Source of the DNA: Verrucomicrobiota bacterium
Lineage (GTDB): Bacteria > Verrucomicrobiota > Verrucomicrobiia > Verrucomicrobiales > Akkermansiaceae
Assembly: GCA_026397725.1 (NCBI GenBank)
Contig: JAPLUI010000127.1
Coordinates: 1-64,000, forward strand
Direction: 5' to 3'
Length of the DNA: 64,000 nucleotides
Both the position numbers and the translations under genes were made by a program. The notes under the pieces were generated by a model. The model saw only the letters and a program-made list of their open reading frames with translations, was not told the origin of the DNA and ran no database searches. Shown piece by piece: positions 1 to 64,000 of this stretch (position 1 is its first letter; the number at the start of each line of letters is the position of its first letter).

Positions 1-117
1 GCTTTTTTTTCAACTTTCGGAGGTGCGCCCGGTGCGTTCGGTCACGCACGCCTTTCAAACGCCCGCATCTAACATTCTTAACTCCGCCTGGAGCCCTCGA
101 AACCCGGTCCCGGATTT

Positions 118-3100
118 GTGTATAAAGACCAGGGTCCGGCCCCCGGCTCTTTCAACGGCCTTCACCGGAACAGCAACTTCCTAGCAGTAAGAAAAATACA
201 ACTTGCTGTTATTGTCGGCTTTCTTTCAGTTTTCTCTTTCCTAACTGCTGTAGATGCAGAAACCGGGAATAATGGCCCGAAACTTCCGGTCAAGGATGGG
301 CTTGCCTTGTGGCTGGATACTTCACAGCTTACCGGGTTGACCAACGGCCAGGAGGTGAGCACGTGGACGGATGTGTCCGGCTGTGGAAATAATGCCACCA
401 GGCAGAGTTCTTCAAACGCCGGTTATCCCCAGTACGTTGCCGGCCAGCTCAACGGCTTGCCGGTATTGCGTTTCAACGAGGGCGAACTCTCGGGCGATTC
501 ATTCAAGTTCAACAGGATCTCGAATATCCGGACAGTATTCTGGGTGGTCAAAGAGCGTGCCGTGAAGGATGTCGGATCATTTCTCCTTGGTGACAGCGAT
601 ACCGCCGACTTTCACAGGCAGTTCAACAACGACAGACACGTCTGGGAAGGGGCCAACGAAAAGGTCAGGAATGGAACGACCCGGCTCATGGGTTCCCAAG
701 CCAGGGGCCTGAACCCATCCATTCCGCCAGGGCAGTTCGTGGTGATTTCACTGGTTACTACCGGGGATGTGCAGGCAAATCAGATCACCAATGATAGGGC
801 TTTCAAAGATAGAGGCTGGCGTGGCGATATGGCGGAAATCCTGATCTATACCAAGGCTTTGTCAGATGACGAGGAGGCCAACGTAGGCCGATACCTTGCC
901 CGCAAATACGGGTTGAATACCGAATACCCACCGGAAGGAGAGCATCGTGTCCCTGCCGGCGTTGGGCAGTTGCGTGCAGCCATAAAAGACTTGATGGCGA
1001 CCTTTGGCAGCGAATATCCGGACGGGCCTAAGTTCAGCGCCCGCCTGGATGACCTGGAAAAGACGTTCAAATTTGAGGAGGAATCCAAGTGGGCAATCGC
1101 ACGGCAGGAATTTGAAAAACTTCATCGCGAAGCTCTCGTCGGCAACCCGCTGGTTGCAGGTCAGCCGCTGGCCTATGTGGTTCGTGCCCAGTACGCCGGT
1201 GATCATCATAATTCTGAAACGATGTTCCAGACGGGCGAGTGCAACACAGCATCCTTTCGCGGCCCTGGCGCTTTAGAGACCATAGACTTTAAGACCGGCG
1301 AAACCAAACTGCTCGTGGATGCACCGCAGGGTATGGTGCGGGACCCGGAAGTGAGATGGGACGGGAAGAAGATTGTCTTCTCCATGCGCAGGGATATCGG
1401 GGATGATTATCACCTCTACGAGATCAACCCCGATGGATCGGCGATAAAGCAACTGACATTCGGTGGAGGAATCACCGATATCGATCCGTTCTATCTGGCC
1501 GATGGCCGGATCGCTTTCTCTTCCACACGTGAACCGAAGTACTGCATGTGCAACGTCCACATCATGTGCAACCTCTTCGTTATGGAAGCCGACGGGGCGA
1601 ATATCCACCAGATCAGCAAGAACACGTTGCACGACGCACACGGTTCGCTGCTGGACGATGGCAGAATCCTGTATGATCGCTGGGAGTATGTAGACAGAAA
1701 CTTCGGCGATCCGCAGGGGTTGTGGACAGCCAACCCCGATGGCACCCAGCACCTCGGTTATTATGGGATCAACACACCTTCGCCGGGCGGCATAATCGAT
1801 GCCCGCCAGATTCCAGGAACAAAATCGGTCATGGCCGTGCTCGGCAGTTGTCACGACAGGCCATGGGGCGCTCTTGGAATCATTGATAGAAGCTACGGAG
1901 TGGACGGCAGGGCGCCGGTGGTTCGGACCTGGCCGGCGGCGGCAGTCGACCTGGTGCGCGATCCCGGAACTGCAAACGGGGCGTGGGACCAGTTCATGGG
2001 TGTGAGACCGCGGTATGAAGACCCGTTCCCGCTAAGTGCAAAATACTTTCTCGTGTCGCGTACAACCGGCAATGATGAACAGATGGGGCTCTACCTCCTG
2101 GATATCTTCGGGAACGAGATGCTGCTCCACACGGAAGGCGGAGGTTGTTATGACCCGCAACCGATAGCAAAGAGACCTGTGCCTCCTGTGATTCCTGTAC
2201 GCCGTGATTTCGAGAACAAGGAGGGAACTTTTTATGTGTATAATGTCTATGAAGGGACCCACATGGCCGGCGTGAAACAAGGCGCAGTAAAATCCCTGCG
2301 CGTGGTTGAGTCCCTGGAAAAGCGCAACTGGACCAACCCGGCATGGGGTGGACAGGGTGTTGAACGGCCAGGCATGAACTGGCACGATTTCTCCGCCAAA
2401 CGCATCCTGGGAACTGTTCCGGTGGAGACGGATGGCAGTGCGCACTTCACTTTACCGTCCGAACGGTTCGTCTATTTCCAGCTCCTGGATGAGCGTGGAA
2501 TGATGATTCAATCAATGCGTACAGGCACACTCGTGCAGTCGGGGGAGCGCACTGGATGTATTGGCTGTCACGAGAACCGTATTTCCGGTTCATTGCCTGC
2601 AAACACGAGCACGCCGATTGCGATGCTCAGGCCGCCCAGCAAGCTTACCGGCTGGCATGGGCCGGAACGAGCCTACGGTTATTTGGCGGAGATGCAGCCG
2701 GTCTGGGACCGTAATTGCATAAAGTGTCACGATTTCGGCAAAGAGGGCAGCAAGAAGCTGGTGCTCGCCGGAGACAAAAACAGCGCATTCAACATATCCT
2801 ACACGACGCTCTGGACGAGCGGGCTTCTGCGCGTGGTGGGCGCCGGGCCGGCCGAGATCCAGGCGCCTTACAGTTGGGGGTCCCATGCTTCGCCTCTTAT
2901 TAAGGTAATCCAGGAAAACAGGAAGCAACATACCAACGTCAAACTCAGCACTGAAGATTTTGACCGGCTCGTGACATGGGTGGATCTGAATGCACCTTAC
3001 TACCCGGCCTATGAGAGTAATTTTCCTAACAACAACTACGGCCGTTCGCCTCTAGACGCAGCACAAACCGGACAGTTGCAGGGGATCAGCGACTTGGAAA

Positions 3101-3378
3101 TCTGTTTTGACAGGCCGGAGATGAGTCCCGGGCTGGAGAAGATCAAAAGCGATCCGGCAAAATACAACGCCGCACTTGAGGCGATCAGGGCGGGGAAGGC
3201 AGCGCTGGAAAAATCTCCGCGGCCCGACATGCCTGGCTTCGTGCCATCTCCAAAGGATCAGGAACGGCTAACGAAGTATGACGAGCGCCGGAAGATCGAA
3301 CTGCGCAATCGCGAGGCAATTCGAACGGGAAAGAAACTGTACGATGCAGTGCCTGTCGGTCAACTCCCCCCGCGTTGA
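118..3378 (+). CDS. Secreted LamG-like + PD40/beta-propeller di-heme protein, hydrazine synthase alpha subunit (HzsA)-like family
   Basis: 1086 aa ORF (GTG start); signal-like segment QLAVIVGFLSVFSFLTAVDA; LamG-like LALWLDTSQLTG..STWTDVSG; PD40-like FSMRRDIGDDYHLYEINPDGS; CxxCH motifs CIGCH and CIKCH. Confidence 0.7.
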   Translation: MYKDQGPAPGSFNGLHRNSNFLAVRKIQLAVIVGFLSVFSFLTAVDAETGNNGPKLPVKDGLALWLDTSQLTGLTNGQEVSTWTDVSGCGNNATRQSSSNAGYPQYVAGQLNGLPVLRFNEGELSGDSFKFNRISNIRTVFWVVKERAVKDVGSFLLGDSDTADFHRQFNNDRHVWEGANEKVRNGTTRLMGSQARGLNPSIPPGQFVVISLVTTGDVQANQITNDRAFKDRGWRGDMAEILIYTKALSDDEEANVGRYLARKYGLNTEYPPEGEHRVPAGVGQLRAAIKDLMATFGSEYPDGPKFSARLDDLEKTFKFEEESKWAIARQEFEKLHREALVGNPLVAGQPLAYVVRAQYAGDHHNSETMFQTGECNTASFRGPGALETIDFKTGETKLLVDAPQGMVRDPEVRWDGKKIVFSMRRDIGDDYHLYEINPDGSAIKQLTFGGGITDIDPFYLADGRIAFSSTREPKYCMCNVHIMCNLFVMEADGANIHQISKNTLHDAHGSLLDDGRILYDRWEYVDRNFGDPQGLWTANPDGTQHLGYYGINTPSPGGIIDARQIPGTKSVMAVLGSCHDRPWGALGIIDRSYGVDGRAPVVRTWPAAAVDLVRDPGTANGAWDQFMGVRPRYEDPFPLSAKYFLVSRTTGNDEQMGLYLLDIFGNEMLLHTEGGGCYDPQPIAKRPVPPVIPVRRDFENKEGTFYVYNVYEGTHMAGVKQGAVKSLRVVESLEKRNWTNPAWGGQGVERPGMNWHDFSAKRILGTVPVETDGSAHFTLPSERFVYFQLLDERGMMIQSMRTGTLVQSGERTGCIGCHENRISGSLPANTSTPIAMLRPPSKLTGWHGPERAYGYLAEMQPVWDRNCIKCHDFGKEGSKKLVLAGDKNSAFNISYTTLWTSGLLRVVGAGPAEIQAPYSWGSHASPLIKVIQENRKQHTNVKLSTEDFDRLVTWVDLNAPYYPAYESNFPNNNYGRSPLDAAQTGQLQGISDLEICFDRPEMSPGLEKIKSDPAKYNAALEAIRAGKAALEKSPRPDMPGFVPSPKDQERLTKYDERRKIELRNREAIRTGKKLYDAVPVGQLPPR

Positions 3379-3413
3379 AGACTGAATGTAAGCGTCCTAA
3401 ATTCTTAGGTAAT

Positions 3414-3551
3414 CCCCCAGCTTTGCTGGGGGACTCCCAGAGTTTGACAACTGGAGATGTTTGGTGGGGCTTAGCCGCCTTCAGGCGGCTCCCAGCCCAA
3501 TCAGCCGCTTTGAGCGGCTAACATATTTCATGCCCCCGGCTTTGCCGGGGG
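3414..3551. repeat. Cluster of four short perfect or near-perfect hairpins (REP/BIME-like)
   Basis: CCCCCAGCTTTGCTGGGGG (3414-3432), AGCCGCCTTCAGGCGGCT (3473-3490), AGCCGCTTTGAGCGGCT (3503-3519), CCCCCGGCTTTGCCGGGGG (3533-3551), between convergent genes. Confidence 0.8.
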
Positions 3552-4544
3552 TATCTGAATGGCCCGCAGAATGAATTCCACGACTGGCAAGGGATCCCTC
3601 AGCCCGTGTGGATGATGGCCCACACCACCCTTAAGAATGATCGTCATGTTCCGTCCGCCTGCCTTTTCATAACGCTCCTTGAACAGCCCCGTGTTTTCTT
3701 CATAGCGCACTACTTCGTCGCGATCCCCGCAGACGTGAATGATCGGCACGTTCGCCTGGGCGAAGATGCGGGCTTTATCGACAGGGTTCTGATTGTAGGC
3801 CAGCGCCTCGGCCTCCGACTTGAATCCATAGAGTCGCAGCAATTCCTTCTCCTTGACGCCGGGCCAACTTTGGACATTCATCACAGGTGCGTCCCCGTAA
3901 ATGCACGCGACTTTCTCCGGGTTCTCGGCGGCCCAATTATAGGCTACCAGGCCGCTGCGGCTGTAGCCTTCAAGCACCACTTTCTTTGAAAATCCCCGCT
4001 TCGTCGTGAGTTCGGCATAAAGAGCGCTCCACCGCGCGACGCCCTGCGGACTGCCAAAATCGTCCGCATCCATGCCGACGAAATAGACTCCCTTTTCCAA
4101 CAGTGCCCGAGCAACCTGCAACGGGTCGGCGGCACAGCGCTCGAGCAGCCAAGGTTTGCCCGGCAATGGTTTTGCAGGGGCGACGATCCGCACTCGCACG
4201 CCGTCAAGTTCGAAGTTCTCGATGTGCAAATGACTCCAGTCGGTTTGCGGCTCGTTGTAAAAGGGAGCTGCCCCTCCGCCCGGATCATAATCCTTCAGCA
4301 ACTGCACGTCCACGCCCCGCGCCGGCGGCTGGTCGTCAGTTAGAAAGGCCAGATTCGCCCCGGGCTTGAGCAGGGTCTTGGCGATGGTGATCTGCGTGGG
4401 CCAGGGCACCAGGTGCAGGGGCCGCTCCTCCGCGGGCGCGGCGACCGGCTCCACGGCGGCCACCAAGGCGGCGGCACTGAACAGGGCAACGCCTCCGCTG
4501 ACAATTATCGATTTCGTGATTTGCATGGATTTCGTGGTTTGCAT
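3528..4544 (-). CDS. Alpha/beta hydrolase family protein, secreted
   Basis: 338 aa ORF; GYSRSGLVAYNWA nucleophile elbow-like motif, CGDRDEVVRYEEN, GVGHHPHGL; signal-like N-terminus. Confidence 0.65.
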   Translation of the reverse strand: MQTTKSMQITKSIIVSGGVALFSAAALVAAVEPVAAPAEERPLHLVPWPTQITIAKTLLKPGANLAFLTDDQPPARGVDVQLLKDYDPGGGAAPFYNEPQTDWSHLHIENFELDGVRVRIVAPAKPLPGKPWLLERCAADPLQVARALLEKGVYFVGMDADDFGSPQGVARWSALYAELTTKRGFSKKVVLEGYSRSGLVAYNWAAENPEKVACIYGDAPVMNVQSWPGVKEKELLRLYGFKSEAEALAYNQNPVDKARIFAQANVPIIHVCGDRDEVVRYEENTGLFKERYEKAGGRNMTIILKGGVGHHPHGLRDPLPVVEFILRAIQIPPAKPGA

Positions 4545-4875
4545 GGATTTATACAGGCCGCCTTATCAGGAAATTTCGTTGGATTTCCGGCAGGAATCCG
4601 GGTGTGGAATGTGTTGCTTGAACGACACGATTATTGCCGCCCGCCAAATGCAAGGGCAGCAAGAAGGTGATTCATCCCAACCTCCTCCCATATCGCAGTT
4701 CTTCAGGCCGCAGGATTCTTATGGGACGTTGCCCTGGGCTATGACCGCTCGTGGAGCACAGGAAAATTTCCGCCGGGGGTTTTTTCACTTGCACCTGGCG
4801 GCGGCTGCCAGGAAGCTCTGCCCGCCGGGCCACCCCATGACGGGACGCCTTGCGAAATGAAATGACACCGCCCGT

Positions 4876-7800
4876 ATGAAAACATCACGGATCATCTTGA
4901 TAGGATTTGGGATTGCGAGCGGCGCCCTGCTGGCGGACACTCCACCGGTGAAGCCCGGCCCGTTCGCCCCCTCGCCGTCGAGCGTCAAGGAGTTTCCGGC
5001 GCTGCGCGGCATGCCCGCCACCCGCGCCGCCCTCGAGGACCTGATCACCACCCACGGCACCCAATTCCCCCAAGGCAAGGAATTCCTCAAACGCCTCACC
5101 GACCTGGAGCAATCCGTTCAGGCCGCCGAATCCGCCTTGGCCGGCGGCGACGCGGCGGCCCGGCCCCGCCTCACCGAACTGGCCGGACAATTCGCCGTGC
5201 TGCAGCGCGACGCCCTGCTGGCCAATCCGCTGTTAGCCTTCGACAAGCTCCTGTTGATCAAACGCACGCCGGCCAAACTCGGCCTGCCCCAAAACCATGT
5301 GGGCAACTGCTCCATCCCCAACACCGGCTACGACAACGAGATCGCCGTACTCTCGCCGGTGAACCCGCAGGGAACCCTAACAACCCTGATGAAACCCCAG
5401 AAGACCGAGTTCGTGGGCGACATGAAACTGGACTTCGGCGGGGACAAACTGCTGTTTTCCATGCCCGGCAAAAACGACCGCTGGCAGGTCTGGGAAATCA
5501 AGACCGACGGCAGCGGCCTGCGCCAGGTGACTCCAGGTGAGGAACCCGACGTGGACAACTACGACCCGTGCTACCTGCCTAACGGACAGATCATCTTCGC
5601 CTCGAACCGTGCCTTCGCCAGCGTGCCCTGCAGCGACGGCACCAACACCGTGGCCAACCTCTGCAAAATGAACGCCGATGGCTCCGGCATCCGCCAGTTG
5701 TGCTTCGACCAGGACCAGAACTGGTGCCCCACCGTGCTCAACGACGGCAGCGTGATGTACACCCGCTGGGAATACTCCGACACGGCCCATTTCTTCACGC
5801 GCATCCTGTTCCGCATGAACCCGGACGGCTCCGGCCAAATGGCCTACTACGGCAGCAATTCCTATTGGCCCAACGCGTTCTTCTTTGCCAAACCCATCCC
5901 TAACCACCCCACCAAGTTCATTTCCGTCATCTCCGGCCACCACGGCGTGCCGCGCATGGGCGAATTGATCCTGTTCGACACCGCCAAGGGGCGCTACGAG
6001 GCCGACGGCGTGGTCCAGCGCATCCCGGGCTATGGACAGAAGGTCAACCCCGTCATCGCCGACCAACTGGTCGATGGCTCATGGCCGAAGTTTCTCCATC
6101 CTTATCCGCTCAGCGACAAATACTTCCTGGTTTCCAGCCAGCCCACACCGGAATCGAAGTGGGGGATCTATCTGGTAGATGTGTTCGACAACATGACACT
6201 CATCAAGGAACAGGACGGTTATGTCCTGTTCGAGCCGATCCCCGTGCGCAAAACCACCCGTCCGCCGATTATCCCCGACCGCATCGATCTGACCAAAAAA
6301 GACGCCACGGTCTATCTGGCGGATATCTATCAAGGCCCCGGCCTCAAGGGCGTGCCGCGCGGAACCGTGAAAAAAATGCGCCTCTACGAACCGCACTACG
6401 GCTACCTGTACCCACAGATGGCAGGACATATCAAAATCGGCATCGACGGCCCGTGGGACGTCCATCGCATCCTCGGCACCGTGCCGGTCGAGGCCGACGG
6501 CTCGGCCAGCTTCAAGGTGCCCGCCAACACCCCCGTCGCCGTGCAACCGCTCGACGCAGAAGGCAAGGCCATCCAGCTCATGCGCAGTTGGTACACCGCC
6601 ATGCCCGGCGAGAGCTTCTCGTGCATCGGCTGCCATGACACCCAGAACACCATCCCGCCGACCAAGCCGACCCTCGCCAGCCAACGCAAGCCCTCGGAAA
6701 TCACCCCGTGGCGTGGCCCGGCTCGCGGCTTCAGCTTCAAACGCGAGGTGCAGCCGGTGTTGGATAAATTCTGCGTCGGTTGCCACAAGGAGGGTGCCCC
6801 ACCGGTCAACGGCCAGCCTGTGCCCGACTTCACCGCCAAGAAAACCAACGGCGACCGCAACTTCACCCCGGCCTACATCGCGCTCCATCCCTTTGTGCGC
6901 CGCCCCGGCCCGGAAAGCGACTATCACCTGCAAAAACCGTTGGAATGGCATGCCGACACCAGCGAGCTGGTGCAGATGCTCCAGCGCGGCCACCACAACG
7001 TGAAACTCGACGACGAGGCCTGGGACCGCATCGTCACCTGGATCGACCTCAACGTGCCCGACCACGGCACCTGGACCGAGCAGTCCAACGGTGCGCAGCC
7101 CGTCATGCAGCGGCGCCTCGCGATGCACGTGAAATACGCCAACCGCAGCGACGACCAGGAACTGATCCCCGAACCAGTGAGCAAGGAACCGGTGGCCTAT
7201 GTCGCCCCGCCACCGCTGCCCGAGCGCAAGCCGCAGGACCTGCGCGTGGCCGGGTGGTCGTTTGACGCCGCCGAGGCGGCCAAACGGCAGGCCGACACCA
7301 AGTTAACCGCCAAGTTGAAGATCGACGTGGAGGGGGGACAAGCGTTGGAACTGGCGGCGATTCCCGCCGGCGAGTTCCTGATGGGCGAGGCCGACGGCGA
7401 GGCCGACGAACTTCCCGTGTGCCAGGTGAAGATCGACCAGCCGTTCTATCTGGGAGTGGCGGAAATCAACAACGCCCAGTATGCGCTTTTCGACCCCGCG
7501 CATTCAAGCGGCGTGATCAGCATGACCGGCAAGGACCAGAACACACGCGGCCTTGACGTCAGCCAGCCTAACCAACCGGTGGTGCGCGTTACCTGGAACG
7601 AGGCCATGGATTTCTGCAAGTGGCTTTCCAGCAAGACGGGCAAGAAATTCACGCTTCCCACCGAAGCCCAATGGGAATGGGCCTGCCGCGCCGGCACCGA
7701 CTCACCGTTTTTCTATGGCAACCGCGACACGGATTTCTCCAAGTTCGCCAATCTGGCCGACATCTCGCTCAATGGCCTGGATCGCGGCGACGCCACGCCA

Positions 7801-8109
7801 TGGCATCCCAGGGACCGCCGCTTCAACGACGGCAACTGCGTGACCTCGGACGTGGGCGGCTATCAGCCGAACGCCTGGGGCCTGCGCAGCATGCATGGCA
7901 ACGCGGCCGAGTGGACACTCAGCACCTATCGACCCTATCCCTATCAGGCCGGCGACGGGCGCAACGACCCCAACCCGTCCGACATGAAAACCGTGCGCGG
8001 CGGCTCATGGTTCGACCGGCCGGTCCACGCGCGTTCCGCCGCACGCTTGCCCTACCGGCCGTGGCAGGCGGTTTACAACGTCGGCTTCCGCGTGGCGATG
8101 TCCGAGTGA
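4876..8109 (+). CDS. HzsA/PD40-like di-heme protein fused to C-terminal FGE-sulfatase (formylglycine-generating enzyme-like) domain
   Basis: 1077 aa; CIGCHDTQ and CVGCHKEG heme motifs; C-terminal AIPAGEFLMGEADGEADELPVCQVKIDQPFYLGVAEINNAQY...PTEAQWEWACRAGT...VRGGSWFDRPVHARSAARLPY typical of FGE-sulfatase/SUMF1. Confidence 0.8.
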   Translation: MKTSRIILIGFGIASGALLADTPPVKPGPFAPSPSSVKEFPALRGMPATRAALEDLITTHGTQFPQGKEFLKRLTDLEQSVQAAESALAGGDAAARPRLTELAGQFAVLQRDALLANPLLAFDKLLLIKRTPAKLGLPQNHVGNCSIPNTGYDNEIAVLSPVNPQGTLTTLMKPQKTEFVGDMKLDFGGDKLLFSMPGKNDRWQVWEIKTDGSGLRQVTPGEEPDVDNYDPCYLPNGQIIFASNRAFASVPCSDGTNTVANLCKMNADGSGIRQLCFDQDQNWCPTVLNDGSVMYTRWEYSDTAHFFTRILFRMNPDGSGQMAYYGSNSYWPNAFFFAKPIPNHPTKFISVISGHHGVPRMGELILFDTAKGRYEADGVVQRIPGYGQKVNPVIADQLVDGSWPKFLHPYPLSDKYFLVSSQPTPESKWGIYLVDVFDNMTLIKEQDGYVLFEPIPVRKTTRPPIIPDRIDLTKKDATVYLADIYQGPGLKGVPRGTVKKMRLYEPHYGYLYPQMAGHIKIGIDGPWDVHRILGTVPVEADGSASFKVPANTPVAVQPLDAEGKAIQLMRSWYTAMPGESFSCIGCHDTQNTIPPTKPTLASQRKPSEITPWRGPARGFSFKREVQPVLDKFCVGCHKEGAPPVNGQPVPDFTAKKTNGDRNFTPAYIALHPFVRRPGPESDYHLQKPLEWHADTSELVQMLQRGHHNVKLDDEAWDRIVTWIDLNVPDHGTWTEQSNGAQPVMQRRLAMHVKYANRSDDQELIPEPVSKEPVAYVAPPPLPERKPQDLRVAGWSFDAAEAAKRQADTKLTAKLKIDVEGGQALELAAIPAGEFLMGEADGEADELPVCQVKIDQPFYLGVAEINNAQYALFDPAHSSGVISMTGKDQNTRGLDVSQPNQPVVRVTWNEAMDFCKWLSSKTGKKFTLPTEAQWEWACRAGTDSPFFYGNRDTDFSKFANLADISLNGLDRGDATPWHPRDRRFNDGNCVTSDVGGYQPNAWGLRSMHGNAAEWTLSTYRPYPYQAGDGRNDPNPSDMKTVRGGSWFDRPVHARSAARLPYRPWQAVYNVGFRVAMSE

Positions 8110-8200
8110 CCCAGCCGGCAACGGGGGGAATGCGCCTGTTCAACCGGTTGTCGGCAGCGTCGAGCGCAGCGGCTTCACGTTGGGTTTCATGGGATCCGGT

Positions 8201-8388
8201 GGGTTACCCTGAAAAGGTAAATGGAAACGGTTGTCGTGCCATTCTTAACCACAGATTTCACGGATTGAAGAGGATTACACGGAGAATATGAATACGATCT
8301 GTCAAAGCTTAGACTCACCCAGAAGGTGAACGCCATAAGACTCATAACTCTTTCATAATCCGTGTTTCTATTTTGCTATCTAGGGTTA
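8201..8388. repeat. MITE-like palindromic element, copy 1 (CACGGATTACACGGA family)
   Basis: Starts GGTTACCCTGAAAAGGTAAATGGAAAC and ends GTTTCTATTTTGCTATCTAGGGTTAC (imperfect terminal inverted repeat); contains ACCACAGATTTCACGGATT..GGATTACACGGAGA and AATCCGTGTTT; related to 34895-35102. Confidence 0.6.
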
Positions 8389-9662
8389 CGGGGGCGCGGT
8401 GGTAGCAGGCAGCGGCGGGCGGAGGGCGGGGTCGGCATGGTCCGCGTGATAGATCGTGATCAATTCGGCAAAGGCCTGCTGGCAGCGGTCGTTGGGCTTG
8501 CCGCCGTTGGCCTTGAGTTCTGCGTCGAGCAGGGCGTGCAGATAGAGCAGCCGCCAGCGCCAGGCGGTCCGGGCCTGCGGCATCAGTGTTGGAGCGAGGC
8601 GCCGCATCGTGGCATACGCCTGATCCGCGCCCGGATCGGGCTGCGGTTGAGCGCCGCGCGACGGGAACCAATCGAGCTGGAGTTTCACGCCGTCGAGTTC
8701 GCCCGGCCACCAACGCCAGTGGTGGTTCTGTTCGAGGATGGCGATAACTTTCTCGATCTCGTCGGCCGCGTCCGGGGCGAACTCGAAGGCGAGGTATTCG
8801 CGCAGGGTTTCGGCCACCGGCCGGTCGTTCCAATACAACTGGCTGATAACCACACGTAGCGCGGCTGCAGGTCGGCGGCCCAATCGAACTCGTGGCCGAG
8901 CACCTTGAGGATATATTCCAGGCCGGCGGGTTTGCTCGGGCAGACGGCGCAGTCATACCAGCCGCCGCGTTTGGCGCTGGGATCGGCCCGCAGCGCGGCG
9001 GGCGAATCGCCATAGGCTTCGTTGGCCACCACCATCAGGGCCACGTCCAGGCCGATGTCTTTTGCTCTCTGGAGCACGGCATGAAGGCACGCGCGGAAGG
9101 CCACCGCCCTGGGATCGTCGGCCCCGTCAAAGTGGTGCATGTCATACCAGACGGCCAGGGTGTTGTAACCCCACAGCCCGAGTTCCTCCACCTAGTGTTG
9201 CACCTCCTCCACCGGCGCGTCATGATAGAAGTTATGGAAATGGGTGGCGAAGTAGATGCCGCGCACGGGTTTTTGCGGCACCGAGGTGCCGCGCCACGCA
9301 CCTGCCGTAAACCCTGCCGGATCGTACCGCGAGGAGCGCAGGAACTTGCCCACGCCGTAGAGCAGTCCGCGCTCGTCGTTGCCGACGATGCGCACGCCGC
9401 CGCCAGGACCGTCCTCGATGCGGAAGCCTTCGGCGCCGATGCCTGGCGTGACGGCCAACTCTGCGGTGACCGGGGCCAGGCCGGTGGTGCTGACTCTGGC
9501 GTCACAGCGCTGTTCCACCTGGCGCGCAAACACCCGGCCGATGTTCTCCACCATGGTGCCCGGTTGCTCCGGCAGCACGAGACGGACGGACAGTGCGGTC
9601 GAGGCATGCAGCGGCAAGCCGCAGCAACCGGCTAACAGGAAAAGACAGCGCGTTGTTCTCAT
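8386..9662 (-). pseudogene. Degraded secreted glycoside hydrolase-like gene (internal TAG plus internal deletion/frameshift)
   Basis: N-terminal frame MRTTRCLFLLAGCCG..APVEEVQH stops at TAG (9192-9194) then continues VEELGLWGYNTLAVWYDMHHF..DWAADLQPRY; a different frame carries the C-terminal part VVISQLYWNDRPVAETLREYLAFEF. Confidence 0.7.
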
Positions 9663-9678
9663 GGAATCATCAGGTTTG

Positions 9679-11965
9679 TTATTTCACAGGTTCGGGCACG
9701 GCCAGACGCAGCCAATCGCCAGTGATCGCGCTCAATGCGGCGGGAACCGGCCCTGTCCAGTCCTGCAGCACGCCGTGCATCTGCCCGTTCGCATCGCGCC
9801 AGAGCGCCACGTCAGCCCGCGGCGATAATTCGATCGACATTCCGTCAGCCTTGAAGCGCCGCAGTCCGCCTGCCGCCATGGCCTCCACCTCGCCGCGCGC
9901 ATTGAGCCGCACGGCGGCCACGCCGACGGCATCGAAGGTGACGTCCCGGCTGCCAACCCTGAGGATCTGCTGGATCGGGTCGCCAAGCACCTCCCGCTCG
10001 CCGGTGGCCAGGATGACCGTGTCGTCAAGCAGGTGGCACTGACCGTTGGGTTTGGGCATCATCGACGGGCAGTCGAAGCCGGAATGCGTCCGCATGGTGC
10101 AAGGCGTTTGCGGGTGGCAACCGGATGCCTTCAGTTGCGCGATGATTGCAGCCGTGCAGGTGGCAGCATCACTGGCCGTCATCGCCGCCGGCAGGAGCGT
10201 CCTGGCATCGACCGGTTTGCCATCGAAGTCCATGGTCCAGTCACCGATCCGATAGAGCGCGGTCTTGCCCGTGGCGGCCGCCTTGCGGAAGAATTCGCCC
10301 GCCGATGGCCGCTCATATTGAGGCTGATAGAAAACCACGGCCGCGTAGGTCTGCGGACCATACTGGATGCGGCCGTCAGCCGCGAGCTTCAGCGCCCCGG
10401 CCTCGATTTCGCTGCTGGGAATCAGGTCGGCATAGTAGCCGTCCTTCCACAGCGCGTCGCAGACCGCAACCCCGGCGTCACCGGTTCCCGGATCCGCCCA
10501 ATTGGCGACACGGGGGTGGCTGAATACGATTGCAACCGGGCAGTCAATGGGCGCAGTCGAGATGTAGTTCAAGAGCCGGATGCGACAATCGGCCCGGAAG
10601 AGCCTTCCGCCCACGGACAATAGACTGGTGGTCAACGTCTCCGTCGGCGATGGCCAGAGCGGATGGAAGTTCATCCGTCCGCCTCCCAACGCATGGCGCC
10701 ACAGATCCTCCGCATAGGGCTCGACCGAGGCTCCGTAATACATGTTATACCACAACGGGCTGTGCCACTTCTTGGCCAGTGCGGTGCGCACGCAGAATGG
10801 TGTCACTTCATCCGTTTGCGCGAGGTCGCGTTTGACGGCCCACCAGTCCAGGCCGTTCTTGAACACCTCCGCCGTGTTGGGGTAGGGCCACCAGGTTGGA
10901 TGGGTTCCCACCATGGCGTCCTTGCCGAAGACCTGCTTGATCGCATGGTAATACTTTGTTTCGATCTCGGCGTTGCGCTGCCAATACATTTCCATGTAGT
11001 GGTTCACGGCGGCAGCCCGTTCGCCAGTCCGTCCTTTTTCGCCCTTGCTCATCAACAGAAGATCGCGAAGCAACTCGTGTCCCGGCCGGCGGTTGGCATA
11101 TTGTTTCGCCAGGCAATTGGAAAACCACAGGTCGGTGATCGAGTTTCCGCTTGGGTAAAAACCCCCACTCGTCCTTGCAAACCCCAGCCAGCGGCACATC
11201 GGCATACTGCCGCAGCACCTGCAGCTCAAAGTCCGTTAGATCGGGCGCAAACATATCCGGCGTGAGCAGATCGAACCTGGCCATCACGCAGGCCGTCCGG
11301 CCCAGGTCTTTCTCCGTGCAGGGAATGGTGACCTTGACGCCCAGCGCATCGGCCTGGTCGACCTTGCAACGGCCGGTGATATCCTCGACCGATTCGATTC
11401 CCTGCGTGCCGGAGGAATAGGAATAGACGCGCAGTAAGCGTCCGGCCATGGAATCAAAACCCTTCGTATAGAAACCATACGTGCCGCCGTTGAGCGGTTC
11501 AACTGCCAGGCTTACCTCGCCGACGCCCTGCAACACTACGTCGCGCAAGCGAACCAGTCCCTGGAGTTCATCCGGGTATTTCTCCGCAAACAGTATCCTG
11601 GAGAACGGCGCATCCAACTCCATGACGATCCCCATCCCCAGGCTGCGCGCGTATACCGCCGCCGCCTTGATCTGGTCATGCACTTTAGGGTCGGACACCT
11701 CGGCCGGGTAACGAATGCTCGTGGTCAAAAGCTTGAAAGCGGAATGTCTGGCATGCTGATCGAGAAACAGCTTATAACCCTCAGGTTTGAACTCCTGTGC
11801 TGTCCAGAACCAGCAACCGATTCCAGGCCACGAGGTCTTGATGGCGTTGTGTTCCTGACCTGACAACTCGACTTGCAGCGACCGGCACGCCGAAGTCTCC
11901 GCCGCGGCCGGCAGCGGCAGACACAGGCAAGCGCCCAGCCATGCGCACGCTAACAATTGATTCAT
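9679..11965 (-). pseudogene. Secreted glycosidase-like protein of unclear family, split by a frameshift at a G5T5 run
   Basis: MNQLLACAWLGACLCLPLPAAAETSACRSLQVELSGQEHNAIKTSWPGIGCWFW..GVCKDEWGF continues in another frame as YPSGNSITDLWFSNCLAKQYANRRPG..; breakpoint near 11155-11165. Confidence 0.65.
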
Positions 11966-11991
11966 GGTGTGTGGGGCATTCCGCTGAATTG

Positions 11992-13739
11992 CTAGTTTGC
12001 CAGAGGCACGGGCACCGCCACCCGCAGCCAGTCGCTGGTGATGGCAATCAACGCCGCAGGGACGGGGCCGGTCCACCCTTGGAGCACGCCGTGCCACTGG
12101 CCCACGGCATCGCGCCAGAGTGCCAGGTCCGCGGGTTGCGGCAGTTCGATGTTGAGGTCAGCGGCCTGGAAGCGCCGCAAGCCGCCGGCGGCCATGGCCT
12201 CGACCCGGCCGGCCGGATACAGGCGCACGGCGGCCACACCGACGGCGTCGAAGGTGACCGGATGACCGCGGATCGTGAGCGTTTGCTGGATTGGATCGCC
12301 CGTCACCTCCTTTTCGCCGGACGCGAGAATCCGCGTGCCGTCTAACAACCTGCATTGGCCAGCGGGCTTGGGCATCATCGACGCGGGGAACACGGCGCCG
12401 CCGTGCGGCGTGCAGGGGGTTTGCGGTTCGATGCCCGCAGCTTGGAGGTGAGCGATGACCTGCCGCACGACGTCGGCGGCGGCCACCGGCTTGAGGCCGG
12501 GTGGCAGCGCGGCGGCGGCGTCAAAGGGCCGGCCATCAAAATCCAGGGTCCACTCCCCGACGCGGAACCAAGCCGTCCGGCCCGTGGCGGCGGCCTTGGC
12601 GAGGAACTCCGCCACGGCGGGGCGTTCGCCTTGTGGTTGATAGATCACCGCCGCGGAGTAGTGTTGCGGGCCATAGGCAAGGCTGCCGTCGCCGGCGAGT
12701 TGCAGGCTGGCGTTGGTGATCTCGCTGCTCGGCACCAGGTCGGCATAATCATCTCCATGTAGTGGTTGATGGCCGCGGCGCGCCCGTCCGCCATGCCCTT
12801 TTCACCCTTGGCCAGCAGTAACAGGTCGCGCTCCAGGGTGCGCCCGGGACGCCGCCTGGCATACTCGTCCGCCATGCAACGCGAGTAGTAGAGGTCATCG
12901 GTACGCGGGCCGAAACGCCCGGGAAATCCCCACTCGTCCTTACACGCCCCTGCCAGGGGCACGTCGGCATACTGCTTGAGAATGTTCTTTTCAAACTCGA
13001 TCAGGTGCGGGGCGAAGACATCGGGCGTGAACAACGTGAAGGCCGCCAGGACGCAGGCCGTGCGCCCGGCATCCCCGGCGGTGCAGGGAATCGCGATGCG
13101 CACCCCGCGCGCGTCGGCCTGCTGCACGTTGCAGCGGCCGGTGATGTCACTCACCGAGTCCGGTTCGATGCCAGCCGCTCCGGCAACATACGAAAAGACC
13201 CGCAGCACGCGTGCGGCGATCGAGTCGTAACCACGGACGCGGTAGGTGTAATGGTCACCCAGGTTGAGGGGTTCCACTGTCAGGCCGGCTTCCCCCGAAT
13301 TTGTTAGGGCAACCTCGCGCAGCCGGACGATTTCCTGCAGCTCGCCAGGGTGCTTGTCCATGAACGCCTGGCGGGCGAGGCGCACGTCCAGATCCAGCAC
13401 CAGGCCCATGCCGCGCTCGCGGGCATACATGGCCGCGGCTTTGAGCTGGTCGTGCACCTTGGGGTCGGTCACCTCCACCGGATGGCGAATGCTGGTGGTC
13501 AACAGGCCGAAGCCCGAATGCTGCGCGTGCAGATCGAGGAAGCGCTTGTAGCCGTCGGGCTGGAATTCCTCGGCCGACCAAAACCAGCAGCCGATTCCCG
13601 GCCACGAGTTCTTGATGGCGTTGTGTTCCTGGCCAGGCAGCGCGACTTGCAGCGAGCGCAGCGCGGCAGGCTCCGGTGCGGCCGGCAGCGGCAGCGACAA
13701 GCAAGCGCCCAGCCAGGCGCAGGCTAACAATCCTTTCAT
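11992..13739 (-). pseudogene. Tandem paralogue of the 9679-11965 gene, lacking a central block
   Basis: MKGLLACAWLGACLSLPLPAAPEPAALRSLQVALPGQEHNAIKNSWPGIGCWFW..AAAINHYMEM, then jumps with frame change to YADLVPSSEITNASLQLAGDG; the roughly 165 aa present in the paralogue are missing. Confidence 0.7.
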
Positions 13740-13772
13740 GGCGCGGTGAGTACGGCGCGGGCGGCGATCAGC

Positions 13773-14000
13773 TTTCAAAATACGTGTAGCCGGTCAGGCC
13801 CTCGCGGTAGAAATCGAGGATTTCCCAACGAATTTTCTTGGCAATGCGGACCAGATGCCTGATTATCTCGCTTGAGGAATTCTTCCATGGAAATGGCTTC
13901 AAACCACTGCCGCTTGCCAAAATTCGCGTTTGGAGCCTTGCGGTTTTCGAGGTCCGCCAGATTTTCCGGCTTATTGGTCCCCTTTTCCCCAGCCACCCCT
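13773..14000 (-). pseudogene. Frameshifted fragment of an unknown protein (..QWFEAISMEEFLKR / EIIRHLVRIAKKIRWEILDFYREGLTGYTYFES)
   Basis: Two overlapping minus frames carry complementary protein-like segments; directly abuts dispersed element copy B. Confidence 0.3.
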
Positions 14001-14070
14001 TTTTCCTCGCCCTCCGGGCCGGCCATCGGCCCATTCAACGGCCTTCACCATAAAGGCAAATTTCTGTAAT
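13996..14070 (+). repeat. Dispersed ~90 bp element, copy B
   Basis: CCCTCCGGGCCGGCCATCGGCCCATTCAACGGCCTTCACCATAAAGGCAAATTTCTGTAAT. Confidence 0.65.
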
Positions 14071-14145
14071 ATCTCCCGGCCAGCGCTTCGCGAGAGCGAT
14101 GCTGGATCTGGAAAAGAAGTAAGGGAACCCTACCTCAGGAAAGAA

Positions 14146-16122
14146 ATGATCATGAAACATAATGGACACATCACGAGGACTTCAATGCTGGTGTTGACGG
14201 GACTTGGTGCCACTCAACTGGCAGTCGCGGCACCCTTGGTATTGGAGGTGCGGGCGAATCAACCGGGGCATCCTATCAATAAAACACAATATGGCGTGTT
14301 CTTTGAGGAAATCTCCCATGCCGGCGAGGGCGGGCTGTATGCGGAGCTGGTCAAGAACCGTTCGTTTGAGGACAGCACCGACTCGATTCCCGATTGGACG
14401 TTCTACAAGACCGGCGTGGCCGATGGGACCATGTCACTCGAAAAGACCGGGCTTCTGAACGCCGCGCAAGCGTGTGCGCTGAAGCTGGATATCAGCGTTC
14501 CCGGGACGGTCGGCGTGGCCAATGCCGGCTACTGGGGGATCCATGTGGTCAAAGGACGAACGTATGATCTCTCGTTTTTCACCAAGGCAAGTCTGCCAGC
14601 AAGCGCGACCATCACTGCCAAGCTCCAGAACCACGACGGCACCAAAACCTACGCCTCATGCATCGTTGGCGGTCTAACGGATGCCTGGCAGAAACACAAG
14701 GGCACCATGACCGCCGACGACACCGAACCCCAGGGCCGCCTGACCCTGGAGGTCACGACCGAAAAACCCGGCACCCTATGGCTCGACGTGGTGTCACTTT
14801 TTCCGCCGACCTGGAAAGGCCGGCCTAACGGGACGCGGCCCGACCTCGCCGAAATGGTGGCGAAAATGAAACCCGGCGTGATCCGCTTTCCGGGCGGCAC
14901 TTATGTGAGCACCAACCCGTCGGATGCCCCGCGACCGCTGAGCGAACTTGGGCCGATTGAGGAGCGTCCCGGTCATCCCGCGCCTGGCAAACAGAACCCA
15001 TGGGGCTACCACAACAACGACGGTTTCGGGCTGCATGAATACCTGCAATTCGCCGAGGACCTGGGTGCCGAACCGATCTATGTGTTCCAAGGCGGGGCGA
15101 ATCCAGGGGCGGAAATGAACAGGCCCGAGACCTATATCAAGGGCGCGGCGCTGGACCAGCTCATTCAGGAGTCCTTGTCAGTCATCGAATATGCGAATGG
15201 CCCGGCCACCACGACCTGGGGCGCCAAACGCGCCGCGAACGGACACCCCGAACCGTTCCACATGAAATACGTCCAGATCGGCAATGAGAACTGGCACAAA
15301 CCATTTCACGACAACTACATCGTCATCTACAACGCCATCAAGGCGAAATATCCCGAGATGCAGGTGATCTGGGGCGGTGACTGGATTGGTAACAACCAGC
15401 ACGGCTATAAGTCCGACGGCATCATGCCTGAAGGCTCCGCGGCGCAGATTGTTGATGAGCATTTCTACAAGGCTGATGACTGGTTCTACAACAATTCCGA
15501 GCGTTACTCTCCGCAGAACTATCCACGCGGCGTGGCGCGTGAAGCCAAGGTGTTTCTGGGCGAGGTCTCGGCGTGGAAGGACACCCTCGATGCCGCTCTC
15601 AAGGAATCCGCCTTTCTGCTCGGGGCTGAGAAGTATTCCGACAAGGTGGTGATGGCAGTCTATGCGCCTCTCTTCGCCAACGTGAATTTCATGAAGTGGT
15701 CGGCCAATGCCATCTACTTCGACAACGCGCGTGTTTACGGTTCTCCATCCTATCACGCACAGGCCATGCTTGGGAACAATGTCGGCGATGTGAACCTGGT
15801 GGTCGGAGGGCTGGAAGGGCTCCTTAACAAAAAACTGTTTGTCAACGCGAACCGGATCACCGCGACCGGTGAGGTCATCATCAAAATCGTCAACTCCGAA
15901 GCGCAAGCGCGCGAAATCCGAATTGAGGTGCGCGGCATGCCCAAACCTCCGCGCTCCGGACGTGAGATTGTTCTGACTGGTCCTGATTTGAACGCGGGCA
16001 ATTCGTTCGACAAGCCGTTGAATGTGGCACCGGTTGAAAGGAAGTTGGAGAAGCCGGGCGATTCGTTCACCTACTTGGTCAAACCCCAATCATTCACGGT
16101 GCTCAGGCTGATGAATCCTTGA
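14146..16122 (+). CDS. Alpha-L-arabinofuranosidase, GH51 family, secreted
   Basis: TQYGVFFEEISHAGEGGLYAELVKNRSFED, PGVIRFPGGTYVS, MKYVQIGNENWHKPF (acid/base NE), KVFLGEVSAW. Confidence 0.85.
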   Translation: MIMKHNGHITRTSMLVLTGLGATQLAVAAPLVLEVRANQPGHPINKTQYGVFFEEISHAGEGGLYAELVKNRSFEDSTDSIPDWTFYKTGVADGTMSLEKTGLLNAAQACALKLDISVPGTVGVANAGYWGIHVVKGRTYDLSFFTKASLPASATITAKLQNHDGTKTYASCIVGGLTDAWQKHKGTMTADDTEPQGRLTLEVTTEKPGTLWLDVVSLFPPTWKGRPNGTRPDLAEMVAKMKPGVIRFPGGTYVSTNPSDAPRPLSELGPIEERPGHPAPGKQNPWGYHNNDGFGLHEYLQFAEDLGAEPIYVFQGGANPGAEMNRPETYIKGAALDQLIQESLSVIEYANGPATTTWGAKRAANGHPEPFHMKYVQIGNENWHKPFHDNYIVIYNAIKAKYPEMQVIWGGDWIGNNQHGYKSDGIMPEGSAAQIVDEHFYKADDWFYNNSERYSPQNYPRGVAREAKVFLGEVSAWKDTLDAALKESAFLLGAEKYSDKVVMAVYAPLFANVNFMKWSANAIYFDNARVYGSPSYHAQAMLGNNVGDVNLVVGGLEGLLNKKLFVNANRITATGEVIIKIVNSEAQAREIRIEVRGMPKPPRSGREIVLTGPDLNAGNSFDKPLNVAPVERKLEKPGDSFTYLVKPQSFTVLRLMNP

Positions 16123-16205
16123 CCCCCCACCCATCCCATTTGAAATCGACCCGTCCGCAAACCCGCCCCCAAGCCTTGAACCCCGTTACCACCGCCTTCC
16201 CATCA

Positions 16206-17132
16206 ATGACCCGACCCACCACCGCTGCTTGCCTGCTCGCCCTGAGTGCACTGTTCACCCCCCACACGGTTTTCGCCGCCGGTCGGGCCGAGGCCGGTTT
16301 CCCGATGGCCGATCCTTTGTTAGACGATCCCGCCAAACTCAACTCGTTCACCACCGATGCCAGGAATTCCAAGCGCGATGGGGAGGTCATCCGTCTCAGC
16401 CCGGACGCCTCGAGGCTCGCGCTCGAGTGGACAATCGACCCCGCCGCAGACCAGGGACTTTTCCAATCCCTGCTCCGCAGCTACCGCAGTGAAGTCGGCT
16501 TCTGGCCCGGCAAACGCAGCGAGATGCCCCCGGCGCCCACGGCAGTCCTAACAGACGAGGAGCGGTCCCGCCCACACCAACCCCTCTCGTTGGATCTCAT
16601 CCTCGCCGCGTGGAAGACCGAATACGCCCGCCGCTTCGCCGCACACGTCGCCGCCGGCGGCCCGGTGAAACGCTTCACTGCCGTCGCCATGCAATCCCCG
16701 ATGGAGCGCGCCAGCGAAGGAGTTGCAGTCCGCACTATCGAAAACCTCGCCAGCGGCAAGAAGGTCACCTGTTCGCCCGGATCCATCCACCCCGAATTCG
16801 CCAACGACGGCAAGATCACCAACGCCGAATTTTGGGAATGCGATGCCAAGGACGCGTGGTGGCAGGTGGATCTCGGCAAAGCCATGGAGATTTCCACCCT
16901 CACCATCATCCCGCTGCACAAGGACGACCGGGCCTATCGCTTCATCGTCAAAACCTCCATGGACGGATCTAACTGGACCGTCCACATCGACCGGCACGAC
17001 AACAAGGAAACCTTCGGCACCCGCGGTTGCGAGGAGAAATTCCAAAACACCCCGATGCGCCATATCCGCATCGAAATGTTCGGCAACACCCTCAACGAAG
17101 GCAATCACCTGGTGGAACTCATCGCCCGCTGA
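16206..17132 (+). CDS. Secreted protein with C-terminal F5/8 type C (discoidin)-like domain
   Basis: Signal-like MTRPTTAACLLALSALFTPHTVFA; VKVTCSPGSIHPEFANDGKITNAEFWECDAKDAWWQVDLGKAMEISTLTIIP...HIRIEMFGNTLNEGNHLVELIAR. Confidence 0.65.
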   Translation: MTRPTTAACLLALSALFTPHTVFAAGRAEAGFPMADPLLDDPAKLNSFTTDARNSKRDGEVIRLSPDASRLALEWTIDPAADQGLFQSLLRSYRSEVGFWPGKRSEMPPAPTAVLTDEERSRPHQPLSLDLILAAWKTEYARRFAAHVAAGGPVKRFTAVAMQSPMERASEGVAVRTIENLASGKKVTCSPGSIHPEFANDGKITNAEFWECDAKDAWWQVDLGKAMEISTLTIIPLHKDDRAYRFIVKTSMDGSNWTVHIDRHDNKETFGTRGCEEKFQNTPMRHIRIEMFGNTLNEGNHLVELIAR

Positions 17133-17268
17133 CCGCTCACCCTGACCGCCAATGAACCAACTCAATCCCGGGGCCATGGTCGTCAACGGCAAATATGCAA
17201 TCCGCGCCAAAGTCAAGATCGCCGGCGGCAACGACTCCAACGGCGTCATCACCCTGAGGAAAAGATCC

Positions 17269-17357
17269 CCATGAATCTTGCAACCCCCATTTCCCCACCC
17301 TCCGGTCCGGCCACCGGCCCTGGCAACGGCGTTCACCCGAAAAGCAATTTCCTAGCA
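17269..17357 (+). repeat. Dispersed ~90 bp element, copy C
   Basis: ATGAATCTTGCAACCCCCATTTCCCCACCCTCCGGTCCGGCCACCGGCCCTGGCAACGGCGTTCACCCGAAAAGCAATTTCCTAGCAAT; translates [30 protein letters not shown]. Confidence 0.8.
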
Positions 17358-17548
17358 ATGACGCCGCACATCGGGACGCCGTTGCGGCGGGTGAGCGCCA
17401 CGTTGAGGATGGGCGAGGCGGTCTTGGCATCCTCGAAGAACATCTCGAAAAAATCCCCGAGCCGGAACATCAGCAGCACATCCGCGGGCAGGGATTTCCG
17501 CATGGCCTGGTATTGGGCCATCATCGGGGTGGGAACGGGCACGGACAT
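17358..17548 (-). pseudogene. mutS: N-terminal fragment of DNA mismatch repair protein MutS, truncated at the element C boundary
   Basis: [57 protein letters not shown], the canonical MutS start, then runs into IARKLLFG encoded by the element. Confidence 0.8.
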
Positions 17549-18086
17549 GCCCGCAGCTTGGCCCTTTTCCCCGCCGATGAAAATCACGAAGTTGGGGAAT
17601 TCTCGGGTGGCGCGGACGACGCGTGAACGCGGATGGGCGGCGGCGGCGAAAGAACCTGCCTCAATTCTTGTCTTCATCAGCGTCGGCGCTCGCATGCTTG
17701 GCGCGGAACGGCCCTGTTTCCCCATCGTCTTCACAAAAGGTGGCTGCCGCGTCTCGCGGCAGGCCGTGCCGCACAGCTTTGCCGCTCCATCACTCGCCAT
17801 CCCACTCCACCGCTGCCCCGCGCCTCACCGCTCACCCCTCTCAGCCAGGCCAGTATGACCCTCCCTCCCGTGCCCACCTCGCTGCCGCCTGCCCCGGCGA
17901 GCGCCTGTCCCAAGCTCCCACCCTGCCAAAATCTGCTCGTCAGCGCCGTCAACGAAGAGTTTCAGATTATTTGTCAGTCCCACAGTTCAAGGGCCGCATC
18001 AGTGGGACGGTCAGGAAACCCAGTATCAGCCGGTGTTTGATCTTCATACGTTCGTCGGAATTTGAATGAGTTGGGAGTTGTCGGGA

Positions 18087-19295
18087 TTACGGGGTTTGGG
18101 AAACCACCACCTGGGCAAACCGCAGCTTGCGCGGCCCCTTCGGGGTCAGGATGTAGTTGGGAAACGCCACGCTCACCGCATCGATGACCCCTGAACTGGC
18201 GGGACCGGTCAGGCGGGTGGGCGGGGCGGAACTGGCCACCCAACTGCCCTCCGTCATATCCACGCTGAACCACACCGTGTAGGTCAGGCCGGCGACTTCC
18301 CAGTCTTTGCGGCGGCCAAACACCACGCGGACGTCCACCACCCCGTTGCTTCCCATGTTGGTGGCGACGGGCTGGCCGGGCGTGGTCACATTGCCACCGG
18401 CTTCGTACGCGATCGGACCGGCGAAATTGGCCAGCGGATCGGTGCCGAAGGCAAATTCCCGCAAATTGGTCAAGCCATCGCCATCCGGGTCGTCGCCCAT
18501 GCCGTCGTTCACGCCGACGGTCAGACCGTTGGCGCCAGCCCAGATTTCGTACGGCGTGCCGGAAGCCACGGCGGTCAGTGTGATGGTATTCGGGGTGGCG
18601 GCGTCGTTGTAGTCGAGGGTGTAGTGGTTAGTGCCGTCGCTGACGGTGGCGCCGTCGGCATAGCCGGCGAAGGTGCCGGTCAGCGTGGTGTACGAGGCGA
18701 TGGTGAACTTTGTGCCGCCCGCCGGGGGGGCCGTGCCGAGGTTGCCCAGGGTGAGCGTGCTGCCTCCGAGGTTGAGCGTGCCGGTCACGGCGACTTTGTC
18801 GGCTGTGGGTGTGGGGTCGGTATTGATTTGCGCGGCGAAGGTACTGCCGGAGACCAGGGTCACGCCGCCATTCGCGGTGAGCGTGCCAATGCTGTTGGTG
18901 GCGCCGGGGGCGAGGGTCGCGCCGCTGGCAAGGCTGATGGAACCATGGATCGTCCCCGTGCCGCCGAGCGTGCCGCCATTCACCGCCACTGCGCTGGCCG
19001 CATCGAGACTGCCCGGCGCATTGATCAGCAACGTGCCCGTGCTCACAGTGGTCGCGCCGGTGTAGGTGTTCACGCCCGTGAGCGTGACCGTGCCACCGGT
19101 GGTCTTATCCAACCCGACGCTGCCGCCGAGCATGGCGCTCACGGTGCCGCCGCGGAAGTCGTAGCTGCCGCCGGGGCCGGCAAGCGTAATCGCTCCCGTG
19201 CCAGTGATGCTCGCACCGCTGAGCGTGACAGCACCGATGTTACCGGTGTTCGTGCCGAGCATGATTATCACGGCAAAGGTAAATCTCGATTTCAT
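18087..19295 (-). CDS. Autotransporter-associated beta-strand repeat protein with a shared C-terminal 'YExWAG..DPDGDGLTNLxEF' module
   Basis: GVNTYTGATTVSTGTLLINAPGSLDAASAVAVNGGTLGGTGTIHGSISLASGATLAPG; C-terminus DPDGDGLTNLREFAFGTDP..RKLRFAQVVVSQTP. Confidence 0.65.
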   Translation of the reverse strand: MKSRFTFAVIIMLGTNTGNIGAVTLSGASITGTGAITLAGPGGSYDFRGGTVSAMLGGSVGLDKTTGGTVTLTGVNTYTGATTVSTGTLLINAPGSLDAASAVAVNGGTLGGTGTIHGSISLASGATLAPGATNSIGTLTANGGVTLVSGSTFAAQINTDPTPTADKVAVTGTLNLGGSTLTLGNLGTAPPAGGTKFTIASYTTLTGTFAGYADGATVSDGTNHYTLDYNDAATPNTITLTAVASGTPYEIWAGANGLTVGVNDGMGDDPDGDGLTNLREFAFGTDPLANFAGPIAYEAGGNVTTPGQPVATNMGSNGVVDVRVVFGRRKDWEVAGLTYTVWFSVDMTEGSWVASSAPPTRLTGPASSGVIDAVSVAFPNYILTPKGPRKLRFAQVVVSQTP

Positions 19296-19359
19296 ATCCG
19301 ATTCAATTTCTGCGGTTAAATTTCATACTGATTTCAGATTTCATTTAATTGTGATTTTT

Positions 19360-21828
19360 TCAAAATACACGCACCGGGCGAACTCTGTCAGCATTTTGAA
19401 CCATCCGGACTGCACTGGAACCGGTACTGAAATCCAATGCCCATGCATAAAGACTGCCTGATTGTGAAGATGAATAGTAAAATGAATAGCTGCCAGTTGC
19501 AAAACCACCTATTGCGTTTCTATTTAAGTACAATTTATCCAATTCGGCTTTGCTTGGTAAAAACCAATCGGTATATCCACCACGTTCATAATTTGCACAC
19601 ACTTTGGCAGCATAATTGTAAGAACCCGTATATGCGGCTAAAATTGCGACAGTATTGGCGCTACCAGTACCTAAAGCGGTACCTGTACTAATTGTTATCG
19701 TATGTTCAAAATCATACCAGGCTGCGTTACTCACATCAGCAACTGCTGCAATTAAACCATGTTTTTCACCGGCAACATATCCAGGATCTCCAGACTGAAA
19801 GAAATAGGCAATCACGCCGCCCTGATAGGAATCACCAATATTCAGGTTTTCAATCTGATCATCCACCCAGGTGGGAACTCCGTTTTTATATTTCAATAAT
19901 TGTCCGTTTATCCCGGCAGTTACCGTTACCCAGGCCGAACCGTTCCAGTATTGCATCTGGCCTGTGGCAGTACCCGTTGTTTGCGCATCCAATTTGGTTT
20001 TATCCGCCGCGCTCATGCTTCCGGCAGCAGAGGTGGTTGCTGCGCTAATGGATATGGCAGGGGTAACTCCTCCGCTCGAAACAATGGGAGCCGTACCTGT
20101 AACATCCGTAACCGTACCAACAGCATGAGTGGTCCAACCTACTCCCCCACTGCTATTGGTTGTCAGAACCTGCCCATTGGTACCAATCGTACTGCTGACT
20201 ACACCCGATGCGTCATTCAACAAAACACCTTTGGTGGTCAATGCGGGGATAACAATCTGGCCATTGCCCTTTATTCTCATTGTTTCAGTTAATGATGCAC
20301 TGCTGCCATATCCGAACACAACATCACTGTTACTCGAAACGGTGTATATCTGAAGTTTATAATCCTGTACTCCTAAGCCATAATGGTTTGTCGCGGTTCC
20401 AAACAATGAAATTTTATCTCCAAGAGTCGATCCGAAATTGAGAGGATAGACAGGGGTAATGCCTATACCAACATTCCCGGAAGCATAGTAAATATTCGAA
20501 CCTGAGGTAATCCACTGGCTGCTTACAAGGTTATCAACCTTTGTTTTATCAGCAGCGCTCATACTTCCGGCAGCGCTGGTAGTTGCCGCCGAAATTGAAA
20601 TGGCAGGAGCATTTCCACCGGATGAAACAATTGGAGCTGTTCCGGTAACTCCGGTAACGGTTCCACCCGCAGGAGTTGTCCAGCTTGTACCGCCAATGCC
20701 GTCGGTGGTAAGAACATTTCCGCTTGTACCTCTTGTTGCAGGCAGGGTTAGGCTTGTTGCTTTTCCATTTCCATTGATGATAAGAGAGCCTCCGATTCTT
20801 GTATTTCCATTTTTTAGAATTGAGAGAGCATCACTTCTACCATTATCTGATCCATTCCCAATCACAAAAAGACGGTCAGTTGATACAAAAGATGTTGGAT
20901 CGCCTGTGCCAACTGTGGCATTTATGCCAAGCGCCGTTTCTCCGAAAGATTGTGCGGTATTAAGATAACCTGATGCGAAAGATCTATCGCCACTTGAGGT
21001 ATTATTAGCTCCAATGGCTGTAGCATACTGTCCACTTGAGGTATTTACTAAGCCAATGGCAGTAGAATTACTTCCGCTTGCAGTGTTATTGTATCCAACT
21101 GCAAAGGAACTCTCTCCGCTTGTATGATTTTGACCGCCAATTGCAATAGAATATTGTTCGCTTGCAGTATTATTAGATCCAACTACAAAGGAACCAGCTC
21201 CGCTTGCAGTATTAGCACCTCCAACAGCAAAGGAACTAGTTCCGCTTGCAGTATTACTATTTCCAGCTGCAAAGGAAAGATTTCCGCTTGCTACTTGCGT
21301 AGGTGAACTCCTTAGCATCTGAAAATCAACTGCTTTTAGACCTCTGATTTTACCTCCTGCTGACGTTCCATCGGGTTGCTGGGCAAGTATGGAGCCGTTT
21401 CCTTTAGGCGAAATTACAAAGTCCACATCCGTTTGGGCGTCGTTTCGTGACAATAGTTTTACACCGTATTTGGTGTTATACAGGTAATTGCTTTCGGTGA
21501 AGTTCGTTAATCCCCCGATGGCAGTTAAGGCCTTCCAGACCGGTGTACCCTGGGTTCCTGAATTGTAATAATACCCGGGTATCAATCCCGAACCATCTGT
21601 GGTGTTGTAAACCAGCAGGCTTGTTGCCGGAGAAGGAACGGTGGTTGCATCGTTTACCCCGGTCAAAGCAATTTGCGGTATCAGCAAACCTTTGTTCGCA
21701 GATTTCACCTGGAGCATGGCCGAATTGTCGGGGGTGCTGCCATCGTCGTTAATGCCCACGTTTTGGGCAAATAGTCTAAGGTTCAGTATTAAGACAAATG
21801 CCACTGCTAGAGTTAAACTGGCTTTCAT
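19360..21828 (-). CDS. Large Bacteroidota-like surface protein with YadA/Hep_Hag-type head repeats and a DUF1566-like C-terminus
   Basis: NVGINDDGSTPDNSAMLQVKSANKGLLIPQI; repeated NTASGxxSFAVGxx; C-terminal YTDWFLPSKAELDKLYLNRNAIGGF..YYSSSQSGSLYAWALDFSTG..VRPVRVF; clearly AT-richer than its surroundings. Confidence 0.8.
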   Translation of the reverse strand: MKASLTLAVAFVLILNLRLFAQNVGINDDGSTPDNSAMLQVKSANKGLLIPQIALTGVNDATTVPSPATSLLVYNTTDGSGLIPGYYYNSGTQGTPVWKALTAIGGLTNFTESNYLYNTKYGVKLLSRNDAQTDVDFVISPKGNGSILAQQPDGTSAGGKIRGLKAVDFQMLRSSPTQVASGNLSFAAGNSNTASGTSSFAVGGANTASGAGSFVVGSNNTASEQYSIAIGGQNHTSGESSFAVGYNNTASGSNSTAIGLVNTSSGQYATAIGANNTSSGDRSFASGYLNTAQSFGETALGINATVGTGDPTSFVSTDRLFVIGNGSDNGRSDALSILKNGNTRIGGSLIINGNGKATSLTLPATRGTSGNVLTTDGIGGTSWTTPAGGTVTGVTGTAPIVSSGGNAPAISISAATTSAAGSMSAADKTKVDNLVSSQWITSGSNIYYASGNVGIGITPVYPLNFGSTLGDKISLFGTATNHYGLGVQDYKLQIYTVSSNSDVVFGYGSSASLTETMRIKGNGQIVIPALTTKGVLLNDASGVVSSTIGTNGQVLTTNSSGGVGWTTHAVGTVTDVTGTAPIVSSGGVTPAISISAATTSAAGSMSAADKTKLDAQTTGTATGQMQYWNGSAWVTVTAGINGQLLKYKNGVPTWVDDQIENLNIGDSYQGGVIAYFFQSGDPGYVAGEKHGLIAAVADVSNAAWYDFEHTITISTGTALGTGSANTVAILAAYTGSYNYAAKVCANYERGGYTDWFLPSKAELDKLYLNRNAIGGFATGSYSFYYSSSQSGSLYAWALDFSTGSSAVRMVQNADRVRPVRVF

Positions 21829-21986
21829 GTTTTCGTTTTATGTTAAGGGTTACTGCTGAGAATTTGCTTTTTCGGGTTGGTTGGGATGAGGAAGCCAGCC
21901 GGCATCGGTGGTTTCATCACGCGCCGTATCCAAGCACAATTCCGGCCCGGGCAATGAGAGGGATTTCCCTCTCATTCGGCGGGAGT

Positions 21987-22613
21987 TCAGAGGAGGGTGG
22001 ACCCGGCGATGTCGTGAATGGCCAGGCGGCGCAGTTCCTTGATGCCCTGCAAGCTGAGCTTGTCGGTAATGCGAACGCAGTAGGATTCCAGGGTGCGGAC
22101 GCTGATCCCCAGTTGGTGGGCGATCTCCGCGTTGTTCAGGCCCTGTCCCAGCAGCTTGAAAATCCTCTGTTGTTGGCCGTTCAAGGTATCCAGTGGTGTC
22201 AATTCCCGCAGGGCTGCCATCACGCGGGGGCTCAGGTAACGATCACCCGCCAGCACCGCCCGGATGGCCTCGAGCAGTGATTGGGCCGCCTCCCGTTTGG
22301 TGACATAGCCGTCGGCCCCCGCGTCCAGCGCCCGGCGGATCACCGTGGAAACCTCGTGCATGGAATAAACGACCACAGCCAGCCCGCGAGCGGTCAATAG
22401 TTTGATGAGATCGATGCCGTTCTCTTCGCCCAGCGTAAGATCAACTACGGCCAAGCGGCTGGCAGCGAGCGCCGGATGCGCCAGTGCTGTTGCGTTGCCG
22501 TCCGCCTGTCCTGCCACCGCGAACCCGGCACCCGTTAGCAAATGGCCCAAGGCCTCCCGAACCAACGGATGGTCGTCCACCAGGAAAACCAAGGGTCGCT
22601 CGGAGGGGCTCAT
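21987..22613 (-). CDS. NarL/FixJ-type response regulator, LuxR HTH output
   Basis: VFLVDDHPLVREALGHLL, DLTLGEENGIDLI, DAGADGYVTK, LNNAEIAHQLGISVRTLESYCVRITDKL. Confidence 0.85.
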   Translation of the reverse strand: MSPSERPLVFLVDDHPLVREALGHLLTGAGFAVAGQADGNATALAHPALAASRLAVVDLTLGEENGIDLIKLLTARGLAVVVYSMHEVSTVIRRALDAGADGYVTKREAAQSLLEAIRAVLAGDRYLSPRVMAALRELTPLDTLNGQQQRIFKLLGQGLNNAEIAHQLGISVRTLESYCVRITDKLSLQGIKELRRLAIHDIAGSTLL

Positions 22614-23980
22614 GGGGCGACCTCCGGTCCTGGCAGGCGGCAGGTGACCCGCATGCCGCCGTTTGCATCCGCCGCCAGCCACAGCGTGCCACCGATCAAC
22701 TTGGCGCGATATGTCATGATGCTGAGGCCCAAGCCGGCGACCGGGACCGCGCCGGGAACCGCGGCTTGGCCGTCGTCGGCGATTTGCAGGGTGATTGCGC
22801 CGGCATGTTGTTCCAGGGTGATCGCGACCCGCGAGCAACGCGCGTGTTTGATCGAATTGGTGACCGCCTCGCGGGCGATCCGATAGAGATGCAGCGCGTG
22901 TTCGGGGTTCTGGATGGCCAGCTCGTGATTAGCCCGGAGATCGCAAGCGATCCCGTGGTGGTCGCGCGCTTCACGGCACAAGCCCTCCAGCGCGGGGAGC
23001 AGCCCGTCAGGGTCCATGGCCACCGGGCATAGGCCCTGGGCCACGTCATAAGCAAGGCCGATGGCGTCCTGAAGCGCCACCCGGATCTTCGTCACGGCCG
23101 GGGTATCGTCCGCGCCTGCCACTCGCCGCTGATTTTCCAGAGTTAAACAATTCAGCAGCGCGGCGGTCAGGTGCTGGCACAGGCCATCGTGCAATTCCGC
23201 GCCAAGGCGCCGCCGCTCGTCATCGCCGAGGCGGCTGAGTTCCTCCTCGAGGCGTTGCCGGTCCGCCGTTTCCACTTCCAGTTGCCGCAGTGCCATGCGT
23301 TCGGCGATCATCGTGCGGCGTTGTAGGGTTTGGAAGCGGGTGAATAGGATCATCAGGATCAGCCCGGAGATCAGCCACAGCAGCCATTGCAAGGCCCAGT
23401 AGGTGGGCGGGGAGGAGACACCAGCCACGGACTCCCCCAGATCTGCCAGCAAACCGTAGTGGAGCAACAGCGGCACGATTGCGAACAACAGAGCGCACAG
23501 CCCGGCCGCCAACCACCCGGCCTGCGGACCGGCGAGCAGCAAGGCCAGCAATGGCACAATCAGGAGGGAAATCCGCCCGTGCCCCGCCAATTGTCCGACT
23601 GCCAATTGAATGGCGCCCACCCCCGCACACACCGCCAGGAAGATGCTGAGGCGCGTCCGCAACTCCAAGCGCGTCCGGAGCGTCGCAAGCAACATGACCA
23701 AATAGAGCAACACGCAAACGGCACGCAGCGGCCACGGCACCACCACCACCCGCCCGGCGACTAGGGCGGACAGCGGCACCAGCATGATCGTCGAATACAC
23801 CGCCAAGAGGACACGCAAGACCCGCTCCCGCCAAGTGGCAAGGATGGCATCCACCTCGCTCGCCACCGCTGCCAGCGTGGCCGCCGCACCAGCAGCGGGA
23901 TTTTCCAGTGGCTGCCAGCCGCCGGGCTCTCCGGTCGGAGCGCGGTGCTGGAGCGCGGGTAGTGTGCTGGAAGGGGTCAC
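22610..23980 (-). CDS. Membrane sensor histidine kinase (HisKA_3/NarX-type), overlapping the RR start by 4 bp
   Basis: Several hydrophobic TM segments; RRRLGAELHDGLCQHLTAALLNC; EAVTNSIKHARCSRVAITLE; GLGLSIMTYRAKLIGGTL. Confidence 0.85.
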   Translation of the reverse strand: MTPSSTLPALQHRAPTGEPGGWQPLENPAAGAAATLAAVASEVDAILATWRERVLRVLLAVYSTIMLVPLSALVAGRVVVVPWPLRAVCVLLYLVMLLATLRTRLELRTRLSIFLAVCAGVGAIQLAVGQLAGHGRISLLIVPLLALLLAGPQAGWLAAGLCALLFAIVPLLLHYGLLADLGESVAGVSSPPTYWALQWLLWLISGLILMILFTRFQTLQRRTMIAERMALRQLEVETADRQRLEEELSRLGDDERRRLGAELHDGLCQHLTAALLNCLTLENQRRVAGADDTPAVTKIRVALQDAIGLAYDVAQGLCPVAMDPDGLLPALEGLCREARDHHGIACDLRANHELAIQNPEHALHLYRIAREAVTNSIKHARCSRVAITLEQHAGAITLQIADDGQAAVPGAVPVAGLGLSIMTYRAKLIGGTLWLAADANGGMRVTCRLPGPEVAP

Positions 23981-24107
23981 TGTTCAAGCCGGGTTTCCTC
24001 GAACGCGACACTAAGATCTGCCCTTCCCATTCCAAGATCAATCGGCACGGGACTCAAAAATAGAAACATCCGACTTGAAAGATCCCACCCCCTGAGCACG
24101 ATTCTTA

Positions 24108-24140
24108 TTCCACTCCAATGATGCTCATTCCACCCTCACT
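24108..24140. promoter_or_regulatory. Candidate operator: direct repeat ATTCCAC spaced 20 bp in the HK / GH106 divergent region
   Basis: TTATTCCACTCCAATGATGCTCATTCCACCCTC between divergent genes. Confidence 0.3.
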
Positions 24141-24193
24141 CCGTCGGCTGCTGCACCTTGCGATGAGATCACCTTCATCCCCGGAGCCTAAAA

Positions 24194-27004
24194 ATGAAAC
24201 ATCGATTGACTGCCCCATCCTCGCGAACCATCAGGTGGCTTTCATCCACGCTGCTCTTGGCTTTCATCATTCAAAGCGGTCTCGGGCAAGGCAGTGAGGA
24301 AGTGACTGCCCTTGCCACCACCGGGAATCCAACCGCAATCGCACCGGCTTCGGCCAGAGCCGGGGACCGGTTGTCGCCGGCGGAGTTTGCCAACCCGCCG
24401 GTCCATGTCAGGCCCGGTTCGTATTGGGATTGGCTCAATGGATCAATCACCCGGGAGCAAATCACCCGCGATTTGGAGGCGATGAAAAGCAGCGGCATGC
24501 GCGGCGGCGACATTTGGGATGTGGCCGCCGCTGCCGATCCCGACCGGCGGGTGCCTGCCGGGCCCGCGTTTCTCGGGCCGGAGTCCACCCAACTCATCGG
24601 CCATGCGATCCGCGAGGCCGACCGGCTTGGCTTGGAGATTGGCCTGGTTGCCTCCAGCGGCTGGAATGCGGGCGGCAGTTGGATTCCGCCGGAGCACGCT
24701 GGCAAGGGCCTCTATCATTCAATCACCGCGGTGACCGGGCCCAGCGAGTTTCATGCCGAACTGCCCCTGCCGGAGTTGCCGGAACATTGCCCGCGCGATG
24801 CGCAAGGCCGGCCGGCCTATCTACGCGAAGTTGCGGTGCTGGCCGTGCCTCATGGCCAATCGAAAACGCTGACCGATGTGAACCAGGTGGTGGACCTAAC
24901 GGAAAAGATGGCCCCCGATGGCAGGCTGCGATGGAACGCGCCCGCGGGGGAGTGGGATATCCTGCGTTTTGTGTGCATGAATCACGGGCAGCAGTTGATC
25001 GTGCCGAGTCCGAATTCCGGCGGGCCGATGATCGACTTCTTCGACCCCCGGGCCACTGAGTTTCATCTCCATCATATCGTCACCACGATTCTGAGGGAAC
25101 TGGGGCGCAAGTCGTTCGAGGGGACCAGTTTCAAGACGATCGAGTTCGACAGCATGGAACTCGACGGGTTCACGCCATGGAACGAGATCATGGCCGCCGA
25201 GTTCGAGCGCCGCGTGGGTTATCCGATGCGCCGGTATTTGCCCCTGTTAGCGGGATGGAAGTTAGAAGATGACGCGGCTCAGCGGCAATTTCTCTACGAT
25301 TGGCGCAGGCTCGTGAGCGACCAATTGATTGACTCGCATTACGTGACGGGCCGGAAGTTTCTCGAAGCCTACGGATTGAAACTCATCGCCGAATCGGGCG
25401 GGCCCGGGCCTCCGATCTGGGCCTCCAATCCGGTGGATGGAATCAAGGCGCTCGGGGCGGTTGACATCCCGCGGGGCGAATTCTGGAACCGCCATCGCGG
25501 GATCTTCCTAGTCAAAGAAATCGCTTCAGCCGCACATGTCTATGACAAACGGCTGGTGGATGCGGAATCGTTCACCACCTGGCGGCGTTGGATCGATGGG
25601 CCGCTGAGTCACAAGCAACTGGCCGACCGGGCGCTCTGCGAGGGTTTGAATTGTTTCTCCTTGGCCACGTTTGCCAGCTCCCCGCCCGAGGCGGGCCTTC
25701 CCGGTTGGGCCTTTCATGCCGGCACGGATATCAACCCGGCGGCCACTTGGTGGCCGATGGCCAGCGGCTTGATGGACTACCTGGCGCGGTGCTCGTACAT
25801 GCAGCGCCAAGGGTGGTTTGTGGCCGATGTTTGTTATTATTACGGCGATCAGGCGCCGAATTTTTATCCACCGTTGTGCGATGTCGAGGAAAAGCCGTTG
25901 TTAGAACATCTCGCTCCGTGCCACGATTATGACGTCTGTTCGTCAGAGGTGATTCTTGAGCGGATGCGCGTGGAAAAGGGACGGATCGTGCTGCCGGACG
26001 GCATGAGCTATGCCGCACTCGTGCTGCCCGAACAGGATCATATCCCCGCCGGCGTTCTCGAGAAAATCCGCTCGCTCGTGACCGAGGGTGCCACGGTGAT
26101 CGGCCACCAAAGCCCGACGCGTGCCCCGGGCATCAAAGACCAGCCGGCGGAAACCGCGAAAGTGGCACGCTTGACCGAGGAGCTTTGGGGACCTGACAAA
26201 CAGTTAGATGAGCGGGACAAGCCAGCGGTTCTGATCCGGCTGATCGACAAGGGCCGGTTCATCATTGCCCGCGACCGCAGTGCGGCGCTGCGGGAAATCG
26301 GCGTGATCGCGGATTTCGAAATCGCCGGGCGCGGCCAAGGGGACCTGGGGCCATTGGACTTCATTCACCGGAAAACAACGGATGACGAATTCTATTTCAT
26401 CCGCAACAAGCCGTTGGATCCGATCGCCTGCCATACCTTCGTGGCGGCGGAAACTCCCGCGCCGCTGACCCTCGACGGCCCGTGGCAGGTCGAGTTCCCG
26501 GAGGGCTGGGGCGCACCGCGAACGACAACCTTCGACAAGCTGCGAAGCTGGACCGAGTCGGACAACGAGGGGGTCCGGTTCTTCTCGGGCATCGCCACCT
26601 ACCGGAAAACCGTCGAAGTGCCGGATTCATTGGCGCAACAGCAACGCCTATTTCTGGAACTCGGCGACCTGGCGGAGACCGCCGAAGTCGCGCTCAACGG
26701 CAAGCGCCTCGGGCTGACCTGGCTGCCGCCTTATCGGATAGAAATCTCCGGCGCGGTTCATGCCGGCGCGAATCAGTTGGAGATCCTGGTCGCGAACCTC
26801 TGGGCCAACCGGCTCAATGGGGATTCGTTGCGGCCCGAATCAACCCGCTTCACGCGCAGCAACCTCGATCGGATTCAAACCGATCCCACTTCGGACAGTT
26901 CATACGGCAGAGTTCCCGGCGGCAAGACCCGGCCCGTTTACACCGCAATCCCACCGCTGATGAAGTCGGGCCTGTTTGGTCCGGTTAGAATGATTGCACC
27001 CTGA
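24194..27004 (+). CDS. Glycosyl hydrolase, GH106 alpha-L-rhamnosidase-like, secreted
   Basis: 936 aa; WDWLNGSITREQITRDLEAMKSSGMRGGDIWDV; C-terminal galactose-binding-like region FLELGDLAETAEVALNGKRLGLTWLPPYRIEISG. Confidence 0.7.
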   Translation: MKHRLTAPSSRTIRWLSSTLLLAFIIQSGLGQGSEEVTALATTGNPTAIAPASARAGDRLSPAEFANPPVHVRPGSYWDWLNGSITREQITRDLEAMKSSGMRGGDIWDVAAAADPDRRVPAGPAFLGPESTQLIGHAIREADRLGLEIGLVASSGWNAGGSWIPPEHAGKGLYHSITAVTGPSEFHAELPLPELPEHCPRDAQGRPAYLREVAVLAVPHGQSKTLTDVNQVVDLTEKMAPDGRLRWNAPAGEWDILRFVCMNHGQQLIVPSPNSGGPMIDFFDPRATEFHLHHIVTTILRELGRKSFEGTSFKTIEFDSMELDGFTPWNEIMAAEFERRVGYPMRRYLPLLAGWKLEDDAAQRQFLYDWRRLVSDQLIDSHYVTGRKFLEAYGLKLIAESGGPGPPIWASNPVDGIKALGAVDIPRGEFWNRHRGIFLVKEIASAAHVYDKRLVDAESFTTWRRWIDGPLSHKQLADRALCEGLNCFSLATFASSPPEAGLPGWAFHAGTDINPAATWWPMASGLMDYLARCSYMQRQGWFVADVCYYYGDQAPNFYPPLCDVEEKPLLEHLAPCHDYDVCSSEVILERMRVEKGRIVLPDGMSYAALVLPEQDHIPAGVLEKIRSLVTEGATVIGHQSPTRAPGIKDQPAETAKVARLTEELWGPDKQLDERDKPAVLIRLIDKGRFIIARDRSAALREIGVIADFEIAGRGQGDLGPLDFIHRKTTDDEFYFIRNKPLDPIACHTFVAAETPAPLTLDGPWQVEFPEGWGAPRTTTFDKLRSWTESDNEGVRFFSGIATYRKTVEVPDSLAQQQRLFLELGDLAETAEVALNGKRLGLTWLPPYRIEISGAVHAGANQLEILVANLWANRLNGDSLRPESTRFTRSNLDRIQTDPTSDSSYGRVPGGKTRPVYTAIPPLMKSGLFGPVRMIAP

Positions 27005-27290
27005 AACTACCGGTGAGGCACCGTTCATGAAAATGTCCGACCAGGTTCGGTTGCTGTCCCAGAAGGGATCGCTGAAGCTGCCGCTGTCGAGCACCACCTT
27101 GAAGATGGCATCGGTCGCATGGCCACCCACAAGCGGCAGGTTCAGGGCATCGTACTGACCATCCAGGAAGTTGCCGCGACCCTCGGCATCGCAACACCTT
27201 TCCCCTGAAATGCGCGAGTTTTCGGGGACAGCTCATCTTTCACGGCCGGTTTCTGATTGCCAAAGGCTTGGCGAGAAGGTAGCGTGCGAA

Positions 27291-27629
27291 ATGGCAGACG
27301 GCAGTGACCATGTGACCCGCATCCTGATCGACCGGGCGCGGCATCGCAAAGCCGTCCGGCATGGGGGAGAATTGCAGCGGACCGAGTTCGCGGAAGACAT
27401 CATCGCCGTTCCTTCGGTGAAAGATGACGAGATTCTTGCCATCAACGAAATCCTCGATCGCTTCGCCCAAATCGAACCACGCAAGGCCGAGGTGGTCAAG
27501 TTGCGCTATTTCGTCGGCATGACAATCGAAGAAACCGCCGAGGCCCTCGGCATTTCGACACCCACTGCGAAGCGCGACTGGATTTTTGCGCGGGCCTGGT
27601 TGTACCGGGAACTGCAACGGGACGGTTGA
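27291..27629 (+). pseudogene. C-terminal part of a PVC-type ECF sigma factor lacking its N-terminal half
   Basis: HVTRILIDRARHRKAVRHGGELQRTEFAEDIIAV...EPRKAEVVKLRYFVGMTIEETAEALGISTPTAKRDWIFARAWLYRELQ; no sigma region 2 upstream in frame. Confidence 0.65.
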
Positions 27630-27760
27630 GCGGGGCATTCGGATTTTCCGGATCCATGGCGGACGCCGGAATAATTTGATCTTTTCTCCGGAGTTATTCC
27701 GCATAGGCTGATCGGGGTCAGATAAAAGACGGTCTCAACTCCCACCAACAACCACCCGTC

Positions 27761-29659
27761 ATGCCGAATCAACTCACTCCGGAAATCATCCTGCTGGTAG
27801 CCTTGGAAATCCCGTGCACGCAGGACCGCGCCGCCTATCTCGACGAGGCGTGCGGGGGCGATCCGGCGCTGCGGGAAGAGGTCGAGTCGCTCATCGCCGC
27901 TCACTTTGCGGCCGAGAGTTTCATGGATTCCTTGGTCAATCCGGTCTGGCGCGAAGTTCGTAGCGAGCAGGAGGGCGACATGATCGGGCGCTACAAGCTG
28001 CTTCAGCAGATCGGGGAGGGCGGGTTCGGGACGGTCTATCTGGCCGAACAGGGCGAACCGGTGAAGCGGCAGGTGGCGCTCAAGGTGATCAAGCCGGGGA
28101 TGGACTCCAAGGAAATCATCGCGCGCTTCGAGGCGGAGCGCCAGGCGCTCGCGTTGATGAACCATCCCCACATCGCGAAGGTCTATGATGCGGGGACCAC
28201 CGGGGGCGGGCGGCCCTACTTCGTGATGGAACTGGGCGATGGGGTGCCGATCACGAAATACTGCGCCAAAAGGAACCTCGATACCAAGGAACGGCTGGAG
28301 CTTTTCACCGAGGTGTGCGCGGCAGTGCAACACGCGCACCAGAAAGGCATCATCCACCGGGACCTGAAACCGTCCAACATCCTGGTCTCGCCCCACGATG
28401 GCAAGCCGGTGGTGAAGGTGATCGACTTCGGTATCGCGAAGGCGATCGGGATGGAACTCACTGAGAAAACGGTCTTCACCCAGTTCGGTCGGATGATCGG
28501 AACGCCTCAGTACATGAGCCCGGAACAGGCGGAACTCAACGCGCTGGATGTGGACACCCGCAGCGATATCTATTCGCTAGGGGTGATCCTGTATGAGCTG
28601 CTGACGGGAATGACGCCGCTGGACGGCGAGCAGCTTCGCAGCGCGGCCTACGGCGAGATGCAGCGCCTGATCCGCGAGGTGACTCCGCCGAAGCCAAGCA
28701 CCGCGCTCGCCGAATCGCTTGCGCATCCCGAGTCAGCGAGCCTTTCCCGTCCCGGAGTCTCGCCTCGCGCCCTCCGTGGTGATCTCGACTGGATCGTGCT
28801 GAAGGCTCTCGAAAAGGATCCCGGTCGCCGCTACGAGTCCGCAGGGGCGATGGCGGAAGATCTGGTCCGCTTTCTCCAACATAAGCCGGTTGAGGCCCGT
28901 CCACCGAGCATGACTTATCTTATGCTGCGCTTCACCCGCCGCCATCGCGGGCCGGTTTTTGCAGGGGCGGCGCTGTTGCTGGCGCTGGTGTTGGGTGCGG
29001 TGGGAACTTCGATCGGCATGAAGCGGGCGCTCGACGCCAAGGAGGAGTTGATTGGGAAGAACGAGGAGCTGGACCGGCAGAAACTGGTGCTCGTCGATTA
29101 CAAAGAGCGTCTGGCCGGTCTGCTTGAATCGAACCAGAAGATGTTGGGCGAGATCAGCAAGATGAGCACCAGCGAAGCGCGGCTGCCCACGGAGTTCGAG
29201 GCGCTCCGGAAGGAGAACCAAGCCCTGCTGGACAAGGTCGGCAACGAGTCGGCGAATCAGGAACGCTACGCGGAGGAAATCGAGAGGCTTCAACTGGCAA
29301 ACGCGCGACTGGAAAAGTTGGTGATGGAATCCAAAGACACCGATGCGGCTGTCGAATGGGTGCGCGTTAGGCTTTTCGAAGACCGCATCACTTCCCTGAC
29401 CGCGAACGAACGCGGACAGTTCTACCTCAACGGAAAACTGGTCCCCTTTCCCACGCTGCTCAAAGCCTTCGCCGCACCGCCTGACGATGATACCCAAGGG
29501 AGAAACCCGCCACGCCGGCTGATAGTGACCTTGCCCGAAGGCGCGAAACCGACGGATGCCGTCTTCCATTTCCGCCTCAAACAACTCGCGGCCGCCGCCG
29601 ACCAAATCGGACTCCGACACGGGCTGTTTCCGAAGCCGGATGAAAAATCGGGCAATTGA
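27761..29659 (+). CDS. Membrane Ser/Thr protein kinase (PVC type)
   Basis: IGRYKLLQQIGEGGFGTVYLAEQ, VALKVIKPG, GIIHRDLKPSNILV, VIDFGIAKA; TM segment and coiled-coil C-terminus. Confidence 0.92.
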   Translation: MPNQLTPEIILLVALEIPCTQDRAAYLDEACGGDPALREEVESLIAAHFAAESFMDSLVNPVWREVRSEQEGDMIGRYKLLQQIGEGGFGTVYLAEQGEPVKRQVALKVIKPGMDSKEIIARFEAERQALALMNHPHIAKVYDAGTTGGGRPYFVMELGDGVPITKYCAKRNLDTKERLELFTEVCAAVQHAHQKGIIHRDLKPSNILVSPHDGKPVVKVIDFGIAKAIGMELTEKTVFTQFGRMIGTPQYMSPEQAELNALDVDTRSDIYSLGVILYELLTGMTPLDGEQLRSAAYGEMQRLIREVTPPKPSTALAESLAHPESASLSRPGVSPRALRGDLDWIVLKALEKDPGRRYESAGAMAEDLVRFLQHKPVEARPPSMTYLMLRFTRRHRGPVFAGAALLLALVLGAVGTSIGMKRALDAKEELIGKNEELDRQKLVLVDYKERLAGLLESNQKMLGEISKMSTSEARLPTEFEALRKENQALLDKVGNESANQERYAEEIERLQLANARLEKLVMESKDTDAAVEWVRVRLFEDRITSLTANERGQFYLNGKLVPFPTLLKAFAAPPDDDTQGRNPPRRLIVTLPEGAKPTDAVFHFRLKQLAAAADQIGLRHGLFPKPDEKSGN

Positions 29660-29867
29660 CCCGAGCGAACGCCGGGCTCCCAGGCCGTTCGACTGCCCCC
29701 GGCGGAAGAATTTCGAGGATCGAAATTTTTTCTGATCCCTTTGGCGGAGGAATTCCGCATTTGCTGGGGGACAGGTGATGTCATTCCGACCCGCCAACTG
29801 ACAATCCGGTCATGGCGGGCTGGCAAGGGCACTCCTTTCAAACCAACCAACCAAACCAACCAAACAA

Positions 29868-30326
29868 ATGAAACCAATCACACTCCTACTCGCATCACTG
29901 TTCGCCACTGCCGCACTCGCTCTCGCCGAGGGGGTTCCAGTGGATCGAAAGACTGAAAAGGCAGCCGATACCCCGGAATACACGGGGCCGGATGACTGGC
30001 CGGCCATGATGGCGCACGTGGAACTGCAGAATGCCGGACTGATCAATAACGACGACGTCGTTTCCAGCCCACCAAAGGTGATTCGGATTGCTTCGGAGAA
30101 AATTGGCGAAGACCTTTATCGGCAGGTTCACCTTATTACATTCAAGCGAAAGTCAGGACAGATCCTGAAGGTCATGACAGTCAACAATGTTTCGAGCGTT
30201 GAAAGCTCGAAGAGCGCAGTGGATGTGTACATCATCAGTGCGAAGTACAGTACCAACTCGCTTAAGGTGGAATCGTATGACAAGGCCACAGAGCCACCGG
30301 TAAAGCCCAAGGCTGATTCAAAGTAA
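29868..30326 (+). CDS. Small secreted hypothetical protein
   Basis: 152 aa; signal peptide MKPITLLLASLFATAALALAEG. Confidence 0.5.
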   Translation: MKPITLLLASLFATAALALAEGVPVDRKTEKAADTPEYTGPDDWPAMMAHVELQNAGLINNDDVVSSPPKVIRIASEKIGEDLYRQVHLITFKRKSGQILKVMTVNNVSSVESSKSAVDVYIISAKYSTNSLKVESYDKATEPPVKPKADSK

Positions 30327-30349
30327 GCGCGGCCCAAGGCGGGCGTTTC

Positions 30350-30396
30350 CCCGGCCATCCGGACCGACCACCGGTTCTTTCAACGGCCGTCACCCC
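30350..30396 (+). repeat. Dispersed ~90 bp element, copy D (partial)
   Basis: GGCCATCCGGACCGACCACCGGTTCTTTCAACGGCCGTCACCCC. Confidence 0.6.
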
Positions 30397-30668
30397 ATCC
30401 ACATCTCCAAATCCGCCATTGCGGCCCTGACGTTGCCCTTGGCCCCTTCCGCGATCTGGCGGGTGATGGCGATGGGAGCGCCCCAGCGCCGGGCGAGGAA
30501 TGCCGCGAGAACCTCGTTTTCCGGTGGCTGGAGGCGGACCGATTGGAAGCGGGTCTGGAAGCGTCCCGTTAGGCTGGTCACGTCGAGGTTGGTGGTGCCG
30601 AGGAACGCGTGACCCGGTCTCATGCGGTCGATCATCGCAAATCGCTTCAGAAATTCCCCTTGGCATTG
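30390..30668 (-). pseudogene. C-terminal fragment of a phage/mobile-element-type AAA+ ATPase
   Basis: RPGHAFLGTTNLDVTSLTGRFQTRFQSVRLQPPENEVLAAFLARRWGAPIAITRQIAEGAKGNVRAAMADLEMWMG*; no Walker A present. Confidence 0.5.
30391..30430. repeat. 40 bp direct repeat, left copy (ATPase 3' end)
   Basis: CACCCCATCCACATCTCCAAATCCGCCATTGCGGCCCTGA; 39/40 identical to 33233-33272. Confidence 0.85.
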
Positions 30669-30959
30669 AGGAAAGCGTGGGTATAATTGCCCCCGAAAGG
30701 AACCAACACTATGAATCACGGTCCAATTCTACTTCCCGATCCTTCGTTCCCGTACCGAGCGAGGGCTTCTGACAATTCGTTCTTTCGGCATGGCAGCTTT
30801 ACCTCGGCGACTCACTCCCGAACTCTGATACGCGCTTTGGACTTATTATGCGCGGGTACCCCAAGGGCGACTTCCTAGGGGCGGATAGGTTGGTTTCCGA
30901 ACAAACGTACCCACGAAGGGAGGTCGGTTCGAATATTTGCCACAATCGTGATATCCCGA

Positions 30960-32962
30960 TGAACCCCAAAATAGATCTTAGCCAACTAGCCAGCCGAGAA
31001 AGCGAGCAGGTCGAGTGGAAGAAGAATGTTGCCGATATCGACAATGTTCTGAGAACCATCTCAGCCTTCGCCAATGATTTTCAGAACCTCGGTGGAGGTT
31101 ATGTGGTCTGTGGTGCCGAGGAAGTAAAGGACGAACACGGTTTCCCCAAAGTAGAATTTCCCGGCATTACTTCGGCTAGGTTCAAGGAAATTGAGAATAA
31201 AGTTCTTGCGGATTGCAGAGCGAAAATTGATCCGGAGCTTGCCCCGATTGTCGAGGAACTTCCCGGCACTGAGGAAGGTCATCGGGTACTCGTATTCATT
31301 GTTCCTGCCAGCAACAACGCCCATTGCTACAGGGCCTCAGGCAAGGATGCCTCTACCTATTTTGTCCGGGTAAGTCGTGAAACAATCGAGGCAAGAAACG
31401 GTGTGCTGAGGGAACTCTTAGTTCGTAAGGGAGCGCAGGAACCTTGGGATCGCAGGCCCAATTCACACGCCACACTGGCTGACATTGATCTCCTGGTCTT
31501 CCGTGAGGTTCTGCAACAGACAGGTAGTTGGAATCCTTCCCTTGGAGTCGACGACTACTTCGAGGAGAGGATGCGTCTTTCCGCCTTGGTGCCATCCCTT
31601 GGAGCGCGCAAGATGCTAGACAAGGAAATACGCCCCAGGAATTTTGCGCTGATCCTCTTTGGTCGCGAACCGACGCGCTTATTTCCAGGGGCTTTCACCA
31701 AAGTCTCGTTTTATCCCGGAAAGGACCGCAGCGAACCTACATCAGAGAGGAAGGAACTTTTCGGGTCGGTGGTCGAACAAGCCAGAAATGCATTGGATCT
31801 ACTAAGAACACACTCATCTACGGCTTTTGACAAGGAGTCAGCTGAGCCGAATGCGGTGAAATATCCCGAGCGTGCGTTACAGGAGGCAGTAGTTAATGCA
31901 ATCGCCCACCGTGACTATGAGATCGACGAGCCAACCAGCATAACCATTTTCGCGGACAGGGTCGAGATTCGCTCTCCCGGCGGACTCCCTCGCACGGTGG
32001 ATCGAAATAAATTTCTTGCGGGGACGGCTTCGCCATCCTGGCGCAATCAGTCATTGGCCTATTTCTTAAACAAACTTCAGCTCGCACAAGCAGAGGGACA
32101 GGGAATTCCTACGATTCTGAGGACGATGAAACAACTGGGATCGCCAGATCCCATGTTCGAGCTTGAAGAAAGTGCCGTCACCTGCGTTTTGCCTGCGCAT
32201 CCGCGGCACGAGATGATGCGCCACGTAGTTGAGATTGCAAGGCTCCTCGTGCAACAGGATGTTGAGCAAGCGGAGGCAAAGCTTGTTCCTCTTTTGGAAT
32301 TGAATCCAGCTTCGCCCCAGTTACTGGAGCTTCTGGCTCAGATTGCATTCACCAAACAACGGCCGGAGTGGATATCGACGTTTATTTCGCGGCACGGACT
32401 GAGGCCCAATGATTTGCCCTCCGGCACGGTATTCCAATTGGCAGAGGCTCTACAACAATCGCTTAAGCCAGGCGACGCTGAACTTGCCAAACAATGGCTG
32501 CAAGCCGTAGCCCAACGGTCGCTCCAAGCCGATGAGGTGCGTCGTGTGACTGTCGCATTGCGGAAAATCGGTCGTGACGAGGAGGCCGTTCAAGTGATAT
32601 CACGATTTATCGGCGCGGCTGAATCTCCGCTTGCAATTCCCTCTGCCCTTTACGACGTAAGAGCTCGCGCCAAGATTGACCTCGCAAAGAAGTGCATGGA
32701 TACAGGCAGGGGCAAAAACGTCGCTCCCCCTCTGCGCGCGCGCGCTTGGGATCAATGCAGATGCTACCTCAACGAGGCCGAGTCCGACATCATCAAAGCT
32801 CTAGAAAGCGAGACCCATCCCAGAGAGCGCGAATATTACGAAAAAGATCTTGAGTTCGTTCTCATGATGCAACAGCAAGCGAAGCGTCCTTCTGAACGCC
32901 CACATCAGCAGCATCGGCCTAGGAGGATTCCGCCCCGCCGTCGTGAGGACGGCATGCGCTAA
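30960..32962 (+). CDS. AlbA_2/Schlafen-like ATP-binding domain protein with C-terminal helical (TPR-like) region
   Basis: ESEQVEWKKNVADIDNVLRTISAFANDFQNLGGGYVVCGAEE; EAVVNAIAHRDYEIDEPTSITIFADRVEIRSPGGLPRTV; AT-richer than the flanks. A start may also lie at 30848. Confidence 0.7.
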
Positions 32963-33232
32963 TTCGCTGATACCTTCTGTCGAACAATCTTGCGACAGGA
33001 TTCCACATCCGCTTTCTCAATCAAAGGGCGCCAATGAACTTGGTCGGGTTGCCGATAGAGTGCCGCATTGCCTTAGGCGGCATCACCGGCCTCCTTGCTG
33101 CCGCGCATCTGCATCAGCATCTCGGCGATGGCTACCGCGTTCTTCAGAAAGACGATCTCACCAGCAGCTCACCATCGACATACACGGCCAATGGAGGGTG
33201 TGATAAGTTGCACGCGTAATAATCAAGAGTTT

Positions 33233-33272
33233 CACCCCATCCACATCTCCAAATCCGCCATCGCGGCCCTGA
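33233..33272. repeat. 40 bp direct repeat, right copy
   Basis: CACCCCATCCACATCTCCAAATCCGCCATCGCGGCCCTGA. Confidence 0.85.
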
Positions 33273-33562
33273 AACGTTGTTCCAACCCAAGGACTCCTCA
33301 GTAGGCAAGCGAGCGTGTCCACTCGCGGGCAACGTCCAGGCCGACTTCCCGACCGTTCACGTCCTTGATGGCGGCGGGGTGGCTGGCAAGCGTGCGGGCG
33401 AAGAGAAAGCGAAACGCAGAACCGAGCGGAGCGAGATAGACTTGAGCGAAGCGAAAGCCCCGCAGGGGGACCGCCGGAGGGCGGGATCAACCGCGGAGGT
33501 TGCGGAGAGAAGCGCGGAGTTTCTTGGGTTGTTACTACTCATTCCTTGAATGAGGTTGGACT

Positions 33563-33637
33563 AACCACAAAGAACACAAAGGTCACAGAGAATATCCTCC
33601 AAGCTTCCTTTTTGTGCTCTCTGTGCTCTTTGTGGTT
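33563..33637. repeat. Long imperfect hairpin AACCACAAAGAACACAAAGGTCACAGAG / CTCTCTGTGCTCTTTGTGGTT
   Basis: Inverted repeat read directly. Confidence 0.75.
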
Positions 33638-33724
33638 AAACCCAAATGATTCAGCCATAAACTCCGCATTACCTGATTAGTCTGCCAGAAAACCACAGTT
33701 CCCTATTTCCACTCAGCGTCTATC

Positions 33725-34039
33725 TCAGCGTCCTCCGCATCTCCGCGTTTCGCTTCTATCAAAATCCGCAGGGCAGGACGGGACGAAGCAGGAAGTCTGC
33801 AACCTAAGCACAGGCCAAGCTCTGGCATCACGCCCACGGGGGAAAAGTGCGACGGTCATAGACGCGCCGCTACAGGCCGCGGCATCACCGGCCTCCTTTC
33901 GGCTGTGCATGCTCAGGAGCAGGTCGGCGATTGCCGCCGCGCCCTTGCGATAGACGACCACGGCGAGCAGTTCCCCATCGACATACACGGCCCAGAACCG
34001 GGTGTGGCGGTATTTGCGGATTTCGATCATGCCGCCCAT
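33725..34039 (-). CDS. Small mobile-element/phage-associated hypothetical protein (possibly degraded)
   Basis: [47 protein letters not shown]; a related degraded copy lies at ~33065-33205. Confidence 0.35.
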
Positions 34040-34138
34040 CCTTCCCGTTTGGCACGCGCTTTCAGTTCGCGGAGCCCGATGCCGTATTTGTCAGCAATCT
34101 TCTTGCCATGCCCGAACGGTGGGGTATTCTTGCCGGCG

Positions 34139-34240
34139 ATGAACCACCCCATGAATCCCGAATCCGCCATTGTTCCCTCCGGGCCGGCCACCAGCCCTTG
34201 CAGCGGCCTTCACCCCGCGAGCGAATGCTTCACAGTCGTC
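34139..34240 (+). repeat. Dispersed ~90 bp element, copy E
   Basis: ATGAATCCCGAATCCGCCATTGTTCCCTCCGGGCCGGCCACCAGCCCTTGCAGCGGCCTTCACCCCGCGAGCGAATGC. Confidence 0.75.
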
Positions 34241-34279
34241 CGCCGTGTATCCACCGCGGGCAGAACCAGAAGCCTTGCG

Positions 34280-34751
34280 ATGTGTTGCCACAAGTGGTTG
34301 CGAATCGCCGTGTTAGGACTGTTAGCGGGGTGCTGGACGTCGTCCGCACCGGCGGCGGTCAAGTTACCGGCGGTGATCGGCGACAACATGGTTCTGCAAC
34401 AAGGTCGGCCCGTGCCCATCTGGGGTTGGGCCGACATCCGACATCTACAAGTCGATGACCGTTGAGGGAAACAAGATTCGGCTGCAATTCGATCATGTCG
34501 GCGGCGGGCTGGTCGCCTCCGACGGCAAGCCGCTGGTGGAGTTCACCATTGCCGGAGCCGACCAGAAGTTCGTGCCCGCCAAGGCCGAAATCGACGGCGC
34601 CGCGGTCGTCGTCTCCGGCGACGGGGTAACCGCACCGGTCGCTGTGCGCTACGCCTGGCAGGAAACCGCGCAGCCCAATCTGGCTAACAAAGAGAGCCTG
34701 CCTTCCTCGCCGTTCCGCACCGACACCTGGAAATGCGTGACGGAGAAATAG
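34280..34751 (+). pseudogene. Sialate O-acetylesterase remnant: N- and C-terminal ends retained, centre missing
   Basis: [28 protein letters not shown] then, in another frame, [52 protein letters not shown]; junction GCCGACATCCGACATCTACAAG. Confidence 0.8.
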
Positions 34752-34894
34752 CAGGCCTGGCACACTTCGTTGCCGGTGGCGTGGCCGTTGAAGATGATGC
34801 GACCTGCCATAGGAATTAGCCGCCAAAGAACCCACAGGCGAAGTGTTTTCTTGGCTGTCCAACCTCAGACTGCCGTAGTAGTTTCCCGCTTTTT

Positions 34895-35102
34895 GGGATT
34901 ACCCTAGAAAGGAAAATGAGAAACCACGGATTACACGGATTTAACGGATTAAGAATGAGTTATGGCTTTCATGGCATTAACCTGTTGAGTGACTGGATAT
35001 TTTGATAGAACACAGACATATTCTCCGTGTAATCCGCTAAAATCCGTGTAATCCGTGGTAAGGAATGCCGCTTTCCCCAATTCCATTTTCCTTTGTAGGA
35101 TC
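34895..35102. repeat. MITE-like palindromic element, copy 2
   Basis: GGATTACCCTAGAAAGGAAAATGAGAAACCACGGATTACACGGATTTAACGGATT ... AATCCGTGTAATCCGTGGTAAGG..CCATTTTCCTTTGTAGGATC; long inverted repeat whose end overlaps the GH127 stop codon. Confidence 0.75.
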
Positions 35103-37026
35103 ACTCGTCCTTGATCCACACCAACGAGCGTCCGCCACGGTTGTTGCGGGCGTAATTCGGAATCGCCTTCAGCTTCGTGCTGTCGGCAAAGGTCCCTTCG
35201 ATCACCGTCACCCCGCCTAACAAATCCGGCTGCCAACTCGTCGTCAGTGGGGCATCCGGCTTGAGGACGGCATCGACATTCTGGTCAACGCTTTCGATAT
35301 TGTAGATCAAGGGTCCGCAGCGCAGGGCAACCCGGCCGAGGTTCGCCTTCACCTGCGGGATGGTCTTCACGCGCTGGACTTGCAGTGGCAGAACCAGGTC
35401 CACCTTGTCGCCTGGTTTCCACTCGCGGGTGATGACCGCATATCCATTGACGATTTCCGGGGTGACGGGCTGGCCGTTGAGCGCGAGCGAGGCCAGGGCA
35501 CCGGTGGCGGGGGAGTTTTGATAGAGCGTACTGGCCTCGTGGCGGGGCACGCGCACATGGAGCGCGAAGGACGCGGGTTTGGCGGGGTTCACGGTGATGC
35601 TCACCTCACCCTTCCACGGATAGTCGGTTTTCTGCACGATGCGCACCGGGGTGCCGGCGACCTTGCCGACGTTCACGGTGCTGCCGATGAACAGATTCAC
35701 GTATAGACTGTCGGCACCGCGGACATACATCCATTCCGGCAGCCTCAACAAGGTGCGCGGAATGTTGCCGACGCAGCACGGGCACCCGTGCCACGGGTAG
35801 CGGGCCTCCGAGGTGTCGAGGGCATTGGTGTAGGTGAAATTGTCGCCCGCCAGGTCGATGTCGCTGAGCACCGCGTTGTAAAGCGATTCTTCTAGCAGGT
35901 CCGCGTGGCGTGCGTCACGCTCGATCATGTTGAGCTTGTGTTGGAAGAAGATTTCGCCGCAGCCGGAGCATGACTCGCAGTAGGCGTTGTGGGGGAGTGA
36001 ATATTCGGCGCCGAAGCCTTCGGCGGATTCGCCGCTGCCAATGCCGCCGGTGACATAGTATTTCTTGTTCACCAGGTTTGACCCAATGGCACGCACGGCC
36101 TCGAGGTAGTCCGCATTGCCGGTCTCCATCGCGACATCCGCCATGCCTGAATACAGGTAGATGGCGCGCACCGCGTGGCCGAGCGCCTCGCGCTGGCGGA
36201 TGACCGGCAGGTGCGATTGTTCGTATGAATCGCCGCCGCCGCGCTGGTCTAGCAGAAACTTCGCCAGGGCCACATATCGGGTGCCCTTGCCCGGGCCGTC
36301 CTTGTCCTCAATGATGCGGGCCAGCCGCACCAATGCCTGTTCGATTTCCTCATGTCCGTCGAACCATGATTTTTTCGGCGCCGGGCCGATGTTGCGGTCC
36401 CAACAATCGGCCAGGCGCACCGCCGCGTCCAGCATCCGGCTATCCTTGCGGTCGGTGAGGAGGAAGTGCGCGATGGCCGCCTCGATGAAATAGCCCGCCA
36501 CATATCCCTCGTGGTCGTTGCGCAAGGTCCAACGCGGAACACTGCTTCCTTGTTCATTGGCATGGCCGAGCGTGAAGCGGGTTTGCAGGTAGCCGTCTTT
36601 TTCCTGCGCGGCGAGCAACACCGGCAGCCATTGCTCCATCGTGGTGCGCAACGCGGCCTGCGCCTTAATCATATCGGCATCGCCTTGCGGATCGAGCAAC
36701 TGGGCCACGCAGATCGACTCGAAGGTATTGAGCAGATAGGCATTCGCCCAGGGCGCGCCGACATGCGGCTGTGACGGCTTGCCGGCAAGCTTGTCGCCGG
36801 CATTGATGAAATTCGCGATTCCACCTTCGGCGACCTGCGGGTCGGAAAGCTTGGCGACGCAATGCGGAATCCAGCGGGTGATCAGAGCCTTGGCACGGCT
36901 GTTCCAAAGCTTGCTGTCGAGTTGATAGGGTTGCGTGTAAACCGGGTCCAAATGGGGGGCCGCACGGGCGGTCAAACCGGCCCCGGAAGCCACCATCGCG
37001 ACCATCATGCATGCATGTCGTTTCAT
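35101..37026 (-). CDS. GH127 (DUF1680) beta-L-arabinofuranosidase family, secreted
   Basis: LWNSRAKALITRWIPHCVAKL, YCESCSGCGEIFF, YPWHGCPCCVGNIPRTLLRLPEWMY. Confidence 0.85.
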   Translation of the reverse strand: MKRHACMMVAMVASGAGLTARAAPHLDPVYTQPYQLDSKLWNSRAKALITRWIPHCVAKLSDPQVAEGGIANFINAGDKLAGKPSQPHVGAPWANAYLLNTFESICVAQLLDPQGDADMIKAQAALRTTMEQWLPVLLAAQEKDGYLQTRFTLGHANEQGSSVPRWTLRNDHEGYVAGYFIEAAIAHFLLTDRKDSRMLDAAVRLADCWDRNIGPAPKKSWFDGHEEIEQALVRLARIIEDKDGPGKGTRYVALAKFLLDQRGGGDSYEQSHLPVIRQREALGHAVRAIYLYSGMADVAMETGNADYLEAVRAIGSNLVNKKYYVTGGIGSGESAEGFGAEYSLPHNAYCESCSGCGEIFFQHKLNMIERDARHADLLEESLYNAVLSDIDLAGDNFTYTNALDTSEARYPWHGCPCCVGNIPRTLLRLPEWMYVRGADSLYVNLFIGSTVNVGKVAGTPVRIVQKTDYPWKGEVSITVNPAKPASFALHVRVPRHEASTLYQNSPATGALASLALNGQPVTPEIVNGYAVITREWKPGDKVDLVLPLQVQRVKTIPQVKANLGRVALRCGPLIYNIESVDQNVDAVLKPDAPLTTSWQPDLLGGVTVIEGTFADSTKLKAIPNYARNNRGGRSLVWIKDE

Positions 37027-37404
37027 ATGATTTGTTTGCTTGTTTGGTACAACTGTAAAACGCGGGCGAAAAGTGCAGCGGGTGACGGTCGAAAAGTGAG
37101 TCACCCCTGTGGCGGAGAGAGAACACAAAGCTGGCGTGCGGGTCAAGCTCGAAATGAAGACCAACCCAGCGCATGCTCGTTGGCTGGAGTGGAGCGGAAG
37201 CCAACGAGCATGCGCGGCCGCCGCCCCCTCCCCGGGGTCTTGCACGGTGGTTATCCGAACTACCGGCAGGTCATCCCGCATCTGGTGCCGGAACTGGTCA
37301 CCATCGCCGGCGACCGGCGGCCCGGTGTGATCGCCTGGCTGCGTGCCCTGTGCCCGGACACATTTGTCACATGGACGGTGAAAGATCGTCTGGGGCAAAA
37401 CCGT

Positions 37405-37450
37405 AGCTTGAGGAACCGGATGCGTTAATTGCGCTCGTCCAGTTCAGTGC
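37405..37450 (+). ncRNA. Possible group II intron domain V remnant
   Basis: GCTTGAGGAACCGGATGCGTTAATTGCGCTCGTCCAGTTCAG resembles group II intron DV (GAACCGGATGCG..CGTCCRGTTC); one stem mismatch; no maturase nearby. Confidence 0.35.
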
Positions 37451-37597
37451 GTCGTCGTCGTCCGGCCTTCGGGCCGGGCGGCCCTGTCCCGGATAGCAGT
37501 CAGTCAAATGTACAGCAAGGTGCGTGTGGTCAATCCTTTCCTGGTTTGAATCGCACGGGTCCTCTTCCTATTCGCACATTCCAACAAATTCCCAGCC

Positions 37598-39817
37598 ATG
37601 AAGAAACAAATGATAATTCGCAACACCTTGGCAGGCGGCCTGTTATGGGCCGCCCTGACGGCGGGCACCGGCGCGAAGGACACGGACTTTTTCCTCCACG
37701 ATGGCGATGCCGTGGTGTTCCTGGGCGACAGCATCACCGAGCAAAAGTTATACACCACCTATCTTGAAGCTTACGCCCTAACCCGTTTTCCGAAATGGAA
37801 ATTCACCTTCAGGAATGCCGGCTGGGGAGGTGACACGGCGTGGCTGCGCCAGCGCGCCCATCCGGATGAAAACACCTTGTTCGCCGCCAAGGGTGAGGAC
37901 CAACAGAAAATGGTTGAACTCGCCGTAGGCACCGGGCTGGAGCGCGATGTGCTGCCGCTCAAGCCCACGGTGGTGACCGTGGACTTCGGGATGAACGACC
38001 ATGCCTACACGGCATTCCGTGAGGATATTTTCAGCGCCTATGCGCGCAGCCAAACCGAGATTGTCAAGGTGCTCGCCAAGCACGGTGCGCGGGTCGCACT
38101 GCTGACCCCGCAGCCGATCGAGGAGCGCCGGGCCGACCCGGATCAGGATGTGCGCAACCAGTCGCTGCGGAAGTTCTCCGACGGCCTCAAGGAGATTGGT
38201 GCCAAGAACCAGGCGTTGTTTGTCGATCAGTTCGATCCCTATATGGCCATCATGCTCAAGGCGCGCGCAACCAACCCGCAGGCCGCCATCGGCGGCGGCG
38301 ATGCCGTACACCCGGGACCTGCCGGACATACCCTGATGGCATGGGCCATTCTGAAAGGGTTGAGCGCACCCGCGCTCGTCTCACTGGCCGAAGTGAATGT
38401 GGCGGATGCCAAACAACCCAAGGTGACAGCCGCCGAAAAGTGCCTTCTAACCAACCTGAAGTTCGACCAAGGCACGCTGGGTTTTGACCGTCTGGATGAC
38501 GCGCTGCCCATGCCGGTTGACGCGCGCGCCGAGCCGGCACTCAAGCTCGCGCCGGTGCTGGACGACCTGAGCCGCTACGACCTCAAGGTGACCGGGCTTG
38601 CTCCCGGCGATTACGAGCTGACCGTGGACGGGGAGGCGGTCGCCACGGTGACTGCGGAGGATCTGGCAAAAGGTTACAATCTGACAGCCTGCACCGGACC
38701 GGTCACCAAACAGGCCCAAGCGGTTCTGGCACTCGTGTTCAAGAAGAACGACGTGTATTACGAACGCTGGCGCAATGTCCAACTCAACGGCGGCACTGCG
38801 GAACGACTCCAGGAACTCGACAAGCAGCTCGGCGGGCTGGAAACGGAAATCAATGCCGCCCGCATCCCGAAAATCCATCACTACGAGCTGAAGCTGGTGG
38901 CCAAATATTTCCTGATGACATCGTTCGGCGAACCGGGGGGGAACGGGCTGCGGCTGGCCTTGAGCACGGACGGCTATCGTTGGTCGGCGTTGAACCAGGA
39001 CCGCACGGTGCTGACGCCGCAGGTCGGCGCGGCAAGGTGTTTGCGCGATCCGTCCATCGGGCTGGACGCGCAGGGCACGTTCCACATCGTCTGGACCCTC
39101 GCTTGGGGCGCGCAGCCCGACAAAGGCATCGGCTACGTCTGTTCCAAAGACCTGATCCACTTCGAGCCACAGAAGATGATTCCCGTGATGGAGAATGAGC
39201 CGGAGACGATCCTCGTCTGGGCGCCGGAGCTGTTCTGGGACGAAGTCCAGCAGCAGTGGATGATTTTTTGGGCTTCCACCGTCAAGGGAAAGTTTCCCGA
39301 AACCCTGCACGTCGTCGACGGGACCTTGAACAGCCGGATCTACTACACGACGACCAAGGACTTTCAGCGTTTCCAGCCCTCGAAGCTGTTGTTCGGCCCG
39401 CGCGAGATGATGGCCATTGATCCCTGTATTTTGCACCCGGCGCCGGAAAAGTACATCATGTTCGTCAAGGGCGATCGGGCCGAGGCACCCAAAAGTGGTT
39501 TTTTTGCGGCCACGGCCACCAGCGCCGAGGGACCATATACGCTGGACCCCAGGCTTATCTCGGCCCCAAATCATGGCGGTGACGAGGGCCCCTCGGCGAT
39601 GAAGATCAAGGATGAGTACCTGCTCTATTTCGGCTGTGTCAGCTCTGGAAATATGTGCGGGGCGTATCGCTCCAAAGACCTGAGCCATTGGGAAGACTGC
39701 ACCGCGCAGATGGTTCCCCTGCCGGGATACCGGCACGGCACGGTGATCGAGATCCCGGGGACAGTGGCTCGAACACTCATCGGGCACTATGGCTATGGCA
39801 CGCAACCACACCCGTAA
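37598..39817 (+). CDS. SGNH/GDSL hydrolase fused to a GH43-like five-bladed propeller domain, secreted
   Basis: VVFLGDSITEQKLYT, GMNDHAYTAFRE, GDAVHPGPAGHTLMA; C-terminal CLRDPSIGLDAQGTFHIVWTLAWG..HFEPQKMIPVMENEPETILVWAPELFWDEVQQQWMIFWAS. Confidence 0.75.
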   Translation: MKKQMIIRNTLAGGLLWAALTAGTGAKDTDFFLHDGDAVVFLGDSITEQKLYTTYLEAYALTRFPKWKFTFRNAGWGGDTAWLRQRAHPDENTLFAAKGEDQQKMVELAVGTGLERDVLPLKPTVVTVDFGMNDHAYTAFREDIFSAYARSQTEIVKVLAKHGARVALLTPQPIEERRADPDQDVRNQSLRKFSDGLKEIGAKNQALFVDQFDPYMAIMLKARATNPQAAIGGGDAVHPGPAGHTLMAWAILKGLSAPALVSLAEVNVADAKQPKVTAAEKCLLTNLKFDQGTLGFDRLDDALPMPVDARAEPALKLAPVLDDLSRYDLKVTGLAPGDYELTVDGEAVATVTAEDLAKGYNLTACTGPVTKQAQAVLALVFKKNDVYYERWRNVQLNGGTAERLQELDKQLGGLETEINAARIPKIHHYELKLVAKYFLMTSFGEPGGNGLRLALSTDGYRWSALNQDRTVLTPQVGAARCLRDPSIGLDAQGTFHIVWTLAWGAQPDKGIGYVCSKDLIHFEPQKMIPVMENEPETILVWAPELFWDEVQQQWMIFWASTVKGKFPETLHVVDGTLNSRIYYTTTKDFQRFQPSKLLFGPREMMAIDPCILHPAPEKYIMFVKGDRAEAPKSGFFAATATSAEGPYTLDPRLISAPNHGGDEGPSAMKIKDEYLLYFGCVSSGNMCGAYRSKDLSHWEDCTAQMVPLPGYRHGTVIEIPGTVARTLIGHYGYGTQPHP

Positions 39818-39894
39818 ACCGCTCCTGTGCGCAGGATGATTTCTCTTGCATGCGCGGCGCCAACTTCACAACTCTTGACACACCCCCTATTCTG

Positions 39895-39978
39895 GAATGC
39901 CAACCCCTTAGTCCCCGCCCTCCGGTCCGGCCACCGGCTCTTGCACCGGCCTTCACCATAAATGCAGTTTCCCAGCAG
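39895..39978 (+). repeat. Dispersed ~90 bp element, copy F
   Basis: CGCCCTCCGGTCCGGCCACCGGCTCTTGCACCGGCCTTCACCATAAATGCAGTTTCCCAGCAGT, 10 bp before the next start codon. Confidence 0.8.
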
Positions 39979-39987
39979 TCCGAAACC

Positions 39988-41241
39988 ATGCAACCTATGA
40001 ACATAAAACAGTTAGCCAGCACCCTCATCCCCGCCCTCGCCGCCACGGCGTATCTATCAGCCAACCCCGCCGCCGGCACCTCGAAGTGGCCGGAGCAGAC
40101 GCCGGCCGGATGCCCGTTCGTCCGCTCGGGCGACCTGCCTGGCATGGAATTCACCGAGCGCCACGCGGAATACACCAATGCCGACACGTGGTATCCGTCG
40201 TGGGCGGCCGATGGCGACTTGTATTCGCCATGGACCGATGGCTCGGTCAATGGGTTGGGCTCCAACTCGGCGGGAAAGGATGCCACCACCGGCTATGCCA
40301 AGATCCTTGGCGATGATCCGCTCAACCTCAAGGTGGTGGACCAGGCGGTTTACAAATCCGATCCGGCACCCTATCAGAGCCGCTATCCATGTGGCAGCCT
40401 GGTTCATGACGGCGTCTGGTATTACGGCACCTATTGCCTCTACGGAGGACAAGTCACGGCAAAGGACGGCGTCACCTACAACTGGCCGTGGTTGGGGCCG
40501 TTTGTCGGGTTCCGCTGGTCCACGGATTTCGGCAAGACCTGGACCCAGACGCCCTGCACGCCGGCCAAGCCGTTGTTCGGCGAGGCATGCCTGAATGGCG
40601 AGCCGGTCAAGATCGGCGCGCCGCATTTCGTTGACTTCGGCAAGAACATGCAACACTCCCCCGACGGCAAGGCATATCTCGTCGCCCACGGCGCGTCCGA
40701 CGGTGTCAAGCGCCGCTTCGGCTATGACAGTTGGATCACCGGCGATGAGATCTATCTGCTGCGCGTCACCCCCACGATCGGGAACATGAACGATGCCTCG
40801 AAATACGAGTTTTTCGACGGCAGCGGCTGGACCAAGGATTTCAGCAAGATCAAGCCCATCGCCGCCTGGCGCGATAACATGGGCTGCGTCACCATGACCT
40901 ATAACGCGCCGTTGAAGAAATTCCTGATGTGCGTTACCGACGGCATGACCACCGGGTGCCGCTTCAACACTTATATCCTCGAGTCGAATCAAATCACCGG
41001 GCCGTTCAAGCTGGTGCAGTATCTGCGGTATTTCGGCGAGCAGGGTTACTTCGTCAATTTCCCGTCGAAGTTCATCAGCGCCGATGGCCGCACCCTCTGG
41101 CTCTCCTATTCCGGCAACTTCGCCACGTCATGGGATGGGCAGCAAATCAAGAAGAACCCGCCCCCCAGCAGCTATGCGTGGTGCCTGCAGGAGGTCAAGC
41201 TGCCAGCACCGGGCAAGACCCCGACAACCACATCCCCATAA
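39988..41241 (+). CDS. Secreted beta-propeller glycosidase-like protein (DUF4185/GH43-like)
   Basis: Signal MNIKQLASTLIPALAATAYLSANPAAG; YPSWAADGDLYSPWTDGSVNG, GVWYYGTYCLYGG, GFRWSTDFGKTWTQTPCTP. Confidence 0.6.
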   Translation: MQPMNIKQLASTLIPALAATAYLSANPAAGTSKWPEQTPAGCPFVRSGDLPGMEFTERHAEYTNADTWYPSWAADGDLYSPWTDGSVNGLGSNSAGKDATTGYAKILGDDPLNLKVVDQAVYKSDPAPYQSRYPCGSLVHDGVWYYGTYCLYGGQVTAKDGVTYNWPWLGPFVGFRWSTDFGKTWTQTPCTPAKPLFGEACLNGEPVKIGAPHFVDFGKNMQHSPDGKAYLVAHGASDGVKRRFGYDSWITGDEIYLLRVTPTIGNMNDASKYEFFDGSGWTKDFSKIKPIAAWRDNMGCVTMTYNAPLKKFLMCVTDGMTTGCRFNTYILESNQITGPFKLVQYLRYFGEQGYFVNFPSKFISADGRTLWLSYSGNFATSWDGQQIKKNPPPSSYAWCLQEVKLPAPGKTPTTTSP

Positions 41242-41327
41242 CAGATGCAACATGACCTTAACCACAACATTGCAGGGCACAACCGTGAAGAACCAAATCA
41301 CGTTCCCTCCCGCGTAGTGAAAAACTT

Positions 41328-41420
41328 CCCCATGAATCCCGAGGCTTCCATTTCCCCGCCCTCCGGTCCGGCCACCGGCCCTTGCAACGGCTTTCCCCCG
41401 AAAAGCGGTTTGTTAGCAGT
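41328..41420 (+). repeat. Dispersed ~90 bp element, copy G (in frame with GH51)
   Basis: CCCCATGAATCCCGAGGCTTCCATTTCCCCGCCCTCCGGTCCGGCCACCGGCCCTTGCAACGGCTTTCCCCCGAAAAGCGGTTTGTTAGCAGT. Confidence 0.85.
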
Positions 41421-43317
41421 CAGGTTGCTGGGGTTTGCGGCAATCATGGCTCTGTTGGGCCCTGTGCCCGCCGTTGCCGCCGAGACGGTCGCGAACGGCG
41501 CGCGGCCGACGACGCTTTCGATTGATCCGACCAAGACTGTCAATCGTATCGACGAGCGGGTCTATGGGCACTTTTTGGAGCACATCTATCATTCCTGCAA
41601 CGGCGGGTTGTGGGGCGATTTGGTCTGGAATCGCAGCTTTGAGTACAATGCCGCCGATGGGTCGGCATCGCATAACTGGACGGCCTATGGGCCGGGCAAA
41701 GCCACCCTTGCCAAGGACCATCCGCTGAACAGCAACTATTGCCAGCAGATCGTCGCTGAATCCGGCGAAACGGGACTCGAACAAACCCCTTTTTGCATCC
41801 GCCAAGGCGAGACCTATCGCGGCTCGCTCTGGGCCCGCGGCGAAGCTGCCGAGGGCCTGGTGGTTCGACTGCTCGACGGCTCGCAAACGCTGGGCGAAGT
41901 GACGCTGCCTCGCCCGACGGCCGAGTGGGGAGAGTATCCGTTTGAATTCAAGTCCACGCGCGGCACCGACAACGCCACGTTGCGGATTGGCGTCCGCGGC
42001 AAGGCCGAGGTCTGGCTGGACCAGGTGTCGATGATGCCCGAGAGTTGGGCCAAGGCGGGCGGGTTTCGCCCGGACTTGCTCAAGGCCGTCGCCGACCTGC
42101 GGCCGCCGGTCATCCGCTGGCCCGGCGGCTGCTACGCCAGTTGGTATCGGTGGAAGGAAGGCATCGGGCCGCAACACAAGCGGCAATCGTTCCCCGTGGA
42201 AGTATGGGAAGACCGGGACGTCAACTCCCTGGGCACTGACGAGTTCATGGCCCTCTGCCGCAAAGTGGGCGCCGAGCCACTGTTCGTGATCACCCTGGGT
42301 TTCGGTGAATTTCCTCGCGCCTATCCGAATGTCACGGCGGACGAACTCCTGCAGGATGCCCTCGATTGGTTAGAATACTGCAACGGCCCGGCTGACTCGA
42401 AGTGGGGCAAGGTTCGCGCGGCCAACGGTCATCCCGAGCCTTACAACGTGAAGTACTGGGAGCTCGACAACGAGGTGTGGGGAATAGGTGCCGAACGCTA
42501 CGCCAACGCAGTCCTCAAGTTCGCCCCTCCGATGAAGAAGGCCTATCCTTCGATCCAAGTGGCCATCTGCGGCAGCGCCGGCTATGATATTGCTTGGAAC
42601 AAGTTCATGATCGACCACTGTGCCGAGGTGATCGACTACCTGAGCCTCCACCATTACGAGAATCCCAGTGGGTATGCCGACGGGCCGCGAAACTATGAAG
42701 ATGCCTTCCAAAAGTCGGGCGAGTTGATCCGGCAGTCGAAGAACCCAAAACTCAAACTCTACATCTCCGAGTGGAACGTCCAAACGACCGACTGGCGCAC
42801 GGGCCTCTATGCGGGCGGGCTATTGAACAGCTTCGAGTGCTGTGGTGATTTCCTGGCGATGGGCTGCCCCGCACTCTTTCTCCGAACCACGGCCTCCAAG
42901 GAGCAAAATTGGAAAGCCCTCATCACCTTCGACCATCGTACTTGGTTCCCGGCACCTAACTATGTCGTGATGAAACTCTGGCGCGACCACTACGCGCCCA
43001 CCCGGGTGAACCTCGACGGAGATTGCCGCGGGTTGAATGCCTTGGCCACGAAGTCGGCCGACGGCCGGGCGATTTATTTCAAGGCCGTCAACCCGACCCC
43101 GGAACCCGTGACGGTCGAACTCAACATCATGCCGGGGTTTGCCGTGGGCAAGGCCGAGTTGGAGCTTGTCGCTCCCGACTCGCTTGACGCCCAGAACACG
43201 CTGGACAAGCCCCATGCGGTGCAACCTGTGGCCGGCGCCGTCGAGCGCAGCGGCTCCACGTTGCGTTTCACGCTTCCCCGCTGGTCGGCAGCCGTGCTAA
43301 GCGTCCACTCCACGTAG
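41332..43317 (+). CDS. Alpha-N-arabinofuranosidase, GH51, secreted; N-terminal leader supplied by element G
   Basis: MNPEASISPPSGPATGPCNGFPPKSGLLAVRLLGFAAIMALLGPVPAVAAE; DERVYGHFLEHIYHSCNGGLWGDLVWNRSFEYN; VKYWELDNEVWGIG; LYISEWNVQ. Confidence 0.85.
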   Translation: MNPEASISPPSGPATGPCNGFPPKSGLLAVRLLGFAAIMALLGPVPAVAAETVANGARPTTLSIDPTKTVNRIDERVYGHFLEHIYHSCNGGLWGDLVWNRSFEYNAADGSASHNWTAYGPGKATLAKDHPLNSNYCQQIVAESGETGLEQTPFCIRQGETYRGSLWARGEAAEGLVVRLLDGSQTLGEVTLPRPTAEWGEYPFEFKSTRGTDNATLRIGVRGKAEVWLDQVSMMPESWAKAGGFRPDLLKAVADLRPPVIRWPGGCYASWYRWKEGIGPQHKRQSFPVEVWEDRDVNSLGTDEFMALCRKVGAEPLFVITLGFGEFPRAYPNVTADELLQDALDWLEYCNGPADSKWGKVRAANGHPEPYNVKYWELDNEVWGIGAERYANAVLKFAPPMKKAYPSIQVAICGSAGYDIAWNKFMIDHCAEVIDYLSLHHYENPSGYADGPRNYEDAFQKSGELIRQSKNPKLKLYISEWNVQTTDWRTGLYAGGLLNSFECCGDFLAMGCPALFLRTTASKEQNWKALITFDHRTWFPAPNYVVMKLWRDHYAPTRVNLDGDCRGLNALATKSADGRAIYFKAVNPTPEPVTVELNIMPGFAVGKAELELVAPDSLDAQNTLDKPHAVQPVAGAVERSGSTLRFTLPRWSAAVLSVHST

Positions 43318-43406
43318 GATGCGGGAACATAACCTGCATTGGCCTGTCGGTGTGTGTTTTTACCTTACAACCTTTGCCCTCTTAACCTCCCCAGGAAAGA
43401 TAAAGG

Positions 43407-44924
43407 ATGAATCTGAAAATTCTTAATTCGCTCAAAGCAAGATGCTTGGACGTAGCGACCTTGGCGCTGCTTGCGGCAAGCCCGTTGGCAAATGCCGTGG
43501 AAGCAACGAACGTCAAGGATGTCCGCCTGCCGAAGATACTGACGGATCACATGGTACTCCAGCAAAACGCCGAGGTAACCCTTTGGGGTTGGACCACCGC
43601 CACCGGGGCCACCGTTGATATTGAAACTTCGTGGGGCGCCAAGGCGCAGGCACGCTCTGACAGCAACGGAGAATGGCGGGCAAGACTGAAGACGCCGGCC
43701 GCGCGGACGTTAGACAAGGGATTGCACCCGGAGACGATCACCTTCACCAGTGGGAGCAAGGCGGTATTGAAGGACATCCTCATCGGCGAAGTGTGGCTTT
43801 GTTCGGGGCAATCGAACATGGAGATGTACGCCGGCTGGGATCCCCCTTTGCAACCCAACCTCGTCTGCGGCGACGACTCGTGGAACCACGGGGAATCGGC
43901 AAAGGCCGACCGACCCGGTTTGCGGTTTATGGATGTGGCCAACACGATGGCCCTGACACCGCAGTCCGATTGCAGGGGCGGTCCAGACAACCCCGTCTGG
44001 ACGCGGAGCACCGCCGCCAGCGCCGGGCATTTCAGCGCCGCGGGCTATTTCTTCGCCGCCTGTCTCCAGGAAAAACTCAACGTGCCGGTGGGAATGATCT
44101 CCGCCGACTGGGGGGGTACACTGGCGGAAGCGTGGACAAGTATGGAAGCACTTCACGCCTTGCCAGACTTCGCCAAGGCGGTTCCTTCCGTTGATAACCC
44201 ATCGACACCCGCCGTGCTCTTCAACGGAATGATCGCGCCGCTGACGCCCATGACGATTCGCGGTGTGATCTGGTATCAAGGCGAGGCCAACACGCAGCGA
44301 CCGGCGCAATACGCGACGCTCTTTCCCGCCTTGATCAAGGATTGGCGTCGTGCCTTTGGCAACCCGGACATGCCTTTCTATTTCGCCCAAATAGCTCCCT
44401 GCACGAGTTATCAGCCGCTCGGTACCCTGCCCGCCGAATTGCGCGAGGCGCAGGAGGCCGCGTTCAAACTCCCGCATACCGGCATGGCGGTCAACACCGA
44501 CACGACAAACGTGAGCGAAGGGCACCCCCGCAACAAACGTGCCGTCGGCCAGCGACTTGCAGCGCAAGCCCTGGCAAAGACTTACGGATTCAAGGATGTC
44601 GTCGCCGACGGTCCGTGTTTCAAAAGTCTCAAAGTGCAAGGCGATACCCTGCATGTCAGGTTCACCGGCACGGGTGGTGGACTGGTCACGCGCGACGGCG
44701 CACCGCCGACTTGTTTTGAAATTGCCGCAGCCGAAGGCAATTTCGTTCCTGCAAAAGCCGAGGTGGTTGGCGAGGAAGTCGTCGTCAGCAGCAGCGCTGT
44801 CAAGTCACCCGTGGCCGTGCGATTTTCCTGGGGGGCGGCGGATGTTTCCAACCTGATGGGCATAAGCGGCCTGCCTGCATCGCAGTTCCGAGCCATTGCT
44901 CAGAACACGCCGACGAGCGGCTGA
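43407..44924 (+). CDS. Sialate O-acetylesterase, SGNH superfamily, secreted (intact)
   Basis: LPKILTDHMVLQQNAEVTLWGW, GEVWLCSGQSNMEM, GVIWYQGEAN, GHPRNKRAVGQRLA. Confidence 0.88.
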   Translation: MNLKILNSLKARCLDVATLALLAASPLANAVEATNVKDVRLPKILTDHMVLQQNAEVTLWGWTTATGATVDIETSWGAKAQARSDSNGEWRARLKTPAARTLDKGLHPETITFTSGSKAVLKDILIGEVWLCSGQSNMEMYAGWDPPLQPNLVCGDDSWNHGESAKADRPGLRFMDVANTMALTPQSDCRGGPDNPVWTRSTAASAGHFSAAGYFFAACLQEKLNVPVGMISADWGGTLAEAWTSMEALHALPDFAKAVPSVDNPSTPAVLFNGMIAPLTPMTIRGVIWYQGEANTQRPAQYATLFPALIKDWRRAFGNPDMPFYFAQIAPCTSYQPLGTLPAELREAQEAAFKLPHTGMAVNTDTTNVSEGHPRNKRAVGQRLAAQALAKTYGFKDVVADGPCFKSLKVQGDTLHVRFTGTGGGLVTRDGAPPTCFEIAAAEGNFVPAKAEVVGEEVVVSSSAVKSPVAVRFSWGAADVSNLMGISGLPASQFRAIAQNTPTSG

Positions 44925-44927
44925 ATC

Positions 44928-44984
44928 AACCAGACACCCAACCAGACACCCAACCAGACACCCAACCAGACACCCAACCAGACG
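44928..44984. repeat. 12 bp tandem repeat (ACCAGACACCCA) x4-5
   Basis: AACCAGACACCCAACCAGACACCCAACCAGACACCCAACCAGACACCCAACCAGACG. Confidence 0.95.
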
Positions 44985-45467
44985 ATGCACACTTCCATCC
45001 AATCGGGTCATTGCAGTGCCCTGATGCGGGCGGGCCTGAACATTGAGTGCATCCTTGACGGCAAACCGGCCCTTGGGCGCGGCGAGCTCTGTCCCGGCAA
45101 CGACAACACGTTTGTGGTGCTCCAGAACATCCTCGACGAGGTGTTGGCGGTCTTCCCGAGCAAGTACATCCACATGGGTGGCGACGAGTGTGGCACGGGC
45201 ACTTGGGAAAAGTGCGAAGTGGCGAAGGTGGATCCAAAACTATCGCTCGGCGTGCAGGCCAACCTCTGGGGCGAACGGATGAAGTCGTTCCCCCAAGTGC
45301 TCTACATGACCTACCCCCGGGCCTGCGCCCTGGCCGAAGTGGCGTGGTCGCCCGACGGCCCGCGCGACTACGCCGGATTTTTCAAGCGGGTGCAAACGCA
45401 ATTCAAGCGCCTGGACGCGGCTGGCATCAACTACCGCCAACCCACCGCGACCGACCAGCCCGAGTAG
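44985..45467 (+). pseudogene. GH20 beta-hexosaminidase remnant, N-truncated and missing its middle
   Basis: LNIECILDGKPALGRGELCPGNDNTFVVLQNILDEVLAVFPSKYIHMGGDECGTGTWEKCEVAK then directly LSLGVQANLWGERMKSFPQVLYMTYPRACALAEVAWSPDG. Confidence 0.75.
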
Positions 45468-45544
45468 GAATCGCCATGGTGCTGTTTCTTAAAAAACATC
45501 GAACACTGAAGTTATAGGAGTAACCGAAAATGAAAAAAACAACC

Positions 45545-45584
45545 CCTTTTTCACCGCCCTCCAGTCCGGCCACCGGCTCTTTCA
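45545..45584 (+). repeat. Dispersed ~90 bp element, copy H (truncated at the DUF1254 gene 3' end)
   Basis: CCCTTTTTCACCGCCCTCCAGTCCGGCCACCGGCTCTTTCA; the terminal TCA is the minus-strand stop codon. Confidence 0.7.
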
Positions 45585-47054
45585 CCTGCGAATCTGGAGT
45601 TCGACGTTGGGCGGCAACCAGGTTCCGTCGAGGATCGCTTGCTCGGCCCAGTAGCAGCGCATATACAGCGAGAACGTTCCTTCCGGTGCCGGCACCCAGT
45701 TGGGTTCCTTGTCTTTGCCCGGCGACTTCGCGCCGAAATACAGCGTGAGCGACCCGTCCGGGTTGGTTTGCATGCCTTTGTTCTTGGTGCCGAGCGAGTA
45801 GCGGTTCAGCGGGTTGGGGTGGAAAAGGTGTTGTTCGTTGTAGAGCGTGATCGACCAGAAGCCTTTCACCGGCGGGAGCTGGCCCTTCGGGAAAGTGATC
45901 GAGTAGAGACTACTGCCAACCAGCGGCTGGCCCTGGCTGTCGAAATCGCGGTAGAGGTATTTTGTTTCCGTGGGCTTGTTTTCAAGGATGTTGGACTTGG
46001 CGGTTGCGGTGCGGTTGAGGTAGTCGGTGCCCCACTGGGCGTTGTTCACCGGCGAGTTCCAGCCGTTGCCTGCGGGCCGGCCGTTGTAGCGCCACTGGAA
46101 AAGCGGGGCGATGATTTCCTTGTCGGTGGTGATGAAAGATTCAACCAGTGCCTTCTTGATCTCCGGATCTTTCGCCGCGGCCTCGAATACGGAGCGAATC
46201 CAGCCGTAGAGGGCCTCCTCGCCCGGCAGCGGCGGCACGAGTTTCATCACCATCGGGAGTTCGTCACAATAGGCTTCCGGCACCACCCACTTGACCTCGC
46301 CTACAACGCCCGCCGGCACCGGGAAATGGGGCAGCTTGCTCCAATCCGTGGTTTTCATTTTCCCATCGAACCGGCTTAGCGGATAGAACATGATCTGATG
46401 CAGCAATGGCTGGACGGCCGCAGTGTCCTCCGCGGTGTCGTCTTTGAAAATTCGCGGGGCAATGGCTGCCATTTCCGTCGGACAGCGCACCACTGCCGTG
46501 ATGCCCGCGGGAACCTCACCCTTCCAGTTAGGTCCCACCATCAGATAGAAACCGGGCTTCGTGCCATAAGGCTTGCCGATGTCGCCGAACTCGTCGGTCC
46601 GGGCGTCATACATCGCATAGACCCAGAAGCGGTCGCCGAAATCCGGCACCTGAAAGACGGCCGGCTCCTTGTCCAGCGCAAAAGTTCCCCCGCCATAGAC
46701 CACGTCCTGGTTGGGGCACGCGATGAAGTTTTGGTCCGGTCTCATGTAATCGGTCAGCATCGCGTTCTGCCCAACCGGGGCAACCGGGATCACGCCGCCA
46801 TTGAGGCCGGGGCCGGGCAGCTTGGCCAGGCTGGCACGACGATTGTAGGTGTTGACCATCGGCCAGCCCCAAAGATATGCCATGCGGCCGATCATCTGAA
46901 CGTACTCTTTCGTCATGGCGGTGCCGGCCGCCGGACCGGGCACATCGCGGGCGGTCTTTGGTATCGCCACCGATTGGGCCAGCAGGCTCAGCGGCGCGAT
47001 CAGGGTTGCGGCCAATATGGCGGACAATAGGCGTTGTTTACCGGTGTTCTGCAT
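45582..47054 (-). CDS. DUF1254/DUF1214 domain protein, secreted
   Basis: AYLWGWPMVNTYNRRASLAKLPGP, DVVYGGGTFALDKEPAVFQVPDFGDRFWVYAMYDARTDEFGDIGKPYG, KGFWSITLYNEQHLFHPNPLNRYSLG. Confidence 0.8.
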   Translation of the reverse strand: MQNTGKQRLLSAILAATLIAPLSLLAQSVAIPKTARDVPGPAAGTAMTKEYVQMIGRMAYLWGWPMVNTYNRRASLAKLPGPGLNGGVIPVAPVGQNAMLTDYMRPDQNFIACPNQDVVYGGGTFALDKEPAVFQVPDFGDRFWVYAMYDARTDEFGDIGKPYGTKPGFYLMVGPNWKGEVPAGITAVVRCPTEMAAIAPRIFKDDTAEDTAAVQPLLHQIMFYPLSRFDGKMKTTDWSKLPHFPVPAGVVGEVKWVVPEAYCDELPMVMKLVPPLPGEEALYGWIRSVFEAAAKDPEIKKALVESFITTDKEIIAPLFQWRYNGRPAGNGWNSPVNNAQWGTDYLNRTATAKSNILENKPTETKYLYRDFDSQGQPLVGSSLYSITFPKGQLPPVKGFWSITLYNEQHLFHPNPLNRYSLGTKNKGMQTNPDGSLTLYFGAKSPGKDKEPNWVPAPEGTFSLYMRCYWAEQAILDGTWLPPNVELQIRR

Positions 47055-47117
47055 GGTCTGCTCCTTTTCTTATGACATCCTTCTTTTCGGCGTTGTTTCC
47101 CTTCGATTTGCCTGACC

Positions 47118-48614
47118 TCACTTCACCCGCTCAAGCGGCGGCAGTTTCCATTTGTGCTCCAGTACTTCCGACTCGGGCAGGTACAGCCGCATCAGCACCT
47201 CGAACGGTCCGTTCGGTGTCGGCAGCCAGTTGGATTCCAAGTCCTTGCCCGGCGAGTCGTGTTGGATGTGGAGGGTCAAGCCGCCGTCGGCGTCACGCTT
47301 CAGCGAGGGAAGCATGGGCGAGTTGATGAGATAGCGATTGATCGGGTTCGCCACCAACAGGATGGTCTTGCCGTCGTACATCGTGAGCGACCAGAAGGCC
47401 TTCGCCGGCAGCGGTTTTCCGGCCGTCAACCGTAGCCGGTATTGGTGTTTCGCGCCGTCGAGCGGCTGGTTGTCGGAGTCCAACAGGTACTCGGGATAAA
47501 TCGCTTCTTCGCCCGAGTTGCCATAGAGTCCGAGGATCGTGCCCATGGCCCGCAGGACGTGGAAATTCTTCAGGTTGGTCCGGTGCGCCGCGGCTTCGTA
47601 CTGCTCCCGCGAGCCAAACGTGTCGAGGGAGGCCAGGGTCGTGTCCGTGAACGGGAGATCACTCTCGAGCTTCTTCTGGATGGCCGCGCGCATGTCCGCC
47701 ATGCCGGCGGCCAGGGCTGCCTTCAGCTCCGGCGAAAGCTTGTCCGTGTTCAGGGGCGTCCCGCCACCAATTCCAATGGCGGCGAACTGTTTCCGTAACG
47801 CCTGTTCCGATGGGTGAACCGGGCAAAGCCGCAGCATGAAGTCCATGTACTCGAGAAAACCCAGCCCTTGGGCCTTTTTCTCGTCCCAGGCGGGAAACGC
47901 CAGAACCGGTGCGGCCGGCGCGGCCGCCGTGCTAAGAAACGCCGACAACGTCCGAACCTGGTAGCCAGCCTGGATCCTCCTGACGTTGCCCAGATCGTTT
48001 GGATCTAACAACTGGGTGCGGTAGAAGGCAAGAACGAACGGCGTCTCGCTGACGATGACGCTGGCAATGCCCTTGGGCCTGTCTCCTTTCCAGTCCGGCC
48101 CGGCAACCAGATAGCTGCCGGCCGCTCCCTTCGTCGCGCGGGTGCCGAGGTAGGCGAAGTTGTGAGTGTAGGCGTCAATGAGTTGCACCGTGAAATACCG
48201 GTCCGCCGCGATGCGCGGTATTGTGAGCACCACCGGTTCCGCACGCAGATCCAGATAGGCCCAGGAATATGGGGTGTCGGCGTTGGGGGCGACGATAGCC
48301 GTGTCTTCCGGCGTCGAAACGCGGGCCACGCTCTTGATCCGGTTGAGCGGTGCTTTGAACTCCGGGGAATCCTCCCGGATGGCGCCCAGATACATTGCCT
48401 TGTAGTTCATGACCAACGGCACGCCATAGACATAAGCCTGCGCCGCAATCGCCCGTGCCTGTGCCGGGCTGACCTGCCCGGGAATGATCGCCGGGCCGGG
48501 TGGGTCGGCGGCGGTCACGGGTATTGCCACCGCTTGGGCCAACAGGCCCGTCGGGGCGATCAGAGTTGCGGCCATTACGGCGACCCTCCAACATGATTTG
48601 CCAAGTATCTTCAT
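47118..48614 (-). CDS. DUF1254/DUF1214 domain protein, tandem paralogue
   Basis: AYVYGVPLVMNYKAMYLGAI, APNADTPYSWAYLDLRAEPVVLTIPRIAADRYFTVQLIDAYTHNFAYLGTRATKG, AFWSLTMYDGKTILLVANPINRYLI. Confidence 0.8.
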   Translation of the reverse strand: MKILGKSCWRVAVMAATLIAPTGLLAQAVAIPVTAADPPGPAIIPGQVSPAQARAIAAQAYVYGVPLVMNYKAMYLGAIREDSPEFKAPLNRIKSVARVSTPEDTAIVAPNADTPYSWAYLDLRAEPVVLTIPRIAADRYFTVQLIDAYTHNFAYLGTRATKGAAGSYLVAGPDWKGDRPKGIASVIVSETPFVLAFYRTQLLDPNDLGNVRRIQAGYQVRTLSAFLSTAAAPAAPVLAFPAWDEKKAQGLGFLEYMDFMLRLCPVHPSEQALRKQFAAIGIGGGTPLNTDKLSPELKAALAAGMADMRAAIQKKLESDLPFTDTTLASLDTFGSREQYEAAAHRTNLKNFHVLRAMGTILGLYGNSGEEAIYPEYLLDSDNQPLDGAKHQYRLRLTAGKPLPAKAFWSLTMYDGKTILLVANPINRYLINSPMLPSLKRDADGGLTLHIQHDSPGKDLESNWLPTPNGPFEVLMRLYLPESEVLEHKWKLPPLERVK

Positions 48615-49353
48615 CGGTTTCTCCTTCGATTGTTGTAACTCAATGTCCCTTCGTTTGCCATCCTGACGGACTTGCCAGCGATTTCGGCAGAGGCGGAGAG
48701 GAATTTGCCGTCGGCTCCGGCGATTTCAAAGCAGGTGAGCGGTTTTCCGTCACGGGAAGCGAGGCCACTGGCGGTGTGGTCAAAAGCAATCCTGATCTTG
48801 TTTCCTTCGATCGCCATGGCCTTGAAGATAGGGCCGCAGTCGTCGGTGAATTTGAACCCGTAGGTGCGGGAAAGGGCCAGGCGGGCGAGGCGCTCGCCGA
48901 CCGGCTTCTTGTTTTTGGGATGAATGTCCTGGAGGTCGGTGACGAGATCATTGACAACCGCCATGCCGGTGTTGGTGATTTGTTTGGCGGCCTCGGTCTG
49001 GGCTTCCCATATCTCGGGGAGGGCCAAAGCGGGGATCGGTTGTTTGTATTGCTCATAGTTGTGCGGTTCTCGGCGGAAGCGGACATGGCGTTAAGCTTGA
49101 CCGACCACTTGCCGTCAGCGCCGCCGGTGGTTTCCTTAACCTGTCCGCCGAACGCGACGGCGACTTTGGCGCCTGCCGTGGCCGCACCCCATACCGGAAC
49201 CGGCATTTCCCGCTGGAGAACCATGCCGTCGCCGAAGGCAGCGGCCACGGACAAGCGGCCGGGCGCCGGCGGCGGTGCGGAGTCCGCGGCGCAGGTTACT
49301 CGCCCCGCAAAGACTGCGGCTATGACAAAGGGAATGATAACTGGTCTTTTCAT
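48611..49353 (-). pseudogene. Sialate O-acetylesterase remnant with central deletion and frame change
   Basis: LSVAAAFGDGMVLQREMPVPVWGAATAGAKVAVAFGGQVKETTGGADGKWSVKLNAMSASAENRTT, then another frame LPEIWEAQTEAAKQITNTGMAVVNDLVTDLQDIHPKNKKPVGERLARLAL; the SGQSN block and YQGE block are absent. Confidence 0.8.
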
Positions 49354-49712
49354 AAGGGTGGTCTTTCTGAGGGGCGTTCAATTTTCCGTTGGTCCGCTAG
49401 AAGCCCGAAGGGCTGGCTAACGGGATGAGTGATGGCAGTTGCGGCGCCGGTTGGGAAGGAAATTCCTCCTGGTGGGCGGTTTTTTCCTCTCTTCCCGCGC
49501 TCCACGCCCGACTCCGGCGGCGAGGAGGTCCAGGTCTTCCCGGATTACGACAACTGCCCCGATCCCGAACCCGTTTGCGACCGAGTCCCGTGGACCGTCG
49601 CTGTCGGGTCTATCCTCGTACCGCCCATTGCCGCCGGCGGCGCGATCCGGCGTGCCCTGTTCGGGCTGGATAAAGGGATTGACAGACCCATCCGGCAGGT
49701 AATAATCGCCGC

Positions 49713-51180
49713 ATGAAAATTTATGGCACCTTGGCGGCACGAAAAACGGCACTCCCACAGCGGGCGCGTCGAAGCAATTTATTGTTTGCGAGTGTTGCAC
49801 ATCTTACGGGAAATGTTATTGGCAGGCCATTGAGTCAAACAATAGAAGAGGGAAGAGCGATGAAACTCAAAGGCAAACCGCTTCCGGCATGTGTGGCAAC
49901 AGTGATGCTCTCGGGAAAGTATTCGGGGTCGCTGCATATCCGTTCGGCAGACAAGGCGGCGGTGGTTGTGGTGCGGGTGCTGGATGACGCCGGCACGCTT
50001 GTTTTCGAGAAGAGAATCAGCGACTTGTCTTCACAGTGGAGGAGATACGAATTCGAATTCAAGGCGGTGAAGGAAGCCGTGAAAGCGATCTTCCAGGTTG
50101 GTGTTGCCGGGACTGGTGAGGCGGTTATCGACGCGGTGAGTCTCTTTTCGAAGAGCGCCCTCGATGGTGGCGGATTCCGGCCCGACTTGCTGGCTGAGAT
50201 CGCTGAGCAGAAGCCCGCGACGATCAGGTATCCCGGCGGCAGTTTTGCGTCTCGCTATCAGTGAAAGGATGCGATCGGTCCGCGCGAGAAACGGACGTAT
50301 TATCCTAGCGAGATCTGGGATGACCGGGATCCGAATCAGATGGGAACTGACGAGTTCATGCTCCTGTGCGAGAAAGTCGGCGCCGAACCGATCCAGGCGA
50401 TCAATGTCAGACGCGGCGAGAATGAGGCATTGGACTGGATGGAATACTGCAACGGCGATGTTTCCACGACCTGGGGTAAGGCACGCGCGGCCAACGGCCA
50501 TCCGAACCCCTACCACGTGAAGTACTGGGAAATTGACAACGAAACCTGGGGCATGGGCTCCGAGGGGTATGCCGGCTTCGTCACGAAATTCAGCAAGGTG
50601 ATGCGGGCCAAGGACCCTTCGGTGAAAATCATCGCCTGCGGCAGTTATGCGTATGATGATGGGCCGGGCCAGGCGGATCATAAGGACTGGAACAAGCGGC
50701 TGCTAGACAAAGTGGCAGCCGATTTCGATTATCTGAGCATCCATTATTACAACGGCATCGGGCCCCAGCAGGATTACATCGATGACCCGCGGAAGTTCGA
50801 GGCCTTCATGAAAGACAAAGTAGGCGGGTTGATCAAGGCTTCGGCCAATCCGGCGATTCTGATCTACTGTTCGGAGTGGGGGATGATGAACGCCACGTGG
50901 CGGGCGGGGCTATATACGGGCGGAATCCTCAATTTACTTTAAGGCCGTCAATGTTGGAAAGGACGCGGTTGATGTGGAGTTAAAGATCGCCGGCGGGGCG
51001 AAGGTGCATGGCGCGGTGTTGCTGCTTGCGGCGCCGGGCAGCGAGGACGCGCGCAACAATCTCGACACACCGCACGCGATCTGGCCGAAAGAGATTCCGG
51101 TGAAGGTTGATCAGCAGACGATCTCGTTCAGTATGCCGGCGCTGTCCGCCGGGGTAGTGAAATTGAAGGAACTGCCATAA
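49713..51180 (+). pseudogene. GH51 arabinofuranosidase pseudogene (TGA at a Trp position, plus C-terminal internal deletion/frameshift)
   Basis: TIRYPGGSFASRYQ(TGA 50262-50264)KDAIGPREKRTYYPSEIWDDRD..VKYWEIDNETWGMG..GLYTGGILN then a frame switch to YFKAVNVGKDAVDVELKIAG. Confidence 0.85.
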
Positions 51181-51248
51181 CTCGTGGAGCCCCGGATTGG
51201 ATTTCCACGGTCACCCGGAATAATTCGCGACCCTCTGGTTCGCCCCGG

Positions 51249-52277
51249 TCAGGGCATGACCACCAAGCGGCAGAATTGCTTGGCCGCACCAGCGGGCAAG
51301 GTGTAGGTCACCTGGGTCGGGATGGACTCGTCGATCGCCGCGTTGGGCGGCACGACATCCGTCCAGGTGCTTAGGTTGGTGGAAACCTGCACCTTGAAGG
51401 ATGCGATCGCCGAGGGATCGCGCGGCCAGGTGACGGTCCGGACCCCGGCGGTGGTCACCACCGGCGGACTGATGGCCGCGAGGGTTCCGGCGGCACCCAT
51501 GTAATATCTCAGGCCGTTGGACATGCCGTCGTGGTCGTAGTCCTCATTGGGAGCCCCGCCGCCCGCATTGGTGGACGCCCAGATTTCATACGAGGTGCCT
51601 GCGGGGAGCACAACGACGCTGCCGGAGCCGGTCACAAACGCGCTGTTGGAGGAAGTGTAAGTGCCTCCAGGCTGGACAACGCCAGCAACTGTTAGTGAGT
51701 TAGCAGTGAGCACGCCGCCGGCGCCGGTATTCACCAAGGCGCCCGTGGCGAGGGTCAGTCCGGCGATGGTGTCCGCCTTGCCGGCCAAAGCCAATGAAGC
51801 CGTGGCGGAGAGGGTCATGTTCGAAAGGTCGCTGATCTGGTTGGCATAGGACCAGTTCAGACTGGCCGAGGCGCCCACCGAGATGTCGCCGCACAGCGCG
51901 TTGCCGGCAGTCTTCTGGAGTGTCACGGAACCGCTTACCGTGGTCGTACCCGTGTAGGTATTGCCGGTGCTGCCAGCGATATTGCCTTTCACGATCACCA
52001 CGCCGTTGCCGGAGATCGCACCATTCTTATTGCCCCCGTTAAGGGTGAGCGTGTAGCCATTGAGGTCCAAAGCCGAGGTGAAGGCGCTGGTAGCGGTGGA
52101 GGTATCTCCAATCAGGCGGCCCGTGTTGCCAGCGCCGACCACGGTATCGATGTTGATATTGGTGCCGCTGATGTCGATCACAGCGGCGTGGGTGGTTCCG
52201 GCGCCCAGCCCCAGCGCGACGGCACAGGCGAGGTGTTTGAGCGGGGCTCGAAGATGAATGCGATCAAGGATTTTCAT
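51249..52277 (-). CDS. Autotransporter-type beta-strand repeat protein with shared C-terminal module
   Basis: Signal MKILDRIHLRAPLKHLACAVALGLGAGTTHA; NTYTGTTTVSGSVTLQKTAGN; C-terminus SYEIWASTNAGGGAPNEDYDHDGMSNGLRYYMG..KQFCRLVVMP. Confidence 0.7.
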   Translation of the reverse strand: MKILDRIHLRAPLKHLACAVALGLGAGTTHAAVIDISGTNINIDTVVGAGNTGRLIGDTSTATSAFTSALDLNGYTLTLNGGNKNGAISGNGVVIVKGNIAGSTGNTYTGTTTVSGSVTLQKTAGNALCGDISVGASASLNWSYANQISDLSNMTLSATASLALAGKADTIAGLTLATGALVNTGAGGVLTANSLTVAGVVQPGGTYTSSNSAFVTGSGSVVVLPAGTSYEIWASTNAGGGAPNEDYDHDGMSNGLRYYMGAAGTLAAISPPVVTTAGVRTVTWPRDPSAIASFKVQVSTNLSTWTDVVPPNAAIDESIPTQVTYTLPAGAAKQFCRLVVMP

Positions 52278-52621
52278 GGGATGGTTGTTGATTGTTGGTT
52301 TTCGGGACGGTGGCTTGATTTCCAGGGTGGATGGAAGCATCGGAACTGCCGGATCGAGAACTGCACGAATGTTCGCACAATGAAGATATGTGAAATACTC
52401 GCGGACTTTTTCCGGGGGCACAAGGAATTTCTTGAGGGCTTGTTGGGCATTCATTGGCGCATCGCGCCGCGTGGCGGCGGCGGGAGCAAGGCGAGGGATG
52501 GCTGCCATTCACGCCACCATGGGGATGGACCCGTGGTTCACGGGTTTCATGAAACAACGAAAACAGGTGGCAACCCGGACGGGCTGCCACCTGACTGGTT
52601 ACCCTGTTAGATCGGGAATGC

Positions 52622-54826
52622 TTACGGGGTGACCACCAAGCGGCAGAATTGCTTGAGCTCGACCTTGGGCAGGGTGTAGATCACCTTGGTCGGGTCGGTG
52701 ATGTCGATGTCACCCGGATCGACCGGCACCCAGTCCTTCAGGTTGGCGGAGACTTGCACCTCGAAGGAGGCGACCGGATTGAGGTGCGGCCAAGTGACCT
52801 TGCCATCTTTCAAGCCCGGATTGGTGGCGAGGCCTCTCTCGTCCATGAAGTAGGCGACGCCGTTTTGCACACCGTCGTTGTTGGAATCCTCGCCAGGCGT
52901 CCCGCCGCCCGCGTAGTGGCCAGCCCAAGTGTCGTACGGGTTGCTTACCGCGCCGCCCTCCACCGTGACCAGCACGTTGTCGAAGGTGTTAACTCCGTTA
53001 CTGTTGAGGGCCACGTAATTAACGGCAAAGGGTGTCATACCCGACTGGGTGTAAACCGAGGCCCCATCGACGAAGAACGTCTCTGACCACGTGGGATTCG
53101 TAGTGTCGAGAACGATCTTAAAGTTATGGGTGGCAGGAGTTGTACCAGCGACATCATACCCCACATAGTCGGGGTTAAAAACCTGAACAGTCCCACCATT
53201 CGACCTCATTCCCCACAGTCCCGTGTCAGGAAAGTTAGGCGAGGTATTAGCAGTGGAAAATGCCAGGCCCAGCCAATACCAACTGCCCCCCTGCGTCGCA
53301 TCCACCGATGCAGTGTAGATATGACCCGAGGTTACAGCACCAATCGGGATGTAAGCGCTCCCATTAGTGATCTGCACAGCTCCACCTACGATCGACGATG
53401 CACCTGATCCTACACTGTTCCACGTGCCGGTCCCGGTCTCCGGTGCAATGCCGTTTAACAAGGCGTCGACTCGAGTGAAGGTGTCGGAGACGATGGCTGC
53501 TTGCCCGATGGGGAGCACGTTCTGGTTGGGACTGAGGGTGCCGGTACTGGTGAAGAAACCGGAACCGGTGGCAGGGAGGTATTCGGCAGTGATCACGTGC
53601 GCCGAGCCGGCAGGGATGGTGGTGATGCTGGTAGTCGCCGCGGTGCCGTGAGAGGTGCTCCCGACCTGTGTGACCGCAACCAGCCCTAGATCCGTCGTGC
53701 CATCCAGCGTGAACTGGATATTGCCGGCGGGGAATGCCCCGCTGTCAGGATAAGGAACGATCATGGCGGTGAAGGTGACCGGGCCGCCAAAGGTGGACGG
53801 GTTTTGCGAGCTGGCCACGGTGGTCGTGGTGGTGCCGTCCGGGATCAGCACGGTCTGGTTGGGACTGAGGGTGCCGGTGCTGGTGTTGAAACCGGCGGCA
53901 GGGATGTATACCGCAGTGACCACGTGCGCCGAGCCGACAGGGATGGTGGTGATGCTGGTAGTCGCCGCGGTGCCGTGAGAGGTGCTCCCGACCTGTGTGA
54001 CCTCAACCAGCCCTAGATCCGTCGTGCCATCCAGCGTGAACTGGACATTGCCGGCGGGGAATGCCCCGCTGTCAGGAGTAGGAACGATCGTAGCGGTGAA
54101 GGTGACCGGATCGCCAAAGGTGGTGGTGTAGTTCGAACTGACCACGGTGGTGGTGGTGGTGACGAGCGGGGTGCCCTCATCCACCGTGACCAGCACGTTG
54201 TCGAAGATGGAGGTGGTACCACCGCCGTTGTTACTGTTTAACATCACGTAATTTATGTCCAGTGATGGTGCTACCGTCATTGTGTAAATCGGGTCCACAC
54301 TCCCATTGAGGAAATACCTGATTGTCCATGCGGAACCACTCGTCGTGTCGAGAACCAATTTAAATTGGTTGTTGACCGTGAAATCGGCATAGGCGGCTGA
54401 GCCTTCGTAGTTCCCATTTTTCCAAATCTGTAGTTCCCCACTATTCATCCTCAGTCCATACACTCCAGCGGCAGGGATATACGTCGAGGTATTAGTATCG
54501 GCAAACGCCAGGCCAGCCCAATACCAGCTACCGCCGTTCCGCGCATCCACCGTAAACGTGTAGGTCTTACCGGAGGTCACATGACCAATCGGGATAAAAG
54601 CGGAACTCTCATAAGCAGGAGACACAGCCTCTCCACTGTTTATGTTCCAAGCTGCTGTGGTGTTCCATGGTCCCGGCCCGGCTTCCGGCGAACTGCCGTT
54701 TAAAACGGCGTCGTCTCGGGTGAAGGTGTCGGAGACGATGGTTGTGGCTTGCGCAGGCACGGCCAATGCCACCATCCCAACCACGAACGCAACCGCGAAC
54801 AACCAAATCCAATTCTTCGTGAACAT
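52622..54826 (-). CDS. Secreted protein with tandem bacterial Ig-like (Big_3-type) repeats and shared C-terminal module
   Basis: Two copies of VTFTA(T/M)IVPxPDSGAFPAGNxQFTLDGTTDLGLVxVTQVGSTSHGTAATTSITTIP; C-terminus YDTWAGHYAGGGTPGEDSNNDGVQNGVAYFMD..KQFCRLVVTP. Confidence 0.7.
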   Translation of the reverse strand: MFTKNWIWLFAVAFVVGMVALAVPAQATTIVSDTFTRDDAVLNGSSPEAGPGPWNTTAAWNINSGEAVSPAYESSAFIPIGHVTSGKTYTFTVDARNGGSWYWAGLAFADTNTSTYIPAAGVYGLRMNSGELQIWKNGNYEGSAAYADFTVNNQFKLVLDTTSGSAWTIRYFLNGSVDPIYTMTVAPSLDINYVMLNSNNGGGTTSIFDNVLVTVDEGTPLVTTTTTVVSSNYTTTFGDPVTFTATIVPTPDSGAFPAGNVQFTLDGTTDLGLVEVTQVGSTSHGTAATTSITTIPVGSAHVVTAVYIPAAGFNTSTGTLSPNQTVLIPDGTTTTTVASSQNPSTFGGPVTFTAMIVPYPDSGAFPAGNIQFTLDGTTDLGLVAVTQVGSTSHGTAATTSITTIPAGSAHVITAEYLPATGSGFFTSTGTLSPNQNVLPIGQAAIVSDTFTRVDALLNGIAPETGTGTWNSVGSGASSIVGGAVQITNGSAYIPIGAVTSGHIYTASVDATQGGSWYWLGLAFSTANTSPNFPDTGLWGMRSNGGTVQVFNPDYVGYDVAGTTPATHNFKIVLDTTNPTWSETFFVDGASVYTQSGMTPFAVNYVALNSNGVNTFDNVLVTVEGGAVSNPYDTWAGHYAGGGTPGEDSNNDGVQNGVAYFMDERGLATNPGLKDGKVTWPHLNPVASFEVQVSANLKDWVPVDPGDIDITDPTKVIYTLPKVELKQFCRLVVTP

Positions 54827-55134
54827 ATTACACCTTTTCCACAACGAATTTTTTCTGCTCATTTTCATTTTTCGGATCTCCTTTTTCTGTTTTTTCTGTT
54901 CATTGCTATGGCTTTTCGCCAGTACGCGCGAGACTGAGCGAATTTTTTTTGCTGTCAAGCCCTAAAATGCGAAAAAAAATTTGCCCTGCAAACATTGGGT
55001 TTTTCCGGGCAAAATATTTTTTCGCCGTTCAGGCGCGGAACCGCCGCCGGGCACAGCCGGGCAAACCGGGCGCCGCGACGCCGGGCAGGCTGACTCACCC
55101 CCTCACGCCCGATCTTGCGAGCCGCGCAATACGG

Positions 55135-55490
55135 TCGATTTTGCGCCCTGGCAGGAGAACAGGCTTCCAGCCTGTGAGCCTCCCCACTAACTTCAGGGCC
55201 CAGTTAGTCCCGTCGTTGTCAGCCCATCGGCGGTGCAAGCTCCCGACTAACTTGAAATTCACTACTGATTTCCAATGGGTTACAAAATGGATTTTTCCGG
55301 CTTTTCCCGCCAATTCGCAACCAAGTTACTGCCGGTTCCACCCCCGCGCCGCGCCGGGTTCTGGTGCTAAAGAGGAAAATGGAACCGCAGAGCAAAGCAG
55401 GATCTTTCCCGATAACCCATTCCCCTTTGCGCGACTTTGCGTCCTTTGCGGCTCTGCGGTAAATCTTCAACTTAGTCGGGAGGCGGGATG
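55135..55490. repeat. Intergenic cluster of inverted repeats
   Basis: ACAGGCTTCCAGCCTGT; ACTAACTTCAGGGCCCAGTTAGT; CTCCCGACTAACTTGAA (55243-) versus TTCAACTTAGTCGGGAG (55467-). Confidence 0.7.
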
Positions 55491-55558
55491 GTTCGGCTGG
55501 GCTGGCGGAGCTTTCAACCGCTCCGCCGGCCTGCGCAGAGTTCCGGTTGCATTGCGGG

Positions 55559-55585
55559 CGGACACTGGCGAAAGTGACGGCATGA
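55559..55585. repeat. 27 bp exact direct repeat, left copy flanking the GH20 remnant
   Basis: CGGACACTGGCGAAAGTGACGGCATGA. Confidence 0.9.
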
Positions 55586-55618
55586 CCCGATCCACCGGGG
55601 CCATGGTCCGCTGGAGGA

Positions 55619-57735
55619 TCACTTGCCCGCGCTGTCGGGTCCCCAGGCGCGGAGTTCCACCAGATGGACGCCGGGGTTGGCGCTGTTATGGGTGACGGTC
55701 ACGCGGATGTATCTGGCAGGCGTGGCTTCAAAGGTGTCGGTCAGGCCCTTCTCCTGGGGGGCTTTGGTGTTCTTGGTCTGGTCGATCACCTTCTTCCAGG
55801 TCTTGCCATCCGCCGAGACTTCAACATAATACTGGTAATAACGGTCCCCGTCCCAGTAGGGCACCACTTGGATTTTGTTCACGCTGCAAACCTGCTCCAG
55901 GTCCACCTGCAACCAGCCGGGACACGGCGGGCCGGCCCAGAAGCCCATCCCGTCCACAAACCCGTCGCATACAAAGTCCGGCCGGTCCGTCTCCTGCACG
56001 CTCCGCGAGGTGGTCACCGGCTTGCCGGTGGTCAGGCTGCGCTCGAAGTTGCCCAGCACCTCGAACTTGCGCCGGTACGCCTGTCCTACCGGATTGTTGG
56101 AAGCGTCGTAGTATCCGGCGTTCAACTCGGCGTTTTGGTCAATGACGATGCCCGCCTGATAGGCCGGCGACGTGGCGGTGACCGGCGCGTTGAGGGCGTA
56201 ACGCAGCGTGCCGCCGCTGAGGCCGGGCGCGGCCAGGGTGACCGTCAGCTTGGTCCCTTTTTCAAACAGGTTGGCCGTCACCGCGGGCCAGCGCCAGTCG
56301 CCGTCCACCCGCAGGATCAGCCCGCTGGCCGCCACCTGGTCGGTGATGGCCTTGAACTGATAGGTTTCCCACAGCATCTGGCCGACGGCCTTGCCTGACG
56401 GGTCAAACGCCTGCGGCTTCAGCACGGTCTCCGGCGCGGTGCAGCGCAAGGGTTCCGCGGCGGCCGGCGAGGCAACCGTCGGCGCCGACCCGTCGAGCGT
56501 GTAGCGGACTGTGGTGCCGGCGATCACGGGGGTCATCGTGATCTGGAGCGGCCGGTTGTGCCAGGACTCGGCGTGGCTCGGCTTGCGGGCATTGGGATCG
56601 GTCAGGCCGTCGAAGGTGAGACGGATAGGTGTCATCAAGCGTGCCACCTTGGCGTCCAGCGGCAGCAGGCGCTCGCGGAAGTCTGTCAGGGAGCGGCCGG
56701 CGGCGGGGTTCCAGATGCGCTCGCTCATGGCCGCCAGCCGCTGGCGCAGGAATGGGATTTCCTCGGTGTCTTCCTTTTGTTCCCAGACGCTCATGTTGGC
56801 GCCGATCACTTTCTGCCCGATCTTGGTGCCATCGGGCAGCACGGTGTCGGGGGCCAGTTGGATCGGGATGAAGGAGGGCGCGTGGCGGAAGTGGTTCTTC
56901 CAGAGCAACGGGTTCCATTGATAGACGGTTTCGGGGTCCCGTGATTCGTCACCGACGATATATAGCGGACGCCATGCCGCATTGACCAGCGTATAACCGT
57001 TATTCAAGAGGCTCTGGGGCGTCTGATACATGGTTTCCCATGCGAAGACGATGACGTTGGGGGGAATGACACAATTTTCGGATCCCTTGCCCTGGAAGCC
57101 TTCCCACACCAGGGTTTGTTTGCCATGCTTGCGGACGATTTCGTTCATGCGCACGATGAAGTGATCATACAGGGCGCTCGCGTCGGGCACGTTGTGCGCC
57201 TTGATATAGGCCATTACAATTGTAGCAGCGTGGCCGTTCCCATGGCTACGGCATGCGGATTGCCGCCGACCACAACGGCCCGGTCCCCAACCGTCACCGT
57301 GTATGACTCTTCCCGTTTGCCGTCATCGCAGACGATGGCTGGCACGTCGGTGCGCGGCTTGTTGCGCGCCGCATCCAGTTGCAGCACCCAATCGCCGGCT
57401 TGTGCCGGGCCCGCAACCGCCGTCAGACGCAGACCGGTCATGAAGGCGATTTCTTCCGTTAGAACCTGGGCCAACGGGACCAGTGACGGGTCCATGGCCA
57501 CAATCCGGCACTGCGTGCTGAGCGCGAGACGGCCGCTGCCCATCTCCACCGAGGTCGGCCAGGGAATCAAATTCAGCGCCTCCGCGCCCCACGCACCCGG
57601 TGCCAGCGCCACCACCAGCAATGCCAGGACCGCCTGGCGGAGTCCGCGGGCGCCATGTTTGTTAGGACAGGGCGCGGGGCCGGTACGGCGAACCAGGGAA
57701 CGGGCAAGGCGTGCGAACAGGTGCTGATGGATCAT
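55619..57735 (-). pseudogene. GH20 beta-hexosaminidase remnant; N-terminal and post-catalytic parts joined, catalytic core missing
   Basis: ALNLIPWPTSVEMGSGRLALSTQCRIV..AVAMGTATLLQL* (57214), then in a new frame MAYIKAHNVPDASALYDHFIVRMNEIVRKHGKQTLVWEGF; no HxGGDE motif found; C-terminal F5/8-type domain. Confidence 0.8.
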
Positions 57736-57868
57736 GGTGGGTGGGCAGGGTGACTTGTAACACCATCAACGTGGGAAAACCGACCCATATTTCACGCGGG
57801 ATGCCCCGGCCCGGCCAGGACTGACCTGGCTTCCGCCGGCCCGCCGCAAGGACTGGATGCATCACCGA

Positions 57869-57895
57869 CGGACACTGGCGAAAGTGACGGCATGA
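57869..57895. repeat. 27 bp exact direct repeat, right copy
   Basis: CGGACACTGGCGAAAGTGACGGCATGA. Confidence 0.9.
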
Positions 57896-57978
57896 GTGCG
57901 CCTCCCGGGCGAAACCAGCGAGACCATCCCGGTCACGATCATTGGCGATGAAACCGCTGACGTCGGCAACAACCGCAT

Positions 57979-58102
57979 GCCATTCTGCCAAAAAACCGAT
58001 GATTTTCTGCCAAAAAACCCATAGACGGCCGGGAAAATTCGTGCTTGTCTGAACGCCACCGCAAGCAATGCCTTCCCCGGTTCGCGTCCAGCGCGCGCCG
58101 CC
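57979..58102. promoter_or_regulatory. Divergent intergenic element 2, copy 1, with 22-bp-spaced TTCTGCC direct repeats
   Basis: CCATTCTGCCAAAAAACCGATGATTTTCTGCCAAAAAACCCATAGACGGCCGGGAAAATTCGTGCTTGTCTGAACGCCACCGCAAGCAATGCCTTCCCCGGTTCGCGTCCA; similar to 62874-62997. Confidence 0.6.
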
Positions 58103-58150
58103 CACCGGTCCGGCCACCGGCTCTTTCAACCATCTTCACCCCAAGAGCAA
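58090..58150 (+). repeat. Dispersed ~90 bp element, copy I
   Basis: CCGCCCACCGGTCCGGCCACCGGCTCTTTCAACCATCTTCACCCCAAGAGCAAATTCCAACC, upstream of the 58175 start. Confidence 0.75.
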
Positions 58151-58174
58151 ATTCCAACCAACAAAAACAACACC

Positions 58175-60220
58175 ATGAAAACATCGGATATCATCAAGCC
58201 CACAAGGCCTCATCTCAAGCACCGTGCCCTGCCGCTGGCAGCCCTGGCACTCGCCACGGCCTGCGGCCTCAACTCCGCTCAGGCCATCGTCTGGGATACC
58301 GCCCGGGACAGCTCCTTGGATACGGACGTCGTTACTACGGGAACCTTGGTTCGCGCGGTGGCCGGGTCGCCCGTAGCGGGATATGGCGCGACGGTCAACG
58401 GCGTGGAGTTCACGCCTTACGCATCGACACCGTCGAATGATTACTCGTGGAATGGCACCCAGTATAACACCCTGAGCTGGGGTGTTGCGGGTGTGGGCGG
58501 CTGGACGGACAGCCTTGCCAAAACCACAACCGATACTTGGGGCCTGGCCCAAGGTAACGAGTATTTTGCCAACGTCCTACCAAGCGGGTTGACAGCGGAC
58601 TATACGAAGCTTCTGCGTGTTGGACGTTATGGCGGCGCGGACGATACCATGACCCTCGGTGGCCTGACCCTTGGCCAGTCCTACCTGGTGCAATTGTGGT
58701 ATTGTGATGCGAGAGGCTCTGCCAACGGGATGCCCATAACGACGATGTATTTGGACAACAACCCTAGTACGGTGATGTTGACCAACCGTGGCGCCTCGGG
58801 CGACCCGGGGCAGTATATCATCGGACGTTTCGTGGCCGCTGGCACCGTACAGTCCTTTGCGCTCACTGGCGCAGTGTTGGTCAATGCCTACCAGTTGAGG
58901 GCGATTGATCCTCTGCCCGAGAATCCGGTGGTCGCCATCACCAGCCCGGCCGACGCTGCGCCGGTGTTCTCCAACTTCACCATCATCGCCAATGCGGAGA
59001 CCTACAACGACACAATCAACAACGGCACAATCACCCAAGTGGAATTCTACGATGGTGCCACACTGCTCGGCACCGCCACCACCCCGCCCTACACCTGGGC
59101 GGTCACCGGCGCGGAACTGGGTGCCCACGTGCTAACTGCCAAGGCCTTTGACAGCGGCTCCCATGAGACCACCTCGGTCGCGGTCCACGTCACGGTGGTG
59201 GCGCCGGTTGCCATCGTCTGGGATACCGCCCAGGACAGCTCCTTGGATACGGACGTCGTTGCTACGGGAACCTTGGTCCGTGCGGTGGCCGGGTCGACAC
59301 AAGCAGGGAATGGCGCGACGGTCAACGGCGTGGAGTTCACGTCTTACCCATCGACACCGTCGAATCTATACCAACACGAGGGCTACGACCAGTATAACAC
59401 TCAGAGCTGGGGTACGGGTGAGGGCGGCTGGACGGACAGCCTTGCCAAAACCCCAAGCGATGATTGGGGCATTAACTGTCGTGACGGGTATTATAACAAC
59501 ATCCCCCCAAGCGGGTTGTCAGAGGCCTATACGAAGGTTCTGGGTGGTGTACGTGATAGCGGCACGCCCGCTACCATGACCCTCGGTGGCCTGACCCCCG
59601 GCCAGTCCTACCTGGTGCAATTGTGGTCGATGGATCCGCGAAACTTGGGCCAAAGGACGATGTATTTGGACGGCGATCCAAGTACGGCGATGTTGACCGC
59701 CCGAAGCGATGGCGACCCGGGGCAGTATATCATCGGACGTTTCGTGGCCAATAGCACCGAACAGTCCTTCGCGCTCACTGGCTCGGTAGTGGTCAATGCC
59801 TACCAACTGCGGGCGATTGCAGCCCCGCCTGCCGGCGGCTACGATGCCTGGGCCGGCAGCCCAGACGGATACGGGCTCACTGGTGGGGCCGCCGCCCGTG
59901 GTGCCGACCCGGATGGCGATGGCTTCACCAACCTTCAGGAGTTCCTCTTCGGCACCTCGCCGGTCGCTGGCAACGGCACCTTGGTGACGAGCGAAACAGT
60001 TGGCGGAGATCTCGTCCTGCACTGGCTGCAACGCTCAAGCGGATGCAGTTATCTGTTTCAGGAAAGCCTTACCATGGGCGCAGGCGAGTGGAGCCCCAGC
60101 GTGATCGTGCCGGTACTCGACGATCCAAGCGGCGTACCCACCGGCTATGAACGCTACAAGGCGACCATCCCCATCGGCGTCGCACGGAAGTTCTTCCGCG
60201 TGGAGGGTACCGAGAACTGA
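58175..60220 (+). CDS. Secreted protein with two ~210 aa tandem repeats, an Ig-like linker and the shared C-terminal module
   Basis: IVWDTARDSSLDTDVVTTGTLVRAVAGS.. and IVWDTAQDSSLDTDVVATGTLVRAVAGS..; C-terminus YDAWAGSPDGYGLTGGAAARGADPDGDGFTNLQEFLFGTSP..ARKFFRVEG. Confidence 0.7.
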   Translation: MKTSDIIKPTRPHLKHRALPLAALALATACGLNSAQAIVWDTARDSSLDTDVVTTGTLVRAVAGSPVAGYGATVNGVEFTPYASTPSNDYSWNGTQYNTLSWGVAGVGGWTDSLAKTTTDTWGLAQGNEYFANVLPSGLTADYTKLLRVGRYGGADDTMTLGGLTLGQSYLVQLWYCDARGSANGMPITTMYLDNNPSTVMLTNRGASGDPGQYIIGRFVAAGTVQSFALTGAVLVNAYQLRAIDPLPENPVVAITSPADAAPVFSNFTIIANAETYNDTINNGTITQVEFYDGATLLGTATTPPYTWAVTGAELGAHVLTAKAFDSGSHETTSVAVHVTVVAPVAIVWDTAQDSSLDTDVVATGTLVRAVAGSTQAGNGATVNGVEFTSYPSTPSNLYQHEGYDQYNTQSWGTGEGGWTDSLAKTPSDDWGINCRDGYYNNIPPSGLSEAYTKVLGGVRDSGTPATMTLGGLTPGQSYLVQLWSMDPRNLGQRTMYLDGDPSTAMLTARSDGDPGQYIIGRFVANSTEQSFALTGSVVVNAYQLRAIAAPPAGGYDAWAGSPDGYGLTGGAAARGADPDGDGFTNLQEFLFGTSPVAGNGTLVTSETVGGDLVLHWLQRSSGCSYLFQESLTMGAGEWSPSVIVPVLDDPSGVPTGYERYKATIPIGVARKFFRVEGTEN

Positions 60221-60315
60221 TCGCCCCGCAACAGGTTCCTTAACACCAGTGCCCGCCTCTGGTCCCCCCGCGGCGGGTATTCTAACACCAAAATCAAAAA
60301 CCAAATTCTAGCAGT

Positions 60316-61650
60316 ATGAAAATCAAAGTCAGATATTGGATCGGGGTCGCGGTGGCAGTTTTCGGTACGCTCCCGCCCACGCACGTCTCGGCGGCCCAGC
60401 CGCCCGCTCAACCCGCATCCTCGCTGGCGCGGCCGACGCCTCAGCAGGTCGCGTGGCATGATCTGGAGCTGGGCATGTTCATCCACCTGGCACCGCAAAC
60501 CTGGCAGGACACCGAACAGGACCGGATGACCATCGAGCCGGCGGCGATGAACCCGGCGAAGCTCGACACCGATCAGTGGGTCCGGACTGCGGAGGCGATG
60601 AGCGCCAAGTACATCGTCTTCGTCGCCAAGCACGAGGGGGGCTTCTGCTGGTGGCAGACTGAGACTACGGACTTCGGCGTGCGCAACTCCCCCTGGCGCG
60701 GCGGCAAGGGCGACGTGCTGGCCGATCTCACGGCTTCGTGCCGCAAGCGCGGAATGAAGCTCGGGGTGTATATCTCGCCGATCGACCGGAAGCTCGGCAT
60801 TGACGTTGGCGGGCGTGCCTCCGATCCGGCGCGGCAGGCAGGCTACGAGAAGCTGTTCCGGCAGCAGTTGACGGAGGTGCTCAGCCGTTACGGCGACATG
60901 GTCGAAGTCTGGTTCGACGGGAGCCTGATCTTCGACGTCGGCGACCTGCTCTCCCGCCACGCGCCCAACGCGGTGGTCTTCCAGAGTCCCCAGGCGTCGA
61001 TCCGCTGGGTGGGCAACGAAGACGGCGTGGCTCCGTATCCCGCGTGGAATGCCGTCCTCTTCCCGAAGACCGGGAAAAAGTGGGGCGAATACACGGCGGC
61101 CGAAGGAGACCCGAACGGCAGTCGGTGGCTGCCGAACGAGTGCGACGCGCGAATTCGCTCGACGTGGTTTTGGCGCACCGACAACGCGGACACACTCAAG
61201 AGCGTGGACCAGTTGATGGACATGTACTACAAGTCCGTCGGCCACGGGACCGTGTTCCTGCTGAACCAGACACCCGATCGGACCGGACTCATCCCGGAGG
61301 CCGACGCCCGCCGCGGCGCCGAGTTCGGGGCCGAGATCAGGCGGCGGCTCGGGACGCCGCGAGCGGAATCGCTGGCGACGGGCGCGGAGGTCACGCTCGA
61401 CGTCACCGGCGACGGCCCCATTGATCACATTGTCATCATGGAGAACATCGCCGCCGGCGAGCGCGTGCGCTCCTACGTCGTCGAAGGCATGGTGAACGGC
61501 ACCTGGCAGCAGCTTGCCGCTGGCTCGGCCGTCGGCCACAAGAAGATCGATCGGATCGCGCCAGTCGTTGCGACGCGCGTGCGCCTGCGGATTCCCGAAG
61601 CCGTCGGCACACCGGAAATCAAGCGCTTCGCGGTCTATGGCGCAAAGTAG
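60316..61650 (+). CDS. Alpha-L-fucosidase, GH29 family, secreted
   Basis: AWHDLELGMFIHLAPQTWQD, YIVFVAKHEGGFCWWQTETTDFGVRNSPWRGGKGDVLADLTASCRKRGMKLGVYISP, MVEVWFDGS. Confidence 0.82.
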   Translation: MKIKVRYWIGVAVAVFGTLPPTHVSAAQPPAQPASSLARPTPQQVAWHDLELGMFIHLAPQTWQDTEQDRMTIEPAAMNPAKLDTDQWVRTAEAMSAKYIVFVAKHEGGFCWWQTETTDFGVRNSPWRGGKGDVLADLTASCRKRGMKLGVYISPIDRKLGIDVGGRASDPARQAGYEKLFRQQLTEVLSRYGDMVEVWFDGSLIFDVGDLLSRHAPNAVVFQSPQASIRWVGNEDGVAPYPAWNAVLFPKTGKKWGEYTAAEGDPNGSRWLPNECDARIRSTWFWRTDNADTLKSVDQLMDMYYKSVGHGTVFLLNQTPDRTGLIPEADARRGAEFGAEIRRRLGTPRAESLATGAEVTLDVTGDGPIDHIVIMENIAAGERVRSYVVEGMVNGTWQQLAAGSAVGHKKIDRIAPVVATRVRLRIPEAVGTPEIKRFAVYGAK

Positions 61651-61695
61651 CAGCCAAGAGCGGCCCTTGGTGGTGTCCTCCGCGGTGGCGCTCTG

Positions 61696-62688
61696 TCATT
61701 TTCGATTTCCACTGGTCTGTTTCATCGCATCGATCTTTGCCTGGATTTCCCTGGCGGCGGTTTCCACAGCTTCGATGTTTCCGGTTTTGGGGGCGACCGT
61801 GCGTTCCCGGGTGTAGCCGATGTAATTGAGCCAACCGTTGGAGCGGTTGCTGCGATGCTGGCAGACGAGATCGAACAAGGCATCGGCACGGGCAGCTTCT
61901 TGCAGCTCTTCGGCGGTGCCCCGGGGCATGGAGATGCCAAGGCCTTGCAGGATCGCTTGCGCCATCACGATGTGGCCGAGCGGGCCGGGATGGACGTTGT
62001 CGCCGGTGAAGCGGTACCCTGGGTCCGCCTTCTGTCGTTGGGCCCGGGCGGCGTTCATGGCCGTATGGAGATCGGCAACGGCGACGACTCCCTTGGGGGG
62101 ATGAGTCACCTCCCACTCGGCAAACTTGCCAAGCACCTGGTCGTAATCGCCGCCCTCAAAGATCGGCGGCGTGACGAGGATCACCTGGGCACCTGCGGCT
62201 TTGCAGGTAGCGGCGAGCTTGCTGATGCCATCCACGAAGGCTTGCATGTTGGCTGCGCTATAGGTTTGATAGATGCCGTCGTTCATGCCATAGCAGGCGA
62301 CGACGACCTGTGGCTTGAGCGCATCGAGAGCCCGTTGCAGCCGTTCATGGATACAAGGGCGGGGAAAGGCACCGCCGGCGTGACCTTGTTCGGATAGTCC
62401 CGAGGCAGTCTCGCTGGCGAGGCCGACGTTGATGATATCGAACGACTTGTCGGGATGGGATTTGGTCAGGAAGTATTCGAGGTAGCTGACATAGGTGCCA
62501 TCTTGGGTGATGCTGTCACCAAGGATCATCACCCGCTTGCCGGCCAAAAGATCAAGATTCTTCGTGGCATTCGTGGCTCCCATTGCGGGGACCTGGCGTA
62601 CCGGAGCGGCCCCAACGGTTTGGGCTGGTGCGGTCGCGGCAAAACCGGTGGCTAACAGAATGGCGAGTGCGGTCGAAATCGTTTTCAT
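61696..62688 (-). CDS. SGNH/GDSL hydrolase, secreted
   Basis: RVMILGDSITQDGTYVSYLEYFL, CYGMNDGIYQ, GDNVHPGPLGHIVMAQAIL. Confidence 0.8.
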   Translation of the reverse strand: MKTISTALAILLATGFAATAPAQTVGAAPVRQVPAMGATNATKNLDLLAGKRVMILGDSITQDGTYVSYLEYFLTKSHPDKSFDIINVGLASETASGLSEQGHAGGAFPRPCIHERLQRALDALKPQVVVACYGMNDGIYQTYSAANMQAFVDGISKLAATCKAAGAQVILVTPPIFEGGDYDQVLGKFAEWEVTHPPKGVVAVADLHTAMNAARAQRQKADPGYRFTGDNVHPGPLGHIVMAQAILQGLGISMPRGTAEELQEAARADALFDLVCQHRSNRSNGWLNYIGYTRERTVAPKTGNIEAVETAAREIQAKIDAMKQTSGNRK

Positions 62689-62873
62689 GGATTGCTTTCC
62701 CTCAATTGGTTCCGTTGATAGCGCAACGCTCCGTCCACCCAGCGCCTGGCACTTGCCTGCCACGCCGCCGCGCAGAATCCCACCGTCCGTTTGAGTGCTT
62801 GCTTCGTCATCCTTTCTCACGCGCCGCCCCGGCGCGATCCGATGATCCATCCACCGGCATCGCTTGTCGAGTG

Positions 62874-62997
62874 CCATTCTGCCAAGAAACCGAGCTTTTT
62901 CTGCCAAAAACCCCATAGACAGACGGGAAAATCTTTGCTCGTATGAACGCCAGCGCAAGCAATGCCTTGCCCGGTTCGCGTCCATCCCGCGCCGCCG
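62874..62997. promoter_or_regulatory. Divergent intergenic element 2, copy 2
   Basis: CCATTCTGCCAAGAAACCGAGCTTTTTCTGCCAAAAACCCCATAGACAGACGGGAAAATCTTTGCTCGTATGAACGCCAGCGCAAGCAATGCCTTGCCCGGTTCGCGTCCA. Confidence 0.6.
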
Positions 62998-63118
62998 ATG
63001 GAACTTGCGCCATCGGCATCCCGGTCTAACATAATCAAACCCGCCAATGAACCACCGTAACACGGCCAGTCATCACGAAAACAACCAAAAATCACAACCA
63101 ACAAAGGAGCAACAAACC

Positions 63119-64000
63119 ATGAAGACAACCAATCAGACAAACAGCGCCCCTCCGGGCCAAACCACTATGCCAAGGAAAATCCAGCGGAGGCGGATGGTTT
63201 GGGGGGTGATGCTGGCGGCGATGTTCCATGCGCTTCTGGGGCCCGGAACCGAAGCCAGGGCCGCCGACGTGGTTCTCGCGCAAGCGAGGGCCGATTTCAG
63301 CTCGGTCACCCCGGCCAACGGCAACACCACCGCCGCCTGGGATGGCGGCTCGGGCATCCCCGACACCTACGGCCGCACCGTGTCAACGACCGGCTGCGGG
63401 CACTGGAACTACTATCAATCGGACAACGCCAACCCGACGTCGGGCACTCTGGCATTGCTATCGTGGCAACCGGTTGGGAACGCCGGTAATTCAGGTTATG
63501 GCGGCACTGCGAACTTTTCCGGGTTCATGCTTCCCTCCGTTGGGGCCAGCAAGATCTTCGATGATAGCGCCAACCCGGCGGCGGACCAAGTAACCTGGCA
63601 TCCTTATCTGGGTGGCCAACCTTATGCCGTCTTGCGCTGGACCGCCGGTGCCGTTGAAGGCGGGGTGCTCCTGATCGAAGGGGCGATCGACAAGACCGGC
63701 GAGGGCGGTGATGGAAATGATAGTTTCGCCGTCTTCGTCAATGGGGTTTCGCAATTCTCCGTGGCATCACTCCGTAACGGCGACTCACACGCATTCAGTT
63801 TTTCGCTGACCGTCAGTGCGGGCCAGAATGTGGATTTTGTGCTCGGAGGGATCTCCTTCGGCGCCAACGAGGCGAAGTTGAGCGCCACCATCTCCGGCCC
63901 TGGTCCGACGCAGGTGCCGGCGGCACCGACCGGGCTGGGCGCCACGGCTGGCAACAACACGGTCCTCCTGGGCTGGACTGCCTCAACCGGGGCAACCGGC
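63119..64000 (+). CDS. Secreted protein with fibronectin type III-like start, runs off the window
   Basis: ORF open to the end; MKTTNQTNSAPPGQTTMPRKIQRRRMVWGVMLAAMFHALLGPGTEARAADVV...PAAPTGLGATAGNNTVLLGWTASTGATG. Confidence 0.55.
   Translation, partial: MKTTNQTNSAPPGQTTMPRKIQRRRMVWGVMLAAMFHALLGPGTEARAADVVLAQARADFSSVTPANGNTTAAWDGGSGIPDTYGRTVSTTGCGHWNYYQSDNANPTSGTLALLSWQPVGNAGNSGYGGTANFSGFMLPSVGASKIFDDSANPAADQVTWHPYLGGQPYAVLRWTAGAVEGGVLLIEGAIDKTGEGGDGNDSFAVFVNGVSQFSVASLRNGDSHAFSFSLTVSAGQNVDFVLGGISFGANEAKLSATISGPGPTQVPAAPTGLGATAGNNTVLLGWTASTGATG

Follow-up and report, generated by a model that had tools for sequence, protein, structure and literature searches.

A short repeat that in a few copies reads in frame into the signal peptides of exported proteins raises the question of whether it belongs to the genes that follow it or arrived in front of them as a mobile sequence. 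The repeat lies in a 64,000-nucleotide stretch of DNA (hereafter the window) from a freshwater Verrucomicrobiota genome, a 12.56-Mb draft in 584 contigs that carries scattered short copies of it. The data presented here indicate, with a probability of about nine in ten, that the element forms the right end (3', on the oriIS side) of a rolling-circle transposon of the IS91 family (Y2-HUH) in this Verrucomicrobiota lineage. Mobile elements of this kind are known; what deserves follow-up here is how abundant the copies are, how short the solo unit is, the sense bias, and the link to exported-protein genes.

Copies of the Element in the Window and Across Genomes

Seven places in the window match the 30-base core of the element with at most 3 mismatches, against 0 in shuffled sequence, and the repeat occupies nine plus-strand places, which we call copies A to I (Table 1). 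The same core at the same tolerance gives 83 + 55 matches genome-wide, so that the ~78-bp element is present in ~138 copies in the source genome; the reversed pattern, used as a control, gives none. Exact core matches in the GTDB species set fall only in records labelled Verrucomicrobiota or in neighboring PVC MAGs, mostly Akkermansiaceae, and a search of viral contigs returned no match. Within one genus (74 genomes), species carry anywhere between 0 and 138 copies; the three genomes with large expansions are our own, G068, and G054. A search of the literature, limited to open papers, found no description of the element in this lineage.

The 3' part of the element (AAAGCAATTTCTTAGCAGTC) also occurs behind other middles. 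A superfamily alignment shows a 5' block (CAACCCCTTTTCYCCCG) and the 3' end to be common to the members, with variable middles and no conserved fold. The sense strand shows no RNA fold (z = +1.4 for the consensus and a mean of +0.6 over copies), and an Rfam search of the window gave 0 matches above the gathering score.

Table 1. Coordinates of element copies and associated features in the window
Feature	Position	Strand	Description
Contig-end overlap	1..134	.	Exactly 134 bases; the identical sequence closes contig C576 and recurs close to the beginning of C401
Copy A	133..192	+	3' half of the element only; CTAG 181-184, CAGT 185-188
Copy A, 5' half			Another repeat (1-134, contig-end overlap) in its place
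Copy B	13992..14066	+	Solo right end; a second GH51-like gene (14185-16122) lies downstream in a different frame
Copy C	17271..17361	+	Putative transposon-derived ATG 17271; CTAG 17352-17355, then CAAT
Related subfamily (E2/E3 type)	21850..21906	-	Weak member, 21.5 bits; upstream of a minus-strand gene ending near 19360
Copy D	30344..30395	+	Element broken at a CACCCCA junction: 5' part present, an antisense C-terminal piece of an AAA-ATPase in place of the 3' part
Copy E	34151..34238	+	Putative transposon-derived ATG 34151; frame leads to a lipoprotein-like signal sequence
Copy F	39901..39982	+	Solo right end; a DUF4185-like gene (39997-41241) has its called start 14 nt further on, in a different frame
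Copy G	41321..41420	+	Transposon right end; in frame with a GH51-like gene up to 43317
Copy G, ATG	41332	+	Apparently kept from the transposon 3' region
Copy G, terminus	41413-41416; 41417-41420	+	TTAG (CTAG-type); tetranucleotide CAGT
Copy H	45539..45588	+	3'-truncated element, faces a minus-strand gene
Copy I	58098..58157	+	Degenerate right end; the gene at 58175 starts 17 nt further on, in a different frame

Copy D abuts a second dispersed repeat (window 30393-30635, minus strand), found at 35 other places in the genome, which consists of 5'-truncated, C-terminal AAA-ATPase-like fragments (...AMADLEMWMG-stop). The sequences downstream of these fragments differ, and some fragments are fused to the element in antisense. 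We considered the AAA-ATPase fragment as a carrier of the element and rejected it in that role; it is only a recombination partner. At C401 and other loci, the 5' module of window 1-134 adjoins the 5' half of the element in antisense orientation, a layout that resembles an inversion at the CCGGTCCGG core.

The Element and an IS91-Family Transposase

The element is physically linked to a transposase. In G068, an intact 505-aa transposase on the same strand ends ~211 nt upstream of an element copy; it matches the Pfam families Y2_Tnp (PF04986, 82.6 bits) and Zn_Tnp_IS91 (PF14319, an N-terminal zinc-binding domain, 67.3 bits) and the NCBIfam model NF033538 for IS91 family transposases (178.1 bits, cut-off 125). 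Six copies in our own genome have degenerate transposase remnants and the same 3' region, and the similarity between them ends at the 3' end of the element. Transposases down to 58% identity in other members of the genus are followed, at the same distance, by the same type of right end, as are most related transposases; 31 such right ends could be aligned. Transposase and element also co-occur across the 74 genomes (26 with both, 15 with the element only, 7 with the transposase only, and 26 with neither; p = 4e-4, Spearman 0.54), and the 15 genomes with an element and no detected transposase may reflect incompleteness, decay, or supply of the enzyme in trans. Terminal inverted repeats are absent, in that the ends of aligned copies and full-length loci, as inspected rather than scored, are not reverse complements, and a fixed right (ori) end lies downstream of the transposase gene. 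A full-length element would run from a left end through a ~505-aa IS91 transposase, a ~200-nt 3' region, and a C-rich block to the ~78-bp end, which would finish with ...AAAGCAATTTCCTAG and be followed by CANY.

Known systems offer close parallels. Right-end fragments of the IS91-family element IS801 likewise extend from a tetranucleotide to the retained right terminus, the IS801 transposase can act in trans, and chimeric coding sequences have been reported at its insertion sites (PMC3189936). IS801 fragments are 229-679 nt long, whereas the unit here is ~78 bp with >100 copies per genome, a Verrucomicrobiota host, and a strong sense bias, and is known from sequence rather than from observed movement. 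REP elements with RAYT transposases are also short, high-copy, intergenic, and tied to an HUH-type transposase (PMC2817692, PMC3733652); the element described here, in contrast, has no conserved palindrome, is ~78 bp rather than 20-40 bp, and is the physical end of a Y2 (IS91) rather than a Y1 element. With the IS91 right end, lake genomes of the Akkermansiaceae type have an explanation for a high-copy repeat that is otherwise confusing.

Boundaries and the Origin of Solo Copies

The four bases that come directly behind CTAG fit CANY in 225/264 copies, and a second CANY follows in 42 copies, against ~9 expected. In six copies (L112, L132, L105, L312, L087, and L116), tandem tetranucleotides (CAGT, CATT, CAGC) or a repeat of the last ~20 nt follow the CTAG terminus. 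Such tandem tetranucleotides had prompted us to consider an RNA-copied (SINE-like) element, a candidate that we dropped on finding the transposase link. The CANY beside the right end differs from GAAC/CAAG. Candidate empty sites are few and ambiguous, and since our search found no clean one, the target and the exact position of the terminus are putative; relatives of the GH51 gene in other genomes of the genus are only 43-45% identical and therefore yield no empty site.

Most copies are solo ends when judged by upstream homology: 63/107 in our own genome and 60/74 in G068. These solo copies keep the right end, and their left boundary often lies at a tetranucleotide that resembles the left end or the target. 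They begin at CAAC/GAAC in 37/64 and 33/52 cases, against 15% in nearby DNA, leaving ~40% without such a start, and the full-length sequence is missing just upstream of CAAC/GAAC in all but one of each solo set. From this boundary pattern we infer one-ended transposition, in which rolling-circle replication would start at the right end and often stop early at an internal CAAC, releasing a solo right end. One-ended transposition has been demonstrated for IS801, where tetranucleotide-bounded right-end fragments make up 26% of insertions (PMC3189936).

The solo copies could instead be what decay or recombination has left of full-length insertions. Most genomic fragments of IS801 are attributed by the authors of that study to reorganization (PMC3189936), and mosaics with other repeats are present in our own genome. 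Decay or recombination, however, sits poorly with a common 5' boundary at CAAC/GAAC far above background, with the absence of a full-length continuation upstream of solo copies, and with their excess over long copies (60/74 in G068); we regard it as the less probable origin, though one that deserves some weight. Beyond this question of mechanism, it is directly observed that the element is physically linked to a transposase, that its right terminus is fixed, that solo units are abundant, and that tetranucleotides lie at their boundaries.

Orientation, Reading Frame, and Downstream Genes

Gene contexts in our own genome were counted in ~1 Mb sampled around copies, and both the gene calls and the signal-peptide measure come from simple scripts of our own rather than standard predictors. 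The downstream neighbor lies in sense by 96:23 and the upstream neighbor by 92:22, with only 2 copies antisense to both. G068 shows the same direction more weakly (55:24 downstream, 45:32 upstream, and 10 copies antisense to both). Neighboring copies agree in strand by 44:1 and 39:5, above the gene-strand level (71%). The replication strand is a candidate cause of this shared orientation; a GC skew tied to replication could not, however, be separated from coding strand, and copies far apart on the same contig may lie in opposite orientations. Transposition alone does not explain the strong sense bias and the strand agreement; the latter may come from insertion into DNA made single-stranded during replication or transcription.

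Strand agreement of this kind would also suit an integron recombination site (attC-like) with the genes as cassettes, and the genome does hold an integron integrase above cut-off as well as many remnants. The element, however, has neither the symmetry of an attC site nor the imperfect palindrome with a conserved fold on either strand, a lack for which we rejected it as such a site; its copies are spaced 1-20 kb apart around large genes, the sequences after the integrases look different from it, and it is linked directly to an IS91 transposase. We give an integron origin practically no credence and retain the IS91 right end as the identity of the element.

The integrase loci have features of their own. 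Only one integrase is intact (L236, at G000:C352:854-1798 on the minus strand; 371.8 bits, cut-off 265), and the degenerate remnants (L237-L250) have common internal deletions and GTCGGAC tandem repeats. Behind each of them come an attI-like stretch and a gene that varies from one to the next, with the integrase facing the cassettes.

The sequence-only reading of this DNA had proposed that the element may act as a mobile 5' leader of exported proteins, possibly an attenuator peptide (SGPATG...NFLAV), and that it may supply the start codon. Its particulars hold: in copies A and G the frame does continue into a signal peptide, and the readings it gave for copies C (ATG 17271) and E (ATG 34151) are correct. 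Copy G reads MNPEASISPPSGPATGPCNGFPPKSGLLAVRLLGFAAIMALLGPVPAVAAE from its ATG, and the frame remains open through the GH51-like gene. Copy A reads from GTG 118 through NFLAV-RKIQLAVIVGFLSVFSFLTAVDAE with no later ATG ahead of the hydrophobic stretch, as had been stated, and no GTG or TTG either; because GTG 118 sits in the 134-base contig-end overlap, the 5' context of this copy is ambiguous and its putative GTG start unreliable. The ORF of copy E is broken and stops after 104 aa.

Several broader elements of that proposal also stand, namely that the element is mobile, that it lies mostly in sense upstream of genes, and that the genes downstream are enriched in N-terminal hydrophobic segments (signal peptides). 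Such segments occur in 57/70 downstream genes against 250/456 other genes (p = 2e-5). The enrichment in G068 depends on the threshold, being 25/38 against 83/209 at one (p = 0.004), whereas two further thresholds give p = 0.05 and p = 0.19. In 31% of copies the terminus has an ATG no more than 16 nt away, compared with a background of 18%, and a comparison of element-gene pairs between two genomes found no convincing conservation.

The part of the proposal that fails is the coding one. In-frame readings at copies A, E, and G and the signal-peptide enrichment would both favor a translated N-terminal leader or attenuator peptide, but differences from the consensus in the SGPATG frame of 109 copies fall on the three codon positions in a ratio of 110/128/102, and a share of 0.35 is synonymous where the mutation spectrum predicts 0.33. 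Genes that start within 150 nt downstream, pooled over two genomes, use the three frames about equally (24/19/35, p = 0.08), so that most copies are out of frame with the gene that follows and the in-frame relation does not exceed chance. One-base indels in the CACCCCAAAAG stretch are frequent and shift the frame between copies, and other subfamilies differ in their middles. The absence of codon-position bias and the use of all three frames, the two observations by which the leader hypothesis was to be judged, both go against it, and we consider it highly improbable. In general, the element is no coding leader peptide, even if the frame of a few copies runs by coincidence into the gene behind them. 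Copies would settle mostly in sense upstream of genes, where one that abuts or replaces the 5' end of a gene may be in frame by chance, as in copies A, E, and G. Rickettsia palindromic elements are repeats that can lie in frame within coding sequence; they are palindromic and inside ORFs, whereas the copies here are mainly intergenic and unbiased in frame.

The longer copies call for separate consideration, as an addition to the IS91 right-end explanation rather than an alternative origin. An outward promoter-like site (TTGGCA or TCGACA-16-TANNNT, once with a 17-nt spacer) appears in 20/31 aligned right ends, as consensus matches only, and an ATG lies near the same column in 26/31, mostly 165-205 nt before the end. 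The frame of that ATG is open to the terminus in 20/26, against 2 and 8 for the other frames; this contrast is weak, since ATGA alone puts a stop in the +1 frame and the aligned right ends are related to one another. Together these features could form an outward module (promoter, leader, and ATG) that drives or starts the downstream gene and has been kept upstream of exported-protein genes. A downstream gene in sense at 33:2 for long copies, compared with 57:13 for solo copies, is consistent with such a module, and the oriIS region of ISCR1, which has an IS91-related transposase, carries functional outward POUT promoters that similarly face the flanking gene (PMC6218425). The promoter sequence differs here, where it is putative, an ATG frame through the terminus is added, and most copies, being solo, lack the region altogether. 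Against the module stands also the equal distribution of differences over codon positions in the ATG-frame ORF (494/452/465), which gives no sign of selection on codons. We think it unlikely, though conceivable, that IS91-family right ends with a conserved outward module were repeatedly recruited as 5' regulatory or N-terminal parts of exported-protein genes. Should the module work, secreted enzymes would have received their 5' regions repeatedly from a rolling-circle transposon, in a context other than antibiotic resistance.

As for the start codon, the earlier suggestion is still possible only where a longer copy has retained a transposon ATG, which a minority of copies have. Copies C, E, and G retain an apparent one (CCCCATGAATC), and the GH51 gene behind copy G could be translated from this transposon-derived start. 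Automated gene calls in such genomes can carry transposon-derived N-termini, and should be read with that warning in mind.

Two further features of the window merit description. The reading frame at 118-3378 encodes a large exported protein; the full-length hydrazine synthase model scores far below cut-off and cytochrome c matches are weak, while the middle domain of hydrazine synthase alpha is matched at 110.9 bits (PF18582). A set of 42-bp direct repeats at 20989-21290 lies inside the minus-strand ORF 19360-21828.
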